Positions 1 through 64,000 of a DNA stretch of 64,000 nt are shown piece by piece. The position numbers and the translations under genes are program-made. Within the stretch, counting starts at the first letter, position 1. Every line of letters begins with the position of its first letter. Origin of the DNA: Vicinamibacterales bacterium (GTDB taxonomy: Bacteria; Acidobacteriota; Vicinamibacteria; Vicinamibacterales; Fen-181); contig DASXVO010000007.1 of assembly GCA_036504215.1 (NCBI GenBank), positions 1 through 64,000 of the forward strand, given 5' to 3'. The notes beneath the pieces are model-generated. The model ran no database searches and had not been told where the DNA came from. It saw only the letters and a list, made by a program, of their open reading frames with translations.

Positions 1-70
1 TCTTCCAGGTGGCCCCGCACGCGCACCGCACATCGACTTCCTTGTACTTCGGGTGGATACCTTCCTTCAC
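1..70 (-). CDS. rpmE: 50S ribosomal protein L31, N-terminal part (cut by window start)
   Basis: The minus-strand reading begins VKEGIHPKYKEVDVRCACG and runs off the window edge. L31 is a small protein of the large ribosomal subunit. The IHPKY block and the Cys-x-Cys pair are the start of the zinc-binding (C+) type of L31; the second cysteine pair would lie outside the window. The start codon is GTG at 70-68, with an AAGGAG ribosome binding site six bases upstream. It lies about 180 bases downstream of the aldo/keto reductase stop on the same strand and has its own promoter-like -10 box. Confidence 0.9.
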   Translation of the reverse strand, partial: MKEGIHPKYKEVDVRCACGATWK

Positions 71-102
71 GTCGAGCTCCTTGAGAGTAGTCCGAACCAC
101 AA

Positions 103-108
103 ATTGTA
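103..108 (-). promoter_or_regulatory. putative -10 box for rpmE
   Basis: Read on the minus strand the bases are TACAAT, a close match to TATAAT, about 32 bases before the rpmE GTG. It stands in a short A+T-richer stretch within a GC-rich spacer. No -35 at proper spacing is convincing (TTGAGC lies 20 bases away). Confidence 0.4.
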
Positions 109-139
109 GCACACCTCGCCCGACTTCCGCTCAATCGCC

Positions 140-239
140 ACCTTCAGCACCGCACCCGCAGCACCACCAGCACCCGTGGCACCCTCAGCACCGCACCCGC
201 AGCACCACCAGCACCCCTGGCACCTTCAGCACCCTCATC
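140..239. repeat. 41-bp tandem repeat, 2.4 copies, between aldo/keto reductase gene and rpmE
   Basis: Two 41-bp copies at 140-180 and 181-221 differ at two positions, followed by an 18-base partial copy. On the minus strand the unit is built of GGTGCTG and GGGTGC words. The period is not a multiple of three, and the repeat lies entirely in the spacer, so it is non-coding. Similar words (AAGGTGCTGGGTGC) recur at 60758-60793 upstream of the hom leader. Confidence 0.85.
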
Positions 240-247
240 TGCCCGTC

Positions 248-1213
248 CTACGGAATGACCGTCCTCCGGTCCCATCGGTGGTGCCGGAGAGCAGCCATGA
301 CGCCCGGCGCGAGCCGGACGCCGTCGCTCGCGGCCAGGTTCTTCTCCACGTTGGCGACCCGCCGCATCCCGGGAATCGTCGTCGTCACCGCGGGGTGCTC
401 GAGGATGAAGCGCAGCGCCAGCTCGGGCATGGTCATGCCGGCCGGCACCAGCGGGTGCAGTCGATCCACTCGTGCGATCGTGTCGCGCAGGTTGTCGCCG
501 CGAAAGTAGAGCGCCCGCCAGTCGCCTTCGGGGAAGTGCACGTCGGGCGTGAGCGTGCCGGTCAGGCTGCCCTCGTCGAACGGCACCCGTGCGATCACGG
601 CGATCTTCAGTTCCTCGCACACCGGGAACAATTCGTCCTCTGGATTCTGGTCGAAGATGTTGTAGACGACCTGCACGCAGTCCACCAGGCCCGTCCGCAG
701 CGCCCGGATGACGTTGGACGGTTCCCACCGGTTGATGCTGATGCCGAAGGCCTTGATGAGCCCCTCACGCTTCAGGTCGTCCACGGCGCGCTGCCAGCGT
801 TCATCCTCCGCCCACGCGTCGCTCCAGACGTGCACCTGCTGGAGATCGACGCTGTCCATGCCTAGGTTCTCGAGGCTCTTCTGCGTGTACTCGCGCAGGT
901 GATCCGGTGGGAACACGTCCTCGAGTCTGTACTCGGCGCGTGCGGGCCAGCGGCCATTCTTCGGCGGGATCTTCGTGGCAACGTAGACGCGATCACCGCG
1001 GTGGCCCGAGAGCAACTGCCGGAGGAGTCGCTCGCTGTGGCCCGAGCCGTACGCCCAGGCGGTGTCGAAGAAGTTGCAGCCGAGCGTCAGCGCGCGCTCC
1101 ATCGCCTGGAGCGACTCGGCATCTGACGACCCGCTCCAGCCGGCCATGCCCCAGGTGCCGTAGCCAATTTCGGCGAGTGGCCAGCCCGTGCGAGGGAAGG
1201 TGCGATTGCGCAT
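248..1213 (-). CDS. aldo/keto reductase
   Basis: A 321-residue protein of the NAD(P)H-dependent aldo/keto reductase superfamily (TIM barrel). The catalytic tetrad is visible in order: Asp in FDTAWAYG, Tyr in the same block, Lys in VATKIPPK and His in LQQVHVWSD. The later segments FGISINRWEP and TTTIPGMRRVANVEKN also fit the family. The start at 1213 is preferred because AGGAG lies six bases upstream and the family fold begins at once (RNRTFPRTGWPLAEIGYGTW); an in-frame ATG at 1288 would add 25 low-complexity residues. The substrate cannot be told from the sequence. It is probably a cytosolic enzyme acting on aldehydes or sugars. Confidence 0.9.
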   Translation of the reverse strand: MRNRTFPRTGWPLAEIGYGTWGMAGWSGSSDAESLQAMERALTLGCNFFDTAWAYGSGHSERLLRQLLSGHRGDRVYVATKIPPKNGRWPARAEYRLEDVFPPDHLREYTQKSLENLGMDSVDLQQVHVWSDAWAEDERWQRAVDDLKREGLIKAFGISINRWEPSNVIRALRTGLVDCVQVVYNIFDQNPEDELFPVCEELKIAVIARVPFDEGSLTGTLTPDVHFPEGDWRALYFRGDNLRDTIARVDRLHPLVPAGMTMPELALRFILEHPAVTTTIPGMRRVANVEKNLAASDGVRLAPGVMAALRHHRWDRRTVIP

Positions 1214-1349
1214 TGATGCTCCTGCCGCCCCGCGGGCACGGCTTGCCTCGCCGAAGCCACTGGGCGAAGGCGGGAGGCCTGCGGCCACTGTGTCACCGCG
1301 TCAGCCCGCGGCCGGCTGTCGGGATCGACTGGCCACGATTCACCGGCAA

Positions 1350-2087
1350 CTACTCACCGGTCTTGATCCACTCAGAGATCTGGCGCCACAACTCGTCGAG
1401 CCCGTCGCCCTTCAACGCCGAGACGGGCAGCACGGCGGAACCGAACGCCTGCTCGCTCTCGCGCTTCAGCCCGGACCTGTCGGACTGCGAGAGCTTGTCG
1501 ACCTTCGTCGCGACGATCAGGAACGGAACGCCGATGGCCTGGAGCCAGTGGCAGGCCTCGATGTCGCTGGCCATCCCTGGATGTCTGGCGTCGATGGCGA
1601 GAACGACGGCGCCGAGCGGCCCTCGCCGCCCACGTGGCACGGGCTGCACGAGTGGCACGGGCTGCACGAGTGGCACGGGCGTCCCGAGTGGCACGGGCTG
1701 CTCGAGTGGCACGGGCGTCCCGCCCGTGTTCCGGACAGACGAGACGCCCGTCCCACTCTCCATTCGGCTCTCGAAGTACTGCGACGTCAGGCTCGCAAAC
1801 TCCGCCCGCGCCTTCTCGCCGCCGCCCGCGTGGCCGTAGCCCGGCAGGTCCATGAGGTAGAACGCGCTTCCACTCGCCGGCGCGATGCGGTACACGTTCA
1901 CCAGCCGCGTCTTACCCGGAGTCGAACTGGTGCGCGCGATGTCCTTGTGGACGAGCGTGTTGATGAGCGTGGACTTGCCGACGTTCGACCGTCCGACCAT
2001 GGCAATCTCGGGACGACCATCGGTGGGGAAGTCGCGACGCGAAGCCGCGCTGATGACGAACTCGGCCGATGTGATTCTAGATGCCAT
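1350..2087 (-). CDS. engB: ribosome biogenesis GTPase EngB/YihA with an in-frame repeat insertion
   Basis: EngB is an essential GTPase for assembly of the large ribosomal subunit. The G motifs are all present: GRSNVGKSTL (G1), TPGKTR (G2), DLPGYGHA (G3) and a TKVDKL-type G4, followed by SALKGDGLDEL (G5). The start MASRITSAEFV at 2087 matches the usual N-terminus; an upstream ATG at 2138 seems spurious. Between the helix after G3 (LTSQYFESR) and the strand GAVVLAIDARH, about 40 extra residues rich in PVPL/PVPLVQ are encoded by an 18-bp tandem repeat that keeps the frame. The loop lies outside the nucleotide pocket, so function may survive. It is last in the tig-clpP-clpX-lon-engB array. Confidence 0.93.
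   Translation of the reverse strand: MASRITSAEFVISAASRRDFPTDGRPEIAMVGRSNVGKSTLINTLVHKDIARTSSTPGKTRLVNVYRIAPASGSAFYLMDLPGYGHAGGGEKARAEFASLTSQYFESRMESGTGVSSVRNTGGTPVPLEQPVPLGTPVPLVQPVPLVQPVPRGRRGPLGAVVLAIDARHPGMASDIEACHWLQAIGVPFLIVATKVDKLSQSDRSGLKRESEQAFGSAVLPVSALKGDGLDELWRQISEWIKTGE
1637..1765. repeat. 18-bp tandem repeat plus palindrome inserted within engB
   Basis: Five 18-bp units run from 1637 to 1726; the consensus on the plus strand is GCACGGGCTGCACGAGTG. Unit 5 runs into a perfect palindrome, CACGGGCG-TCC-CGCCCGTG. The flank that follows contains, on the minus strand, GAGTGGGACGGGCGTCTCG, which matches the 32-bp repeats at 18792-18855. The unit length of six codons keeps the engB frame, giving PVPLVQ-type hexapeptides. 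Confidence 0.85.
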
Positions 2088-2148
2088 TCGATGAGGGCTG
2101 AAACAGCTCAGGGGCTGCGACTCCATCGAGAACCGCAACCCCTGACCC

Positions 2149-2200
2149 TTGAATCCTGAATCCTCGCTCCTGAATCCTGGCTCCTGGATTCAGGCTCCTG
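2149..2200. repeat. degenerate short tandem repeat between engB and lon
   Basis: The spacer consists of words related to GAATCCTG and GCTCCTG repeated about five times, with one inverted copy (GGATTCAGG). It ends three bases before the lon stop codon. No gene or terminator is visible. Confidence 0.55.
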
Positions 2201-2202
2201 TT

Positions 2203-4590
<2,388 letters not shown>

Positions 4591-4660
4591 TATTCCAACA
4601 CCAACATGGACAGAGGCGAGGGTCGAGGGTCCGGGCCTGCAGATAGGACGCGACGTCCTT

Positions 4661-4685
4661 GATCCCGGATCCCAGATCCCGGAGT
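4661..4685. repeat. short tandem GATCCCGG repeat between clpX and lon
   Basis: Three imperfect copies of GATCCCGG fill the end of the clpX-lon spacer right up to the clpX stop. It is the second short-period repeat type found between genes of this operon. Confidence 0.5.
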
Positions 4686-4686
4686 C

Positions 4687-5934
<1,248 letters not shown>

Positions 5935-5977
5935 AATGGGGTGACCTGACGGGCCGCCGGACGCGCCGGACTCGAAC

Positions 5978-6592
5978 TCAGGCGCGCTGCCGGATGACCT
6001 CGTCAATGATACCGTATTCCTTCCCCTGCTCCGCCGACATGATGTAGTCGCGGTCGGTGTCGCCCTGGATGCGCTTGATGTCCTGTCCGGTGTGTTGCAC
6101 GAGAATCTCGTTCAGCCGCTCGCGCATCCGCAGGATTTCCCTCGCCGCGATGTCGATGTCGGTCGCCTGGCCCGCCAGCCCCGACATCAGCGGCTGGTGA
6201 ATCACGATGCGCGAGTTGGGCAGCGAGAACCGCTTGCCCTTCGCGCCGCCGGCGAGCAGCACCGCCGCCATCGATGCTGCCTGTCCGAGACAGTACGTCT
6301 GCACGTCGGGCCGGATGAACTGCATCGTGTCGTAGATCGCCAGCCCAGCCGTAATCGACCCACCGGGGCTGTTGATGTAGAGCAGGATGTCCTTCTCCGG
6401 GTCCTCGGATTCCAGGAACAGCATCTGCGCGATGACCAGGTTCGCCACCGTGTCGTCGATCGGCGTGCCGATGAAGATGATGCTGTCCTTGAGGAGGCGC
6501 GAGAAGATGTCGTAGGCCCGCTCGCCGCGACTGGTCTGTTCGACCACCATCGGCACCAACTGCATATAGGGGACACTTTTCTCTGATGACAT
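5978..6592 (-). CDS. clpP: ATP-dependent Clp protease proteolytic subunit ClpP
   Basis: ClpP (204 residues) forms the tetradecameric serine-protease chamber. The catalytic residues are visible: Ser107 in GQAASMAA, His132 in IVIHQPL, and the Asp of the DTDRD block near 178. The start at 6592 ([20 protein letters not shown]) is chosen because family N-termini lie close to LVPMVVEQ; an upstream ATG at 6649 adds an unrelated stretch. It sits 111 bases downstream of tig, as in many bacteria. Confidence 0.97.
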
Positions 6593-6703
6593 AGGCTCCG
6601 ATCCACCGGGCCGTCGAGCGCACCAACCGCCGGGGCGACTGGTGCTCACGCGAACGACCGCGTCACGCGCGATCAGCTGTGGAGTGGGACAGGCTGGCAG
6701 TGA

Positions 6704-7993
6704 TTAGTCTCCTGCGATTGTAGCACGCGACAGGAGGAAATCCACGCTGCGTTCCCGCCGCAATCCGGTCCGCAATCGCCCCAGTTCGCCGTCCTTCTCG
6801 AGTTGAGCGCGCACCGCCGCGGGCGTCCGTCCGGACCGCTCCGCGAAGCCCTCGACCTCGCGACCCAGTTCGTCGTCGGTCACCGCGATCTGCTCGCGCC
6901 GCGCCACCTCGTCGAGCACCAGCATCGCGCGCACGGCCTCTTCGGCCGACTCGCGCTGCTCCTTCCTGAACGCTTCCCAGTCGATGCCCGCCTTCCGCGG
7001 GTCGATCCCCTCGTCGAAGAGGTGACGGATGAAGTCCTGCGTCCGCCGATCGAGGTCGCGCTCCACCAGGACGTCGGGGACCGGCACCGTGACCCGTGCG
7101 GCAATCGCCTTCAGCAGGTCGCTCCGGAGCTTGCGGTCCGCTTCGCGCTTCATCTCGCGCACCAGCCCCTCGCGCACCTTCTCGCGCAGCGCATCCAGCG
7201 TGTCCGCGTCGCTCACTTCCTTCGCGAGGTCGTCATCGAGCGGCGGCACCACGCGGCGCCGGACCGCGCGGACCTTCACCGAGTATTCGACATCCTTCGA
7301 CTTCAGTTCCTCGATCGCGTAGTCGGCCGGGTAGTGGACCCGGAAGGTCTTCTCGTCGCCGCCCTTCAGCCCCGTCAACTCGTCGTCGAACCCGGGAGGA
7401 TTGACCGTTGCTCCCAGCTCGACCGACACGTTCTCGTGCTTCTCGGTCGGGCCGGGCGTGCCGTCCGCCTCGAATGCGCGCCGTTCGAGATCCACCGCCG
7501 CCGTGTCACCGGGTTCGAGACCGCGGTCCTCGATCGGCTCGAAGCGCGCGGCCCGCTGACGAAGCCGGTCGAGTGCCTGATCGACGGCGTCAGCCTCGAC
7601 CGTCTCCGGATACCGGCGCAACTGAATCGTGCCGTACTCTCCGGGATCCACCGGCGGCACCGTCTCGAACGAGGCCGTGAACCTGAGCGGCTGGCCCTCC
7701 TTCACGTCCACGTCGCGCACGTCCGGGGTCGCAATCGGCTCGATGGTCCGCTCGCGCAGCGCCTCGTCCACCGCCCGCGGCACCAGTTCGTGCGCCACCT
7801 CGTGGAGAATCTCGTCGCGAAAGCGCTGCTTGACCACCCCCGCGGGGGTCTTGCCGGGCCGGAAGCCCGGAACTCTCGCGGTACGCCCGATGTTCCGCGT
7901 CACGCGGGCAATCTCGGCGTCAACCTCTTCGCTCGGGATTTCAATGATCAGGTTCTTCTTCGTTTCGGAAACGTCGACAAAATCACTCTTCAT
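6704..7993 (-). CDS. tig: trigger factor (ribosome-associated chaperone, PPIase)
   Basis: Trigger factor binds the ribosomal exit tunnel and shields nascent chains. The N-terminal ribosome-binding domain is recognisable from VSETKKNLIIEIP and from the signature GFRPGKTP (the ribosome-binding loop GFRxGK). A middle FKBP-like domain and an Arg/Glu-rich C-terminal helical domain follow, giving 429 residues as usual. ATG 7993 gives the family N-terminus; ATG 8008, five codons upstream, is also possible. It is the first gene of the tig-clpP-clpX-lon-engB array. Confidence 0.95.
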   Translation of the reverse strand: MKSDFVDVSETKKNLIIEIPSEEVDAEIARVTRNIGRTARVPGFRPGKTPAGVVKQRFRDEILHEVAHELVPRAVDEALRERTIEPIATPDVRDVDVKEGQPLRFTASFETVPPVDPGEYGTIQLRRYPETVEADAVDQALDRLRQRAARFEPIEDRGLEPGDTAAVDLERRAFEADGTPGPTEKHENVSVELGATVNPPGFDDELTGLKGGDEKTFRVHYPADYAIEELKSKDVEYSVKVRAVRRRVVPPLDDDLAKEVSDADTLDALREKVREGLVREMKREADRKLRSDLLKAIAARVTVPVPDVLVERDLDRRTQDFIRHLFDEGIDPRKAGIDWEAFRKEQRESAEEAVRAMLVLDEVARREQIAVTDDELGREVEGFAERSGRTPAAVRAQLEKDGELGRLRTGLRRERSVDFLLSRATIAGD

Positions 7994-8170
7994 GGAGAAT
8001 ATCGGCATTCTGGGAGGCGCGCTTCAGCGGAGACGCCCGTTTCGGGCGGCCAACCTTGCCATCCGCGCCATGGTCGGGGCGGGGACAGTGGCCTCAACCT
8101 TCCAATTCTGGCACACCGCGACGCGGGAAGTCACGGCGGAGCTCCTCCCGGCGATGCTCCAACTCGCGTC

Positions 8171-8200
8171 GCGCCCTCCCTTCGACTTCGCTCAGGGCGC
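8171..8200. repeat. hairpin repeat with TTCGACTTCGCTCAGG core
   Basis: GCGCCCT at 8171-8177 pairs perfectly with AGGGCGC at 8194-8200 around a TTCGACTTCGCTC core, in the divergent tig-ilvB spacer. It resembles dispersed hairpin repeats common in GC-rich genomes. The rest of the spacer from 7994 to 8268 holds no gene I can support. Confidence 0.5.
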
Positions 8201-8268
8201 CTGGCATTCATACCGCTGTCACCGCTGATGCCATAAGTGAAACGAATGAATGACTAGAAATATTCTAA

Positions 8269-8298
8269 TTGGACTTATGGGTTGGCCGCCGCTACGCT
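8269..8298 (+). promoter_or_regulatory. putative promoter of the ilvB leader
   Basis: TTGGAC at 8269-8274 and TACGCT at 8293-8298 are 18 bases apart, just after an unusually A+T-rich stretch (8241-8270) that could act as an upstream element. The expected transcription start near 8305 would place the leader peptide ATG (8339) about 35 bases into the RNA. The -10 match is weak. Confidence 0.35.
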
Positions 8299-8338
8299 CT
8301 CCATCGATGCCGCCCGAGTTCCAGCCCCTGCTCGCCGG

Positions 8339-8392
8339 ATGCTGCCGGTTGCAATCATCGGCGTCCTGTGTCGTCCGGTTGAAACCGGGTGA
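8339..8392 (+). CDS. ilv leader peptide (17 aa), too short for standard gene calling
   Basis: The ORF reads MLPVAIIGVLCRPVETG then TGA. Seven of 17 codons are for branched-chain amino acids, including the run Ile-Ile-Gly-Val-Leu, the usual composition of ilv leader peptides whose slow translation signals shortage of charged Leu/Val/Ile tRNAs. No strong ribosome binding site is visible. Its stop codon overlaps the antiterminator segment (8388-8398), so a terminating ribosome would mask it. Confidence 0.7.
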   Translation: MLPVAIIGVLCRPVETG

Positions 8393-8450
8393 GGGTCCAG
8401 ACAACCGGCACGACGGGGGGGCCATCACCTGAGCAGGGCGATGGCCTTTT
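8388..8450 (+). terminator. ilvB transcription attenuator (terminator/antiterminator)
   Basis: The terminator is GGCCATC (8420-8426) pairing with GATGGCC (8440-8446), with an inner CCT/AGG stem and TTTT at 8447-8450. The exclusive alternative is GGTGAGGGTCC (8388-8398) with GGGCCATCACC (8419-8429): ten of eleven positions pair, one of them G-U. A ribosome stalled at the Ile codons (8354-8359) leaves 8388-8398 free for antitermination; one reaching the stop at 8390-8392 covers it and permits termination. This is the logic of enteric ilv and leu attenuators. Separately, 8371-8382 can pair with 8402-8414. Confidence 0.75.
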
Positions 8451-8559
8451 CAGTTCTACGCGAAGGGGGATAGGCGGGAAGGCGGCAGGGCGGGTCGAGT
8501 CTTCGCAGCAGGATGTCGACTGGAGACGAAGACCGAGCGAAAGCGTGAGGGCGATGCGA

Positions 8560-10242
8560 ATGACGGGTGCGCAGGCGTTGTGGGCGGCGTTGGCTCGCCA
8601 GGGCGTGTCGACGGTGTTCGGCTATCCGGGCGGCGCGATCCTGCCCGCCTACGACGCGATGATCGATTTTCCGATCCGGCACGTCCTGGCGCGTCATGAA
8701 CAAGGTGCCGCGCACATGGCCGATGGGTACGCCCGCGCGACGGGGCGTCCGGGCGTCGTCGTCGCGACATCAGGTCCGGGCGCGACCAACCTGGTGACCG
8801 GTATTGCCACCGCGATGCTCGACTCGTCGCCCGTCGTCTGCGTGACAGGGCAGGTGGGGAGCGGATCGATCGGCTTCGACGCGTTCCAGGAGACCGACAT
8901 CACCGGCGTGACGCTGCCGGTGACGAAGCACAACTACCTCGTGACACGCGCCGGCGACATTGCAGGCGTGATCGGCGAGGCGTTCCAGTTGGCAACGAGC
9001 GGTCGTCCGGGGCCGGTGCTCGTGGACATCACCAAGGATGCGCAGCAAGGGGCCGGTGATTCGACGGCTGAGGCGAGGTTGCCGGTGGTCCACCGCCGCC
9101 CCGACCTGTCGCCCACACCCGAGGCGTTGGACGAAGCGATCGCACTCATCCGCCGGGCGCGCAGGCCGGTCGTGCTGGCCGGCCACGGGGTCCTGCTGTC
9201 GGAGGCGAGCGACGTGCTGGCGAGATTCGTGGATCGCGCACAACTGCCTGTCGCCATGACGTTGCTCGGGATTGGAGGCTTCCCGGCCTCGCATCCGCTC
9301 AATCTGGGCATGATGGGCATGCACGGTGAGGCCTGGGTCAACGAGTCGATCCAGCGGGCCGACCTCCTGTTGGCATTCGGGATGCGCTTCGACGATCGTG
9401 CGACCGGCCACCTCTCCGGGTTTGCCCCGAAGGCACGCAAGATCCACGTCGATATCGACCCGAGCGAGATCGACAAGAACGTCCGGGTGGATCTGCCGCT
9501 CGTCGGCGATTTGCGCGAGGTGCTGGAGGCGCTCCTGCCGTCTCTGCCCCGCGGCAACCGCGCCGCGTGGCTCGCGGAGATTCGGGCACTGAGAGGCGAT
9601 GCGGCGGTCCGCGACATCCAGCAACTGCCGGACAACGGCCACCTGCATGCCGCCCACGTCATCAACGATTTGTGGCGGGTGACGGACGGCCGCGCCCTCA
9701 TCGTCAGCGACGTCGGGCAGCACCAGATGTGGGAGGCCCAGTACTACCGGCACGAGCGTCCGCGATCGCTCATCACGTCCGGTGGCCTCGGCACGATGGG
9801 CTTCGCCCTGCCGGCCGCGATTGGAGCGAAGATCGCGCGGCCCGAGGAGGACGTGTGGGTGGTCGTCGGTGACGGCGGCTTCCAGATGACGATGCAGGAA
9901 CTCGGGACGGTCATCCAGGAGGAGATCAAGCTCAACATCGCCATCGTCAACAACGGGTACCTGGGGATGGTGCGCCAGTGGCAGGAGTTCTTCTACGAAC
10001 GCCGCTACGCCGCGACACCGTTGGTGAATCCGGACTTCGTGCGACTGGCCGGCGCCTACGGACTGCCCGGGCGGACGGTTCGCGTGCGAGCCGAGGTGGC
10101 GCCCGCCGTGCGTGCGGCCCGAGAGTCACCGCAGACGTTCGTGATCGACTTTCGCGTCGAGCAGGAGGACTGCGTGTATCCGATGGTCCCGGCTGGTGCG
10201 GATCTCGGCGCGATGATGCGGCGGCCGGTGGCTCCCTCATGA
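8560..10242 (+). CDS. ilvB: acetolactate synthase, large catalytic subunit
   Basis: Acetohydroxyacid synthase (560 residues) condenses pyruvate with pyruvate or 2-ketobutyrate, the first common step to Val, Leu and Ile. The N-terminal ThDP-binding block includes FGYPGGAILP and the catalytic Glu47 in RHEQGAAHMADG; the C-terminal ThDP motif runs from GDGGFQMT to NNGYLGM. The start is taken at 8560 because GAGGG (8547-8551) sits eight bases upstream and the catalytic Glu then falls at 47; ATG 8554 is two codons earlier. Expression is likely set by the attenuator upstream. ilvN and ilvC follow. Confidence 0.95.
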   Translation: MTGAQALWAALARQGVSTVFGYPGGAILPAYDAMIDFPIRHVLARHEQGAAHMADGYARATGRPGVVVATSGPGATNLVTGIATAMLDSSPVVCVTGQVGSGSIGFDAFQETDITGVTLPVTKHNYLVTRAGDIAGVIGEAFQLATSGRPGPVLVDITKDAQQGAGDSTAEARLPVVHRRPDLSPTPEALDEAIALIRRARRPVVLAGHGVLLSEASDVLARFVDRAQLPVAMTLLGIGGFPASHPLNLGMMGMHGEAWVNESIQRADLLLAFGMRFDDRATGHLSGFAPKARKIHVDIDPSEIDKNVRVDLPLVGDLREVLEALLPSLPRGNRAAWLAEIRALRGDAAVRDIQQLPDNGHLHAAHVINDLWRVTDGRALIVSDVGQHQMWEAQYYRHERPRSLITSGGLGTMGFALPAAIGAKIARPEEDVWVVVGDGGFQMTMQELGTVIQEEIKLNIAIVNNGYLGMVRQWQEFFYERRYAATPLVNPDFVRLAGAYGLPGRTVRVRAEVAPAVRAARESPQTFVIDFRVEQEDCVYPMVPAGADLGAMMRRPVAPS

Positions 10243-10324
10243 CGGGGAGGTGATCCATTGCCGCCTCGTCGCCTTCGATGATCGCGTCATGGGTCGTGCG
10301 GCCGGTGGCCGCCTGGAGAAGGGC

Positions 10325-10876
10325 ATGTTGCACACCTTCGTGGTCCGCGTCGACAACGAGCCTGGGGTTCTCAATCGCGTGTCGTCGCTGTTCCGGCGGC
10401 GGGCGTTCAACATCGAGTCGTTGACCGTCGGTCACACCGAGGCCCCAGGCGTCTCACGCATGACCATCGTCGTCGAGACGGACGAGAGCGGAGCCAGGCG
10501 GCTCGAAGCCAACCTCTACAAGCTCGTGAACGTGCTGACGGTCACCAACGTCACCGCCACGGCGCTCGTCTGCCGCGACCTCGCGATGATCAAGGTGGCG
10601 GCCGACGCGTCGCTCCGCTCGCAGGTGATGCACCTGGCCGAGGTGTTCAGAGCGCGGGTCGTGGACGTCACGCCCAGTTCGTTGGTCATCGAAACGACTG
10701 GCACCGAGGACAAGATCGACGGCCTGCTCGAGGTGCTGCGTCCATACGGTGTCATCGAAATGGTCCGGACCGGACGCGTGGCGATGGAGCGGGGAACCAC
10801 GGCGACCGGGGCAGATGTCGAAGAGGAACTCGTGCGCGCACACCGAACTGGCGAAGGCTACGCCTGCGCCTCGTAG
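10325..10876 (+). CDS. ilvN: acetolactate synthase, small regulatory subunit
   Basis: The regulatory subunit (183 residues) activates IlvB and gives valine feedback. An ACT domain at the N-terminus is shown by HTFVVRVDNEPGVLNRVSSLFRRRAFNIESL, and the C-terminal half has the AHAS small-subunit block EVFRARVVDVTPSSLVIE. ATG 10325 is chosen because GGAGAAGG lies a few bases upstream and the ACT domain starts at residue 2; the longer frame from 10250 adds unrelated residues. It lies 82 bases after ilvB and 42 before ilvC, so a single operon is likely. Confidence 0.95.
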   Translation: MLHTFVVRVDNEPGVLNRVSSLFRRRAFNIESLTVGHTEAPGVSRMTIVVETDESGARRLEANLYKLVNVLTVTNVTATALVCRDLAMIKVAADASLRSQVMHLAEVFRARVVDVTPSSLVIETTGTEDKIDGLLEVLRPYGVIEMVRTGRVAMERGTTATGADVEEELVRAHRTGEGYACAS

Positions 10877-10918
10877 GGTGAGCGATCGCCGGCGAACGGG
10901 ATGAGAGGAAGGAGCATC

Positions 10919-11926
10919 ATGACGAACGTCCACTACGACTCGTCTGCGGACCTCGCGATCATCCGATCGCGGGAAGTGGCGATCATCGGATACGGGTCGC
11001 AGGGCCATGCGCACGCGCTGAATCTGCGGGACAGCGGCGTCCCGGTTCGCGTCGGGTTGGCCGCGGCGAGCCGATCGCGGGCGCGGGCCGAAGCCTGCGG
11101 ACTGCGAGTCCTCACGGTCGATGCTGCGACCCGTGAGGCGGACCTCGTCATGGTGCTGGCGCCGGACACGGCGCAGGCGACGCTCTGGCAACGGGAGATC
11201 GCTCCCAACCTCCACTCCGGGGCGATGCTGATGTTCGCGCATGGCTTCAACATCCGCTTCGGCACCATCATGCCGCCGCCGGACATCGACGTGGCGATGG
11301 TCGCTCCGAAATCGCCGGGTCATCGCGTCCGGGAGCTGTACGTCGAAGGGGCGGGGACGCCGGCGCTGTTCGCCGTGCAGCAGGACGCGACGGGCCAGGC
11401 GCGCGCACTCACGCTGGCGTACGCCCGAGCGATCGGGGCAACCCGGGCCGGGGTCATCGAGACGACATTCGCCGAGGAGACCGAAACCGACCTGTTCGGC
11501 GAGCAGGCCGTCCTGTGCGGAGGCGTCAGCGCGCTGGTGAAGGCGGGCTTCGAGACGCTGGTCGAGGCGGGTTATCAGCCCGAGATCGCGTACTTCGAAT
11601 GCATGCACGAGCTGAAGCTGATCGTCGACCTGATGTACCGGGGCGGCCTGAACTTCATGCGCTACTCGGTGAGCGACACCGCCGAGCACGGCGACTATAC
11701 CGGCGGGCCGCGCCTCGTGACCGCAGAGACGCGCTCCGAGATGCGCGCGATGCTGGAGGAGATCCGAAACGGGAGTTACGCTCGAGGGTGGATCGAAGAG
11801 GATCGGAAGGGCAGGCCGTGGTTCACCGCCGAGCGCGAGCGCGAGCGCACACACCAGATTGAGGAGGTCGGCAGCCGCCTGCGCGCGATGATGCCGTTCC
11901 TCGAGCCCGTGCCCGACGCGAGATGA
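10919..11926 (+). CDS. ilvC: ketol-acid reductoisomerase (NADP+)
   Basis: Class I (short) ketol-acid reductoisomerase, 335 residues, which isomerises and reduces acetohydroxy acids with NADPH and Mg2+. The Rossmann motif is [17 protein letters not shown]. The catalytic C-terminal knotted domain is marked by [12 protein letters not shown] and [14 protein letters not shown], with the metal-binding Asp and Glu residues. The usual APKGPGH block reads APKSPGH, a conservative change. The start at 10919 has GAAGGAG four bases upstream. Third gene of ilvBNC; ilvD is not in the window. Confidence 0.96.
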
Positions 11927-11965
11927 AGAGCACCCGCCTCGGGCGCCTGGCGGCTACGGCGTGGC

Positions 11966-12040
11966 AGCCTTCGCCGGGAGCCCGCTGGCTTGCCAGCCGT
12001 GGCCCGAGTGTGGGTCGATCGGACGACTCGAGCGAAGGCT
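11966..12040. repeat. long inverted repeat between ilvC and tRNA-Leu
   Basis: AGCCTTCGC (11966-11974) and GCGAAGGCT (12032-12040) form a perfect 9-bp inverted pair, enclosing a second hairpin GCTGGC-TT-GCCAGC. One arm touches the CCA end of the tRNA. It lies between two convergent transcripts and could act as a two-way terminator or 3' processing structure, but it lacks a U-run. Confidence 0.4.
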
Positions 12041-12126
12041 GGTGGGCGAGGCGGGAGTCGAACCCGCACGTCCTTTCGGACACAAGATCCTAAGTCTTGC
12101 GCGGATGCCAGTTTCGCCACTCGCCC
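12040..12126 (-). tRNA. tRNA-Leu (anticodon UAG)
   Basis: The minus strand gives an 87-nt class II tRNA with encoded CCA. The acceptor stem GGGCGAG pairs with CTCGCCC; the anticodon stem CAAGA/TCTTG encloses the loop CTTAGGA with anticodon TAG; a long variable arm (TGTCCGAAAGGACGT) and T-arm GCGGGTTCGACTCCCGC follow. The D-arm and long variable arm fit tRNA-Leu, decoding CUA and other CUN codons. Confidence 0.95.
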
Positions 12127-12162
12127 GTGCCCGATAGGCTAGCACGGGCACGTGGTTCGAGC

Positions 12163-13620
12163 CTACATCCCGTCGACGATTCGGCAGAGCCGATCGCCCT
12201 TCGGAGCGTCGATCAGCTTCAGCCTGCCGCACTCCGCCCGCGCCAGGTCGCGCTCGCCGCTCGCCGCATAGGCAACGCCGAGGCCGAAGTGGGCCTTCAC
12301 GAGGTTGGGTGCCAGCGCGAGGGCCCGCTTCAAGGCCGCGACGGCGGAGGTGTAGTCCTTCAGATCGAAGTAGGCGACGCCCAGGCTCGCCGGCACATCG
12401 GGGTCGGTGGGCACGAGCCGCTCCGCCCGCGCGAAGGCGTCCACCGCCTCATCGTACCGCCCCAATGCGACACAGGCGATGCCGAGGTTCTTCAGCGCGC
12501 CGACGTGGGCCTGGTTCAGCCGCAACGTGGCCTGGTAGGCGGCGTATTCGTCTTCGTAGCGCCCGAGCCGCCCGTAGACGTTGCCCAGGTTGAACTGCGA
12601 CTCGGCGTCCCCGGGCCTGGTCCTCACCACCTCCCGGAACTCCAACGCGGCATCTGCGAGACGGGCCGCATCGACCAACTCGACGGCCAGTTCGTGGTGG
12701 AACCGTGCATTGTGCGGTTGGGCTTCCGACGCCTTCCGCCAGGCTGCGAGGGCGAGTTCGCGGTGTCCGTCCTCGCGGTGGCAGGCGGCGAGGGCCGCCC
12801 AGGCGTCGCCATCCACCGGATCGAGTGCGACGGCCCGGATGAACACGTCGCGCGCGTCCTGATGGCGTCCTTCGAGGGCCGCACGCAGACCCTGCTGGAA
12901 CAACCGCTGATGCTCGGTGGGATCGGTGCGGATGGACGCTCCGGACCACTCTGGGAGCGTCAGCGGGCCGACCGACGACATCCTCGCCAGACGCTCCGAG
13001 GCGACGAGGAAACAGAAGGCGTCGTGCTCGACCTCGCGGGTTGCCAGGACGCCGACGAGCCTTCCTTCCGTATCCACCACCGGGCTTCCGCCAGCCGCGC
13101 CATCGAGCGAACCGGTCACCCGGTGAACGGGGCCGATGCCGGGAAGGTCGACGACGGCCTGGACGACGACTTCACGTGGAGGCGCCTCGAGATCGAGCGC
13201 CGCAAGACGGCCATCCGCCCGACCGTTGCGCGTCGCCCGCGGTGAGAGCGCCGGGGGGGCACCGTCGGGCAGATCGACCGCCACGAGGATGAGTCCGGCG
13301 CGCGGGTCTTCGGCGAGCACTGCCGTGACACGCTGCTCGCGTCCGGCGTAGAGCACGGACGCCTGGCGCGCGCCTCGGAGCAGCCGCGCGGGCACCAGCA
13401 GCCGTCCGATGTCCGTGAAGACCCCGATGCCGGACGCGACGCGGTTGCCGACACCGTCCAGTGCGAAGACGCGGACGACGGACGATCGCGCACGCTCGAC
13501 GCGGGGCTGGGCCGTCAGTGGTGCCGTCAGCCCGAGCGACAGGATGGAGCATCCGAACGCGACGAGGCGGCGCCGAACGCCATGTGCGGATCCCGATCGC
13601 GGTGCGGGAATGGAGATCAC
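12163..13620 (-). CDS. exported pseudo-protease (trypsin-like fold)-TPR protein
   Basis: A 485-residue protein with a signal-like N-terminus (VRRRLVAFGCSILSLGLTAPLTAQ), a region resembling an HtrA-type trypsin domain (about 42-215) and tandem TPR units (about 235-470). All three catalytic positions look lost: VPARLL (76-81) stands where TNAHVV is expected, RAGLIL (107-112) where DLALL is expected, and DGAAGGSP (173-180) where GNSGGP is expected. It is thus probably a binding module, not a protease. GTG 13620 is chosen because GAGAGGGG lies seven bases upstream and the signal peptide begins there; the frame is open to 13761. Role unknown, perhaps periplasmic scaffold. Confidence 0.75.
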   Translation of the reverse strand: MISIPAPRSGSAHGVRRRLVAFGCSILSLGLTAPLTAQPRVERARSSVVRVFALDGVGNRVASGIGVFTDIGRLLVPARLLRGARQASVLYAGREQRVTAVLAEDPRAGLILVAVDLPDGAPPALSPRATRNGRADGRLAALDLEAPPREVVVQAVVDLPGIGPVHRVTGSLDGAAGGSPVVDTEGRLVGVLATREVEHDAFCFLVASERLARMSSVGPLTLPEWSGASIRTDPTEHQRLFQQGLRAALEGRHQDARDVFIRAVALDPVDGDAWAALAACHREDGHRELALAAWRKASEAQPHNARFHHELAVELVDAARLADAALEFREVVRTRPGDAESQFNLGNVYGRLGRYEDEYAAYQATLRLNQAHVGALKNLGIACVALGRYDEAVDAFARAERLVPTDPDVPASLGVAYFDLKDYTSAVAALKRALALAPNLVKAHFGLGVAYAASGERDLARAECGRLKLIDAPKGDRLCRIVDGM

Positions 13621-13825
13621 GGGTACACCCCTCTCATCGAGGTGGAAGCCTTCGGGCTGTTGTCCGGTGGCGCAAGCCGCTGGGCTTGCAGTGCTGGCTG
13701 TCGGGCGAGTCGGAGAGGGGGCGAATGGCCCAAGGATAGGGATGCGCGCGCCGTGCGTCAAGCACAGCAGGAGCGAATTGATACCGACTTCGGATCCCGT
13801 TTATGACAGCGGCGGGTGCGAGAGG

Positions 13826-14635
13826 CTAGACGCGTCGGAACTTGCGGGCGACGCGTGCCAGCACGCGGTTCAGCAGCCATTCGGGAGTGTAGCGGGCCAA
13901 CTGCACGAGCGCGCGGTTTCGAAAGCCGTTCACATGGACGATGTCCCCGCGCATGACCGCGTCGAAGGCCTGCCGAGCCACCGTGTCGGCATCCATCCAC
14001 ATCCAGGGCGGCAACTGTTTCACCTGCGGCCGCATGCCGTTGACGTCGTGGAATTCGCTGTACGTGAAGCCCGGGCAGAGCGCGGTGACATGGATGTCGT
14101 ACGGGAGGAGTTCGAGCGCGAGCGACTGCGAGAACTTGACGACGAGCGCCTTCACCGCACCGTAGAGCGTGTGGCCGGCGGATCCGGGCACGAGGCCCGC
14201 GACCGACCCCACGTTGATGATCCACCCGCGCCGGCGCGACACCATTCCTGGCGCGAACCGATGACACAACTCGGCCAGCGCCGTGACCATCACCTGGATG
14301 AACTGGCGGTGGGCGTCCCAGCTCGAATGGAGGAATCCACCCGGCAACCCGTAGCCGGCGTTGTTGACGAGCGCGTCAACCGTCAGGCCGTGGTGCTCGA
14401 CCTCGGCCGCGATGTGGGCGGGGGCGTCCGGGTCGGCAAGGTCGGCCGCGATCACGTGCACCGCCCGCCCATACCGCGTTCGCAGTTCCTGCGCGAGCGC
14501 CTCGAGGCGATCCGCGCGTCGAGCCGTCAGGATCAGATCGAACCCATTGGCCGCGAACACGCGGGCCAGTGCCGCCCCGATGCCGGCCGATGCCCCGGTG
14601 ATGAGGGCTGTCCGTGCCGAACGTGAGTCAGCCAT
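13826..14635 (-). CDS. short-chain dehydrogenase/reductase
   Basis: Classical SDR of 269 residues with the NAD(P) motif TGASAGIG (14-21), the structural NNAG, a catalytic serine in INVGSVAG and the YxxxK active site in YGAVK. The tail (WMDADTVARQAFDAVMRG) resembles SDRs of the DltE/YqjQ-like group acting on lipophilic substrates. The substrate is unknown. It lies 13 bases downstream of the OPT transporter stop on the same strand, so it may be co-transcribed with it. Confidence 0.9.
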   Translation of the reverse strand: MADSRSARTALITGASAGIGAALARVFAANGFDLILTARRADRLEALAQELRTRYGRAVHVIAADLADPDAPAHIAAEVEHHGLTVDALVNNAGYGLPGGFLHSSWDAHRQFIQVMVTALAELCHRFAPGMVSRRRGWIINVGSVAGLVPGSAGHTLYGAVKALVVKFSQSLALELLPYDIHVTALCPGFTYSEFHDVNGMRPQVKQLPPWMWMDADTVARQAFDAVMRGDIVHVNGFRNRALVQLARYTPEWLLNRVLARVARKFRRV

Positions 14636-14648
14636 ACGCGCCCAGACC

Positions 14649-16667
14649 CTACCTCTCCTTCGTTGACACGAACCAGAGGTAGGCGCAGACTGCCGAGAAG
14701 AGGACGAGCGACACGGTTTGCGACACGGGCTCGCTGTCGAAGAACGGCGTCTTGATCAGGTCCTCCGAATACCACGAGAACATCCGCAGTCCGGCGCCGA
14801 TCATCCCCCCGAGGGCACCGCCCGCCATGAAGCCCGAGGCGATGATGACGCCGCGCTCGCGGATCGAACGTCCGGGCTCGCCGCCGACCCTGTCCGACCT
14901 CTTGTCCACGAAGTGGGCGATTACACCGCCGACGAGCGCCGGCAGGTTCAGCTCGAGCGGCAGGTACATCCCCAGCGCGAACGTCAGCGCGGGCACCTTC
15001 AGCATCTCCATGATGACCGCGATCATCCCGCCGACGCCGAACAGCAGGTAGGCCACGGGCTGCTGGCTCATGAAGCCCTGCACGAGCGCCTTCATGATCG
15101 ACGCCTGCGGCGAGGGCAGCACGGTCCTCATGTCGCCCGGCACCGCATCGCCGAACTGGAACGCCTTCGCGAGGATGACGATGGCGATCCCCGCGGCCAG
15201 CGACGAGGCGATGACCCCGAGGAACTTCACGCGCTCCTGCGCCGCGGGTGTCGAACCGAGCCAGTAGCCGGTCTTCAGATCCGTAATCGTCTGGCCGGAG
15301 ACCGACAGCGCCGTGCAGACCATCCCGGCGATGGCCATCACGAAGAACATCCCCGTCGTGCCCGAGAGCCCGAACTTCAGCAGCACGATCGACGAGATGA
15401 TGATCGTCAGCATCGTCATGCCGGAGACCGGGTTGCGCGCGGTGGTGGCGATCGCGTTCGCGGCGACCGATGCGAAGAAGAACGAGAAGACGAGCGTCAT
15501 CACCAGGCCAACGATCAACACCGTCGGCCCCGACGACAGTTGCGCGAAGAAGATGCCGATGGCGATCGTGGCGAGCGCGACACCGAGGAGGATGGCGACG
15601 ATCGGCACGTCTCGATCCGTCCGCTCGAACGCGCTGGAACCTTCGCCGCGGCGGAACGCCTTGAAGGCAATCGAGAAGGAGCCGACGACGACCCGCAGCG
15701 ACTTGGCGATCCCGAAGATGCCGGCCGTGGCGATGGCGCCGACGCCGATGAAGCGCACGTAGCCACGGAAGATCTGGTTCGCGTCCATTTGCGCGATCGG
15801 CAGCGTGCCCGGGTAGACGGAGTCGATCGTCAGGTGGCTGCCGATCATCCAGATCAGCGGCACGAGCACGAAGTTCGACAGGACGCCTCCGGCGACGAGG
15901 ATCATCGACGAACGGAGCCCCATCACGTAGCCGAGGCCCAGGATGAACACCTGCGCGTCGAAGCGGGTGAACATCCGCGCCTTGTCACTGAGGCCCTTGA
16001 TGGTGGACAGGAACTGCAGGTCCACGTACTCCTTCCACACCTGGAAGGTGGTGAGGAAGAAGTCGTAGACGCCGGCAATGCCCGTGGCGATCAGCAGCAG
16101 CTTGGCCTGCGAACCGCCCTTCTCGCCGGTGACGATGACCTCGGTGATCGCCGTGGCCTCCGGATACGGCAACTGGCCGTGCATCTCCTGCACGAAGTAG
16201 CGGCGGAGCGGAATGAGGAAGAGGACGCCGAGACAGCCGCCCGCCACGCAGATGAGCACCGTCTGCACCGGGTGTGGGTCGAGCTTCAGGATGTAGAGCG
16301 CCGGCAGGGTGAAGGCGGCCCCCGCCACGACGGCGCCCGATGTGCCGCCGATCCCCGTCAGGATCACGTTCTCGAGGATCGTCGAACGGCGGCGGTAGAC
16401 GCGTGCGAGGCCGATCGCGAGGATCGAAATCGGTATCGACGCTTCCATGACCTGCCCGACCTTCAGGCCCGAGTAGGCGGATGCCAGCGTGAAGATGACG
16501 CACAGGAACAGGCCCCAGAGCACCGCCCGCCCCGTCGCCTCGGGCATCGCCGCACGGGCCGGGACGATCGGCTCGTACCGCCCGCCTGGCGCGAGGGGCT
16601 TGTACGCGTTGTCGGGAAGCCGGGAGGTATCGAAGCCGGATGCATCCGCAGCGTCTGTCGTGCGCAT
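14649..16667 (-). CDS. OPT-family oligopeptide transporter
   Basis: A 672-residue polytopic membrane protein, with roughly 14-16 hydrophobic segments, of the OPT family (prokaryotic branch). Typical blocks include SAYSGLKVGQVMEASIPISI near the first membrane span, QLPYPEATAITEVIVTGEKGG, and NPVSGMTMLTIIISS. Members import oligopeptides or metal-chelate compounds by proton symport; the substrate here is unknown. An approximately 60-residue soluble N-terminal tail precedes the membrane part. It lies upstream of the SDR gene and downstream of a small membrane protein plus symporter. Confidence 0.9.
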   Translation of the reverse strand: MRTTDAADASGFDTSRLPDNAYKPLAPGGRYEPIVPARAAMPEATGRAVLWGLFLCVIFTLASAYSGLKVGQVMEASIPISILAIGLARVYRRRSTILENVILTGIGGTSGAVVAGAAFTLPALYILKLDPHPVQTVLICVAGGCLGVLFLIPLRRYFVQEMHGQLPYPEATAITEVIVTGEKGGSQAKLLLIATGIAGVYDFFLTTFQVWKEYVDLQFLSTIKGLSDKARMFTRFDAQVFILGLGYVMGLRSSMILVAGGVLSNFVLVPLIWMIGSHLTIDSVYPGTLPIAQMDANQIFRGYVRFIGVGAIATAGIFGIAKSLRVVVGSFSIAFKAFRRGEGSSAFERTDRDVPIVAILLGVALATIAIGIFFAQLSSGPTVLIVGLVMTLVFSFFFASVAANAIATTARNPVSGMTMLTIIISSIVLLKFGLSGTTGMFFVMAIAGMVCTALSVSGQTITDLKTGYWLGSTPAAQERVKFLGVIASSLAAGIAIVILAKAFQFGDAVPGDMRTVLPSPQASIMKALVQGFMSQQPVAYLLFGVGGMIAVIMEMLKVPALTFALGMYLPLELNLPALVGGVIAHFVDKRSDRVGGEPGRSIRERGVIIASGFMAGGALGGMIGAGLRMFSWYSEDLIKTPFFDSEPVSQTVSLVLFSAVCAYLWFVSTKER

Positions 16668-16758
16668 GGGACCTCGCAGGAGACGGGGAATCGGGACGAG
16701 TTTCGAGAAAGTCCACCCGGATGGAAGTCGCGGTCCGGAACAGCAGGAACGCCGCCTG

Positions 16759-16965
16759 CTATCCCGCCGTCTTCCGCGCCGACAGCCACGCGGTGCCGAG
16801 CATGAAGCCCGCGAACACGATCAGCACCATCCCCCACCAGAGGTTGACGTTGATGCCGAGCGAGGCTTGGTAGATTGCCGGATCGCTGACGACACCGTAG
16901 CCAACCAGCAGAATGCCGAGCAGGCCGAACAGCAGACCGATCGGAACGCGAAGATCGAGGGACAT
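16759..16965 (-). CDS. small two-helix membrane protein, symporter neighbour
   Basis: A 68-residue protein with two hydrophobic segments: VPIGLLFGLLGILLVGYGVV and LWWGMVLIVFAGFMLGTAWL, separated by SDPAIYQASLGINVN. It begins 58 bases after the sodium:solute symporter on the same strand and precedes the OPT gene. The compact conserved-looking loop and the placement suggest an accessory subunit of the symporter. I do not know an assigned function. Confidence 0.75.
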   Translation of the reverse strand: MSLDLRVPIGLLFGLLGILLVGYGVVSDPAIYQASLGINVNLWWGMVLIVFAGFMLGTAWLSARKTAG

Positions 16966-17023
16966 CGGGACGACCTCACAGGCTGTCGGCGCCGGGCCCT
17001 TGGCTCTGGGCCCTCGGGCGCGG

Positions 17024-18688
17024 TTACCAGAAATACAGGTTCAACGCGATCGACAGCACCAGCACGATGGCGCCGAGGACGAGCGGACGACGGTACCAGG
17101 CCAGCCCTGCGTTCGTCTGCTTCGGGGTGAGCGAGTAGACGAGGCCGACGAGGTCCTTTTCGTCACGCGGCGTCGTGAAGAGGCTGATGACCGTCGTCAG
17201 GAGGAAGCAGCTGGTCCACGCGACGATCGCGCCCCAGAAATTCTGTGCCATGTCGCTCGGGTAGACATGGAGCAGGCCGAGGCGCCCGCCCGCGACGCCG
17301 GTCAGCGCGTAGTGCACCGCCGCGGCGCCCGTTCCGCCCAGCAATCCAAAGAACGCGCCGTTCGGCGTCGTCCGCTTCCAGAACATGCCGAGGAGGAACG
17401 TGGCGAACAGCGGCGCATTGATGAACGAGAAGACGAGTTGGAGAAGATCCATGATGTTGTTGAACATCATGGCGACGTACGCCGTAGCAATGCTGGCGAT
17501 GGTGCCGAAGATTGTCGCCATCCGCGCCATCCACAGGTAGTGCTCGTCCTTGGCCCCGGGTCGGATGTAGGTCTGGTAGATGTCGTACGTCCAGACCGTG
17601 TTGAACGCCGTCACGTTCCCGGCCATGCCGGACATGAAGCTGGCGAGCAGCGCCGCCAGGCCGAGGCCGAGCAGGCCTGACGGATAGAGCTTCTGGAGCA
17701 GCACCGGCAACGCGCGGTTGTAGTCGATCTTGCCGGCCGCGTCCATCAACCCTGCGTCTCCGACCAGGGCGAGGATCACCATCCCGGGCAGGATCACGAG
17801 GAACGGGAAGAACATCTTGGGGATCGCGGCGACGAGCGGCGTGCGCTGGGCGGCGTTCATCGACTTGGCCGCCATGGCGCGCTGGATGACCAGGAAGTCG
17901 GTGCACCAGTAGCCGAACGACAGGACGAAACCGAGCCCCATCGCCATCCCGAACCACTCGACGCCCATCGGGTTGGCTGCCGCGGTCCCGAGGTGTTGCC
18001 AGGAATGCGTGAGCACCCCGGGTTCGAAGCCGCGCGCGGTGGCCACCGTGGCCAGCTTCGCCTGAAGGCCCGGCCACCAGCCCACCGCCTTGAGGCCGAG
18101 CAGCGACAACGGCAGGAAGCCGAAGACGATGAGGAAGAACTGCAGGACCTCGTTGTAGATCGAGCTCGTGAGCCCGCCGAGGAAGGTATAGCCGAGGACG
18201 ACGAACGCCGCGATGATGATGCTGTAGTTGATGTCCCAGCCGAGAAACTGCCGGAAGAGCAGTCCCATCGCATACATGCTGATCCCGGACGAGAAGATCG
18301 TCATCACCGCGAACGAGATCGCGTTGAAGCCGCGCGTCTTCTCGTCGAACCGCAGGCGCAGGTACTCGGGCACCGAGCGTGCGCGGCTGCCGTAGTAGAA
18401 CGGCATCATGAAGACGCCCACGAAGACCATCGCCGGGATTGCCCCGACCCAGTAGAAGTGGCTCGTGAGGATGCCGTACTTCGCGCCGCTCGCCGCCATG
18501 CCGATGACTTCCTGGGCGCCAAGGTTGGCGGAGATGAACGCGAGACCGGTTATCCAGGTGGCCAGGCTGCGTCCCGAGAGCAGGAAGTCGAGGCTCGTGC
18601 GCATGAACCGCTTGAGCGCGACGCCGATGCCGAGGACGAACACGAAGTAGAGCGCGATGACCGCGTAGTCGATGGCGTGCAGCTGCAT
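17024..18688 (-). CDS. sodium:solute symporter (SSS family, SGLT-like)
   Basis: A 554-residue inner-membrane symporter of the LeuT-fold SSS family. It begins with YAVIALYFVFVLGIGVALK and has the family blocks SGRSLATWITGLAFISANLGAQEVIGM and GLTSSIYNEVLQFFL, about 13-14 membrane spans. The resemblance is to the sodium/sugar branch. ATG 18688 is chosen because GGAG lies about seven bases upstream and the first membrane helix follows; the frame extends to 18790 without support. The substrate is not determinable. It is divergent from pepT and followed by the 68-residue membrane protein. Confidence 0.92.
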   Translation of the reverse strand: MQLHAIDYAVIALYFVFVLGIGVALKRFMRTSLDFLLSGRSLATWITGLAFISANLGAQEVIGMAASGAKYGILTSHFYWVGAIPAMVFVGVFMMPFYYGSRARSVPEYLRLRFDEKTRGFNAISFAVMTIFSSGISMYAMGLLFRQFLGWDINYSIIIAAFVVLGYTFLGGLTSSIYNEVLQFFLIVFGFLPLSLLGLKAVGWWPGLQAKLATVATARGFEPGVLTHSWQHLGTAAANPMGVEWFGMAMGLGFVLSFGYWCTDFLVIQRAMAAKSMNAAQRTPLVAAIPKMFFPFLVILPGMVILALVGDAGLMDAAGKIDYNRALPVLLQKLYPSGLLGLGLAALLASFMSGMAGNVTAFNTVWTYDIYQTYIRPGAKDEHYLWMARMATIFGTIASIATAYVAMMFNNIMDLLQLVFSFINAPLFATFLLGMFWKRTTPNGAFFGLLGGTGAAAVHYALTGVAGGRLGLLHVYPSDMAQNFWGAIVAWTSCFLLTTVISLFTTPRDEKDLVGLVYSLTPKQTNAGLAWYRRPLVLGAIVLVLSIALNLYFW

Positions 18689-18791
18689 GCGGCGTCTCCA
18701 GGGGATGCCGTTCGGTTCAGCGCATTCTATACGCAGCCGGGGCGCGGTGTTGCAATCATCCGTGCAGGGTGGCCATACTGGTGCCCGCACA

Positions 18792-18855
18792 GAGTGGGAT
18801 GGGCGTCTCGCCCGTCCGGAGTCGAGTGGGATGGGCGTCTCGCCCGTCCGGAGTC
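18792..18855. repeat. two 32-bp direct repeats with internal palindrome, before pepT
   Basis: Identical 32-bp copies at 18792-18823 and 18824-18855 start GAGTGGGATGGGCGTCTCG. Each contains the near-palindrome GGGCGTCTCGCCC. They lie between the divergent symporter and pepT and end five bases before the pepT ribosome binding site. The same sequence family occurs in the insertion inside engB. Confidence 0.85.
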
Positions 18856-18873
18856 CTTTCGAGGAGGACCGTC

Positions 18874-20130
18874 ATGCCCGCACGAGAGTCCCTGCTCGAT
18901 CGCTTCTGCCGGTACGTCCGCGTCGACACGCAGTCGAGCGATACCTCAGCATCGTATCCATCGACCGAGAAACAGAAGGACCTGTTGCGCGTGCTGGTGG
19001 ATGACCTGAAGGCCGCCGGCCTGGCCGATGCCGCCATGGACGAGTTCGGCTACGTGATGGCCACGCTGCCGTCGAATGTCCCCGCGGGACACGCCGCGTA
19101 CGGCAAGGTGCCGACGATCGGCCTTCTCGCCCACGTGGACACGTATCACGAGGTGTCGGGCACCGGCGTGAAGCCGCAGGTCCACCGCGACTACGACGGC
19201 GGCGATATCGTTCTTCCGGGCGATCCCGCGGTGGTGATCCGGGCCGCCGACGAGCCCGCCCTCGTAGCCTGCAAGGGAATGACCATCGTCACGGCCGATG
19301 GCACGACGCTCCTTGGAGCCGACGACAAGGCCGGCGTCTCGGAGATCCTCGAGGTGCTGTGGCGGCTCCAGGAGGACCCCGCCCGGATCCACGGAACCAT
19401 CCGGGTGGCCTTCACGCCAGACGAGGAAGTGGGACGGGGCACCGAGCACTTCGATGCGAAGAGATTCGGTGCGACCTACGCCTACACTGTCGATGGATCG
19501 GGCGTCGGCGAGATCGAGAGCGAGACCTTCTGCGCCGACTCGGCCAGCGTCGTCGTGCAGGGCGCCGACGTCCACCCCGGCTACGCGAAGGGGAAGATGA
19601 TCAACGCCGTGCGCGTGCTGGCGGACATCATCACCATGCTGCCGCAGCATCGCACCCCTGAGACGACCGAGAAGCGCGAAGGCTATCTGCACCCGACCAC
19701 CATCAGCGGCAACGTGTCGGAGGCGAAGGCACAGTTCATCGTGCGCGACTTCACCGAGGACGGCCTGCACGAACTCGAGGGCATGCTGAAGGCGGCCGCG
19801 GCGTGGGCCGAGCGGAAGCACGCTGGCGCGAAGGTCGCGGTCGAGGTCAAGGAATCGTACCGAAACATGAAGTACGTGCTCGACCAGCACCCACACGTGA
19901 TGGCGCATGCCGAGGAGGCGATCCGCCGGGCCGGCCTCGAGGTGAAACGGTCGTCCATTCGCGGCGGCACCGACGGCGCGCGGCTCACGTTCATGGGCAT
20001 CCCGACGCCGAACCTCTTCGACGGAAGCATGAACTTCCACGGCAAGAAGGAATGGGTGCCGCTCGAGTGGATGGACAAGGCCGTCGAGACGATTCTGCAC
20101 CTGACGGATGTCTGGGTGGAACGATCATGA
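18874..20130 (+). CDS. pepT: peptidase T (tripeptide aminopeptidase, M20B)
   Basis: A 418-residue zinc aminopeptidase removing N-terminal residues from tripeptides in the cytosol. Metal ligands and catalytic residues are visible: His and Asp in LLAHVDT, Asp in GADDKAG, Glu-Glu in FTPDEEVGRG, Asp in VDGSGVGE, and the C-terminal His in MNFHGKKEW. ATG 18874 has GAGGAGG six bases upstream; the longer frame from 18769 runs through the repeats and is rejected. The stop overlaps the ATG of the next gene (ATGA), so the two are translationally coupled. Confidence 0.95.
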   Translation: MPARESLLDRFCRYVRVDTQSSDTSASYPSTEKQKDLLRVLVDDLKAAGLADAAMDEFGYVMATLPSNVPAGHAAYGKVPTIGLLAHVDTYHEVSGTGVKPQVHRDYDGGDIVLPGDPAVVIRAADEPALVACKGMTIVTADGTTLLGADDKAGVSEILEVLWRLQEDPARIHGTIRVAFTPDEEVGRGTEHFDAKRFGATYAYTVDGSGVGEIESETFCADSASVVVQGADVHPGYAKGKMINAVRVLADIITMLPQHRTPETTEKREGYLHPTTISGNVSEAKAQFIVRDFTEDGLHELEGMLKAAAAWAERKHAGAKVAVEVKESYRNMKYVLDQHPHVMAHAEEAIRRAGLEVKRSSIRGGTDGARLTFMGIPTPNLFDGSMNFHGKKEWVPLEWMDKAVETILHLTDVWVERS

Positions 20131-21194
20131 CCTCTCTCGCACCGTACATGCAGTGGGCGAAGCAGCACGAGCGGGCCCGCCTCAGCCTGTCGGGGAGCAA
20201 TCTCCTCCACTGCGAACTCTCGGACCTGCCGGGCGCCCATCAGGCACTCGAGCTGCACGGCGACAACGACAACGGCTACCGTCCGCTGATCGAGGCGATT
20301 GCCGCGCGCTACGGCGTGACCCCGGAGATGATCGCCACCGCGCAGGGGACGTCGGGAGCGAACTTCCTGGTGTTCGCCGCGCTGTTGCGGTCCGGAGACG
20401 AGGTGCTCGTCGAGCGGCCCGGCTACGATCCGCTCTTCGGACCGGCCGCGCTGATCGGCGCGCGTGTGACACGGTTCGACCGCCGCTTCGAGGACGCCTA
20501 TCGCCTGAATCCAGACGCCGTGCGCGCGGCCATCACGCCGAAGACGCGGCTCGTCGTCGTCACCAACACGCACAATCCGACCGGTGCGCTGGCTGACGAG
20601 GCGGATCTCGACGAGGTTGGACGGATCGCGGAGGACCACGGAGCACGCGTGCTCGTGGATGAAGTCTATCTGGACTCCGTGCCGGGCGCCCGCACACCGG
20701 CCGCGGCGCGTGCGCCCGTGTTCATCACCACGAACAGCCTGACGAAGAGCTACGGCTTGGCGGGCTTGCGGTGCGGCTGGGCGATCGCGGCGCCCGACGT
20801 CGCCGAACGCGTGCGGCGTGCGCGCGACATCGTCGACGGCACGGGAGCGTTCCCGGCGGAGCGGCTGTCTGTGCTCGCGTTCGAGCACCTCGATCGGCTG
20901 AAGGCGAGGGCGCGATTGATTCTCGACGCGAACGGGGCGGCCGTCCGGAGCTTCCTGGCCGCGCACCCGGAACTCGAATGCGTCCTTCCACTGGGCGGCA
21001 CGGTTGTCTTCCCCCGTATCCGCGGTGTGAAGGACGCGGATCCGTTCGTCGATCGGCTGAAGCGCGAGTACGAAGTGGACCTCGTGCCCGGCCGGTTCTT
21101 CCAGGCGCCGGCCCACTTCCGTCTCGGCTTCGGTGGCCGCGCCGAGGTGCTCGCCGAGGCGCTGCCACGTCTCGGGGCGGCGCTGGGATCCTGA
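20127..21194 (+). CDS. PLP-dependent aminotransferase, class I/II
   Basis: A 355-residue fold-type I aminotransferase. The PLP lysine lies in TNSLTKSYGLAGLRCGW, with the upstream Asn/Pro block TNTHNPTG and the Asp/Tyr of VDEVYLD. It starts inside the pepT stop codon, indicating coupling; a peptide-derived amino acid may be its substrate, but that is inference. The downstream response regulator gene converges, with seven bases between stops. Confidence 0.9.
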   Translation: MTSLAPYMQWAKQHERARLSLSGSNLLHCELSDLPGAHQALELHGDNDNGYRPLIEAIAARYGVTPEMIATAQGTSGANFLVFAALLRSGDEVLVERPGYDPLFGPAALIGARVTRFDRRFEDAYRLNPDAVRAAITPKTRLVVVTNTHNPTGALADEADLDEVGRIAEDHGARVLVDEVYLDSVPGARTPAAARAPVFITTNSLTKSYGLAGLRCGWAIAAPDVAERVRRARDIVDGTGAFPAERLSVLAFEHLDRLKARARLILDANGAAVRSFLAAHPELECVLPLGGTVVFPRIRGVKDADPFVDRLKREYEVDLVPGRFFQAPAHFRLGFGGRAEVLAEALPRLGAALGS

Positions 21195-21201
21195 CCCTCG
21201 G

Positions 21202-21915
21202 TCAGCTCTCGGCCCGCCCGTTCGCCGGCACCCGGTCCACCAGGCCGCGGTGGACCGCGTAGAGCGCAAGCTCGAGCCGGCTCGAGACGCCCACCTTGTC
21301 GAAGATGTGCGACAAGTGGTTCTTCACCGTCTGTTCGCTCACGCCGAAGCGCTGGCTCACGTCGCGGTTCGTGCCGCCGTCGACGACGGCGGCGATGATT
21401 TCGAGTTCGCGGCGCGTGAGCAGCTCAGCGGGCGTCGCATCGGTCCGATCCGCGCTCCGTCGGTCGGCGGGCCTCGTGGTCGGCTGCGGCGGCGTGACCA
21501 CGTCCGGGACGCCGTCGCCCGCCATCCAGAACTCGCCGCCCGTCACCGCGCGGATGCACCGGAACAGCAGGTTCGTTGCCGATGCCTTCAGGAAGACGCC
21601 GCGCACGCCCCAGCGCAGCGCCTCGATCGTCTCGGCGCGATCGATCGACGCGGTCAACACGACGACCCGGACGTCCGCCCGCCGCGCATGCAACTCCTTC
21701 AGCGCGAGAAGGCCGCCACCCGGCATGTTCAAATCGAGCAGCAGCACGTCGGGCCGCAAGGCGTCGACCTGCCGTAGCGTCTCGTGAGCGTCCGCGGCTT
21801 CTCCGACGACGCTCAGGCCCGGCTCAGACTGCAGCAGCCGGCGCAGGCCGCCGCGGAAGATGGGGTGATCGTCGGCAATCAGGATTCGGATGGGGTCCGA
21901 TCCCGTGAGCGTCAT
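21202..21915 (-). CDS. LuxR/NarL-type response regulator
   Basis: A 237-residue two-component regulator. The receiver domain has the acidic pair in IADDHPIF, the phosphorylated Asp in LLLDLNMPGG, Thr/Ser in VVLTAS and Lys in GVFLKAS. A linker rich in Pro/Arg precedes a C-terminal helix-turn-helix (LTRRELEIIAAVVDGGTNRDV to SEQTVKNHLSHIFDKVGVSSR). Its ATG overlaps the cusA stop (ATGA), so it is in the efflux operon. No histidine kinase is near. Linkage suggests a role in metal response, though the usual CusR is OmpR-type. Confidence 0.9.
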   Translation of the reverse strand: MTLTGSDPIRILIADDHPIFRGGLRRLLQSEPGLSVVGEAADAHETLRQVDALRPDVLLLDLNMPGGGLLALKELHARRADVRVVVLTASIDRAETIEALRWGVRGVFLKASATNLLFRCIRAVTGGEFWMAGDGVPDVVTPPQPTTRPADRRSADRTDATPAELLTRRELEIIAAVVDGGTNRDVSQRFGVSEQTVKNHLSHIFDKVGVSSRLELALYAVHRGLVDRVPANGRAES

Positions 21916-24900
21916 GAGAGCGGCCTCCGTTGTTCGGTCAGCCCCCGCCATCGCCACGCCTGGTACACCACGGGGTACACGACCAGTTCCAGGATGAACG
22001 ACGTGAAGATGCCGCCAATCATCGGCGCCGCGATCCGCTTCATGACATCCGAACCGGTCCCGGTGGCCCACATGATGGGCACCAGTCCGAGAAACGTCGT
22101 CGCGACCGTCATGAACTTCGGCCTGATCCGCTTGACGGCGCCCTCGATGATTGCGGCGCGCAGGTCGTCGGGGGTGCGCAGGCGCCCCTCGCGCTCGGCC
22201 CGCTGGTAGGCCAGGTCGAGGTAGAGCAGCATGAACACGCCCGTTTCGGCATCGACACCGAGCAGGGCGATCAGGCCGACCCAGACACCCACGCTCATGT
22301 TGTAGCCGAGCAGGTAGAGGAACCAGACCGCGCCGATTGCGGAGAACGGCACTGCAAGCGCCACGATGAGCGTCTTCGCGAGCGATCGGGTGTTCAGGTA
22401 GAGCAGGATGAACACGAGGAACAACGTGATCGGGACGACGATCGTCAGCCGTTCGCGCACGCGCTGCATCGCCTCGTACTGACCGCTCCAGAAGAAGGCG
22501 TACCCGGGCGGCAGTTTCAGCCCGGCCCGCAGCACACGGTCCGCGTCCTCGACGTAGCTGCCAGGATCGCGGCCCGCGAGGTCCACGTACACGTAGCCAG
22601 TGAGCAGGCCGTCCTCGTTGCGGATCATCGACGGCCCCGTCACGATCTTCACCGAGGCCAGCTGCGCCAGCGGGATCTGGCGGTCCTTGTCGGCCGTTGG
22701 CACGAGGACCCGCCCGATGGCGCCGATGTCCGCGCGGAAATCCTGCAGGTACCGCACACTCACCGGATACCGCTCTCTCCCTTCGATCGTCGTCGTCACC
22801 GTTTCGCCGCCGATCGCGCTCTGCACGGTGGCCTGCGCCTGATCCACGCTCAAGCCGTATCGAGCGAGCTGGTTGCGGTCCCACACCACGTCGAGGAAGA
22901 ACCCGTCCCCCGTGCGCTCCGCGAACACGCTCCGCGTCCCCTGGACGTGGGCGAGCATGGCCTCGATCCGGGTGCCGATCTCACCGATGATCTTCGTGTC
23001 CACCCCGGAGATCTTCAGCCCAATCGGTGTCCGCACGCCGGTGGTGAGCATGTCGATTCGCCCCTTGACGGGCATCGTCCACGAGTTGGAGAGGCCAGGG
23101 AGCTTGAGCGCGTCGTTCAGCTGGGCGACGAGTTGTTCCTGCGAGATCCGATCGGACGTGAGCGGGCGCAGGATCGGTTTCAGCCACTCGGGCGCCCAGG
23201 CGGAGTACCAGGTGTCCACCCGACGCCATTGCGATCTCGGCTTCAGGGTGATGATCGTCTCGAGCATCGACAACGGCGCGGGGTCGGTCGAAGTCTCCGC
23301 GCGCCCGGCCTTGCCCAGCACCCGATCGACTTCCGGGAACGACGCAATGATCCGGTCGGTCACCTGCAGCAGCTTCTGCGCCTCGGTGATCGAGATGCCC
23401 GGCATCGTCGAGGGCATGTAGAGGAGCGAACCCTCGTCGAGCGGCGGCATGAACTCCGAGCCCAGCCTCGCGAACGCCGGGATGGTGAGGAGGATCAGCA
23501 CCACCGCGCCGCCGATGACCGTCCATTTCTTCCGTAGCGCCCAGGCCACCACCGGTTCGTAGGTGCGGATCAGGAAGCGGCTGACCGGATGTCCTTCTTC
23601 CTGGTGGATCTTGCCGACGAGCACGGCGTTGACCACCCGCGAGAGCCACGCGGGCCGCACCGCCAGCGGACCCGTCCGCATGAACAGCAGGCGGAGCGCC
23701 GGATCGAGCGTGATCGCCAGCACCGCGGCGACGATCATCGACAGGTTCTTCGTGTAGGCCAGCGGCTTGAAGAGCCGTCCCTCCTGCCCTTCGAGCGTGA
23801 GCACCGGCAGGAAGGACACCGCGATCACGAGCAGCGCGAAGAACGATGGCCCGCCGACCTCCTTGACCGCCGTGATGACGACGTCGCGGGCGTCGCCGTG
23901 CTGGCCGTTTCGCTGCCACTCCTCCAACTTCTTGTGCGTCTGCTCGACCACGACGATGGCGGCATCGACCAGCGCGCCGATGGCTATGGCGATCCCGCCG
24001 AGCGACATGATGTTGGCGGTGACGCCGAGCATGCGGAACGGGATGAAGGAGATCAGCACCGCCAGCGGAATGGTGACGATGGGGATCATCGCGCTCGGAA
24101 GGTGCCGGAGGAACAGCAGGATGACGAGCGCGACGGTGACCACGACCTCGAGCAACGTCGATTTCAGGGTGTCAATCGACCGCTTGATCAGATCCGAGCG
24201 GTCGTAGATCGGGACGAGCTTCAGGCCGGACGGCATGCCCGGCTCGATCTGCCTGATCTTCGACTTCACGCGGTCGATGACTTCCAGGGCATTCTCGCCC
24301 TGCCGCATGATGACGATGCCGGACACCACCTCGCCGCCGCCGTCGAGATCCGACACGCCGCGCCTCAGATCCGGGCCGAGCACCACCTGGCCGATGTCGC
24401 GGATGCGGATCGGCGTTCCGCCACCGCTCGCGGAGACGACCGTCTCTTCGAGATCCCCGAGCGACTTCGCGTAGCCGCGGCCGCGGACCATGTATTCAGT
24501 TCCACCGAACTCGAGCAGCCGCCCGCCAACCTCGCTGTTGCTGCCGCGCACCGCTTCGACGACGGCGGTCATGGGGAGGCCATACGCACGCAGGCGATTG
24601 GGATCGACGTTCACCTGGTACGCACGGCCGAATCCGCCGATTGGCGCCACCTCGGCGACCCCGGACACCGCCTTGAGATACGGACGGAGATACCAGTCCT
24701 GGTACGACCGGATCTCGGCGAGACTGTGCTTGCCGCTCGTGTCGACGAGCGCGTACTGGAAGACCCAGCCGAGCCCGGTGGCATCCGGGCCGAGTTGCGT
24801 TCTCACGCCTTGGGGCAGCGTCGGGGTGACGCTCGACAGGTACTCGAGCGTCCGCGACCGCGCCCAGTACAGATCGGTGCCATCCTCGAACACGACGTAG

Positions 24901-25175
24901 ACGTAGGAGTAGCCGAAGTCGGAGAAGCCGCGGACGGCCTTGACCTTCGGCGCGCCAAGCATCGCCGAAACGATCGGATACGTGACCTGGTCCTCGACGA
25001 CATCGGGGCTCTGGTCCCAGCGCGAGAAGATGATGACCTGCGTGTCGCTCAGGTCGGGAATGGCGTCGAGCGGCGCGTGGCGGATCGACCACACGCCCAG
25101 CAGCGCCGCCGCGAGGACGAGCGCGAAGACGATGACCTTGTTGTCAACGGAGAAATCGATGATCTTGTTGATCAT
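21912..25175 (-). CDS. cusA: heavy-metal efflux RND pump CusA/CzcA
   Basis: A 1087-residue RND transporter, with 12 predicted membrane spans, of the inner membrane, expelling Cu(I)/Ag(I)-type ions through a tripartite complex. The N-terminal block IPDLSDTQVIIFSRWDQSP and TYPIVSAML, the central helix GALVDAAIVVVEQTHKKLE with the proton-relay Asp, and the porter segment EFMPPLDEGSLLYMPSTMPG all fit the CusA branch. It starts 17 bases after cusB. No outer-membrane partner (CusC/TolC type) is encoded nearby. Confidence 0.93.
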   Translation of the reverse strand: MINKIIDFSVDNKVIVFALVLAAALLGVWSIRHAPLDAIPDLSDTQVIIFSRWDQSPDVVEDQVTYPIVSAMLGAPKVKAVRGFSDFGYSYVYVVFEDGTDLYWARSRTLEYLSSVTPTLPQGVRTQLGPDATGLGWVFQYALVDTSGKHSLAEIRSYQDWYLRPYLKAVSGVAEVAPIGGFGRAYQVNVDPNRLRAYGLPMTAVVEAVRGSNSEVGGRLLEFGGTEYMVRGRGYAKSLGDLEETVVSASGGGTPIRIRDIGQVVLGPDLRRGVSDLDGGGEVVSGIVIMRQGENALEVIDRVKSKIRQIEPGMPSGLKLVPIYDRSDLIKRSIDTLKSTLLEVVVTVALVILLFLRHLPSAMIPIVTIPLAVLISFIPFRMLGVTANIMSLGGIAIAIGALVDAAIVVVEQTHKKLEEWQRNGQHGDARDVVITAVKEVGGPSFFALLVIAVSFLPVLTLEGQEGRLFKPLAYTKNLSMIVAAVLAITLDPALRLLFMRTGPLAVRPAWLSRVVNAVLVGKIHQEEGHPVSRFLIRTYEPVVAWALRKKWTVIGGAVVLILLTIPAFARLGSEFMPPLDEGSLLYMPSTMPGISITEAQKLLQVTDRIIASFPEVDRVLGKAGRAETSTDPAPLSMLETIITLKPRSQWRRVDTWYSAWAPEWLKPILRPLTSDRISQEQLVAQLNDALKLPGLSNSWTMPVKGRIDMLTTGVRTPIGLKISGVDTKIIGEIGTRIEAMLAHVQGTRSVFAERTGDGFFLDVVWDRNQLARYGLSVDQAQATVQSAIGGETVTTTIEGRERYPVSVRYLQDFRADIGAIGRVLVPTADKDRQIPLAQLASVKIVTGPSMIRNEDGLLTGYVYVDLAGRDPGSYVEDADRVLRAGLKLPPGYAFFWSGQYEAMQRVRERLTIVVPITLFLVFILLYLNTRSLAKTLIVALAVPFSAIGAVWFLYLLGYNMSVGVWVGLIALLGVDAETGVFMLLYLDLAYQRAEREGRLRTPDDLRAAIIEGAVKRIRPKFMTVATTFLGLVPIMWATGTGSDVMKRIAAPMIGGIFTSFILELVVYPVVYQAWRWRGLTEQRRPLS

Positions 25176-25192
25176 GCGAACGGAATCCGGGA

Positions 25193-26623
25193 TCAGAGAT
25201 CAGGAGTCGCGAACTTCGCCGGTTCCTTCCCGAACTTCTCCCGGCAGTCATCCGAGCAGAAGTAGTAGGTGTGCCCCCTGTGCGTGACGGTCCGTCCGGC
25301 CGCCTTCGCCCTGGCCTCGTCGACATCCATGTTGCACACCGGGTCGCGCACCGGGGACGAGATGCCCATCGCTGCGGCCTTCATGCGGCTCTCCGAGTCG
25401 AGCAGGAACGTGCTGGACAGGACGATCCGTTCGCCGACCGACAGCCCCTTGACGATCTCCACCTGATCGTCGAATCGCGCGCCGGTGTGGACGGGGCGCG
25501 GCTCGAAGTAGCCGCCGCCACGGTCGACGAAGACAGTCTTCCGGAGGCCCGAATCGACGACCGCGTCGGACGGGACGGTGATCGCCGCGGGCAGCGACAC
25601 GGGGATCTCCGCGTCCACGAACATGCCGGGCCGGAGCGCATAGTCGGCGTTGTTCGCCTCGAGGCGGATCTTCATGGTGCGCGACTCGGGGTCGAACTGC
25701 GTCAGCGCCTGCCCGACACGCGCCTCGATCGGGCGCGTCTGGCCGAATGGCGGCGAGAAGCTGACGCGCATGCCCGGCTTGAGCACGCGACTCTCCTGCT
25801 CGAAGAGGTCGACCAGGATCCAGACCCTCCCGAGGTCGGCAATGCGATACAGCTCGGTTCCCTTGGCAACGAGCTGACGCGGAGAGACGTTGCGGTCGAC
25901 GATGTACCCGGACACCGGCGACCGCACTTCGATCTCGGGGGTTGCCTTCCGCGTCCTGGCCAGCGTGGCAATCTGGTACTCGCTCATCCCGATGTTGGCC
26001 AGCGCGTCGTACGCGTTCTGCAGCGTGGTCTTCGCGGCTTCGAGCTGGTCGGGCGCGCCCTTTCCCTTCGTGAGCCGCTCCATCGAATCGAGTTCGGAGA
26101 AGTAGACCTGCGCCGCACCCACCGGCCTGACGCGGCCCCGGCCGTCGTACTCGCCGCTCGTGATCGACAGGAGGAGGTCATCCTTGCGCACGAGGCTGCC
26201 GCTCGCCAGCGTCGTCACTTGCCGCACAACGCCCTCGGTCGGTGCCATGAGCCGATAGAGCCGGCTCTCGTCCACCGAGACGCGGCCCACCGTGCGAATC
26301 GTGCGCTCGATCGGCTTCGACTCGACGGCGCCGACCCGCACGCCGATCAGCTGGCGCTTCTCATTGGAGACCTTGACCGCGCCGGCCACGATTGGCTGGC
26401 CGGCCTCGTCGGCGTAGACCGGCTCGAGCTGCATGCCGCAGTCGGGGGCGATGCCGGGCTGATCCGACTTGTAGGAGGGATGCATCGGGTCGATCCAGTA
26501 CAGGATCTTCCGGCTGTTTTGAACCTGCCCCCGGCCGGACGTCACCCACGTGATCCACGAGCCGGCGACAAACGCCACCACGACGAGCCCGACAATCAAC
26601 AAGGCGGAACGAAGTGTCTTCAT
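25193..26623 (-). CDS. cusB: efflux RND periplasmic adaptor CusB with two metal-binding domains
   Basis: A 476-residue membrane fusion protein. After one N-terminal membrane anchor comes a heavy-metal-binding domain (about 39-71: YWIDPMHPSY, then PDCGMQLEPVY). The barrel/hairpin/lipoyl core follows (VRKDDLLLSI, GYIVDRNVSPRQLV). A C-terminal YHS domain (about 430-475: RDPVCNMDVDEA, YYFCSDDCREKF) closes the protein. Having metal-binding modules at both ends suggests metal capture and handover to CusA. The first gene of cusB-cusA-regulator; a 54-bp inverted-repeat element lies 131 bases upstream. Confidence 0.92.
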   Translation of the reverse strand: MKTLRSALLIVGLVVVAFVAGSWITWVTSGRGQVQNSRKILYWIDPMHPSYKSDQPGIAPDCGMQLEPVYADEAGQPIVAGAVKVSNEKRQLIGVRVGAVESKPIERTIRTVGRVSVDESRLYRLMAPTEGVVRQVTTLASGSLVRKDDLLLSITSGEYDGRGRVRPVGAAQVYFSELDSMERLTKGKGAPDQLEAAKTTLQNAYDALANIGMSEYQIATLARTRKATPEIEVRSPVSGYIVDRNVSPRQLVAKGTELYRIADLGRVWILVDLFEQESRVLKPGMRVSFSPPFGQTRPIEARVGQALTQFDPESRTMKIRLEANNADYALRPGMFVDAEIPVSLPAAITVPSDAVVDSGLRKTVFVDRGGGYFEPRPVHTGARFDDQVEIVKGLSVGERIVLSSTFLLDSESRMKAAAMGISSPVRDPVCNMDVDEARAKAAGRTVTHRGHTYYFCSDDCREKFGKEPAKFATPDL

Positions 26624-26754
26624 AGAGAACGATTGCCGCCAAGGCAGGCCCGACCCCGCCTCCGGTCCTCTGCCGGATTCCAGCTGAAGCTCTCCGCAGA
26701 CTCTGCAAGTCCTGAACCAAGCTCGGCCGCGTTTGCCCGCCGGCCAGTCTGAGC

Positions 26755-26808
26755 CGCTAAGTCCTCACGGCACGAATACGTTGCCGCATTTGTCCACCGA
26801 TGGACTTG
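26755..26808. promoter_or_regulatory. 54-bp inverted-repeat element, copy 1 (upstream of cusB)
   Basis: This 54-bp stretch is about 80% identical (43 of 54 positions) to 34511-34564. AAGTCC (26758-26763) and GGACTT (26801-26806) form the outer inverted pair; a further AAGTCC occurs at 26706-26711. It could be an operator, an RNA hairpin or a small dispersed element. The spacer from 26624 to 26942 contains no gene; besides this element it holds only the hairpin after galM. Confidence 0.55.
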
Positions 26809-26882
26809 GCCGTAGCGGAACATGACAGGCAAGCTGTGCTGTGTACTTTTTTGCGTCAACCGTCGGGGCGACGGTTCGAAAT

Positions 26883-26921
26883 GGACCTCGATCCCTGCAA
26901 CGCTGGCAGAAACCGAGGTCC
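26883..26921 (-). terminator. hairpin downstream of galM, possible terminator
   Basis: GGACCTCG (26883-26890) pairs perfectly with CGAGGTCC (26914-26921), with an inner CTGC/GCAG stem. It begins about 20 bases past the galM stop. A U-run is lacking, so termination is only suggested. Confidence 0.4.
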
Positions 26922-26942
26922 GTACCTGGTCGATTCCGGCGA

Positions 26943-28082
26943 TCAGAAGGCGTACACGGTGGTCGTCCGGTAGGTCTGGCCCGGACGCAGGATCGTCGAC
27001 GGGAAGTTCGGGTGGTTGATCGAGTCGGGGAAGTGCTGCGTTTCGAGGCAGAATGCGGCGTGCTTCTGGTATGGGACGCCCTTCCGGTTCCGAAGCGTGC
27101 CGTCGAGGAAGTTGCCCGAATAGAACTGAACTCCAGGCTCCGTGGTGCGGACCTCCATCGTGCGGCCGCTCTTCGGCTCGACGACGCGCGCGGCCAGGGC
27201 CGGCTGCCCGCCGCCCCCCGTCTGCGTGTTGATCACGTAGTTGTGGTCGTAGCCGACCGGCGGCGCGATCGGAACCTTGGCGATGCGGGCGCCGATGGCC
27301 GTTGGTGTCGTGAAGTCGAAGACCGTGCCCTTGACCCGCTCGAGTGTGCCGGTCGGGATGAGCGTGTCGTCCACGGGCGTCATCTGGTCGGCGTTGATCA
27401 TCATCACGTGATCGAGAATCGTTCCGGTGCCCTCGCCGGCGAGATTGAAGTAGCTGTGGTTGGTCAGGTTGACCGGCGTGGCCTTGTCGGTCGTCGCGGT
27501 GTAGTCGAGGTGCAGCTCGTTCGCGTCCGTCAGCGTGTAGACGACGGTGACGTCGAGGTTTCCTGGGTAGCCTTCTTCGCCGTCAGGACTGCGATACGAG
27601 AACTTCACGGCCTGGCCCACTTTCGACGCAACGACCTCAGCCTTCCAGACGACCTTGTCGAAGCCCTTGACGCCGCCGTGCAGGTGGTTCGGCCCGTTGT
27701 TGGTGGCCAATCTATAAGCCTTGCCGTCGAGAGTGAACGTGCCCTTGGCGATACGGTTGCCGATGCGGCCGACCGTCGCGCCGAAGTACGGGACGCCTGC
27801 GAGGTACGGTTCCAGCTTGTCGAAGCCGAGGACGACGTTGGCACTCGTGCCGGTCTTGTCCGGCACGAGCAACTCGGTGAGCGTGGCACCGTAGGTCATC
27901 ACCTTGGCGACCATGCCCTTGCCGTTGGTCAGCGTATAGATTTCCACGGGAGCGCCTTCCTTCGTTTGGCCGAACGGGGCCTTCTGGACTGTGGCCTTCG
28001 CGCCCACGCCAGACGAGGGTTTCTGACCGGACGCGTTGAGTGTCACCACGAGACCGACGATCACTGAGAAGATGGCCTTCAC
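26943..28082 (-). CDS. galM: aldose 1-epimerase, exported
   Basis: A 379-residue galactose mutarotase that interconverts alpha and beta anomers of free sugars. Family motifs are NNGPNHLHGG, the catalytic His block VNLTNHSYFNL and the catalytic Glu in FCLETQHFPDS. An N-terminal hydrophobic segment (AIFSVIVGLVVTLNASG) indicates export. The start is GTG at 28082 with AAGGAG nine bases upstream. It starts at the last gene's stop codon, so it is co-transcribed with the secreted glycosidase and may work on its released sugars. Confidence 0.93.
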   Translation of the reverse strand: MKAIFSVIVGLVVTLNASGQKPSSGVGAKATVQKAPFGQTKEGAPVEIYTLTNGKGMVAKVMTYGATLTELLVPDKTGTSANVVLGFDKLEPYLAGVPYFGATVGRIGNRIAKGTFTLDGKAYRLATNNGPNHLHGGVKGFDKVVWKAEVVASKVGQAVKFSYRSPDGEEGYPGNLDVTVVYTLTDANELHLDYTATTDKATPVNLTNHSYFNLAGEGTGTILDHVMMINADQMTPVDDTLIPTGTLERVKGTVFDFTTPTAIGARIAKVPIAPPVGYDHNYVINTQTGGGGQPALAARVVEPKSGRTMEVRTTEPGVQFYSGNFLDGTLRNRKGVPYQKHAAFCLETQHFPDSINHPNFPSTILRPGQTYRTTTVYAF

Positions 28083-28083
28083 G

Positions 28084-30651
28084 TTATTGACTCCTTCCTA
28101 CCCCTGCTTTGACTCTGGATCCGAGCCTGACAACAAGCCGCGCGTCCACCCAGTCGGTCGGCCCGTCAGGCATGGCCACGACAATCGTGCGGAAACGGCC
28201 ATCGCGGCTGAGTTCGCGACCGCCATCAATAGTGAGCACCTCGAACGGGACAGCCAGCCGTACCCGGTAGGTGCGCCCGCGCAGACCCTGCAGCCTGGCG
28301 GTGTAGACGCCGGCGTCGACGCGCGCCTCGACTACCCGGAGGCGCTGCGGCGTGTCGCCGAGCGCCAACGGCCGCTCCGCGGGCAGGAGTTCAACGCCCT
28401 CCGCGATGAACGCCCCTGCCGGGAACGATGGCGGCGTCGAGGCTCCCGCCGTCCGCCGGGTGAGCCGCTCGGCGCCCGGCGGCAGCGCGGGTATGAGTTG
28501 GACCGGGAGCTCTCCCTTGCCCGGACGAATGTCGAACGTGATGCCGTGGGCCACGCGCCGTACCTCGAGGTCGCCTCTCGTGTTTCGCCACCGCAGGTTC
28601 TTGACCAGCATGTGGTCCCAGGCAGCCGGCAGGCGTGGCGACAGGCGAAGACCCCAGTTCTCTTCCTGCAGGCCGACCAGGCCGCGCATCACCGCCGAGA
28701 CGAAGCCGGTGGTGGCGAAGAGCTGATGTGGCACCGCCGCGTCGACCGAGCGCAGGCGATCGCCCGACAGCAACTCCGGGATGAAGCCGCGGCTCTCGAG
28801 GAACGTGACGTCGGCGAGCGCGTCGAGATACTGCCAGGCGGACTCGCCGCGGCCCGCAGTGTAGAGCGCGAGCGCGGCCCAGCCGGACAGGAAGGGCCAC
28901 GACGCACCGTTGTTGTAGGAGAGGGGCTCGTAGAGCGTGCTCTCCCTCGACAGCATGCGCGCGCCCCAGTCGGTGGCGAGCCCCGACCGCGCCAGTTCGT
29001 CGAGCATGCCCTCGACCGCCGGATGGCCCTTGTCGAACACACCGCGCCAGATGCCGAACGCGGGCCAGTCGGTCTGTTCCGCCTGGCCAGCGCCGTTCTT
29101 CAGGATCGCGAAGTTGATCCGCCTGTTCGCATCGTCGAGGAATCGGCGGTTCAGCGCGGCGCGGGCCTTGCCGGCGGCCGCTTCGACAGTTGACGCGAAC
29201 GCGGGTTCGGCGACCTTCGCGAGATCGATCATCGCGGCCGTGGCCTCGGTCCAGACGCTGGCGAGGAAGACATCGGTGAGGACGTCGCGGCTGCGGAGCC
29301 GGCCGGTCTCGATGACGAGGCCCGCCTTCGTGTTGTCCATCAGGCCGTCGCCGTCCTCGTCGGTCGAGACGCAGTAGTCGTAGGCCTTGCGCATCGACGG
29401 CCAGTAATCGCGGGCGAAGGCGCGGTCGCCGGTGGCGCGGACGTAGTCGCCTACGGCAACGATGTAGAGCGGCGTCGTGTCGGCGTGGTAGTAGCCGTAG
29501 GGGTAGTCCTCGAACCACCTGATGAAACCGGCGCCCTGCGACAGCTCGTGCATCATCTTGCCGTCGGTGCGCTGGTGCTTTCGGAGGAAGTCGAGCGACT
29601 GCCGCACCGTATCGAGATCGCCGTAGCCGGAGATGGCCCACGCGTTGATGAAGGTGTCGCCGCCGAAGAACCAGCCGAAGCCCGGGCGCTCGGTCGTGCC
29701 CGACGGGCCGAGGCCGGCAATCAGGCCGCAACCGAGATGCGGGTTGCAGACGAACCCCTTGTCGAGGGCGACCTTGCCCCACTCGAAGGCGAGGTTGAAC
29801 CGGGCGTCCGGCGACTCGATGCTCGTCATCTCCTCGCGGAGCGTTCGATAGTGCGCGGCCGCCTCACGGTAGTGCGCTTCAGGAGATGCGAGCAGCGCCT
29901 GGTAGGTTTTCTTGGCGGCCTCGAGCTTCTCCGTGCTGGCGGCGAGGATGATCGGCACCAGGCCGCGGGCCGCGGTCTCCGGCGTGATGCGGATGGCGAA
30001 CTGCGACGGAGCATCCGGCAGGTTGTGCGCCGGCTGCTCGGGTGGCGTCAGGCCAAGCGGCGAGCCGACGAGCGCCGCGTTCTTCCCGCTGCCTTCGCCG
30101 ATGACGTACGCCTTCAGCGCATCGTCCCAGTAGCTGTACTGGCCGCCGAGCGCGGCGGGCCACATCGGCTTGAGGTCGGGACGGAAGCGGACGTAGACGG
30201 TGATCGGTTCGGAGGTCGAGACGTCGAGCAGCACGAGTCCGCCCGCCTGGTCGACCGGCACGAGCCAGGTGGCGTCGACGGTGAACACCGCGTGCGAGTA
30301 TCGAACGGTGGCGGATTCGGGTCGGATGTCCACCGACGACGCGAGGCTGGTGTCGGGGATCGGATCCGCATACGCGGCCACGCCGAACGCGAGATGGAAA
30401 TCGTGGAGGATCTTGAGCGGATAGGCCCAGGCCTCGAAGCTGCCGTCCTCGCGCCCCAGGAACGCCGCTCGTCGGCCCGACGCCTCCATGTAGCGAGAAG
30501 GGCGCGCGGCGCCCGTCAGCGCGATGGGATTGGCGTCGCGAGCGAAGCGGGGAATCGTGCCAGCGGCTGAGGCTGGCGGTTGCGCGGCCACGAGAGCCGG
30601 GTGGGCGACGACCCAGAGCGTGGCGGCCAGGCCGAGCAGCGCATGCTTCAT
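28084..30651 (-). CDS. secreted glycosidase, (alpha/alpha)6-barrel (amylo-alpha-1,6-glucosidase/GH15-like)
   Basis: An 855-residue protein with a signal peptide (MKHALLGLAATLWVVAHPALVAAQ). An N-terminal beta-sandwich (about 40-290) precedes a six-hairpin catalytic domain with FGWFFGGDTFINAWAISGYGD, EDYPYGYYHADTTPLYI, DEDGDGLMDN, LYEPLSYNNGASWPFLSGW and HQLFATTGFVSAVMRGL. These resemble debranching-enzyme/glucoamylase-type alpha-glycosidases; the exact family and substrate are uncertain. ATG 30651 is chosen for the signal peptide; the frame stays open upstream to 31851 opposite the photolyase gene and is not real there. It is followed directly by galM. Confidence 0.82.
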   Translation of the reverse strand: MKHALLGLAATLWVVAHPALVAAQPPASAAGTIPRFARDANPIALTGAARPSRYMEASGRRAAFLGREDGSFEAWAYPLKILHDFHLAFGVAAYADPIPDTSLASSVDIRPESATVRYSHAVFTVDATWLVPVDQAGGLVLLDVSTSEPITVYVRFRPDLKPMWPAALGGQYSYWDDALKAYVIGEGSGKNAALVGSPLGLTPPEQPAHNLPDAPSQFAIRITPETAARGLVPIILAASTEKLEAAKKTYQALLASPEAHYREAAAHYRTLREEMTSIESPDARFNLAFEWGKVALDKGFVCNPHLGCGLIAGLGPSGTTERPGFGWFFGGDTFINAWAISGYGDLDTVRQSLDFLRKHQRTDGKMMHELSQGAGFIRWFEDYPYGYYHADTTPLYIVAVGDYVRATGDRAFARDYWPSMRKAYDYCVSTDEDGDGLMDNTKAGLVIETGRLRSRDVLTDVFLASVWTEATAAMIDLAKVAEPAFASTVEAAAGKARAALNRRFLDDANRRINFAILKNGAGQAEQTDWPAFGIWRGVFDKGHPAVEGMLDELARSGLATDWGARMLSRESTLYEPLSYNNGASWPFLSGWAALALYTAGRGESAWQYLDALADVTFLESRGFIPELLSGDRLRSVDAAVPHQLFATTGFVSAVMRGLVGLQEENWGLRLSPRLPAAWDHMLVKNLRWRNTRGDLEVRRVAHGITFDIRPGKGELPVQLIPALPPGAERLTRRTAGASTPPSFPAGAFIAEGVELLPAERPLALGDTPQRLRVVEARVDAGVYTARLQGLRGRTYRVRLAVPFEVLTIDGGRELSRDGRFRTIVVAMPDGPTDWVDARLVVRLGSRVKAGVGRSQ

Positions 30652-30759
30652 GAGGGAACCCCCCGAGCCGTACGACAGACGGCCAACCTGCGAACACGCG
30701 GCGCGGGTCACGAGACGGGCCGGTGAGTAGTATAGTCGCTGCGAGGTATCGGGCCGAGC

Positions 30760-32136
30760 ATGACATGGAATACTGACGACCCCCGGATGACCTTGCGGGT
30801 GCCTGGCCCTCCTGACCCGGCCGGTCGTGTGGTCGTCTACTGGATGCAGCACGCGCAGCGGGCCTCGGACAATCCGGCGCTCGAGGCCGCGATCGGTGTG
30901 GCGAACGAACTGAACCATCCGGTGGTCGTGCTGTTCGTCCTCGATCCCCGCTTTCGGTCCGCCAACCTGCGGCACCTCCATTTCATGCTGCAAGGGCTGG
31001 CCGAACTGCCGGCCGCGCTGGCCGAGCGGCGCGTCGGGTTCGTGCTCCGCTGTGGGCGAGGGGACGAGGTCGTCAGGTTCTGCCGCGAGGTCGGGGCTTC
31101 GCTGCTCGTCGGCGACGAGAACCCGCTGCGCGAAGCCGAGGCGTGGCGCCAGCGCGTGGCTGAGCGTGTCCGCATCCCGTTCTGGACGGTGGACGCGGAT
31201 GTCGTCGTGCCCGGCGGCCTGCTGCTGAAGGAGCAGTATTCGGCCGGGACGATACGGCCGCGCATCCACAGGCAGCTCGACTGGTGCCTGCGGCCGATTT
31301 CGGCTGGGAAGGCGGCCGTCAAGTGGCGGCGGCCGCCCGGCCTCGTGACGGTCGAGCCGGAGCCCGCGCTGCTCGATGAGCTGCGGATCGATCGCGCCGT
31401 CGGCCCGGTGGCGGGGGAAATCGGCGGACGCTCGGCCGGCCTCGGACGTCTGAAGGCGTTCGTGCTTGGTGGCCTGGTGGGCTACTCGGCCCGTCGGAAC
31501 CATCCGGAAGCCGAAGGGACGAGCCGACTCTCGCCCTATGTGCACTTCGGCCAGCTCGGTCCCCGGGAGGTGGCCTTGGCCGTGCGCGACGCGGAGGCCG
31601 CGCCGGCGGATCGTCACGCGTTCCTCGAACAGCTCATCGTGAGGCGGGAGCTGGCGACGAACTTCGTGCGCCACAACCCCGCGTACGATCGTCTCGACGG
31701 GTGCGCGCGCTGGGCGCGCGAGACGCTCCGACGCCACCGCGGCGACGAACGCGTGTGGATCTACACCGAGCGGCAGCTCGAGCACGCGGAGACCCACGAC
31801 CCGCTGTGGAATGCGGCGGAGCGGCAGATGGTCGAGAGTGGCTGGATGCACGGCTATCTGCGGATGTACTGGGGGAAGAAGATCCTCGAGTGGACGCGCT
31901 CACCCGACGAGGCGATGTCGATCGCAATTGCGCTGAATGATCGCTACGAACTCGACGGACGGGATCCGAACGGCTATGCCGGCATCGCCTGGGCGATCGG
32001 CGGCAAGCACGACCGCGCGTGGGGACCCGAACGGCCCGTATTCGGCACCATTCGCTACATGTCCTTCGCCAGCACCTCGAAGAAGTTCGACAGTCGCAGC
32101 TATATGGCGCGCTGGGCGGGGAAGGCGCCGGGGTGA
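30760..32136 (+). CDS. deoxyribodipyrimidine photolyase, class II
   Basis: A 458-residue FAD-dependent enzyme that splits cyclobutane pyrimidine dimers using light. The N-terminal antenna domain begins GRVVVYWMQHAQRASDNPALEAA, typical of class II photolyases. The FAD-binding half has SRLSPYVHFGQLGPREV, the EQLIVRRELATNFVRHNP block, and YLRMYWGKKILEWT with GYAGIAWAIGGKHDRAW. ATG 30760 is used; an internal ATG at 30787 is possible. It is divergent from the glycosidase gene and 33 bases upstream of a DUF523-DUF1722 gene. Confidence 0.95.
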   Translation: MTWNTDDPRMTLRVPGPPDPAGRVVVYWMQHAQRASDNPALEAAIGVANELNHPVVVLFVLDPRFRSANLRHLHFMLQGLAELPAALAERRVGFVLRCGRGDEVVRFCREVGASLLVGDENPLREAEAWRQRVAERVRIPFWTVDADVVVPGGLLLKEQYSAGTIRPRIHRQLDWCLRPISAGKAAVKWRRPPGLVTVEPEPALLDELRIDRAVGPVAGEIGGRSAGLGRLKAFVLGGLVGYSARRNHPEAEGTSRLSPYVHFGQLGPREVALAVRDAEAAPADRHAFLEQLIVRRELATNFVRHNPAYDRLDGCARWARETLRRHRGDERVWIYTERQLEHAETHDPLWNAAERQMVESGWMHGYLRMYWGKKILEWTRSPDEAMSIAIALNDRYELDGRDPNGYAGIAWAIGGKHDRAWGPERPVFGTIRYMSFASTSKKFDSRSYMARWAGKAPG

Positions 32137-32169
32137 GCCGTGCCCGCGGAGATCGAAAGGAAGCTTCTC

Positions 32170-33159
32170 ATGGCAACGAGCACGTCCTCCGTGCGGATCG
32201 GCATCTCCGCGTGCCTGATCGGGCAGAAGGTTCGCTTCGATGGCGGGCACAAGCGTGACGCGTTTCTCGTCGACACCTTCGGGAAGTACGTCGAGTGGGT
32301 GCCGGTCTGTCCCGAGGTCGAGGTGGGGATGGGAACCCCGCGCGAGGCGATTCGCCTCGTGCGGCCGGGCGGCGCCGATGCCTCGGCCGCCGGGGGTGGA
32401 GGCGGCATCCGCCTCGTCGGGGTGAAGTCGGGTACGGACCACACCGAGGCGATGCGGGCGTTTGCGGCACGCCGCGTCGACGCGCTCGCGCGCGAGGATC
32501 TCGACGGCTACATCCTGAAGAAGGACTCCCCGAGTTGTGGGATGGAACGGGTGAAGGTGTACCAGGCGGGCGGGGCGCCGGCTCGCACCGGACGAGGGCT
32601 GTTCGCCGAGTCGCTCGTCGTACGCCTGCCGCTGCTTCCTGTCGAGGAAGAGGGTCGCCTGTCCGATCCCCACCTGCGCGACAACTTCGTGGAGCGCGTC
32701 TTCGCGTACCGTCGCCTGCGCGGCCTGTTCTCCGGTCGTTGGACCGTGGGCGCGCTCGTGCGGTTTCACACGGCGCACAAGCTCACGCTCCTGGCACATT
32801 CACCCGATGGCTACCGCGAGCTGGGACGCGTCGTCGCCCGGGCTGCGTCGATGCGGCGGGCCGACGTGAAGGCGGAGTACGAATCAGCCTTCATGCGCGC
32901 GCTGGCCACGATCGCCACGCCGCGTCGGCACGTCAACGTCCTGCAGCACATGCTGGGCTACTTCCGGAAAGTGCTCGATGACGCCTCGCGGGCGGAACTG
33001 GCCGAAGCCGTGGCGGACTATCAACGTGGGTGGGTGCCGCTCATCGTGCCCGTGACGCTGTTGCGGCACCATGTCCATCGATGCGACATCGGCTACCTGG
33101 CCGGGCAGATCTACCTCGAGCCGCACCCGAGAGAACTGATGCTCCGGAACCACGTCTAG
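32170..33159 (+). CDS. DUF523-DUF1722 (YbgA-type) protein
   Basis: A 329-residue two-domain protein. The N-terminal DUF523 domain has RIGISACLIGQKVRFDGGHKRD, CPEVEVGMGTPREAIRL and YILKKDSPSCGMERVKVY with conserved cysteines. The C-terminal DUF1722/YbgA domain has LVRFHTAHKLTLLAHSPDGYRELGR. ATG 32170 follows AAAGGAAG by six bases; a GTG at 32140 is less likely. Its position directly after a photolyase matches the ybgA-phrB link of enterobacteria, suggesting a role near DNA repair, but the function is not established. Confidence 0.88.
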   Translation: MATSTSSVRIGISACLIGQKVRFDGGHKRDAFLVDTFGKYVEWVPVCPEVEVGMGTPREAIRLVRPGGADASAAGGGGGIRLVGVKSGTDHTEAMRAFAARRVDALAREDLDGYILKKDSPSCGMERVKVYQAGGAPARTGRGLFAESLVVRLPLLPVEEEGRLSDPHLRDNFVERVFAYRRLRGLFSGRWTVGALVRFHTAHKLTLLAHSPDGYRELGRVVARAASMRRADVKAEYESAFMRALATIATPRRHVNVLQHMLGYFRKVLDDASRAELAEAVADYQRGWVPLIVPVTLLRHHVHRCDIGYLAGQIYLEPHPRELMLRNHV

Positions 33160-33192
33160 GTCGCCACAGACGCCGCTAAGACCGCGCCGCTC

Positions 33193-34431
<1,239 letters not shown>

Positions 34432-34510
34432 GGCAACTCCTTGGTACTTCGACTCGCAACGACGGCCACGTTCGATTCTCGACGCATGTGGCCGGTTGCG
34501 CTCGCTCAGC

Positions 34511-34564
34511 ACCAAGTCCTGAGGGCACAAATACGTCGCCGGACTTGTGCATCGAAGGACTTGG
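34511..34564. promoter_or_regulatory. 54-bp inverted-repeat element, copy 2 (upstream of dipeptidase gene)
   Basis: The ends CCAAGTCCT (34512-34520) and AGGACTTGG (34556-34564) are a perfect 9-bp inverted repeat. An inner pair GCACAA (34525-34530) and TTGTGC (34545-34550) is also perfect. It is about 80% identical to 26755-26808. In both places the element precedes a minus-strand gene for an extracytoplasmic protein by 80-130 bases. Confidence 0.55.
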
Positions 34565-35217
34565 GGAACGGGGCATTCTAATCCGCCGAGGAGGCGAACG
34601 CCACAGCGACTGACCCCGCTGCCATGCGCCACAGTTGACAACGGACCGGATCAGCCGATAGGGTAGGCGCGCTTGCAGTTCGGGAATCCGCCTCCGGTCG
34701 ATCGTCCCAATGCGCACCAGTGGCCACCGCCTCGTCACCTCCGAAACGGGTCCACGCGATGCTGGACCATTCGCGCCGCCGTGTGGCCTGCGTGCGGCGG
34801 TGCCGATTTCGCGTGCAACCCACCTGTCGGCGATTCTCTTCGTCGGCGTGTTGCTCGGTCTGTTCGGATCCGTCTGGCCGGCCGCCGAGGCGAGTGTCGG
34901 AACCTCGATTCGCACGCGGCTGACACAAGCGGCGTGCCCGCGACTCGTCGCAGCCGCCGCTGCTTCCGAGGACCAGCGGCCGAGCAACCCACCGTCGCCT
35001 GAACGCCATTCCGACGACTGGGCTCCGCTGGGGTTCCGGTCCACGTGCGCCTTCCTGAGAGCATCGGGATCGCGCGGTACCTCGACAACCCTGCGATTGC
35101 TCGTACGGCGGGGAGCCGCTCCCTCGCCCGTGATCCTCGCGTCCCGGCCTGGAGTCCCCGCCTCATCGCGATTTGTCTCCGTTGGTGCCTCGTCTGTCAT
35201 CTGTCTCGGAGTTCTCT
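34565..35217. other. 653-bp spacer without a supportable gene
   Basis: The region between the dipeptidase upstream element and the porin gene has open frames on both strands but none with family resemblance or a good start. TTGACA (34635-34640) with TAGGGT 18 bases on (34659-34664) could be a plus-strand promoter giving the porin mRNA a leader of about 550 bases. I see no terminator or known riboswitch in it. Confidence 0.4.
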
Positions 35218-36411
35218 ATGTCCATCCGTCGCCATCACGCGCCCCGCCGCGGATATCTGATCGTGGCGTGGCTCTTCTTCCTCCCCTTGGCTGGACCCCT
35301 TCTCGCGCAAACGCCAACCGACCCCACCCCTCCTGCTGGTTCAGCAGTCCCTCACGACAAGCCGTGGTATCAGGAACTGTCATTGAACGGGTTCGTGTCG
35401 AGTTCGCTTGTCGTCAATGTCAACGCTCCGGCGTCCCGCACGAACCAATACCGCGTGTTCGATGCGGATGACCGCAGTTTCACGCTCGACGTCGTCGAGT
35501 TGGTCGTGCAGCGTGCGGTGTCGTCGCCCGAACGGATTGGCTTTCGGGTGGACGTGACGTTCGGCAGTTCGGTGTCGAAGGTCACCGCGGCGGCCGGCCT
35601 CTTTCGCGACGAGGAGGGGAAAGCCGGGGATTTCGACGTCCACCAGGCGTACCTCTCCTACATCGCACCGGTCGGGAAGGGACTGCGGTTCGATGCCGGC
35701 AAGTTCATCACCCACATCGGGTACGAGGTGATCGACGGCTACGACGGGTACAACGACAACCAGTCACGTTCGCTGCTATTCGGCTACGCGGAGCCGGTCA
35801 CCCACACGGGCCTGCGCCTGACCTATCCTTTCAGCGACAAGGTGTCCGGCCAGTTCTACCTCGTGAACGGTTGGGACAACGCGAGGGACAACAACCGCGG
35901 AAAATCGATCGGCGGTCAGCTCGCCCTCACACCGTCGCCGCAGGTCTCGATCACGGCCAACTACCTGGGTGGACCCGAGCAGGCGGACAACGACATCGAC
36001 CTGCGTCACCTGCTCGATGTGGTGGCGATCTTCAAGCCGACGCCGGTCGTCACGCTGACGGCCACTTGGGACTACGGGCGCGAGGCGCACGTGACCCTCG
36101 CGGACTCAGCGGGCGGCGGCGTGAAGAACGTCAGCTGGCAGGGGCTGGCCGGCTACGTCCGGGTCGCGATATCGCCGCGCTCGGCGTTGACGGTCCGCGG
36201 TGAGTGGTTCGACGATCCGCAGGGTGCCCGGACGGCCGTCGTGCAGCGCCTGGACGAGTTCACCATCACCCCGGAATTCCGGCCGCATCCACGCTTCATC
36301 ATCCGCGGTGATCTTCGTCGCGATCACTCGAACCACCCGGTCTTCGAGCGACGTGGCGGCTTCACCGACACGCAAGTGTCAGCGAGCCTCAATGGTCTCT
36401 TCGTGTTCTGA
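35218..36411 (+). CDS. outer-membrane porin-like beta-barrel protein (OmpL/BBP2-like)
   Basis: A 397-residue protein with a signal peptide (LIVAWLFFLPLAGPLLAQ) and repeated amphipathic strands ending in the aromatic residue of GLFVF, typical of outer-membrane barrels. Segments such as DVHQAYLSYIAPVGKGLRFDAGKFITHIGYEVID and RGEWFDDPQGARTA resemble the putative beta-barrel porin 2 group. ATG 35218 is preferred, GGAG being seven bases upstream. It ends 45 bases before amtB, so it may supply ammonium passage across the outer membrane; that pairing is inference. Confidence 0.78.
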   Translation: MSIRRHHAPRRGYLIVAWLFFLPLAGPLLAQTPTDPTPPAGSAVPHDKPWYQELSLNGFVSSSLVVNVNAPASRTNQYRVFDADDRSFTLDVVELVVQRAVSSPERIGFRVDVTFGSSVSKVTAAAGLFRDEEGKAGDFDVHQAYLSYIAPVGKGLRFDAGKFITHIGYEVIDGYDGYNDNQSRSLLFGYAEPVTHTGLRLTYPFSDKVSGQFYLVNGWDNARDNNRGKSIGGQLALTPSPQVSITANYLGGPEQADNDIDLRHLLDVVAIFKPTPVVTLTATWDYGREAHVTLADSAGGGVKNVSWQGLAGYVRVAISPRSALTVRGEWFDDPQGARTAVVQRLDEFTITPEFRPHPRFIIRGDLRRDHSNHPVFERRGGFTDTQVSASLNGLFVF

Positions 36412-36456
36412 CAGGAAACCCAGCACGCGTTCAACGGCAAGCCAGGAGGAGATGTC

Positions 36457-37695
36457 ATGCACTGGGATACAGGGAACATCGGCTTCATGCTGGTCTCGAC
36501 CAGCCTCGTCATGTTGATGACGCCAGGTCTCGCGTTCTTCTACGGAGGGCTCGTCGGACGCAAGAACGTCCTGACGATCATGATCCAGAGTTTCGTGTCG
36601 ATGGGGGTCACAACGGTGCTCTGGGCGATCTGCGGGTACTCGATGTGCTTCAGCGGCAGCTACGGCGATGCGGCGAACCCCGACTACTGGGGCATCATCG
36701 GCAATTTCAGGCACGCGTTCCTGATGAACATGGGACCGACGACCGAGTTCGCTGCGTCCCCGACGCTGCCGCTCATCGTCTTCGTGGCGTACCAGATGAT
36801 GTTCGCGCAGATTACACCGGCGCTCATCACGGGCGCGTTCGCCAACCGCGTGCGGTTCAAGGCCTATCTGCTGTTCCTGATCGCGTGGCTCCTGCTGGTC
36901 TACTTCCCGTTCGCGCACATGGTCTGGGGTGGCGGCATCCTCCAGAAGAACGGCGTCCTCGACTTCGCCGGCGGCATCGTCGTCCATTGCATCGCCGGTA
37001 TGGCGGCGCTGGCAGCGGTGTTCTTCGTGGGCCGGCGCAAGGTCCAGGACAAGGGACCGCACAGCATCCCGCTCGTGGCACTGGGCACCGGGTTGCTGTG
37101 GTTCGGCTGGTACGGCTTCAACGCGGGCAGCGAACTGAAGGTGGACCCGGTCACGTCGTTGGCGTTCCTCAACACGGATGTCGCGGCGTCCTTCGCCGCC
37201 ATCACGTGGCTGGTGCTGGCGTGGATCATCGAGAAGAAGCCGAAGTTCGTCGGCCTGCTCACCGGTTCGATTGCCGGGTTGGCGGCGGTGACACCGGCGG
37301 CCGGGTACGTCAGCACGCCTACCGCCATCCTCATCGGCATCATCGCCAGCGTCGTGTGCTACTACGCGATCTGGCTGAAGAACAGACTCGACTGGGATGA
37401 CGCGCTCGACGTGTGGGGCGTGCATGGCGTCGGCGGCATCCTCGGCGTGGTCTGCCTGGGCCTGTTCGCCTTCAAGGCCGTCAACCCCGATGGCGGCGCC
37501 GATGGTCTGATCCACGGCAACCCCGCCTTCTTCTTCAAGGAAGTCGGGTCGGTCACGTTCGCCGCCATCTACGCGTTTGTCTTCACCTACCTGATGCTCA
37601 TCGTCATCAACAAGATCACGCCGGTGAAGGTCAGCAAGGACGAGGAGGAGATCGGGCTCGACGAGGTCGAGCACGGGGAGGTGGCGTACCTGTAG
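36457..37695 (+). CDS. amtB: ammonium transporter
   Basis: A 412-residue, 11-span ammonium channel of the Amt/Rh family. Recognisable blocks are MTPGLAFFYGGLVGRKNVL, the pore entrance FxxYQMMFA region, FAHMVWGGG, and the twin pore histidines in GGIVVHCIAGMA and WGVHGVGGILG. It begins after AGGAGGAG. A short cytosolic tail is present, the usual site for a GlnK-type regulator, but no glnK gene adjoins. The preceding porin is probably co-transcribed. Confidence 0.96.
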   Translation: MHWDTGNIGFMLVSTSLVMLMTPGLAFFYGGLVGRKNVLTIMIQSFVSMGVTTVLWAICGYSMCFSGSYGDAANPDYWGIIGNFRHAFLMNMGPTTEFAASPTLPLIVFVAYQMMFAQITPALITGAFANRVRFKAYLLFLIAWLLLVYFPFAHMVWGGGILQKNGVLDFAGGIVVHCIAGMAALAAVFFVGRRKVQDKGPHSIPLVALGTGLLWFGWYGFNAGSELKVDPVTSLAFLNTDVAASFAAITWLVLAWIIEKKPKFVGLLTGSIAGLAAVTPAAGYVSTPTAILIGIIASVVCYYAIWLKNRLDWDDALDVWGVHGVGGILGVVCLGLFAFKAVNPDGGADGLIHGNPAFFFKEVGSVTFAAIYAFVFTYLMLIVINKITPVKVSKDEEEIGLDEVEHGEVAYL

Positions 37696-37715
37696 AGCCG
37701 TCGGCGGCGAGCCGT

Positions 37716-37744
37716 GCGGACGGGGGCCTGGGCGCTCCGTCCGC
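37716..37744. terminator. hairpin between convergent amtB and HD gene
   Basis: GCGGACGG (37716-37723) pairs perfectly with CCGTCCGC (37737-37744), between the stops of two convergent genes. It could serve both as a transcript end; a U-run is missing. Confidence 0.4.
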
Positions 37745-37756
37745 GCGGGCGGCCGC

Positions 37757-38485
37757 TCAACTACCCGTGTGGGTCGGGGAGGGCGAGTCGCCATGCGACC
37801 CGCCGCGAAGGCTCTGGACCGTGGTGCACAAGGCGCCGGCGGCCCGACGGACGCGGCCGGCCAGCGGATCGTGGGGCGCCATCTTGTCGCCGACGAGCGA
37901 CGCGACCGTGGAGTAGTGCCAGACGATCAGCGGGCCTCCGCGAAAGCGATCGAGGACGCTGAGGCCCAGGACGCGGATCTCGCTCAGCGTGCACTCGATG
38001 TTGTGGACCGCATCCGCGGCCTTCAGCGCCGCTTCGTCGGGCGACGCCTTCGCGAGCCGATCCAACTGCTCCTTCTTGCGCTCCAGCCAGTCGCGCGGCG
38101 GGCCTCCGTCGTTCTTGGTCTCGGTGACAGCCATCACCAACTCGAAGACCCGCGCGCCGAACTCGTGGCGGAGGAACTCGAGGCATGCCGCCCGGAACGC
38201 CGCGTGGCCGGCAGGGCACGGCAGGCAACCGGCGCCCGCCAACCGGCACAAGTCCCGCTGGAACCCCTCGTCGCCGAACCTGGCGTCCTCGACGACATCG
38301 TGCAACAGACCCGCGACGACGAGGTCCTCGTCGTACCCGTGCTCCTCGAGGAGCCGGGCCACCGCGACCGGATGCTCGATGTAGGGAACCGTCGTGCCCT
38401 TGCGCGTGGCGCCAGCGTGCGCGATCCGGGCGACATCCAGCGCGCGGGCGATCCGGGCGGACGGACGGGCAAACGGTTCGGTCAT
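37757..38485 (-). CDS. HD-domain ppGpp hydrolase-like protein (stand-alone SpoT/MESH1 type)
   Basis: A 242-residue protein with the RelA/SpoT hydrolase-type HD signature: HAGATRKGTTVPYIEHPVAVARLL, GLLHDVVEDARFGDE and later AADAVHNIE. No synthetase, TGS or ACT domain follows, so it would be a small hydrolase-only enzyme if active. A Cys-containing insert (GAGCLPCPAGHAAFRAAC) interrupts the region after the HD pair, which is unusual. It starts 24 bases after the ChaN-PDZ gene and converges on amtB. Confidence 0.8.
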   Translation of the reverse strand: MTEPFARPSARIARALDVARIAHAGATRKGTTVPYIEHPVAVARLLEEHGYDEDLVVAGLLHDVVEDARFGDEGFQRDLCRLAGAGCLPCPAGHAAFRAACLEFLRHEFGARVFELVMAVTETKNDGGPPRDWLERKKEQLDRLAKASPDEAALKAADAVHNIECTLSEIRVLGLSVLDRFRGGPLIVWHYSTVASLVGDKMAPHDPLAGRVRRAAGALCTTVQSLRGGSHGDSPSPTHTGS

Positions 38486-38509
38486 CGAGGCTCCGTGAAG
38501 GGGCCGGGG

Positions 38510-39751
38510 CTACCTCGGCGTGCGCCGAAAGACGACCCGCAGCGTGACGGTCTCGGCGCCGCGCTTCACGACGAACACCGCTTCGTCGCCCCAGCGCTTG
38601 GCGGCCATCTGCCGGTTGTAGGTCTCCTTGTCCGTCAGCGGTGCGCCGTCGAGCGACAGCATCACATCGCCCACCTTGAACCCCGCCTTGTCCCCCGGCG
38701 AATCCTTCTGGACGATGATGACGCGGCGCGACGTGTCCCCCTGGCCGACGGCCGTGGACGTGCCGAGCATCGGCAGGTCGGAATCGATCTGATCGGGGAC
38801 ACCCCACGTGAAGTTGGCGTAGGAAGCCCGCGTGCTCGTCGTCCGCCCGTCCTTGTCCGCGGAGACCGGCACCGGAATGATCGTGCTGATGGTGCCCTCG
38901 AACCACTTTCGCGCCTGCCGTTCGATCCCGACGCCGTAGGCCACGTGGCCGGACCCGACCATGACCACCATGATGGCCTTCGGATCGTTCGCGCGCTTCA
39001 GCGCCTCGACCGCATTGAAGCCCATGGTTGCATCCCAGGTGGCCTGCGCGCTCAGCATGTTCTTCAGCATCTCGTCCGGCATGCCCTCTCCGTGCACCGG
39101 GCCCATTTCCCCCTCGAAGGTGGTCTTGAAGAACATCAGGTGATCGGCGCTGTCCACATCGATGTCCTTCGGAATGTGGGCGGCCTCCTCGGGCGTGAGA
39201 TTGGCCAGCCCCTTCTTGCGCACGGCCGCCACGATCTCGCGCGGCGTGTTGATCGCGAACATCGGGATGCGCTGATCGCGCGCGAACAGGAAGATGTCGC
39301 GGTAGTAGTCCCACGCATAGCCCCAGTTGTCGTACCAGCGCGACAGGCGCAGGAAGCCTTCCTCGGTCAGATAGCCCTCGCGCCACTCGTCGAGAAATCG
39401 CTGTTCGGTATAGGGATACATCTCGAGGCCGATCAGGACATGACGACCGGCCCGGTGCAACGCGTCGATGACGCGAAGCTGCGCGCGATGGAATTCGCTG
39501 TTGGTGTGCTCCTCGCCGACGAGCAGCAGCCGGGTGCCGGCCAGGCGGGTTGCCAGCTCGGCCGGCGTGACGGCCTCGCCGGTCTTCGTGTCGGTGATGG
39601 CGTCGAGCACGAGCGGCGCCTCTCTGTCCTTTCGCGCCGGGTCTCCGATGGCCAGATGGAGGATCTTGTCGCTCGCACGGACGACCGGTGCCCCCAGGGT
39701 CACGGCCAGCAGGACCAGAACGACGAGTCGCAGGAGGGAGGGCTTCTGCAT
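38510..39751 (-). CDS. ChaN-like haem-binding domain fused to PDZ domain, exported
   Basis: A 413-residue protein with a signal peptide (LLRLVVLVLLAVTLGAPVVRA). The ChaN domain (about 45-300) shows RLLLVGEEHTNSEFHRAQ and VLIGLEMYPYTEQRFLDEW, which in the family bind haem between subunits. A PDZ domain closes the protein (VIIVQKDSPGDKAGFKVGDVMLSLDGAPLTD). The fusion suggests a periplasmic protein recognising a peptide tail, perhaps in iron or haem handling; no iron transport genes are near. It is divergent from rmuC. Confidence 0.82.
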   Translation of the reverse strand: MQKPSLLRLVVLVLLAVTLGAPVVRASDKILHLAIGDPARKDREAPLVLDAITDTKTGEAVTPAELATRLAGTRLLLVGEEHTNSEFHRAQLRVIDALHRAGRHVLIGLEMYPYTEQRFLDEWREGYLTEEGFLRLSRWYDNWGYAWDYYRDIFLFARDQRIPMFAINTPREIVAAVRKKGLANLTPEEAAHIPKDIDVDSADHLMFFKTTFEGEMGPVHGEGMPDEMLKNMLSAQATWDATMGFNAVEALKRANDPKAIMVVMVGSGHVAYGVGIERQARKWFEGTISTIIPVPVSADKDGRTTSTRASYANFTWGVPDQIDSDLPMLGTSTAVGQGDTSRRVIIVQKDSPGDKAGFKVGDVMLSLDGAPLTDKETYNRQMAAKRWGDEAVFVVKRGAETVTLRVVFRRTPR

Positions 39752-39809
39752 GGCCCAATCCTACACGAATCGGAGCCTCTCTTGACGCCAACCGGTCTTC
39801 GGCGACACC

Positions 39810-41141
39810 ATGCCGTCGTCCATGCTCGAGGCTGCTGGCGTCCTGACCGTCGTCCTGCTCGTCGTGATCATCGCGCTCGTCGTCGTGCTGGTGGCGCGGC
39901 CGGCGCGGGTGGATCTGTCACCGCTCGAGGCGCGCCTCGACGGACAGGAGGCCGGCCACGAGCGGATCGAGCGGACCACGCGCGACGAAATGGCGCGGGG
40001 ACGCGTCGAGGCGACGACGCAGGCCAAGGACCTGCGCGAGGAGGTCGCGGCGACCGTCAGCCGTCTGGGCGACTCGATGGTCAAGGGGATGGGTGCGCTC
40101 TCCGAGTCGAACGATCGACACATGGAGGCCCTGCGCGCGACGATGGAAGAGCGGCTGCGGGCGCTGCAGGAGGAGAACGCGGCCAAGCTCGAGCAGGTGC
40201 GGCAGAGCGTGGACGAGCGGCTGCAGGGCACGCTCGAGGCCAGGCTCGGCGAGTCGTTCCGCGCGGTGAGCGAGCGGCTGGAGCAGGTGCATCGCGGCCT
40301 CGGGGAGATGCAGGCGCTCGCATCCGGCGTCGGGGACCTGAAACGGGTGCTGACCAACGTGAAGACGCGCGGCACCTGGGGCGAGGTTCAGCTCGGAACG
40401 CTGCTCGAGCAGGTCCTGGCGCCCGGGCAGTACGAGGCGAACGTCGCGACGAAGGAAGGGAGCGCCGATCGGGTGGAGTTCGCGATCCGGCTGCCCGGCC
40501 GCGACGCACAGGACGCGACGTCCGTCTGGCTGCCGATCGACGCGAAGTTCCCGCAGGAAGACTACCAGCGGCTGGTCGAGGCCTCGGACCGGGGCGATGC
40601 CGACGGCGTCGAGGTGGCGGCGCGCCAGCTCGAGACTCGCGTGAAGCTCTCCGCCCGCGACATTCACGACAAGTATCTCGACCCGCCACACACCACCGAC
40701 TTCGGGATCCTCTTCCTGCCGACCGAGGGCCTCTACGCCGAAGTGCTGAGGCGGCCCGCGCTTGCCGATGGCCTGCAGCGCGACCTCCGCGTCGCCATCG
40801 CCGGGCCGACGACATTGTGGGCGATCCTCAACAGCCTGCAGATGGGCTTCCGCACGCTGGCGATCGAGAAGCGGTCGAGCGAAGTGTGGGTCGTGCTCGG
40901 CAGCATCAAGACACAGTTCGCGAAGTTCGGCGAACTGCTTGGCGGCGTGCAGAAGAAGCTGCAGGAAGCGTCGAACAAGATGGACGCCGTGGCCCGGCAG
41001 AGCCGGACCATCCAGCGCAAGCTTCGCGACGTCCAGGAACTCCCAGTGGCCGACGCACCCTCGCTCTTCCTCGCGCCGGCCGACGGGCCGGAAACCGTCG
41101 ATACCCTGGACCTCGAAGAAGACGAGACATCGGGCACCTGA
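39810..41141 (+). CDS. rmuC: DNA recombination protein RmuC
   Basis: A 443-residue protein with one N-terminal membrane helix (AGVLTVVLLVVIIALVVVLV), a long coiled coil (about 45-190) and a C-terminal nuclease-like RmuC domain. Key blocks are TRGTWGEVQLGTLLEQVLAPGQYE, LPIDAKFPQEDYQRLVEA, TTDFGILFLPTEGLYAEVL and LWAILNSLQMGFRTLAIEK. The family limits DNA inversions at short repeats, by restriction-endonuclease-like activity. The start at 39810 directly precedes the membrane helix. Divergent from the ChaN gene. Confidence 0.93.
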   Translation: MPSSMLEAAGVLTVVLLVVIIALVVVLVARPARVDLSPLEARLDGQEAGHERIERTTRDEMARGRVEATTQAKDLREEVAATVSRLGDSMVKGMGALSESNDRHMEALRATMEERLRALQEENAAKLEQVRQSVDERLQGTLEARLGESFRAVSERLEQVHRGLGEMQALASGVGDLKRVLTNVKTRGTWGEVQLGTLLEQVLAPGQYEANVATKEGSADRVEFAIRLPGRDAQDATSVWLPIDAKFPQEDYQRLVEASDRGDADGVEVAARQLETRVKLSARDIHDKYLDPPHTTDFGILFLPTEGLYAEVLRRPALADGLQRDLRVAIAGPTTLWAILNSLQMGFRTLAIEKRSSEVWVVLGSIKTQFAKFGELLGGVQKKLQEASNKMDAVARQSRTIQRKLRDVQELPVADAPSLFLAPADGPETVDTLDLEEDETSGT

Positions 41142-41166
41142 GCCCGCAGCCTCCGTGACCCTGGGC

Positions 41167-41478
41167 CTACGAACTGGCCGAGGCCGCCGCGGCGGCCCGC
41201 TGACGCCGCTCGGCTTCTGACGCGGTCGCCGCGTTGCCGCCGGCAATCGAGAGCAGGCCCCAGCCAAGGCCCTTCAACTCGTTCTCCCACCGGATCGACC
41301 CGGTCGAGGCGTCCAGGCAGTAGAGCTGTCCCCTCGCCGCCGCAAACACCTCGCGGCCGTCGATGGTCACGTTGACGAAATCGCTGCCCTTCAGCTTCGT
41401 TCGCCACACTTCTTGCCCGGTTGCCCGGTCGAGCGCCAGCGCGTGCCCTGCAATGCCGATGAAGACCAGATCTCGCAC
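41167..41478 (-). CDS. small single-domain PQQ-repeat protein
   Basis: A 103-residue protein with one beta-propeller blade pair: VRDLVFIGIAGHALALDRATGQEVW and VFAAARGQLYCLDASTGSIRWENEL, then GLGWGLLSIAGGNA and an Ala-rich tail. Full propellers need many more blades, so it would have to oligomerise or be a stand-alone module. GTG 41478 is chosen because GGAGG lies nine bases upstream. No signal peptide is visible. It is 23 bases after rsgA, suggesting co-transcription. Function unknown. Confidence 0.7.
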   Translation of the reverse strand: MRDLVFIGIAGHALALDRATGQEVWRTKLKGSDFVNVTIDGREVFAAARGQLYCLDASTGSIRWENELKGLGWGLLSIAGGNAATASEAERRQRAAAAASASS

Positions 41479-41501
41479 GATGATGACCTCCAGTGTAGGA
41501 G

Positions 41502-42572
41502 CTACGATCGTTTCGGCACGATTGTTCTGATCGCCTTGTGGATGGTCTTCCACTTCCGCTTCGTCGCGAGTTGCGCCAGTCGGTCCTGCTTCTCGACGAG
41601 GAACTCGGCCTCGCCCCGGAGCTTCAGGTAGTTCTCGAACCGCTCCGCGACCAGCCGGCCGTCGGCCGTCGCCGCGCGCACAGCGCAGCGGGGTTCGGTG
41701 AGGTGGCGGCAGTTCCCGAACCGACACTCTGCGGCGAGTGCCTCAATGTCTCCAAACGTGGTGGCGAGCGATGATCCGACTTCCCAAAGCTGGATCTCCC
41801 GGAGGCCGGGCGTGTCGATGACCATCCCGCCTTCTGGAAGGAGGATGAGCTCACGATTTGTTGTGGTATGCCGGCCGCGCGAGCGGTAGGTACTGACCGT
41901 CGCTGTGCGCTGGACGTTTCTGCCGACCAACCGGTTGATCAACGTCGACTTGCCGACGCCGGACGAACCGAGCAGCGCGACCGTCTGCCCCGGCGCCAGG
42001 TACTGCCGGATGACATCCACACCCTCTCCCGACTTCGCGCTCGTCGCGTGCACCGGACTGCCGCCAGCCACGGCCTCGACCTCGCGCACGCGGGCCTCGA
42101 CCTCAGCGCAGAGATCGGCCTTGGTGAGCAGGACGACCGGCTGCGCGCCGCTCTCGCCGGCGGTGAGGAGATATCGTTCGATCCGGCGGAGGTTGAAGTC
42201 GTCGTCGAGGCCGGCGGTGAGGAACACGGTGTCGATATTGGCGGCCACCACCTGCTCGCGCGTGGTGTCGCCGGCGACCTTCCGCGAGAAACGGGTCCGG
42301 CGTGGGAGGATGGAGGTGATCGTCGCGCGGAGTTCGCCCGGCCGCTGGCGCAGCGCCACCCAGTCACCGACCGCGGGGTACTCGACCGATGCCGTGGCAT
42401 TGTGACGCATGCGTCCGGTCACGCGCGCCAGCGTCTCGCCCTGCGCTGTGAGCACGCGATAGATGTGCTGGTGCTCGAGCGACACGCGGGCCGGGATGAG
42501 ATCTGGCTCGTCGAGCTCGTCGAGTGCCTGCGCGAACTGATCGGTCCACCCGAGGGCGTCAAGCGTCCACAT
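41502..42572 (-). CDS. rsgA: small ribosomal subunit biogenesis GTPase RsgA
   Basis: A 356-residue circularly permuted GTPase that checks 30S maturation. An N-terminal OB domain (RVLTAQGETLARVTGRMRH, EYPAVGDWVAL) precedes G motifs in permuted order: LLTKADL (G4), ATSAKSGEG (G5), LLGSSGVGKSTLIN (G1) and DTPGLRE (G3). The C-terminal zinc site is CRFGNCRHLTEPRCAV. The start at 42572 is divergent from alkD with only 20 bases between the starts. Confidence 0.95.
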   Translation of the reverse strand: MWTLDALGWTDQFAQALDELDEPDLIPARVSLEHQHIYRVLTAQGETLARVTGRMRHNATASVEYPAVGDWVALRQRPGELRATITSILPRRTRFSRKVAGDTTREQVVAANIDTVFLTAGLDDDFNLRRIERYLLTAGESGAQPVVLLTKADLCAEVEARVREVEAVAGGSPVHATSAKSGEGVDVIRQYLAPGQTVALLGSSGVGKSTLINRLVGRNVQRTATVSTYRSRGRHTTTNRELILLPEGGMVIDTPGLREIQLWEVGSSLATTFGDIEALAAECRFGNCRHLTEPRCAVRAATADGRLVAERFENYLKLRGEAEFLVEKQDRLAQLATKRKWKTIHKAIRTIVPKRS

Positions 42573-42592
42573 GGATTATCATCCCGTCCATT

Positions 42593-43336
42593 ATGAACCG
42601 GGCACGAGCGACAGCGGAACGGATCGTGAGGGAACTGGAAGCGCTGGGCAACCCGGCAAACGTCGAGGGCATGGCTCGCTACGGCATTCGGTCAGCCCGC
42701 GCATTCGGGGTGCCGGCACCGACGCTCCGGGCGAAAGCCAAGTCGATCGGCCGCGATCACGAGCTGGCGCTGGCGCTGTGGGAGACGGGCGTGCTGGAGG
42801 CGCGGGCGATGGCGTGTCTCGTCGCGGACCCGGCCCGGGTCACCCGCCTCCTGATGGATCAGTGGGCCCGGCGGTTCGACTCGTGGGCCGTCTGCGACTG
42901 CGCCTGCTCGATCCTGTTCGACAAGACGCCGTTCGCGGTCGAGAAGATCCAGCACTGGACGGCCAGGAAGGCCGAGTACGTCAAGCGCGCCGGCTTCGTG
43001 CTGATGGCCGCGCTCGCCGTACACGACAAGCGCGCGCCGGACGCGCTCTTCCTCGGATTCCTCCCGCTCATCGAGCGCGAGGCAGACGACGGCCGGAACA
43101 TGGTGAAGAAGGGGGTGAACTGGGCGCTGCGCCAGATCGGGAAACGGAACCTGGCGCTCCACGCGGCAGCCGTGGCGTCCTGTCGGCGTCTCCGCGCGCG
43201 GCCTGCGGCTTCGGCCCGCTGGATTGGCGGCGACGCGCTGCGCGAGCTCACCAGCGAGCCGACGCTGGCACGGATTCGTACCTCGCGATGGCCGCTTCCT
43301 GCTGCAGGACGTATCCGATCTCGTCGACCCCGCTGA
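42593..43336 (+). CDS. DNA alkylation repair protein (AlkD-like HEAT-repeat glycosylase)
   Basis: A 247-residue protein of helical HEAT-like repeats, as in AlkD, which removes bulky alkylated bases. Family blocks include RYGIRSARAFGVPAPTLRA, ARRFDSWAVCDCACSILF, KRAGFVLMAALAVHDK and NMVKKGVNWALRQIGKRN. ATG 42593 is chosen because the homologous part starts there. The last 25 or so residues are Arg/Pro-rich and lie opposite leuD, with an 89-bp tail-to-tail overlap; resemblance to the family stops near DALRELTSE. Confidence 0.88.
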   Translation: MNRARATAERIVRELEALGNPANVEGMARYGIRSARAFGVPAPTLRAKAKSIGRDHELALALWETGVLEARAMACLVADPARVTRLLMDQWARRFDSWAVCDCACSILFDKTPFAVEKIQHWTARKAEYVKRAGFVLMAALAVHDKRAPDALFLGFLPLIEREADDGRNMVKKGVNWALRQIGKRNLALHAAAVASCRRLRARPAASARWIGGDALRELTSEPTLARIRTSRWPLPAAGRIRSRRPR

Positions 43337-43859
43337 TCAGGCAGTCGCGCGCGAACGCGTCGATGGCGAACGGAATCTCGCTCCCGTCGGGTGCCGTCAC
43401 GATCTGTCGGACGAGGTCCACACCGATCGGAGCGCCGGGTGCGCGCTCGACATGGGTCAGCACCGACGCGTGCGCGTCCGCCGGAAGCGCGATCGGCAGC
43501 AGCCCGTTCTTGAGGGCGTTCTGACGGAATATGTCGGCGAAGGATGCGGCGACCACCGCGCGGAACCCGAAATCGAGCAGGGCCCATGGCGCATGCTCGC
43601 GGGAGCTGCCGCACCCGAAATTCTGGCCGGCGACCAGGACGACCGCGCCGGCCGCGGCCGGCTGATTGAGGAGGAACTCCGGGCGCGGGGTGCCGTCCGC
43701 CTCGAACCGCCAGTCGGCGAACAGCGACCGGCCGAGGCCGGTACGTGTGGTCGTCTTCAGGAAGCGGGCCGGGATGATCTGGTCGGTGTCGACATTGTCC
43801 CGCGGCAACGCGACGGCTGGCCCGGCGAGCCGGGTGATCGGCTCACGCGCCGGGCTCAC
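43248..43859 (-). CDS. leuD: 3-isopropylmalate dehydratase, small subunit
   Basis: A 203-residue swivel domain of isopropylmalate isomerase. Signature blocks are [38 protein letters not shown] and [17 protein letters not shown]. It begins with GTG at 43859, overlapping the leuC stop by four bases (GTGA), and is the last gene of leuABCD. Its 3' end overlaps alkD on the other strand. Confidence 0.96.
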
Positions 43860-45259
43860 GACAGCCTCCTCGGGTCGGTCACGACGCCGGTGACAGCGGC
43901 CGCCGCCGCGGTGGCCGGACTGGCGAGCAGCGTGCGCCCTCCGGGGCCCTGCCGCCCTTCGAAGTTCCGGTTGCTTGTCGAGACCGCCAGTTGACCGGGC
44001 TCGAGCTGGTCACCGTTCATCGCGATGCACATCGAGCAACCGGGCTCGCGCCACTCCGCCCCAGCTTCCGTGAAGATGCGGTCCAGTCCCTCGGCCTCCG
44101 CGGCACGCTTGACCTGACGCGACCCTGGCACCACCATCGCCCTGACGCCCGCCGCCACCCGGCGACCGCGGAAGATCGCGGCCGCATCCCGCAGATCCGA
44201 GAGCCGGCCGTTCGTGCAGCTTCCGATGAACACGACGTCGACAGGCTGACCGAGTAGCGGGCGGCCCGCCTCGACCTTCATGTAGGCCAGAGCCTGCTCG
44301 AGTGCCCGGCGTTCGCCCGCGTCGCCGAGCGACGCGGGCGCGGGCACCGCTTCGTCCAGCGCCACTGCCATCCCGGGATTCGTACCGAAGGTGATCATCG
44401 GCGCGAGCCCGGTGGCGTCGAGTGATACCTCACGGTCGAAGGTGGCCCCGTCGTCGGAGGGCAACCGCCTCCAACGCGCGGTCGCCTCTTCCCACTCCGC
44501 GTCGAGCGGCGAGCACGGCCGGCCGGCCAGGTAGTCAATCGTCGTGTCGTCGGGCGCGACCAGCCCCGCGCGGGCGCCGGCCTCGATCGACATGTTGCAG
44601 AGCGTCATCCGCTGTTCCATCGAGAGCGTGCGGATGGCCTCGCCCGCATATTCGATCACATGGCCGGTGCCTCCCCCCACGCCAACCGTCGAGACGATCG
44701 CGAGGATCAGGTCCTTGGCCGACACGCCGCCCGGCAGGCGTCCGCTCACGGCGATTCGCAACCGCCGCGGCCGGCGCTGGAGCAGGCACTGGCTGGCGAG
44801 CACCATTTCGACTTCGCTCGTCCCGATGCCGAACGCCAGCGCTCCAAACGCGCCGTGGGTCGCGGTGTGGCTGTCGCCGCACACGATGGTCATCCCCGGC
44901 TGCGTGAGACCGAGCTCGGGACCGATCACGTGCACGATGCCCTGGTGGGGGTGCCCGCGGTCGGCACACGGGACGCGGAACTCCTCGCAGTTCGACTGCA
45001 ACTGGGCGATCTGTCGCGCCGCGACGGCGTCGGTGATCGGCATGTCGATCGGCGTGGTCGGCAGGCTGTGATCGACCGTGGCGAACGAGAGGTCGGGGCG
45101 ACGAACGCCGATACCCCTGGCGCGCAGTCCTTCGAACGCTTGCGGTGAGGTCACCTCGTGCACCAGGTGCAGGTCGATGTAGATCAACGACGGCGCGCCG
45201 ACCGGCTCGGAGACGACGTGCGCATCCCAGATCTTGTCGATGATCGTTCGGGGCGTCAT
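43856..45259 (-). CDS. leuC: 3-isopropylmalate dehydratase, large subunit
   Basis: A 467-residue aconitase-type [4Fe-4S] enzyme that isomerises 2- to 3-isopropylmalate with LeuD. The cluster cysteines are in [13 protein letters not shown] and in [13 protein letters not shown]. The N-terminus ([12 protein letters not shown]) and [26 protein letters not shown] are typical. Start and stop both overlap the neighbouring genes by four bases, indicating coupled translation of leuB-leuC-leuD. Confidence 0.97.
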
Positions 45260-46344
45260 CTCCGGATCCTGTCCACGACCGCCTGGCCAACCTCCTCGGT
45301 CGTCGCGGCATGCCCGGACCGCTTCAGGTCCGCCGTGACCACGCCGGCCGCGACGACTTCGTCGATGGCGCGGCTGATCGCCGCCGCCTCGGCCGCGAGC
45401 CCGAACGTGTAGTCGAGCATCGCCGAGGCCGAGCCAATCGCCCCGAGCGGGTTCGCGATGCCCATGCCCGCGATGTCCGGTGCCGATCCGTGCACTGGCT
45501 CGTAGAGGCCCGTGCGGCGCCCCGACGCCCGCCGATCACCGATCGACGCCGATGCGAGCATGCCAATCGATCCGCTCAGCACCGCCGCCTCGTCGCTGAG
45601 GATGTCACCGAACAGGTTCTCGGTGAGCACGACGTCGAAGCGGCGCGGGTTGACGACGAGCTGCATGGCACAGTTGTCCACCAGCAGGTGGTCGAGCGCA
45701 ATGTCCGGAAAGTCGCGGGCGACGTCGGTGACGACCCGGCGCCAGAGCTGGGAATTCTCGAGAACGTTCGACTTGTCCACGCTGGTCACGCGCCGCCGCC
45801 GGCCGCGCGCCAGCTCGAAGGCCACGCGGGCGACCCGGTCGATCTCGGCGCGCGTGTACGAGAGCGTGTTGGTCGCGCGCTCGCCGGGGCCGCTGCCCGT
45901 CACGCCGCGCGGCGTGCCGTAGTACAGGCCGGACGTCAGCTCGCGCACGATGAGCAGATCGGTGCCTTCGACGATCGAGTTCTTGAGCGGCGAGGCGTCG
46001 AGAAGGGCGGGCCAGGCGCGCGACGGGCGCAGGTTGGCGAACGTCTTCAGCGCCTGGCGGAGTTGCAGCAGGCCGCGCTCGGGCCGGCGCTCGGGGGGCA
46101 GATCGTCGAACCGGGGAGCGCCGACGGCGCCGAGCAGGACCGCGTCGGTCTCCTCCGCCAGCCGAAGCGTGGCGGCCGGGAGGGGATCTCCGGCCTGCGC
46201 AATCGCCGCTCCGCCGATCAACCCGTCGAGCGCCTCGACCGAGTGTCCGAACACGCGAGCCACGCGCCGCACGACGGCCATCGCCTGCGCCGTGACCTCC
46301 GGGCCGATCCCATCCCCGGGGAGAACCAGAATACGTAGATCCAT
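45256..46344 (-). CDS. leuB: 3-isopropylmalate dehydrogenase
   Basis: A 362-residue NAD-dependent decarboxylating dehydrogenase giving 2-ketoisocaproate. Motifs are [14 protein letters not shown], the substrate-binding [29 protein letters not shown], and the metal site [21 protein letters not shown]. Its stop overlaps the leuC start (ATGA), and it starts 81 bases after leuA. The family length and order are ordinary. Confidence 0.97.
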
Positions 46345-46425
46345 ATCGACTCGATCAGGGCCCCGTCCGTGTGATCGCCGTCCCAGAGCCTGGTGCCCAG
46401 CGCCGGGAGTCGAGCTCGTCCACCG

Positions 46426-47586
46426 TCAGCTCGCGGCCTCCAGCTGGAACCCGGACGCGATCCTGGCGATCTCGTCGTCGGTCACACCCTTCTTGCGGTC
46501 GGCGAGCGCGATGAACTGAGCATACACGCCATCGACCTGCTCGGGCTTGAGCGGAACCCCGAGATCCTCGCAGCGCTGGCGCAGCGCGTGCCGGCCGCTG
46601 TGCTTGCCGAGGATCAGCTTGCTCTCGGGCACACCGACCGTGGCGGGCTCGATGATCTCGTACGTTGTCCGCTCCTTGAGGAACCCGTCCTGGTGGATGC
46701 CCGCCTCGTGGGCGAACGCATTGCGGCCGACGATCGACTTGTTCGGCTGCGGCCCGAAGGCAATCAGGCTGCTCAGGAGCTGGCTGGCGGGGAACAGGTG
46801 CTCGGTCGTGATGTCGGTGTGGTATCCGAGCCGATCCCGCCGCGTCCGGAGGATCATCACGATCTCCTCGAGCGCGCAGTTGCCGGCCCGTTCGCCAATG
46901 CCGTTGACCGTGCACTCCACCTGCCGCGCGCCCGCCTGCACCGCGGCCAGCGAGTTGGCAACCGCCAGGCCGAGGTCGTTGTGGCAGTGGACGCTGACGA
47001 CTGCCCGGCCCTGCAGGTCATCGGCGATCGCCGCGATCATCGGGCCGAACTCATCGGGTGTGCAGTAGCCAACGGTGTCGGGGATGTTGACCGTGCTGGC
47101 GCCGGCTTCGACGACCGCGCGCACAACCTGCCGCAGGTACGCGGGGTCCGTTCGCGTGGCATCCTCCGCGGAGAATTCGACGTCCTCCACGTAACGCCGG
47201 GCGAGGCGGACGCCTTCGACCGCCTCGTCGAGCACCTGTTGGCGCGTCTTTCTCAGCTTGAACTTCAGGTGGATGTCGCTCGTGGCGATGAACGTGTGGA
47301 TGCGCGGCCGGTTCGCGCCCTCGAGGGCGGCCGCAGCGCGCACGATGTCGGCGCGGCAGGCGCGGGCGAGCGCGGCAACCGTCGGCCCCGGGGCGTCGCG
47401 GGCGATGACGCCGACGGCCTCGAAGTCGCCGTCGGAGGCGATCGGAAAGCCCGCCTCGATGATGTCCACACCCAGGTCGACGAGCTTGGCCGCCATCCGC
47501 CGCTTCTCGCGAACCGTCATGCTGCAGCCGGGCGACTGCTCGCCGTCGCGCAGCGTGGTGTCGAAGATCAGGACGCGTTCAGCCAT
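46426..47586 (-). CDS. leuA: 2-isopropylmalate synthase, short form without regulatory domain
   Basis: A 386-residue alpha-isopropylmalate synthase condensing acetyl-CoA and 2-ketoisovalerate. The catalytic barrel has [13 protein letters not shown] (metal Asp), the HxH pair in [16 protein letters not shown], the second motif [14 protein letters not shown], and linker part [16 protein letters not shown]. Full-length enzymes have about 500-520 residues; the C-terminal LeuA dimer domain that binds leucine is absent, and only 81 bases separate the stop from leuB. Feedback inhibition is thus probably lost or handled otherwise. Homocitrate or citramalate synthase is possible, but the leu context argues for IPMS. 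Confidence 0.9.
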
Positions 47587-47642
47587 CGGTGTCCCTCCAG
47601 GAGTCGAGGGTCACTATCACCGCTGCAGGTGAATTTGACAAA

Positions 47643-47682
47643 TTTATAGTTGTGGCGCGATGTATCAGTTGGCATAATGCCA
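47643..47682 (-). promoter_or_regulatory. leuA promoter region with LysR-type T-N11-A palindrome
   Basis: TGGCATAATGCCA at 47670-47682 is a palindrome around a central base with the T-N11-A form bound by LysR regulators. On the minus strand it lies about 30 bases upstream of a -10-like TATAAA (47648-47643), with no good -35, as expected for an activator-dependent promoter. The box is between leuA and the divergent lysR-type gene. Confidence 0.5.
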
Positions 47683-47761
47683 TAACTCACACTGATGGTT
47701 GGTGCGTCGTCGGCGATCGAGGGCTGCGCCCCCCTCGCCGTGTGTCGAAGGAGACGTGACC

Positions 47762-48637
47762 GTGGAATGGTATGCGCTGCAGGTGTTCCAGGCGGTGGCG
47801 ACGGAGAAGAGCTTTTCGCGTGCGGCGGAGAAGCTGTACCGCACGCAGCCGGCCATCTCCCTCGGGATTCAGCGGCTCGAAGCCGAATTGGGCGAGCGGC
47901 TGATCGATCGGGCAGGCAAGGATCTGCTGCTGACCGACGCCGGGCAGATCGTCTTCGACTACGCCCGCAGGTTCGACAACCTGCGCGCGGAGATGGACAA
48001 CGCCCTCGCCGAGCTGCGCGACAACTCGGCGGGGCGGCTGACCATCGGTGCCAACGAGTCCACCACGCTCTATCTGCTGCCGCACATCGCGGCGTATCGA
48101 CGCTCGTATCCGCGCGTCCACGTGCAGGTGCGCCGCAGCCTGTCGAGCAAGATCCCGTCGCAGCTCGTCGAGGGCGACTTGGAACTCGGGGTCATCAGCT
48201 ACGATCCGCAGGACCCGCGCCTGGTCGTCACGACGATCTACATCGATCATCTGGCGTTCATCGTCTCGCCGCAGCACCGGCTCGCATCCCGGAAGTCGGT
48301 CTCGATTCGCGAGCTCGGGATGGAGATCTTCATCGCCCACAACGTCGTCTCCCCGTATCGGAACCTGGTGCTGCGCGCGTTCCAGCGCCACAAGGTACCG
48401 CTCAACATGGACGTGGAGATGCCGACCGTCGAGACGATCCGGAAGCTGGTGCAGGACAACGAGGGTGTGGCGTTCCTGCCGAAGATGTGCGTCGAACAGG
48501 AGATCGAGCGAGGGGCGTTGCGCGAGGTGATCGTCAAGGAGATGAAGATCGCGCGCGAGATCCGGCTGATCTACCCTGCCAAGCGGGGCCTCAGCCACGC
48601 GGCGAAGGCGTTTCTCGACCTGATCAAGAAGGGATAG
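47762..48637 (+). CDS. LysR-family transcriptional regulator, divergent from leuABCD
   Basis: A 291-residue LysR regulator. The winged helix-turn-helix is at the N-terminus (ALQVFQAVATEKSFSRAAEKL, RTQPAISLGIQRLEAELGERL), followed by the two-lobed effector domain (GRLTIGANESTTLYLLPHIAA). GTG 47762 is selected because GAAGGAG (47747-47753) lies eight bases upstream; GTG 47756 would be too close. Divergence from leuA and the T-N11-A box between them suggest it controls the leu operon, with a leucine-pathway intermediate such as isopropylmalate as a plausible effector. Confidence 0.9.
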   Translation: MEWYALQVFQAVATEKSFSRAAEKLYRTQPAISLGIQRLEAELGERLIDRAGKDLLLTDAGQIVFDYARRFDNLRAEMDNALAELRDNSAGRLTIGANESTTLYLLPHIAAYRRSYPRVHVQVRRSLSSKIPSQLVEGDLELGVISYDPQDPRLVVTTIYIDHLAFIVSPQHRLASRKSVSIRELGMEIFIAHNVVSPYRNLVLRAFQRHKVPLNMDVEMPTVETIRKLVQDNEGVAFLPKMCVEQEIERGALREVIVKEMKIAREIRLIYPAKRGLSHAAKAFLDLIKKG

Positions 48638-48659
48638 CCGGCAGCGCCCGGCGCTGGCT
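48636..48659. terminator. hairpin between convergent lysR-type and HEAT-repeat genes
   Basis: CAGCGCC and GGCGCTG with flanking AGC/GCT form a GC-rich hairpin that starts at the regulator's stop codon and ends six bases before the opposite stop. It may end both transcripts; a U-run is missing. Confidence 0.35.
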
Positions 48660-48664
48660 CTCCG

Positions 48665-50080
48665 TCAAGCCGATCGGACGCGGAGTTCCGCGAGCGCGGT
48701 CTGGCGGAGTTCCTCGTTGTCCACCCGCTCGCTGCTGCTCGGGACCTGGCCGGGTTCGAGCAGCAGGACGTCGGCGATACCGCCGAGCGCGGTCAGGGTC
48801 CCGGTCGGCAGCTTCTTCGCCACCGCAGTCAGCAACGTGTGCAGGCCGTCTGCAGCCAGTCTCACGCCGTCCAGTTCGGCGCGCGTGGCCACGACGCGCA
48901 ACTCGGTGGAGCCGTGGCGCGTCAACCGGCCGACCGACAGCCGCCTGAGGAGGGCGCCGGCCAGCGCCTCTTCACCGATGCGGGCGATCGCCTGCCGGCA
49001 CGCGGAGCGAACCTGTGCGGCGCGGTCACGGAGCCCTTCCACCAGCACGCCGGCAGCGTCGGGCCCCGTGGCGGCCAGGCACTCCACGGCGGCATCGCGG
49101 ACCGCCGCTTCGGGATCCCGCAGCAGCGCGGCCACGGAAGCCGCGGCCCGCTCGTCGTGTAGCGCCGTCAGCGCCGCGAGCGCGCCGCGCCTGTGGGCCG
49201 CATCGCGATCGGAGAGCGCGGCCACGAGGGCGTCCACCGCCGCCGACCCTTCAGCGGCCGCCTCGTCGAACCGGCCGTGCAGCACGGCGTGCACGATGCG
49301 CTCGGAGGCGTCGGCGGGAGACCAATCGAAGGACTTGAGCGCGGTGGTGACGGCCGCCTTCTGATCGCGGTCGCCCGCCGGCAGCGCCGCCAGGAGCGCG
49401 GCGACGGCCTCCGGGCTTGCGATCCGCGCGAGGCCCTGGACGGCCACTTCGCGCACACTGCGGTCGCGGTCCCCAAGCGCCGCTCGCAGCGCGTCGACGG
49501 CCGCGGCGTCGCGAATCGCCCCCAACGACTCCGCCGCACCGCGCCGAGTGGTCGGATCCTTGTGGGCGAGTGCGCTCCGAAGCCCGGGAACGGCTTCGAC
49601 GCGGCCCGCGCGCGCCAGGGCGGCGGCCGCCGCCTGGCGCACGCTCGAGCGGTCGTCTTCGAGCGCCGACACGAGCGCCGTGGCTGCAGCCACGCCGCCA
49701 ATGGCACCGAGCGCGTCGATCGCACCCTCCCGAACCTTCGCGTGCCTGTCCGTGAGCAGCGTGACCAGCGCGGTGACGGCGCCTGGCCCGGTCCGGCCCA
49801 ACGCCCGGATCGCGGCGGCGCGCACGGCCGCCGCGCCCGCGCTCTCGCGAATCTGGTCGGCTCCCTGGATGAGCCGCGCGAGCGGCATCACCGTCTCTGG
49901 ACTGGCGATTGCGCCGAGCGCTTCTGCGGCGCCTTCCCGCACGGTCCACTCCGGATCCTGTGTCAACGGCTCGAGTGTCGCGATTGCGGCGTTCTTGCCG
50001 GCCACGCCGAGCGACAGCGCCGCCCGGCGACGGGTGGCCGCATCGCGTGATTTCAGCTGGAACGAGGTAAACAAGCCCAC
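48665..50080 (-). CDS. HEAT-repeat (PBS lyase-type) protein
   Basis: A 471-residue protein made almost wholly of about 12 helical repeats with the pattern D...VR..AA.ALG.I (DPEWTVREGAAEALGAI, DRHAKVREGAIDALGAI, DRDRSVREVAVQGLARI). Such alpha-solenoids bind protein partners. There is no signal peptide or enzyme domain; a non-repeat C-terminal part (about 395-471) follows. It is divergent from the amidohydrolase gene. Function unknown. Confidence 0.85.
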   Translation of the reverse strand: MGLFTSFQLKSRDAATRRRAALSLGVAGKNAAIATLEPLTQDPEWTVREGAAEALGAIASPETVMPLARLIQGADQIRESAGAAAVRAAAIRALGRTGPGAVTALVTLLTDRHAKVREGAIDALGAIGGVAAATALVSALEDDRSSVRQAAAAALARAGRVEAVPGLRSALAHKDPTTRRGAAESLGAIRDAAAVDALRAALGDRDRSVREVAVQGLARIASPEAVAALLAALPAGDRDQKAAVTTALKSFDWSPADASERIVHAVLHGRFDEAAAEGSAAVDALVAALSDRDAAHRRGALAALTALHDERAAASVAALLRDPEAAVRDAAVECLAATGPDAAGVLVEGLRDRAAQVRSACRQAIARIGEEALAGALLRRLSVGRLTRHGSTELRVVATRAELDGVRLAADGLHTLLTAVAKKLPTGTLTALGGIADVLLLEPGQVPSSSERVDNEELRQTALAELRVRSA

Positions 50081-50252
50081 GGCACGTCCTTTCGACGAGC
50101 GACGATCATATCAACACTGCGCCCGCCGGCACGCCGGTCTGCTCTCGTGTCCGTGTTCTCTCCTTGTTCTCTGCCTGCTCTGTGCAACCCGCGATCCGTC
50201 CACTTGCAGTAGAATCGGCCGTCGGCGAGATGCCCAGCAAGGAGAAGTGCAC

Positions 50253-51971
50253 ATGCGTGGTTCTGTCGCTGGTTCGTGGTTCCTGCTCGCGTGCCTGGTG
50301 TCGTTCACCGCAGCCGGGTGCGGTCCTCGCGTCGATCCGGCCGACATGGTCCTGACCAACGGGCGCCTCGCCACGGTCGATCCGTCGAGGGCGACGGCCG
50401 AGGCCATCGCCATCCGCGGCGACAGGATCGAAGCCGTCGGTACGATTGCCGAGATGAAGGCCTATATCGGCCCGAAGACCGAGGTGATCGATCTTGCCGG
50501 TCGGTTTGCCATGCCCGGGTTCATCGAATCGCACGCCCACTTCACCGGCGTGGGCGCCGCCAAGATGCAACTGGAGCTGATGAAGACGCGAAGCTGGGAG
50601 GAAATCGCCGCGCTGGTGGCTGACGCCGCGAAGACGGCGCGGCCGGGAGAGTGGATTCTCGGCCGAGGCTGGCATCAGGAGAAGTGGACGCACGCGCCCG
50701 CCGGAGCGGTCGAGGGCTTCCCCACGCACGAACTGCTCAGCCAGGCGGCGCCGAACAACCCGGTGCTCCTCACCCATGCCAGCGGTCACGCCACGATTGC
50801 CAATGCCAAGGCGATGGAACTGGCAGGGATCACGAAGCAGACACCGAACCCGCCCGGTGGCGAGATCATCAAGGACGCGAAGGCCAATCCGATCGGCGTG
50901 TTCCGCGAGACGGCCTCGGGCCTGGTCCACAAGGCGCTGAACGATGCGCGCGCCCGCCGCACCCCGGAGCAGGTGAATGCCGATGCCGACCGCGAGGTCG
51001 AGTTGGCGGCGCGCGAGTTCCTGTCCAAGGGCATCACTTCGGTCCACGACGCCGGCACGTCGTTCGCCACGGTGGATCGGTACAAGCGATTTGCCGACGC
51101 CGGGAAACTGGGCGTCCGGCTGTACGTGATGCTCGGCGAGGACAACGCCGACCTGGCGCAGAATCTGGCGAAGTACCGGATGATCGGCGCGGCGAACGGC
51201 CACCTCACCGTCCGGTCGATCAAGCGCCTGATGGACGGCGCGCTCGGTTCGCGGGGCGCGTGGCTGCTCGAGCCGTACGCCGATCTCCCCGGCAAGACCG
51301 GCCTGAACACCGAGTCGCCGGACGTGATGAAGGAGACGGCGCGGCTGGCCATCGAGAACGGATACCAGTTGTGCACCCATGCGATCGGTGATCGTGCCAA
51401 CCGCGAGACGCTGAATGTCTACGAGCAGGCCTTCAAGGCGCATCCCGACCAGAAGGACCTGCGGTGGCGCGTCGAGCACGCACAGCACATCAACGCGGCC
51501 GACATCCCGCGCTTCGGGCAGTTGGGCGTGATCGCGTCGATGCAGGGCATCCACTGCACGTCCGACGCGCCGTATGTCCTCGCCCGGCTCGGACGCCAGC
51601 GCGCGGACGAAGGCGCGTACGTCTGGCAGAAGCTGATGAAGTCCGGCGCGGTGGTGGCAAACGGGACCGACGCGCCGGTCGAGGAAGTCGATCCGCTGCC
51701 CGGCTACTACGCGCTCGTCACCCGGCGCCAGAAGAACGGCGAGGTGTTCTACGGCGACCAGCGCATGACCCGCGAGGACGCCCTCCGGGCCTACACGCTG
51801 AACGGCGCCTTCGCGGCCTTCGAGGAGAAGACGAAGGGCTCCCTGACGCCCGGCAAGGTCGCCGACATCACCGTGCTATCGGCCGACATCACCACGGTGC
51901 CCGAGGATCAGATCCAGAGAGCGGAGGTGCTCTACACGATCGTCGGGGGGAAGGTGGCGTACAAGAAATAG
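50253..51971 (+). CDS. amidohydrolase lipoprotein (YtcJ-like, Amidohydro_3)
   Basis: A 572-residue metal-dependent hydrolase with a lipoprotein signal (LLACLVSFTAAGC, Cys at about 23). The N-terminal beta part and metal site appear in AMPGFIESHAHF (HxH); later ligands lie in CTHAIGDRANRE, RVEHAQHI and NGTDAPVEEVDPL. The family includes exoenzyme-regulating and N-substituted formamide deformylase-like proteins; the substrate is not evident. ATG 50253 has AAGGAG eight bases upstream; the frame is open much further upstream but runs opposite the HEAT gene. Confidence 0.9.
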   Translation: MRGSVAGSWFLLACLVSFTAAGCGPRVDPADMVLTNGRLATVDPSRATAEAIAIRGDRIEAVGTIAEMKAYIGPKTEVIDLAGRFAMPGFIESHAHFTGVGAAKMQLELMKTRSWEEIAALVADAAKTARPGEWILGRGWHQEKWTHAPAGAVEGFPTHELLSQAAPNNPVLLTHASGHATIANAKAMELAGITKQTPNPPGGEIIKDAKANPIGVFRETASGLVHKALNDARARRTPEQVNADADREVELAAREFLSKGITSVHDAGTSFATVDRYKRFADAGKLGVRLYVMLGEDNADLAQNLAKYRMIGAANGHLTVRSIKRLMDGALGSRGAWLLEPYADLPGKTGLNTESPDVMKETARLAIENGYQLCTHAIGDRANRETLNVYEQAFKAHPDQKDLRWRVEHAQHINAADIPRFGQLGVIASMQGIHCTSDAPYVLARLGRQRADEGAYVWQKLMKSGAVVANGTDAPVEEVDPLPGYYALVTRRQKNGEVFYGDQRMTREDALRAYTLNGAFAAFEEKTKGSLTPGKVADITVLSADITTVPEDQIQRAEVLYTIVGGKVAYKK

Positions 51972-52076
51972 GCTCTGGGTTCCAGGCGCCGGGTGACCGG
52001 CGCGAGGACGCGTGCCGGCGCTTGACACCACCACGGTGCTGCGCCACGATGAGCTGTTTCCGAACAGGAGGACCCC

Positions 52077-52802
52077 ATGAAGCTGTGGACGAACCGTCTT
52101 GGCTGGTCGGTGTGCCTGATCCTCGCGGTCGTGTGCGCGGCGACGCCGGCGTTGGCGCAGGGGACGACAGCTGGCCGAACGAAGCTGAACGTCAATACGG
52201 CGACGGCGGCGGAACTCCAGACGCTGCCGACCGTCGATGCCGCGATGGCAGCGAAGATCATGGCAGGACGGCCCTACGGGTCCGTCTCGGACATGTCGAA
52301 GGCCGGGATCCCGGTCTCGACGCTCTCGGCGATCCGGCCGCTCGTGACATTCGGCGTCGCGAAGTCGGCGAAGGCGCCGGCGGCGCCGGCCGTCGAGGCC
52401 AAGGCCCCCGATGCGGCCGCAGCCAAGGCCGCTGAAGGTGCGGTGGCCAAGCCAGCCGAGTCCGCCACGCCCGCCACGCCTCCCGCCGCTGTGAAAGCGC
52501 CGGCCAAGTCCTCGAAGAGCAGCAAGACCGGCGGCACGGCCATGGACAAGGCCAACCGCGCGCTCGAGCGCGGCGGCGTGGCTGAGGCGCGAGGCGACGA
52601 GGCCATGGCAAAGAGCGGCCAGATGCCGAAGCGCGAACCGCCGGTCAAGGGCATGGTCTGGGTCAACACGGCGAGCGGGATCTTCTACACGGAGGGCGAT
52701 TCCCGCTACGGCACCACGCACGAAGGCACGTTCATGACCGAGGCGGACGCGGTGAAGGCCGGCTACCGGATGGCGAAGACGAACATGGGGAAGAAGAAGT
52801 AG
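52077..52802 (+). CDS. exported helix-hairpin-helix (ComEA-like) protein
   Basis: A 241-residue protein with a signal peptide (LILAVVCAATPALAQ) and one ComEA-type helix-hairpin-helix motif (KLNVNTATAAELQTLPTVDAAMAAKIMAGRPY). A Pro/Ala/Lys-rich low-complexity linker (about 95-160) leads to a short C-terminal domain (GMVWVNTASGIFYTEGDSRYGTTHEGTFMTEADAVKAGYR). ComEA binds DNA during uptake, so DNA binding outside the cytoplasm is plausible. AGGAGG lies upstream of ATG 52077. Its 3' end overlaps truA by 71 bases. Confidence 0.82.
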   Translation: MKLWTNRLGWSVCLILAVVCAATPALAQGTTAGRTKLNVNTATAAELQTLPTVDAAMAAKIMAGRPYGSVSDMSKAGIPVSTLSAIRPLVTFGVAKSAKAPAAPAVEAKAPDAAAAKAAEGAVAKPAESATPATPPAAVKAPAKSSKSSKTGGTAMDKANRALERGGVAEARGDEAMAKSGQMPKREPPVKGMVWVNTASGIFYTEGDSRYGTTHEGTFMTEADAVKAGYRMAKTNMGKKK

Positions 52803-53595
52803 CGGACCGTGCAGCCGGCGCCAGCGGCGTAATGGCGCCGAGCGGCGCCACAGGCGGTTCTCCCGGGTACACCACGCGTTCGAGGAACAGGCCCGAGGCC
52901 GGCGCGGTCACGCGCGCCGGCACCGGCGACCGGCGCTCGAAGAACCCTTCGATGTCGGCCAGCGTCAATTGTCTGCGCCCAACCTCGACCAGCACCCCGA
53001 CGATCCGCCTCACCATCTTCCACACGAAGTGCGACCCGGTGACCCGCACGAGGAGGAGGTCACCGTCCTCCTTGACCTCGATCCCCTCGAGTTGGACGAG
53101 CGTGGAGATCTCGTCGGGGTCGCTGTCGGTGAACGACTGGAAGTCGCGCATCCCGACAAACAGGCGCGACGCCTGCCGTATCGCCTCGACGTCGAGATCC
53201 TCTTTCACCCACCAGACGAACGGTTTCGCGAACGCCGTCCGCCGACGTGCGATCTGGTAGACGTAACTCCGCGAGACCGCGTCGTGGCGGGCGTGGAAGC
53301 GGTGGGGCACCGGCGCCACGGCGAGGACGTTGATGTCCGCCGGGAGCATGTCGTTGATCTGTCGTCGCAGCTGTTCAGGCGCCACCGGGCGGGGCACGTC
53401 GAGATGCGCCACCTGCGCGATCGCATGGACGCCGGCATCGGTCCGACCCGATCCCTGCAACTCCACGGCAGCGCCACCCGCCGCCTCGCGCGCGGATCGC
53501 AGCAACTCGCCCTGGACGGTCCGAGCGTTCTTCTGCACCTGCCAGCCGCTGTAGCGCGTGCCGGCGTACTCGATGGTCAGGCGATAGCGGGGCAT
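52732..53595 (-). CDS. truA: tRNA pseudouridine(38-40) synthase TruA
   Basis: A 287-residue pseudouridine synthase acting on the tRNA anticodon stem-loop. Motifs are YRLTIEYAGTRYSGWQVQ, the catalytic Asp in GSGRTDAGVHAIAQ, and SFTDSD with the C-terminal FVWKMVRRIVGVLVEVGR. ATG 53595 gives the usual start. The last 25 or so residues are Ser/Pro-rich and lie opposite the HhH gene; the family part ends near LFLERVVYP. It lies 32 bases after the serine acetyltransferase gene on the same strand. Confidence 0.94.
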   Translation of the reverse strand: MPRYRLTIEYAGTRYSGWQVQKNARTVQGELLRSAREAAGGAAVELQGSGRTDAGVHAIAQVAHLDVPRPVAPEQLRRQINDMLPADINVLAVAPVPHRFHARHDAVSRSYVYQIARRRTAFAKPFVWWVKEDLDVEAIRQASRLFVGMRDFQSFTDSDPDEISTLVQLEGIEVKEDGDLLLVRVTGSHFVWKMVRRIVGVLVEVGRRQLTLADIEGFFERRSPVPARVTAPASGLFLERVVYPGEPPVAPLGAITPLAPAARSATSSSPCSSSPSGSRPSPRPPRS

Positions 53596-53627
53596 GGGTG
53601 CTGGCTGCCGGTCCGCGGGTCCGGAGC

Positions 53628-54599
53628 CTATATCCCTCCTCCCTCGGAGTAGAGCACCTGCTTCACCTCCACCTGGCTGATCCGGCTCCCTGGCGGCACC
53701 GAGTGCGTGAGCCACACGTTGCCGCCAATCTGTGAACCGGCGCCCACCGTGATCCGGCCGAGCACCGTGGCCCCACTGTAGATGATCACATCGTCCCCGA
53801 CGATCGGGTGCCGCGGCACGCCCTTGACCGGATGGCCGTGTTCGTCGAGCGGGAAGCTGCGCGCACCGAGCGTCACTCCCTGATAGAGGCGCACGCGCTC
53901 GCCGATGACGCACGTCTCGCCGACGACCACGCCGGTGCCGTGGTCGATGAAGAAGTGAGAGCCGATCTGTGCGCCCGGATGGATGTCGATGCCGGTCATG
54001 CCGTGCGCCTGCTCGCTGATGATCCGGGGCAGCAGCGGGACCTCGAGCCGATAGAGTTCGTGCGCCAGGCGATGGCACGTCAGCGCGAGGATGCCGGGAT
54101 AGCAGAGGATGGTCTCTACGGGGCTCGTCGCTGCCGGGTCGCCCTCGTACGCCGCCTGCACATCCGTCGCCAGCAACCGCCGTACCGCCGGCAGCCGATC
54201 GAAGAACTCGCGCGACACGCCCCGAGCGCGCTCCTCGCAGTCCATGCACCGCCCTGGATCGCGTTCCCGACAAGCGAAACAGAACGCCCGCCGCACCTGT
54301 TCGGCGGTCGTCCGGAACAGGCGGTCGAGCGTCGCGCCGACGTGGAATCGCAGCGCCTCCGCGCTCAGCTCCGACGTGGTGCCGACGTAACCTGGGAAGA
54401 GCGCGGCGCGGAAGTCGTCGATCGTCCGCGCCATCGTCTCGCGCGAGGGCAGGTGCGGATGGCAGCCCTCGGACTCCGGCCGCACCAAGCCGTCCTCGGT
54501 CGCACACAGAGCCTGGACGATGGCGGACAGGGCTGGCCCGGAGACCGGCGTCCGCTGCGGGTCCTCGCCGGACGCTCGTGGCCAGTGAGGCGTGTTCAT
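53628..54599 (-). CDS. serine O-acetyltransferase with Cys-rich N-terminal insert
   Basis: A 323-residue acetyltransferase of the left-handed beta-helix type, making O-acetylserine for cysteine synthesis. Hexapeptide repeats include GIDIHPGAQIGSHFFIDHGTGVVVGETCVIG and the flexible loop VKGVPRHPIVGDDVIIYSGATVLG. The N-terminal domain is longer than in CysE and contains CFACRERDPGRCMDC, four cysteines spaced as in metal sites. ATG 54599 has GGAGGA about seven bases upstream; the frame open to 54752 lacks support. Followed by truA, divergent from the proline dehydrogenase gene. Confidence 0.88.
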   Translation of the reverse strand: MNTPHWPRASGEDPQRTPVSGPALSAIVQALCATEDGLVRPESEGCHPHLPSRETMARTIDDFRAALFPGYVGTTSELSAEALRFHVGATLDRLFRTTAEQVRRAFCFACRERDPGRCMDCEERARGVSREFFDRLPAVRRLLATDVQAAYEGDPAATSPVETILCYPGILALTCHRLAHELYRLEVPLLPRIISEQAHGMTGIDIHPGAQIGSHFFIDHGTGVVVGETCVIGERVRLYQGVTLGARSFPLDEHGHPVKGVPRHPIVGDDVIIYSGATVLGRITVGAGSQIGGNVWLTHSVPPGSRISQVEVKQVLYSEGGGI

Positions 54600-54741
54600 G
54601 GCTGGTCCTCCAGGGCTGCGATCTGTTCCCTCGTTCGAGCATAGCAGGTCGCGTGGTGGGGACGAAGCGCGGTATCGCGCGGAGTGGGCTGAGCTACAAT
54701 GGGCAACTGGGTCACCTGAACCGAATCGCGAGGTCACGCCG

Positions 54742-55674
54742 ATGGCGATCATGAGAAGCGTCCTGCTGGCTGGCGCCGAAAGCGTCTGGCTGCGCGAGAA
54801 GGCGATGCGCTACCGGTTCGTCCGCCGGTCGGTGTCGCGCTTCATGCCGGGCGAGACGATGAACGAGGCGCTCGAGGCGTGCGACAGGCAGCAGCGTGAA
54901 CGGGGGACCGCGACGATTCTCACGCACCTCGGCGAGAACCTGACCAGCCTCGCGGAAGCCGAGGCCGTCACCGCGCACTACCTGCAGGTGATGGACCGGA
55001 TCATCGCCGCCGGCCTGAACGTGCAGGTGTCGGTCAAGCTGACCCAGCTCGGCCTCGATCTCGGCCTCGATGCGTGCTATGAGAACCTCGCGGCGCTCGT
55101 GACGCGCGCCGAGTCGCGCGGCAACTTCATCTGGATCGACATGGAGAGCACGAAATACGTCGATCCCACGCTCTCCTTGTTCCGTCGCGCACGGCAGCGC
55201 TGGTCGCGGGTCGGGATCTGCCTGCAGGCCTATCTGCGGCGGACCGAGGCCGACCTCGACGCGCTTCTTCCGCTGGCGCCCGCCGTCCGACTGGTGAAGG
55301 GGGCGTATCGCGAGCCGCCGGACCTGGTGTTCCCCGCCAAGGCCGACGTGGACGAGAACTACTTCCGACTGGCCGATCGCATGCTGCGGCCCGAACTGCC
55401 GTCGGGCACCTTCCTCGGCATCGGCACCCACGACGAGCGGCTCGTGCGGCGGCTGCGTGCGGCGATCGAGTCCCGCGGCCTCGCGCCTGCGTCATGCGAG
55501 TTCGAGATGTTGTACGGGATCCAGCGGCCCCTGCAGGCGCGGCTCACGCGCGAAGGCGCGCCGCTGCGCGTGCTGATCAGCTACGGCGAATTCTGGTTCC
55601 CGTGGTACATGCGCCGGCTGGCCGAGCGACCGGCCAACGTCCTGTTCGTCGCCAAGAGCCTGCTGGCCGGATAG
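54742..55674 (+). CDS. proline dehydrogenase (monofunctional, FAD)
   Basis: A 310-residue PRODH oxidising proline to pyrroline-5-carboxylate and passing electrons to the respiratory chain. The family blocks are present: NVQVSVKLTQLGLDLG, WIDMESTKYVDPTL, RLVKGAYREPPDLVF, LGIGTHDERLVR and CEFEMLYGIQ. ATG 54742 starts the homologous part; upstream frame to 54592 overlaps the spacer. No P5C dehydrogenase gene adjoins, in contrast to PutA fusions. Confidence 0.92.
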   Translation: MAIMRSVLLAGAESVWLREKAMRYRFVRRSVSRFMPGETMNEALEACDRQQRERGTATILTHLGENLTSLAEAEAVTAHYLQVMDRIIAAGLNVQVSVKLTQLGLDLGLDACYENLAALVTRAESRGNFIWIDMESTKYVDPTLSLFRRARQRWSRVGICLQAYLRRTEADLDALLPLAPAVRLVKGAYREPPDLVFPAKADVDENYFRLADRMLRPELPSGTFLGIGTHDERLVRRLRAAIESRGLAPASCEFEMLYGIQRPLQARLTREGAPLRVLISYGEFWFPWYMRRLAERPANVLFVAKSLLAG

Positions 55675-55831
55675 AGCCGGCCGCCTCTTCTGCTATCCTG
55701 GTCATTGGGACTACTCACAACCGAACCGCAGCGTGGACCTGCCACCGAGAACGGCGTGCGGGCCTTCACGCGTGCCGAAGCCCCGCGCGAGAGTGTGGCG
55801 CAAGCCCGAGCGGCTTGCGCGGAGATATTGC

Positions 55832-56341
55832 ATGCCTAACGTCTGTCTGCTCGTCGTGCTCCTCTTGGCGTCGCCTTCGCTTGTGCTGGCCGCGCCGCGG
55901 ACCATCACGGTGAGTCCGGGCAAGCCCCTTCGCGCGTCGGTCGGCGGCAGCGGGGCAGTGGCGCGCATCGTCACCCTGACGGTTGGTGACAACATGAAGT
56001 TCGACCCGGCGACGATCACCGCAAAGCCCGGAGAGCCGTTGAAGGTGGTGCTGAAGGACGTGGGCCAGATGCCGAAGACCGCGTTGGGGCACAACTTCGT
56101 GCTGCTGAAGAAGGGGGCCGATCCGAAAGGGTTCGTCGACAAGTCGGCGGGCGCACGCGGTACGGATTTCATCGCGCCTGCCGTGAAGGATGAGGTGCTG
56201 GCGAGCACGAACCTCGTCGGGCCGGGGGAGACCGCGGAGGTGTCGTTCGTGGCGCCGACACGCCCCGGCGAGTACACTTACCTATGCTCGTTCCCAGGTC
56301 ACTTCGCCATGGGCATGAAGGGAACGCTCACGGTGAAGTGA
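55832..56341 (+). CDS. azurin-like type 1 copper protein, periplasmic
   Basis: A 169-residue protein with a signal peptide (VCLLVVLLLASPSLVLA). The cupredoxin domain shows TLTVGDNMKFDPATITAKPGE, the first His ligand in LGHNFVLLKKG and the Cys-His-Met ligand loop in YLCSFPGHFAMGMKGTL, as in azurins. It would carry single electrons in the periplasm. ATG 55832 has GGAG eight bases upstream. The stop overlaps the GTG of the next gene (GTGA), so the two are coupled. Confidence 0.93.
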   Translation: MPNVCLLVVLLLASPSLVLAAPRTITVSPGKPLRASVGGSGAVARIVTLTVGDNMKFDPATITAKPGEPLKVVLKDVGQMPKTALGHNFVLLKKGADPKGFVDKSAGARGTDFIAPAVKDEVLASTNLVGPGETAEVSFVAPTRPGEYTYLCSFPGHFAMGMKGTLTVK

Positions 56342-56727
56342 CACTACGGCGCCTTCGGAGCTTCGTGGCCGTCCTGGCGGGGTACATCGTATTCGCCCTT
56401 CCGGCGGCCGCGTTGTTTCCGCTGCCTCAGGCCGGCCAGCACGCGTCGCAGCCACGCCCGTTTTCGAGCTTCGACATGGGCTACGGGGCGGTGCTGGCGG
56501 TGGCCGCGGGCTACCTGGCGGCACTGCTTGCCGGCCGACGCCCGCTGGCCCATGCGCGCATCGTGAGCATGATCATCGGCGCCGTCGCCCTGGCGTCGCT
56601 CGTCATCCGGCTCGGTCACGGATCGGTGTGGACCGAATTGACCGCGATCCTCATCTTTGCGCCGTTGTCGCTGGCTGGAGGCTGGCTGCGCGATCAGCAG
56701 GAACAGGCGCGCCGACGGGACACGTAG
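56338..56727 (+). CDS. small membrane protein coupled to azurin-like gene
   Basis: A 129-residue protein with about four hydrophobic segments (SFVAVLAGYIVFALPAAALF, GYGAVLAVAAGYLAALLA, IIGAVALASLVI, LTAILIFAPLSLAGGWL). The frame is open from 56284; GTG 56338 is chosen since it overlaps the azurin-like gene's stop and the first membrane helix follows. No family is recognised. It may be a membrane partner of the cupredoxin. Its 3' end overlaps metX tail-to-tail by 77 bases. Confidence 0.65.
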   Translation: MTLRRLRSFVAVLAGYIVFALPAAALFPLPQAGQHASQPRPFSSFDMGYGAVLAVAAGYLAALLAGRRPLAHARIVSMIIGAVALASLVIRLGHGSVWTELTAILIFAPLSLAGGWLRDQQEQARRRDT

Positions 56728-57844
56728 TGCCCGCGAGGAACCGCCGCACGAGAGGTTCCTGCTGGGCATGCTCGAGCAGGAAGGCATCGTGGCCGTAGTC
56801 GCTCGGAAGGCATCGATACTCGACCGGCCGGCCGGTCGCCTCCAGTGCTGCCGCCACGCGCTCGAGTTGATACGGCGGGTACAGCCAGTCGGATGAGAAC
56901 GCCAGCAGGAGGTAGCGAGCCCGGCTGCCGGCCAGCGCTTCCTCGAGCGACCCGTGGCCTTCCGACAGGTCGAAGTAGTCGATCGCCTTCGTGACGTAGA
57001 GCAGTGAATTCGCGTCGAAGCGCTGGACGAAGCTCGCGCCCTGGTGCTCCAGGTAGTGTTCCACCTCGAACTCCGGCCGACCGAGGGAATACGCCAGGCC
57101 ATTGCGGGCTCGGCGTCCGAACTTCCGCTCCATGCCGACGTCCGACAGATAGGTGATGTGGCCCACCATGCGGGCCACCGAGAGACCCGCCTCGGGCCCG
57201 GCCCCGGGTTCGTAGCGTCCACCTTGCCAGGCGGGGTCCGCCATCACCGCGCGGCGCGCGACCTCGTTGAACGCAATCTGTTGAGGCGAGTGCCGGTCGG
57301 TTGCCGCAAGGGTGATGACGCGCTGTACCCAATCAGGGTACAAGCGGGCCCACGCGAGAGCCTGCATCCCGCCCATCGATCCCCCGGCTACCGCCGCGAG
57401 CGATCGGACTCCGATCCGTTCCAGCAGCCGGTGCTGGACGCGAACCATGTCCCAAATCGTGACCATCGGGAAGTCAGGTCCAAACGGGCGCGCCGTCTCG
57501 GGGTTGACCGACGAGGGGCCAGTCGTGCCGTAGCAGCTGCCGAGGACACTCGAACTGATCACACAATAGCGGCGGGTGTCGAAGGCCCTTCCGGGGCCAA
57601 TCATCACGTCCCACCACCCAGGTCTGGCCGCGCCCTCGTGCCACCCCGCGGCGTGAGCGCCGCCGGAGAGCGCGTGGCAGACGAGGATGATGTTCGAGCG
57701 GTCGCGGTTGGGCGTCCCGTACTGCTCCCACGCGACCGTGATCGGACCGAGCCGCCGCCCGCAGTCGAGCGGCAGCCCCTCCTGACACACCGTCGTGTGC
57801 TCTGTCGTGACCAGGCCTATTCCCGCCGCATCGTGCGCGTTCAT
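56651..57844 (-). CDS. metX: homoserine O-acetyltransferase
   Basis: A 397-residue alpha/beta hydrolase-fold enzyme acetylating homoserine with acetyl-CoA for methionine synthesis. Key blocks are CHALSGGAHAAGWH, the nucleophilic Ser in GGSMGGMQALAWA, the Asp in FSSDWLYPPYQ and the His in DYGHDAFLLEH. The C-terminal 25 residues are non-conserved and overlap the small membrane protein gene. It lies 61 bases after metY, third in hom-metY-metX, and is thus placed under the tandem leader upstream of hom. Confidence 0.94.
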   Translation of the reverse strand: MNAHDAAGIGLVTTEHTTVCQEGLPLDCGRRLGPITVAWEQYGTPNRDRSNIILVCHALSGGAHAAGWHEGAARPGWWDVMIGPGRAFDTRRYCVISSSVLGSCYGTTGPSSVNPETARPFGPDFPMVTIWDMVRVQHRLLERIGVRSLAAVAGGSMGGMQALAWARLYPDWVQRVITLAATDRHSPQQIAFNEVARRAVMADPAWQGGRYEPGAGPEAGLSVARMVGHITYLSDVGMERKFGRRARNGLAYSLGRPEFEVEHYLEHQGASFVQRFDANSLLYVTKAIDYFDLSEGHGSLEEALAGSRARYLLLAFSSDWLYPPYQLERVAAALEATGRPVEYRCLPSDYGHDAFLLEHAQQEPLVRRFLAGTTCPVGAPVPADRAASLQPATTAQR

Positions 57845-57905
57845 CTCTCCATCCCTCCCCAGGTCTGCGCGTGCCCCCGGCGTCCCTGGCAGTTCATCCG
57901 ACTGC

Positions 57906-59252
57906 CTACCCCACGAGCAACAACGGCCTCCGATCGGCCGTCGCCTTCTGCGACGCCGTGATGGCCTGATCGAGGTCGTCGAGGATGTCGGCGATGTCCT
58001 CGGTGCCGATCGACAGGCGCACGAAGTCGTCGGTCACGCCGGTTGAGGCGCGTTCCTCGGCCGACAGTTGCTGATGCGTGGTGGACGCCGGGTGGATGAT
58101 CAGGCTCTTGGCGTCGCCAATGTTCGCGAGATGGCTGAACAGCTTCACCGAGTCGATCAGTTTCACGCCCGCCTCGAGACCACCGCGGATGCCGAAGCCG
58201 ATGATGGCGCCCGCCCCGTTCGGCAAGTACCGCCTCGCGCGCTCGTAGTCGGGGTGATCGGGCAGCAGGGGATAGCTGACCCAGGACACGTGCCGGTTGC
58301 CCTTCAGCCACTCGGCGACCGCAAGCGCGTTGCGGCAGTGCGCCTTGATTCGGAGCGGGAGCGTTTCAAGTCCCTGGATGAACTGGAACGCATTGAACGG
58401 CGAGAGGCAGGGGCCGAGGTCGCGGAGCAATTGCACGCGAGCCTTGATGATGTAGGCCGCGCCGCGGAGCACCGCGCGATCGTGCAGGCCGAACGCGTCC
58501 CAGAACACCAGACCGTGATAGGAGGGGTCGGGTGCCGTGAATTCCGGGAACTTGCCGTTTGCCCAATCGAACCGGCCGGAATCGACGATGGCGCCACCAA
58601 TCGAGGTTCCGTGGCCGCCGATGAACTTGGTCAGGGAATAGACGACGATGTCGGCGCCGTGATCGAAGGGCCGGAAGATCATCGGGGACACGGTATTGTC
58701 CACGATGAATGGAACGGCGTGGTCGTGGGCGATCTTCGCGATCGCCTCGAAGTCGTCGACGTTGTTCTTCGGGTTGCCGATCGACTCGGTGTAGACGAGC
58801 CGCGTCCTGCCGTCGATGGCTCGGGCGAAGGCCGACGCGTCCGACGAATCGACGAAGCGCGTCTCGATCCCGAGTCTCGCGAATGTGTGCTTGAACAGGT
58901 TGTAAGTGCCGCCGTAGAGCGCGCTCGTCGAGACGATGTTGTCGCCGGCGCGGGCGATGTTCAGGACGGCAACCGTGATCGCCGCCTGGCCAGACGACAC
59001 CGCGAGGGCACCCACTCCGCCGTCGAGTCTTGCCAGCCGCTCCTCGAGCACAGCGGTCGTGGGGTTCGTGATTCGCGTGTAGATGTTCCCGAACTCCTTC
59101 AGCGCGAACAGGCTGGCGGCCTGCTCCGCCGATTCGAACACGTACGACGTCGTCTGGTAGATCGGAACCGCACGCGCATGGCTGGCCGCATCCGGCGTGT
59201 GGCCCGCGTGGATCGCGAGGGTCGAAGGGCGATAGCTGGTGGTGTCGGACAT
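57906..59252 (-). CDS. metY: O-acetylhomoserine sulfhydrylase/aminocarboxypropyltransferase
   Basis: A 448-residue PLP enzyme of the gamma-elimination family that converts O-acetylhomoserine and sulfide to homocysteine. The PLP lysine is in [18 protein letters not shown]; other blocks are [33 protein letters not shown] and [15 protein letters not shown]. It directly uses the MetX product. AAAGGA lies about ten bases upstream of ATG 59252. Only 25 bases separate it from hom. Confidence 0.95.
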
Positions 59253-59277
59253 GATTCAGTGTTCCTTTCTCCGGTGT

Positions 59278-60306
59278 CTATTGAACCTGCGGCCAGGCGG
59301 GCACGCCGGCCGTATGCCGTGAACGGTCGCTCTGAAGGACGTTGAGGAACGATGAGGTCGAGCGGGCGCGCGCGATGGCGAGCAAATCGGAGACGACCGC
59401 GACGGCCGTGGGATCGCCGCCGGCTCCCTGGCCGGAGAACGCCGTCTCGCCGCCCAGTTCTCCGGTGACGACCACGACGTTCTGGCAGCCCTGCGCGCGG
59501 GCGACGGGGCTGTCGAGGGGGACGACGACAGGACCCACCGAGGCGCGTACGTGCGGGCGTGCGCCATCGATGCGCTCGGCACGCGAGACCTGGCGAATCG
59601 TCCGGCCGGCAGTGCGTGCGCGGGCCAGGTCGTCGGGGGTGATGTTGGCGATCGACGCGCAATCGATCGCTTGCGGTCGGACGCGGATCTTGAAGCCGAC
59701 GGCGCAGAGGATGGCCAGCTTGGCACAAGCGTCCACACCGTCCACATCCGCGCGCGGGTCCGCTTCGGCGTACCCGCGCGCCTGCGCCTCGGCGAGGGCA
59801 TCTGCGAACGACAGGCCCGCCCCGTCCATCCGGCTGAGGATGTAGTTGCACGTGCCGTTGAGCACCGCTTCGATCTTCACCAGGCGGTCGCCGGCGAGGC
59901 CATCCTGCACGGCGCGGATGACCGGCACCCCACCGGCCACGGCCCCTTCGAACCGCAGTTGTTGGCGATAGCGCGCTGCGAGGCCGAGCAGTTCCGGCCC
60001 GCGTTCCGCCACCAGTTGCTTGTTGGCGGTGACCACGGACTTGCCGGCCCGGATGGCCTTTTCCGCCCAGGTGCAGGCCTCGACAACGCCGCCCACCAGT
60101 TCGACAACGACGTCGATGTCGCGGTCCAGGAGGGCGTCAAATCGATCCGTCCACTCGACAGAGGATGCCAACCAGCCGGGTCGCGCACGGCCGTGCCTGG
60201 TACAGACGCGTACCAGGCGGAGTCGATGACGGTGTTCGCGGGTGAGCAACCGCGCGACGGCGCTGCCGACCGTTCCGAATCCAATCAATCCAACCCTGGT
60301 TGTCAT
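59278..60306 (-). CDS. hom: homoserine dehydrogenase, short form without ACT domain
   Basis: A 342-residue enzyme reducing aspartate semialdehyde to homoserine, the branch point for Thr, Met and Ile. The Rossmann motif is VGLIGFGTVGSAVARLL; catalytic and substrate blocks are VVTANKQLVAERG, RFEGAVAGGVPVIRAVQDGLAGD, LNGTCNYILSRM and ADPRADVDGVDACAKLAIL. Most bacterial Hom proteins have about 430 residues with a C-terminal ACT domain for threonine inhibition; that is absent here. ATG 60306 has GAGGAG seven bases upstream. First structural gene after two tandem attenuator-like terminators. Confidence 0.94.
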   Translation of the reverse strand: MTTRVGLIGFGTVGSAVARLLTREHRHRLRLVRVCTRHGRARPGWLASSVEWTDRFDALLDRDIDVVVELVGGVVEACTWAEKAIRAGKSVVTANKQLVAERGPELLGLAARYRQQLRFEGAVAGGVPVIRAVQDGLAGDRLVKIEAVLNGTCNYILSRMDGAGLSFADALAEAQARGYAEADPRADVDGVDACAKLAILCAVGFKIRVRPQAIDCASIANITPDDLARARTAGRTIRQVSRAERIDGARPHVRASVGPVVVPLDSPVARAQGCQNVVVVTGELGGETAFSGQGAGGDPTAVAVVSDLLAIARARSTSSFLNVLQSDRSRHTAGVPAWPQVQ

Positions 60307-60349
60307 GGCCGTGCTCCTCGTCATCCGCCCCGCATGTCGCCCAGAAAGC

Positions 60350-60389
60350 AAAAAGGCCGTCGCCCGCGTGTGCTGCGGATGACGGCCCC
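60350..60389 (-). terminator. attenuator 2 upstream of hom (intrinsic terminator)
   Basis: On the minus strand GGCCGTC (60387-60381) pairs with GACGGCC (60361-60355), with two extending G-U pairs and an inner CCGC/GCGG stem, followed by UUUUU (60354-60350). It sits about 45 bases before the hom start. Its 5' arm contains UCAUCCGC (60382-60375), exactly complementary to GCGGAUGA (60428-60421) at the end of leader ORF 2, giving an exclusive antiterminator. Confidence 0.8.
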
Positions 60390-60420
60390 TTTGTGCTGCT
60401 TTGGTTGTGGCCCGGCTACA

Positions 60421-60486
60421 TCATCCGCCTGCACGCCTCCGCATGGACATCGCGGCCATGCTCCGCATGCGCATCGCCATACCCAT
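60421..60486 (-). CDS. Met-rich leader peptide 2 (21 aa), too short for standard gene calling
   Basis: The ORF begins MGMAMRMRSMAAMSMRRR and ends AGG, with seven Met codons in 21. Its stop codon TGA lies inside the antiterminator segment 60428-60421, so a terminating ribosome would mask it, while one stalled in the Met run would leave it free. A start at an upstream in-frame GTG (60495 or 60492) is possible; no strong ribosome binding site is seen. It lies between attenuator 1 and attenuator 2. Confidence 0.6.
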   Translation of the reverse strand: MGMAMRMRSMAAMSMRRRAGG

Positions 60487-60574
60487 CGACACCACGGCGC
60501 TCACGGCGGTCAGCCGGGCGCTCGAAGACGATGAGTCGAAGATGAAAAGGGTCACTGGAAACGATCCGTGCGCA

Positions 60575-60614
60575 CAAAACAAAACCCGCCGCTGGTTGTC
60601 CAGGTCGGCGGGTT
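60575..60614 (-). terminator. attenuator 1 in the hom leader (intrinsic terminator)
   Basis: On the minus strand AACCCGCCG (60614-60606) pairs perfectly with CGGCGGGTT (60591-60583), with an inner CTGG/CCAG stem and the tract UUUUGUUUUG (60584-60575). Its 5' arm CCCGCCGAC (60612-60604) is exactly complementary, over nine bases, to GTCGGCGGG (60671-60663) within leader ORF 1 just after the Met codons, giving an exclusive antiterminator. Confidence 0.85.
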
Positions 60615-60641
60615 CCGGTGTCGTTCGGCTGTTGGTTGGTT

Positions 60642-60728
60642 CTAGCTGCCGATCGCACACACCCCGCCGACACGCATGCCCATCGACATGGGCATTCGCA
60701 TCGACATGGTGGTGGTGCGCGGCAACAT
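60642..60728 (-). CDS. Met/Thr leader peptide 1 (28 aa), too short for standard gene calling
   Basis: The ORF begins MLPRTTTMSMRMPMSMGM and continues RVGGVCAIGS, then TAG. Seven of 28 codons are Met and three consecutive ones Thr, the two products of the homoserine branch. The Met codons 12-18 can themselves form an 8-bp hairpin (ATGCCCAT-GTCG-ATGGGCAT). Codons 20-22 (GTC GGC GGG) are the antiterminator arm for attenuator 1. The ATG lies seven bases after a -10 box, so it is probably translated from a leaderless RNA. Confidence 0.7.
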   Translation of the reverse strand: MLPRTTTMSMRMPMSMGMRVGGVCAIGS

Positions 60729-60735
60729 TGGAGGC

Positions 60736-60765
60736 AGTATACATGGGGGATCGGGAAAAGTGCAA
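60736..60765 (-). promoter_or_regulatory. putative promoter of the hom-metY-metX leader transcript
   Basis: On the minus strand TTGCAC (60765-60760) and TATACT (60741-60736) are 18 bases apart. The -10 is a good match; transcription would start about at the ATG of leader ORF 1 (60728). The -35 lies in a short repeat-like stretch (60758-60793) made of AAGGTGCTGGGTGC words, similar to the repeat at 140-239. Confidence 0.5.
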
Positions 60766-60871
60766 GGTGCTGGGTGCGAAGTGCCAGGTGCGATACTCTC
60801 GCGTATGATTGACCCGGCGACTCGATCACCGGGAGCGCCTGGACGTGCGAAGAGGCGTGGAGGAGTAGGCG

Positions 60872-61855
60872 ATGACATCGAACGACTCAGGGATCACACG
60901 ACGTCGACTTCTGACGGGCATCCTCGGGACGGCCGCCGCAGCGACGCTGGCGGGTTCGCGTGTCCAGGCGGCGCCGGCCGGCAAGATCCGAGTGGTTCGC
61001 GTCGAATCACCGAGGGTGTGGAACGGCGACAGGCGCGATCCGAAGGTCGTCGCAGCCATGCTCGAGCGCGGCATCACCGCGTTCACGGGCCAGAAGCGGG
61101 CCGACGATGCCTGGCGGCAGTACTTCAAGCCGGGCATGCGCGTGGGCCTCAAGATCAACCTGCTCGGACGCCCGCTCGTCTACACGGCGCGTGAGTTGAC
61201 CGAGGCGGTGGCGGCGGGGGCGCTCTCGGCGGGCGTGAAGCCGTCGGACATCGTCGTGTGGGATCGTCACGCGGACCATTTCGGCCCGACCGACTACAAG
61301 CCGGGCACGGGACGGCTCGGCGAGCGCATCCAGACGGGCGGCCGCTACGACCAGACGAAGGTGCTGAAGGCGTCGGGAGGCCACGCGCCGCTCGACACGA
61401 CGGTTGCCGAGACCGACGTCACCATCAACCTGCCCGTTCTGAAGGACCATGGCGGAGCGGGCGTGACGCTCGCGCTCAAGAACATCGCGTTCGGCTGCTA
61501 CAGTCATCACCGGTCGGCGCATGGCGGCAACTGCGACCCGTACATCGCGGAGGCGTACGAACACTACCTCACGCAGACCAAGGTGCCGCTGATCGTCCTC
61601 GACGCGACGAACGGCTGCTTCGACGACGGCCCGCAGCCGCGGAATCCGGATGGGATCTGGCGGGAGAATGCGATCTACATCGCGGCCGACCCGGTGGCGC
61701 TCGATGTCGTCTGCCGGCAGGTGATCCTCGACAAGCGCCGCGCGGCCGGGCTGAGCGACAAACTGCGTCAGAGCCGGCACATCGAAACCGCCGCCGAGAA
61801 GCGCCTGGGCGTTGGCGACCCGGGGAAGATCGAGCTCGTGACGATGAGGGTCTGA
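60872..61855 (+). CDS. DUF362 family protein, Tat-exported
   Basis: A 327-residue protein with a twin-arginine signal (ITRRRLLTGILGTAAAATLAG). The DUF362 domain appears in FKPGMRVGLKINLLGRPLVYT, DVTINLPVLKDHGGAGVTLALKNIAFGCYS and IAADPVALDVVCRQ. No iron-sulfur ferredoxin motif is present. GGAGGAG lies six bases upstream of ATG 60872. It is divergent from the hom leader. The biochemical role of the family is poorly known; export by Tat suggests a folded or cofactor-bearing periplasmic protein. Confidence 0.88.
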   Translation: MTSNDSGITRRRLLTGILGTAAAATLAGSRVQAAPAGKIRVVRVESPRVWNGDRRDPKVVAAMLERGITAFTGQKRADDAWRQYFKPGMRVGLKINLLGRPLVYTARELTEAVAAGALSAGVKPSDIVVWDRHADHFGPTDYKPGTGRLGERIQTGGRYDQTKVLKASGGHAPLDTTVAETDVTINLPVLKDHGGAGVTLALKNIAFGCYSHHRSAHGGNCDPYIAEAYEHYLTQTKVPLIVLDATNGCFDDGPQPRNPDGIWRENAIYIAADPVALDVVCRQVILDKRRAAGLSDKLRQSRHIETAAEKRLGVGDPGKIELVTMRV

Positions 61856-61886
61856 GGCTGCGGTTCCGGTGCGCCACGTTCCTGTC

Positions 61887-64000
61887 ATGACGTCTCGTCG
61901 ATTCACACCGTGCCGGGGGGCCGCGAGCGGCCTCCTGGCGATCCTCGTCGTCCTCGGCGGGGCCACCGCTGCGCGGGGGGCGGATACGGTCCACCCGCTG
62001 CGTGCCTCGACGCCGCCCATCATCGACGGCCGGCTGGACGAGGTCCTCTGGCAGAACGCGCCGAGCGCGTCCAATTTCAAGACCTGGCTCCCGGACTACG
62101 GCGCCGACCTCTCCGAACGCACGATCGTCTACTACGCCTACGACGCGGAGAACCTCTACTTCGCCATCCGCGCCTTCGACCGCGAGCCGTCGAGGATCAA
62201 GGCATCGATGGCCAGCCGCGACAACACCCGTCAGGACGACTGGATCTGCATCAACCTCGACTCGTTCAACGATCAGCAGGCGCTCTACAGTTTCTACGTG
62301 AACCCGCTCGGCATCCAGTCCGACAGCCGGTTTGCCGCGAACAAGGAGGACCTCGGCTTCGATGCCGTCTGGTACAGCGCTGGTCGAATCGACGAGCAAG
62401 GGTACACCGTCGAGGTTCGCATCCCGTTCAAGAGCATCCGCTATACCCGCAAGAACCCGGTCACGATGGGAGTCATCGTCGAACGCATGATCAGCCGGAA
62501 GTCCGAGGACGGGACGGTTCCCGGGCTGGACCCGAGGATGGGGATGAACTTCGTCATCCAGACGCAGCCGATCGAGTTTGCGGACATCAGGCACTACACG
62601 CTGCTCGAGGTGTTGCCTGCGGCCACCTACAGCCGCCAGCACGCCGCACAGGCGGGCCAGTTGCGGCAGACGTCGTCAGGGGCGGACGTCGGCGTGACGG
62701 CCAAATTCGGCATCACCGCGGAGTTGACGGTTGACGGCACCTACAACCCTGACTTCAGTCAGGTGGAGGCGGACGCTGGCCAGATCGACGTCAACCTGCG
62801 AGCGCCGCTGTACTTCCCTGAGAAGCGTCCGTTCTTTCTCGAGGGCCAGGATGTCTTCAATCTCGGCGGGCCGGCGCAGACCGGGCCGCTGCAGGCGGTG
62901 GTCCACACGAGGACGATAGGGGACCCGTTGACCGGCGTGAAACTCAGCGGCAAGGTGAGCCGCCGCGACACGCTGTCCGTTCTCTACGCCGCCGACGAAC
63001 TGGCGGCGACCGGAGGGTCCCCTCGACGCCCGGGTGCGGAACCCGATTACGCCCACGTGACGGTGCTCCGCTACAAGCACGCGCTGAACCAGGACGCCTA
63101 CCTGGGCGGGTTCGTGACCGACCGCGAGCAAGGGTCGGCGTTCAACCGCGTGGCGGGTGGCGACGGCACGATTCGGCTGAGCGATTCGGCGGCGCTCGGG
63201 TTCTACGCCCTGGGGTCGGCCACCGGAGTCGACAACGAGCCCAGCGCCGCGGCCGGGCGCGCGGTCGGCGTGGAGTATTTCCGCGACACGCGGAACCTCG
63301 CGCTCACGTTCGGAGGAAACGACATCTCGCGTGAGTTCGCCACCGAGACCGGCTACCTGACGCGCAACGGCGTGACCAGCGTCCGTGCCATTGTCGGACC
63401 AAAGTTCTATCCCAGCCGAGGGATCGTGCGGCGCATCGAGACGTCGTTGACGACCGAGCAGACGCGCGACGCGTTCAGTGGCATCTGGGAGACGTTCAAT
63501 CAGGCGTCCGCCACCGTACGCTTCCGCGGGGCCATCTCGTGGCAATCGGCCTACCACCTGTCGAGCGAAGTGTTCTCGGGAAAGAAGTTCGGCACGTCTG
63601 GATTCTCGACGACCGTGTCGGCGCAAGTGACCAAGCGGGTGCGGCTGAGCGGGAGCGTGGCCGGACGCGACGCCATCTACTACTCGACCGAGCCGTTCGG
63701 CGGGCATACCGTGCAGGCTGTCGCGGCCGTCGTCTACCAGCCGTCGGAACAATGGTACCAGCAGGTGTCGGTCACCTACGCCAACTTCGATCGCGCCTCG
63801 GGTGGCGAGCGGCTGTACGACTACGCGATCGCGCGCAGCAAGACCAGCTTCCAACTGAATCGCTTCCTGTTCTTCCGTGCGATTCTCGAGTACAACTCGT
63901 TCCGCCGGCAGTTGCTCACCGACTTTCTCGCGTCGTTCACCTACATCCCGGGAACCGTGCTCTTCGCCGGTTACGGGTCGCTCTACGAGCGGACCAGGTG
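61887..64000 (+). CDS. CBM9-like/DUF5916 outer-membrane-type protein (3' end beyond window)
   Basis: An open frame running off the window end (704 codons seen). A signal peptide (SGLLAILVVLGGATAARGA) precedes a CBM9-like beta-sandwich (about 40-230: PPIIDGRLDEVLWQNA, DAENLYFAIRAFDREP, GYTVEVRIPFKSIRY). The rest is a DUF5916-type region with ELTVDGTYNPDFSQVEADAGQIDVN and APLYFPEKRPFFLEGQDVFN, then alternating strands likely forming an outer-membrane barrel. Such proteins are common in Acidobacteriota and Bacteroidota. ATG 61887 is used; an in-frame GTG 18 bases upstream (61869) is possible. Function unknown. Confidence 0.88.
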   Translation, partial: MTSRRFTPCRGAASGLLAILVVLGGATAARGADTVHPLRASTPPIIDGRLDEVLWQNAPSASNFKTWLPDYGADLSERTIVYYAYDAENLYFAIRAFDREPSRIKASMASRDNTRQDDWICINLDSFNDQQALYSFYVNPLGIQSDSRFAANKEDLGFDAVWYSAGRIDEQGYTVEVRIPFKSIRYTRKNPVTMGVIVERMISRKSEDGTVPGLDPRMGMNFVIQTQPIEFADIRHYTLLEVLPAATYSRQHAAQAGQLRQTSSGADVGVTAKFGITAELTVDGTYNPDFSQVEADAGQIDVNLRAPLYFPEKRPFFLEGQDVFNLGGPAQTGPLQAVVHTRTIGDPLTGVKLSGKVSRRDTLSVLYAADELAATGGSPRRPGAEPDYAHVTVLRYKHALNQDAYLGGFVTDREQGSAFNRVAGGDGTIRLSDSAALGFYALGSATGVDNEPSAAAGRAVGVEYFRDTRNLALTFGGNDISREFATETGYLTRNGVTSVRAIVGPKFYPSRGIVRRIETSLTTEQTRDAFSGIWETFNQASATVRFRGAISWQSAYHLSSEVFSGKKFGTSGFSTTVSAQVTKRVRLSGSVAGRDAIYYSTEPFGGHTVQAVAAVVYQPSEQWYQQVSVTYANFDRASGGERLYDYAIARSKTSFQLNRFLFFRAILEYNSFRRQLLTDFLASFTYIPGTVLFAGYGSLYERTR

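Follow-up and report, generated by a model that had tools for sequence, protein, structure and literature searches.

The hom-metY-metX locus and its leader region

The 64,000-nucleotide stretch of DNA that was analysed (the window) carries on its minus strand the genes hom, metY, and metX, preceded by two short Met-rich open reading frames (ORFs), each with an intrinsic terminator behind it. In the direction of transcription, the order is promoter-like boxes, leader 1, terminator 1, leader 2, terminator 2, and hom-metY-metX. In both leaders, the presumed control codon, Met, matches the amino acid made by the downstream genes. The features are as follows:

60760..60765, minus strand: predicted promoter, -35 box TTGCAC, read from the sequence, with an 18-nt spacer to the -10 box
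60736..60741, minus strand: predicted promoter, -10 box TATACT, read from the sequence, ending 7 nt before the ATG at 60728
60642..60728, minus strand: leader peptide 1, MLPRTTTMSMRMPMSMGMRVGGVCAIGS, from ATG 60728 to TAG 60642; kept in the congeners G001 and G002, with homologues in family f5
60663..60671, minus strand: putative antiterminator arm 1, GTCGGCGGG, leader-1 codons 20-22; pairs with 60604-60612; GTCGGCG kept in congeners
60576..60614, minus strand: predicted intrinsic terminator 1, ACCCGCCG..CGGCGGGT followed by TTTTGTTTT; arms invariant in eight homologues
60421..60555, minus strand: leader peptide 2, probable GTG start, MTLFIFDSSSSSARLTAVSAVVSMGMAMRMRSMAAMSMRRRAGG; orthologous ORF in G001 and G002, the start being taken from their alignment
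60421..60428, minus strand: putative antiterminator arm 2, GCGGATGA, overlapping the leader-2 TGA stop; pairs with 60375-60382 (TCATCCGC); invariant in three genomes
60350..60387, minus strand: predicted intrinsic terminator 2, GGCCGTC..GACGGCC followed by TTTTT; conserved in congeners
59278..60306, minus strand: hom, homoserine dehydrogenase without an ACT domain, 342 amino acids (NCBIfam PRK06349)
57906..59252, minus strand: metY, O-acetylhomoserine sulfhydrylase (TIGR01326, above cut-off)
56651..57844, minus strand: metX, homoserine O-acetyltransferase (NF001209, above cut-off)

An earlier note on this DNA had described two Met-rich short ORFs in tandem upstream of hom-metY-metX, and both are present. 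Leader 1 comprises 28 amino acids, seven of them Met, and includes three consecutive Thr codons, as can be read directly in the sequence. The second ORF, given in the note as seven Met in 21 residues, indeed has that composition when read from its first ATG (MGMAMRMRSMAAMSMRRRAGG); the ORF and its Met count stand, but its length probably does not. GTG 60555 is preferred as the start because GTG-ACC-CTT aligns with ATG-ACG-CTC in the congeners, which would give a peptide of 44 amino acids with seven internal Met. No clear Shine-Dalgarno sequence was found before this presumed GTG; hom is preceded by GAGGAG. At the -35 position, an alignment of the congeners and the sister family f5 reads TTGACG or TTGACA, and the homologues likewise have a short distance between the -10 box and the start codon. 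The predicted transcription start is the A of the leader-1 ATG or an adjacent nucleotide; the mRNA of leader 1 is thus probably leaderless.

Since ATG reads as CAT on the opposite strand, the Met runs might be no more than the reverse complement of His-rich ORFs, the true feature lying on the plus strand, where the frames read ..THAHRHGHSHRHGGG.. and ..HGHRGHAPHAHRHTHRHHG... However, it is the minus strand that carries the T-tracts, the promoter boxes, and the neighbouring met operon, and homologous leaders retain the reading frame and the stop. Moreover, Cys codons, which do not read as His on the other strand, stand among the Met codons of related leaders. The plus-strand reading is thus almost certainly wrong. 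The His-rich plus-strand frames that mirror the Met codons (59551-60534 and 60618-60812) are an artefact of the antisense strand that may be picked up by automatic annotation.

Predicted folding and ribosome masking

The anatomy of a leader-peptide attenuator (a short ORF, control codons, an intrinsic terminator, and a competing arm behind the control codons) is present throughout, the competing arm being clear for leader 1 and weaker for leader 2. Naked leader 1 RNA is predicted to form a long hairpin spanning the ORF, together with the terminator; leader 1 with its terminator folds far better than shuffled sequences (z = -6.3; 0 of 200 shuffles fold as well), and the duplex between arm and terminator exceeds that in dinucleotide shuffles (p = 0.009). 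When a ribosome is modelled as a mask on the RNA, placed at each codon in turn, the antiterminator is available with the ribosome at M8-M14 and blocked once it has moved beyond the last Met codons. With the ribosome at the stop codon, the arm remains partly free (0.8), so termination would rely on the leader hairpin re-forming after ribosome release, a step that does the same work in classical attenuators.

In leader 2, the antiterminator is available with the ribosome at M24-M38 and again blocked beyond the last Met codons. Because the arm here overlaps the stop codon, it would be masked directly by a ribosome completing the leader, and in the masking folds it is masked fully (0.0). Taking both leaders together, the antiterminator is freed by stalls at most of the Met codons and blocked by a ribosome that has passed the last of them. 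Stalls at many of the early non-Met codons free the arm as well; specificity in this model is set by which codons are slow.

Leader 1 is judged the firmer attenuator of the two. The fold of leader 2 is only 1.5 SD better than shuffles (z = -1.5), its arms do poorly in the global test (p = 0.06 and 0.35), it has no promoter-like boxes of its own, and related families carry a single leader. Together with the GTG start lacking a Shine-Dalgarno sequence, these features would fit a locus in which leader 1 alone is a working Met attenuator, leader 2 and its terminator being decayed or used differently, for example, as a translational or Rho-related leader. Against this, three genomes have kept leader 2 together with its terminator and its competing arm of 8 bp, and six of the seven Met codons of the leader are retained in G001; such a division of roles is considered unlikely. 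The preferred reading is that both leaders are attenuators, and the best account of their origin is a tandem duplication of the attenuator in this genus.

Rarity and conservation within the genus

A scan of the whole genome (5.92 Mb) for the Met pattern ATGNNNATGNNNATGNNNATG (MxMxMxM codons, ATGN3ATGN3ATGN3ATG) gave only three sites, and these leaders account for two of them; the reversed control pattern has no match in the same genome. The Met runs are therefore not attributable to chance. Two congeners, G001 and G002, with hom 66-71% identical, were compared with the window. Both carry the two ORFs, arms, and terminators in tandem, with frame and stop kept, and share the gene order: a divergent gene (60872-61855 in the window), the leaders, hom, metY, metX, and proline dehydrogenase. 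The leader-1 arm GTCGGCG and the leader-2 arm are invariant in the three genomes, as are their terminator partners. A comparison of the window with G001 shows 12 of 13 Met codons retained but only 8 of the 17 codons between them (hand count; Fisher p = 0.017). The earlier note had held that its proposal would fall if close relatives lacked such ORFs; the congeners bear it out.

The same note had pointed to threonine, which, like methionine, is an end product of the hom branch. Threonine could be sensed alone or jointly with methionine: leader 1 has its row of three Thr codons, and other families of the order have Thr-rich leaders in front of hom-thrC, asd, lysC, or thrB. However, just one of the three Thr codons is retained in the congeners, in place of the conserved Thr/Ile control codons of a thrL-type leader; the ACC run is itself a pairing partner of the antiterminator arm; and the operon is hom-metY-metX, with a Hom that lacks the ACT domain. 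The threonine idea thus finds no support here, and a role of this kind is very unlikely.

Homologous leaders in family f5 and across the order

Homologues were sought by metY-anchored searches and with a covariance model. In the sister family f5, single homologous Met leaders stand upstream of asd-lysC-hom-metY-metX or metY:

G010: Met leader MATRFLSPRPATMSMPMMAMRMTSIGGRIVSGP, before the asd-lysC-hom-met operon
G032: Met leader MARPTDSTPAAAMRMMAMRMTGIGGGAVSGP, before the asd-lysC-hom-met operon
G041: Met leader MPARLHTTPAAAMRMMAMRMTSIGGGAVAGP, before the asd-lysC-hom-met operon
G022: Met leader MATRLGFPRPAMMVMRMLVMRMTSVGGRIVSGL, directly before metY

In all the homologues, TTGACA-type and TA-rich boxes lie shortly upstream of the start codon, the Met run is followed by GTCGGYGGG-type codons, and the terminators have the form ACCCGCCG..CGGCGGGT. 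In the wider family, the arms vary with compensation (e.g., CUCGUCGG with CCGACGAG in G012), and their complementarity, including compensating changes, exceeds that of mononucleotide shuffles (p = 1e-7). Degenerate homologues with only two internal Met codons each, in G050 and in G005 (a member of the window's own family), count against the Met reading.

Other families yielded weaker covariance-model matches, with the same scaffold, upstream of asd, lysC, thrB, or lysine/arginine genes. Order-wide, the scaffold, recognisable by ..VGGVC.. and a CCCGCCG terminator, was seen at L202, L203, L204, L205, L207, L212, L214, L216, and L219, where it carries Thr, Lys/Arg, Ile, or Cys codons instead. These sequences suggest that related operons use a single, re-codable attenuator scaffold, with Thr/Lys codons in some and Met codons in others. 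Further matches were taken as chance: L223, at the end of a chaperonin-like gene, and weak ones such as L215 and L217. Thr-rich short ORFs (e.g., MTQTRGTTATMMTPTVVMSITTTATPMRARHCRMM) were also observed before hom-thrC at L008, L010, L011, and L012 and are likely threonine attenuators in Acidobacteriota-like genomes.

In 162 genomes of the order, most matches to the pattern MxMxMxMxM outside this genus are Met-rich proteins or simple repeats; searches anchored on metY, hom, and asd performed better. A survey of hom upstream regions found no Met leader in most of the order because hom lies inside larger operons or in hom-thrC.

Met/Cys leaders elsewhere in the phylum

The covariance model was run on 396 genomes of the phylum, to which the survey was confined. 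It found a Met/Cys leader, MKILLCIAMCMCMRPMRGRERVG, before metY-metX in G475. In another family of the phylum, the same model detected a His leader, MQIRTHHRHAHHHHVTNVSADSSGL, before hisG (L224), which serves as a positive control. When about 85 metY upstream regions were scanned, 17 Met/Cys-rich ORFs were found on the forward strand versus 3 in the reverse-strand control. In families f24, f46, f55, and f83, metY is preceded by Met/Cys leaders that have terminators and arms, and an uncultured Holophagales metagenome-assembled genome has ..IRIMSMPMCMPSAHAG.. before metY. Four leaders exemplify the arrangement:

G509: Met/Cys-rich leader MAMCMCMACGPVRVALEQRMR, before metY, with terminator and complementary arm
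G401: Met/Cys-rich leader MAMCICMCICGRGLWVPSRERSN, before metY, with terminator and complementary arm
G450: Met/Cys-rich leader MNFSIQSMYVSMRMPMCIRGRLALDFESA, before metY, with terminator and complementary arm
G501: Met/Cys-rich leader MTNATLPTMAMIMRMSMRKLWVRSLAERST, before metY, with terminator and complementary arm

The Met/Cys leaders of other families are independent of those in the window and follow the same logic. Across eleven leaders chosen as independent, complementarity between leader and terminator goes beyond that of dinucleotide shuffles (combined p = 8e-9), although it is not significant singly for L254, L260, G050, and leader 2 of G001.

At L273 and L299, a second Met-rich ORF (MTMGTTIRMRMW.. 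and MRMRMREQ.., respectively) with a strong Shine-Dalgarno sequence lies after the attenuator, between the terminator and metY, and overlaps the metY start out of frame; this arrangement might provide translational Met control.

Riboswitches, T-boxes, and the ACT domain

Methionine operons are usually controlled by metabolite-binding riboswitches or T-boxes, and in family f38 of the same phylum SAM-I riboswitches precede metY. Such an element might control the operon in the window as well, the ORFs being incidental. However, the leader region has no Rfam match at gathering score, T-box models included, and matches only at chance level at a relaxed threshold; nor was a SAM-I riboswitch found in the window's genome. 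This explanation is extremely unlikely. Among 60 relatives, SAM-I was above cut-off in none of the nine f1/f5 genomes with Met leaders versus 17 of the 51 others (Fisher p = 0.05). The loci at which SAM-I precedes metY instead of a leader peptide belong mostly to f38 (L255, L267, L270-L272, L275, L277, L279, L280, L283, L289, and L293).

The ACT domain carries threonine feedback. In Pfam searches, neither the Hom of the window nor that of G001 matched PF01842 (ACT), which is present in the Hom of a hom-thrC locus (L005). The Hom proteins of hom-thrC relatives are about 105 residues longer at the C-terminus; that of G032 has a C-terminal extension with no detectable ACT match. The loss of the ACT domain suggests that control here may have shifted from protein to RNA.

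Proposed mechanism

The ORFs, terminators, competing arms, promoter-like boxes, their conservation, and the re-use of the design in relatives are read in the sequence. They make it very likely that hom-metY-metX is controlled by a genuine, conserved pair of methionine-sensing attenuators, arranged in series and of the classical ribosome-mediated transcriptional type. Translation of the leaders, ribosome stalling, the direction of the response, and multiplicative action are what we infer from that basis.

A single strong promoter would yield an mRNA starting at or next to the leader-1 AUG, and sensing would presumably occur via charged elongator tRNA-Met. When methionine is ample, the ribosome would clear the Met codons and cover or refold the arm, terminator 1 would form, and transcription would stop. 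When Met-tRNA is scarce, the ribosome would stall on the Met codons and break the leader hairpin; the arm GUCGGCGGG would thereby be freed to pair with the 5' arm of the terminator, and RNA polymerase would read on. Polymerase that has passed terminator 1 would face the same decision at leader 2, a serial layout from which staged or multiplicative control would follow.

Methionine starts every peptide; thus, severe starvation should reduce initiation too. Because naked leader 1 is predicted to terminate, extreme starvation that left the leader untranslated would switch the operon off. Unlike leader 1 of the window, several leaders of families f24, f5, and f55 are predicted to antiterminate when untranslated.

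Significance and comparison with known systems

Leader-peptide attenuation is textbook biology, but to our knowledge methionine is missing from the usual list of amino acids it senses. This absence is perhaps due to the role of methionine in initiation, since starvation would affect both initiation and elongation. A conserved and repeatedly evolved Met leader makes it possible to ask directly whether the charging of elongator tRNA-Met can be read while the cell still initiates. We regard it as probable that these leaders form an undescribed, phylum-wide class of Met (and Met/Cys) leader attenuators that is used where SAM riboswitches are absent, has evolved more than once, has in common with aspartate-family leaders of the Thr/Lys type a scaffold that can be re-coded, and was doubled in one genus into a serial switch acting on an ACT-less Hom. 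The class illustrates how one scaffold can change its control codons, and it suggests a move of control from the ACT domain to RNA.

The attenuators trpL, hisL, thrL, leuL, ilvL, and pheL are alike in having a leader ORF with control codons, a protector hairpin, an antiterminator, an intrinsic terminator, and a biosynthetic operon. The present case differs from them in its control codon, Met (Met plus Cys in relatives), in the probably leaderless leader 1, in the tandem arrangement of two attenuators, and in its probable phylum, Acidobacteriota, to which the best named relatives of hom point. The mechanism is known and its methionine specificity apparently new, the Met version being apparently undescribed. 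The earlier note knew of no Met-codon attenuator, and a search of the open-licence literature agrees: it gave no clear precedent for methionine leader peptides, the nearest being a weak proposal for 'metL' of Streptomyces lividans, a leaderless short ORF before metNIQ put forward as an attenuator (PMC8079986). Like leader 1, metL is a leaderless short ORF preceding methionine genes; however, its peptide (MSTTSDRTPATEATTTPGARCMCRRMCAF) has two internal Met, no typical terminator was reported, and the genes controlled are for uptake (PMC8079986). In mycobacteria, leader ORFs with cysteine codons precede sulfur-metabolism genes (PMC1262725, PMC4633059). They resemble the present leaders as short ORFs with codons for a sulfur amino acid but use Cys rather than Met, and no conserved intrinsic terminator was reported for them (PMC1262725, PMC4633059). 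For the Actinobacteria, one survey reported that no RNA element is conserved at methionine operons (PMC1262725). Finally, the SAM-I riboswitch (RF00162) controls the same genes and, in family f38 within this phylum, lies upstream of metY; its aptamer senses SAM, whereas in the leaders described here the ribosome would sense the charging of Met-tRNA.
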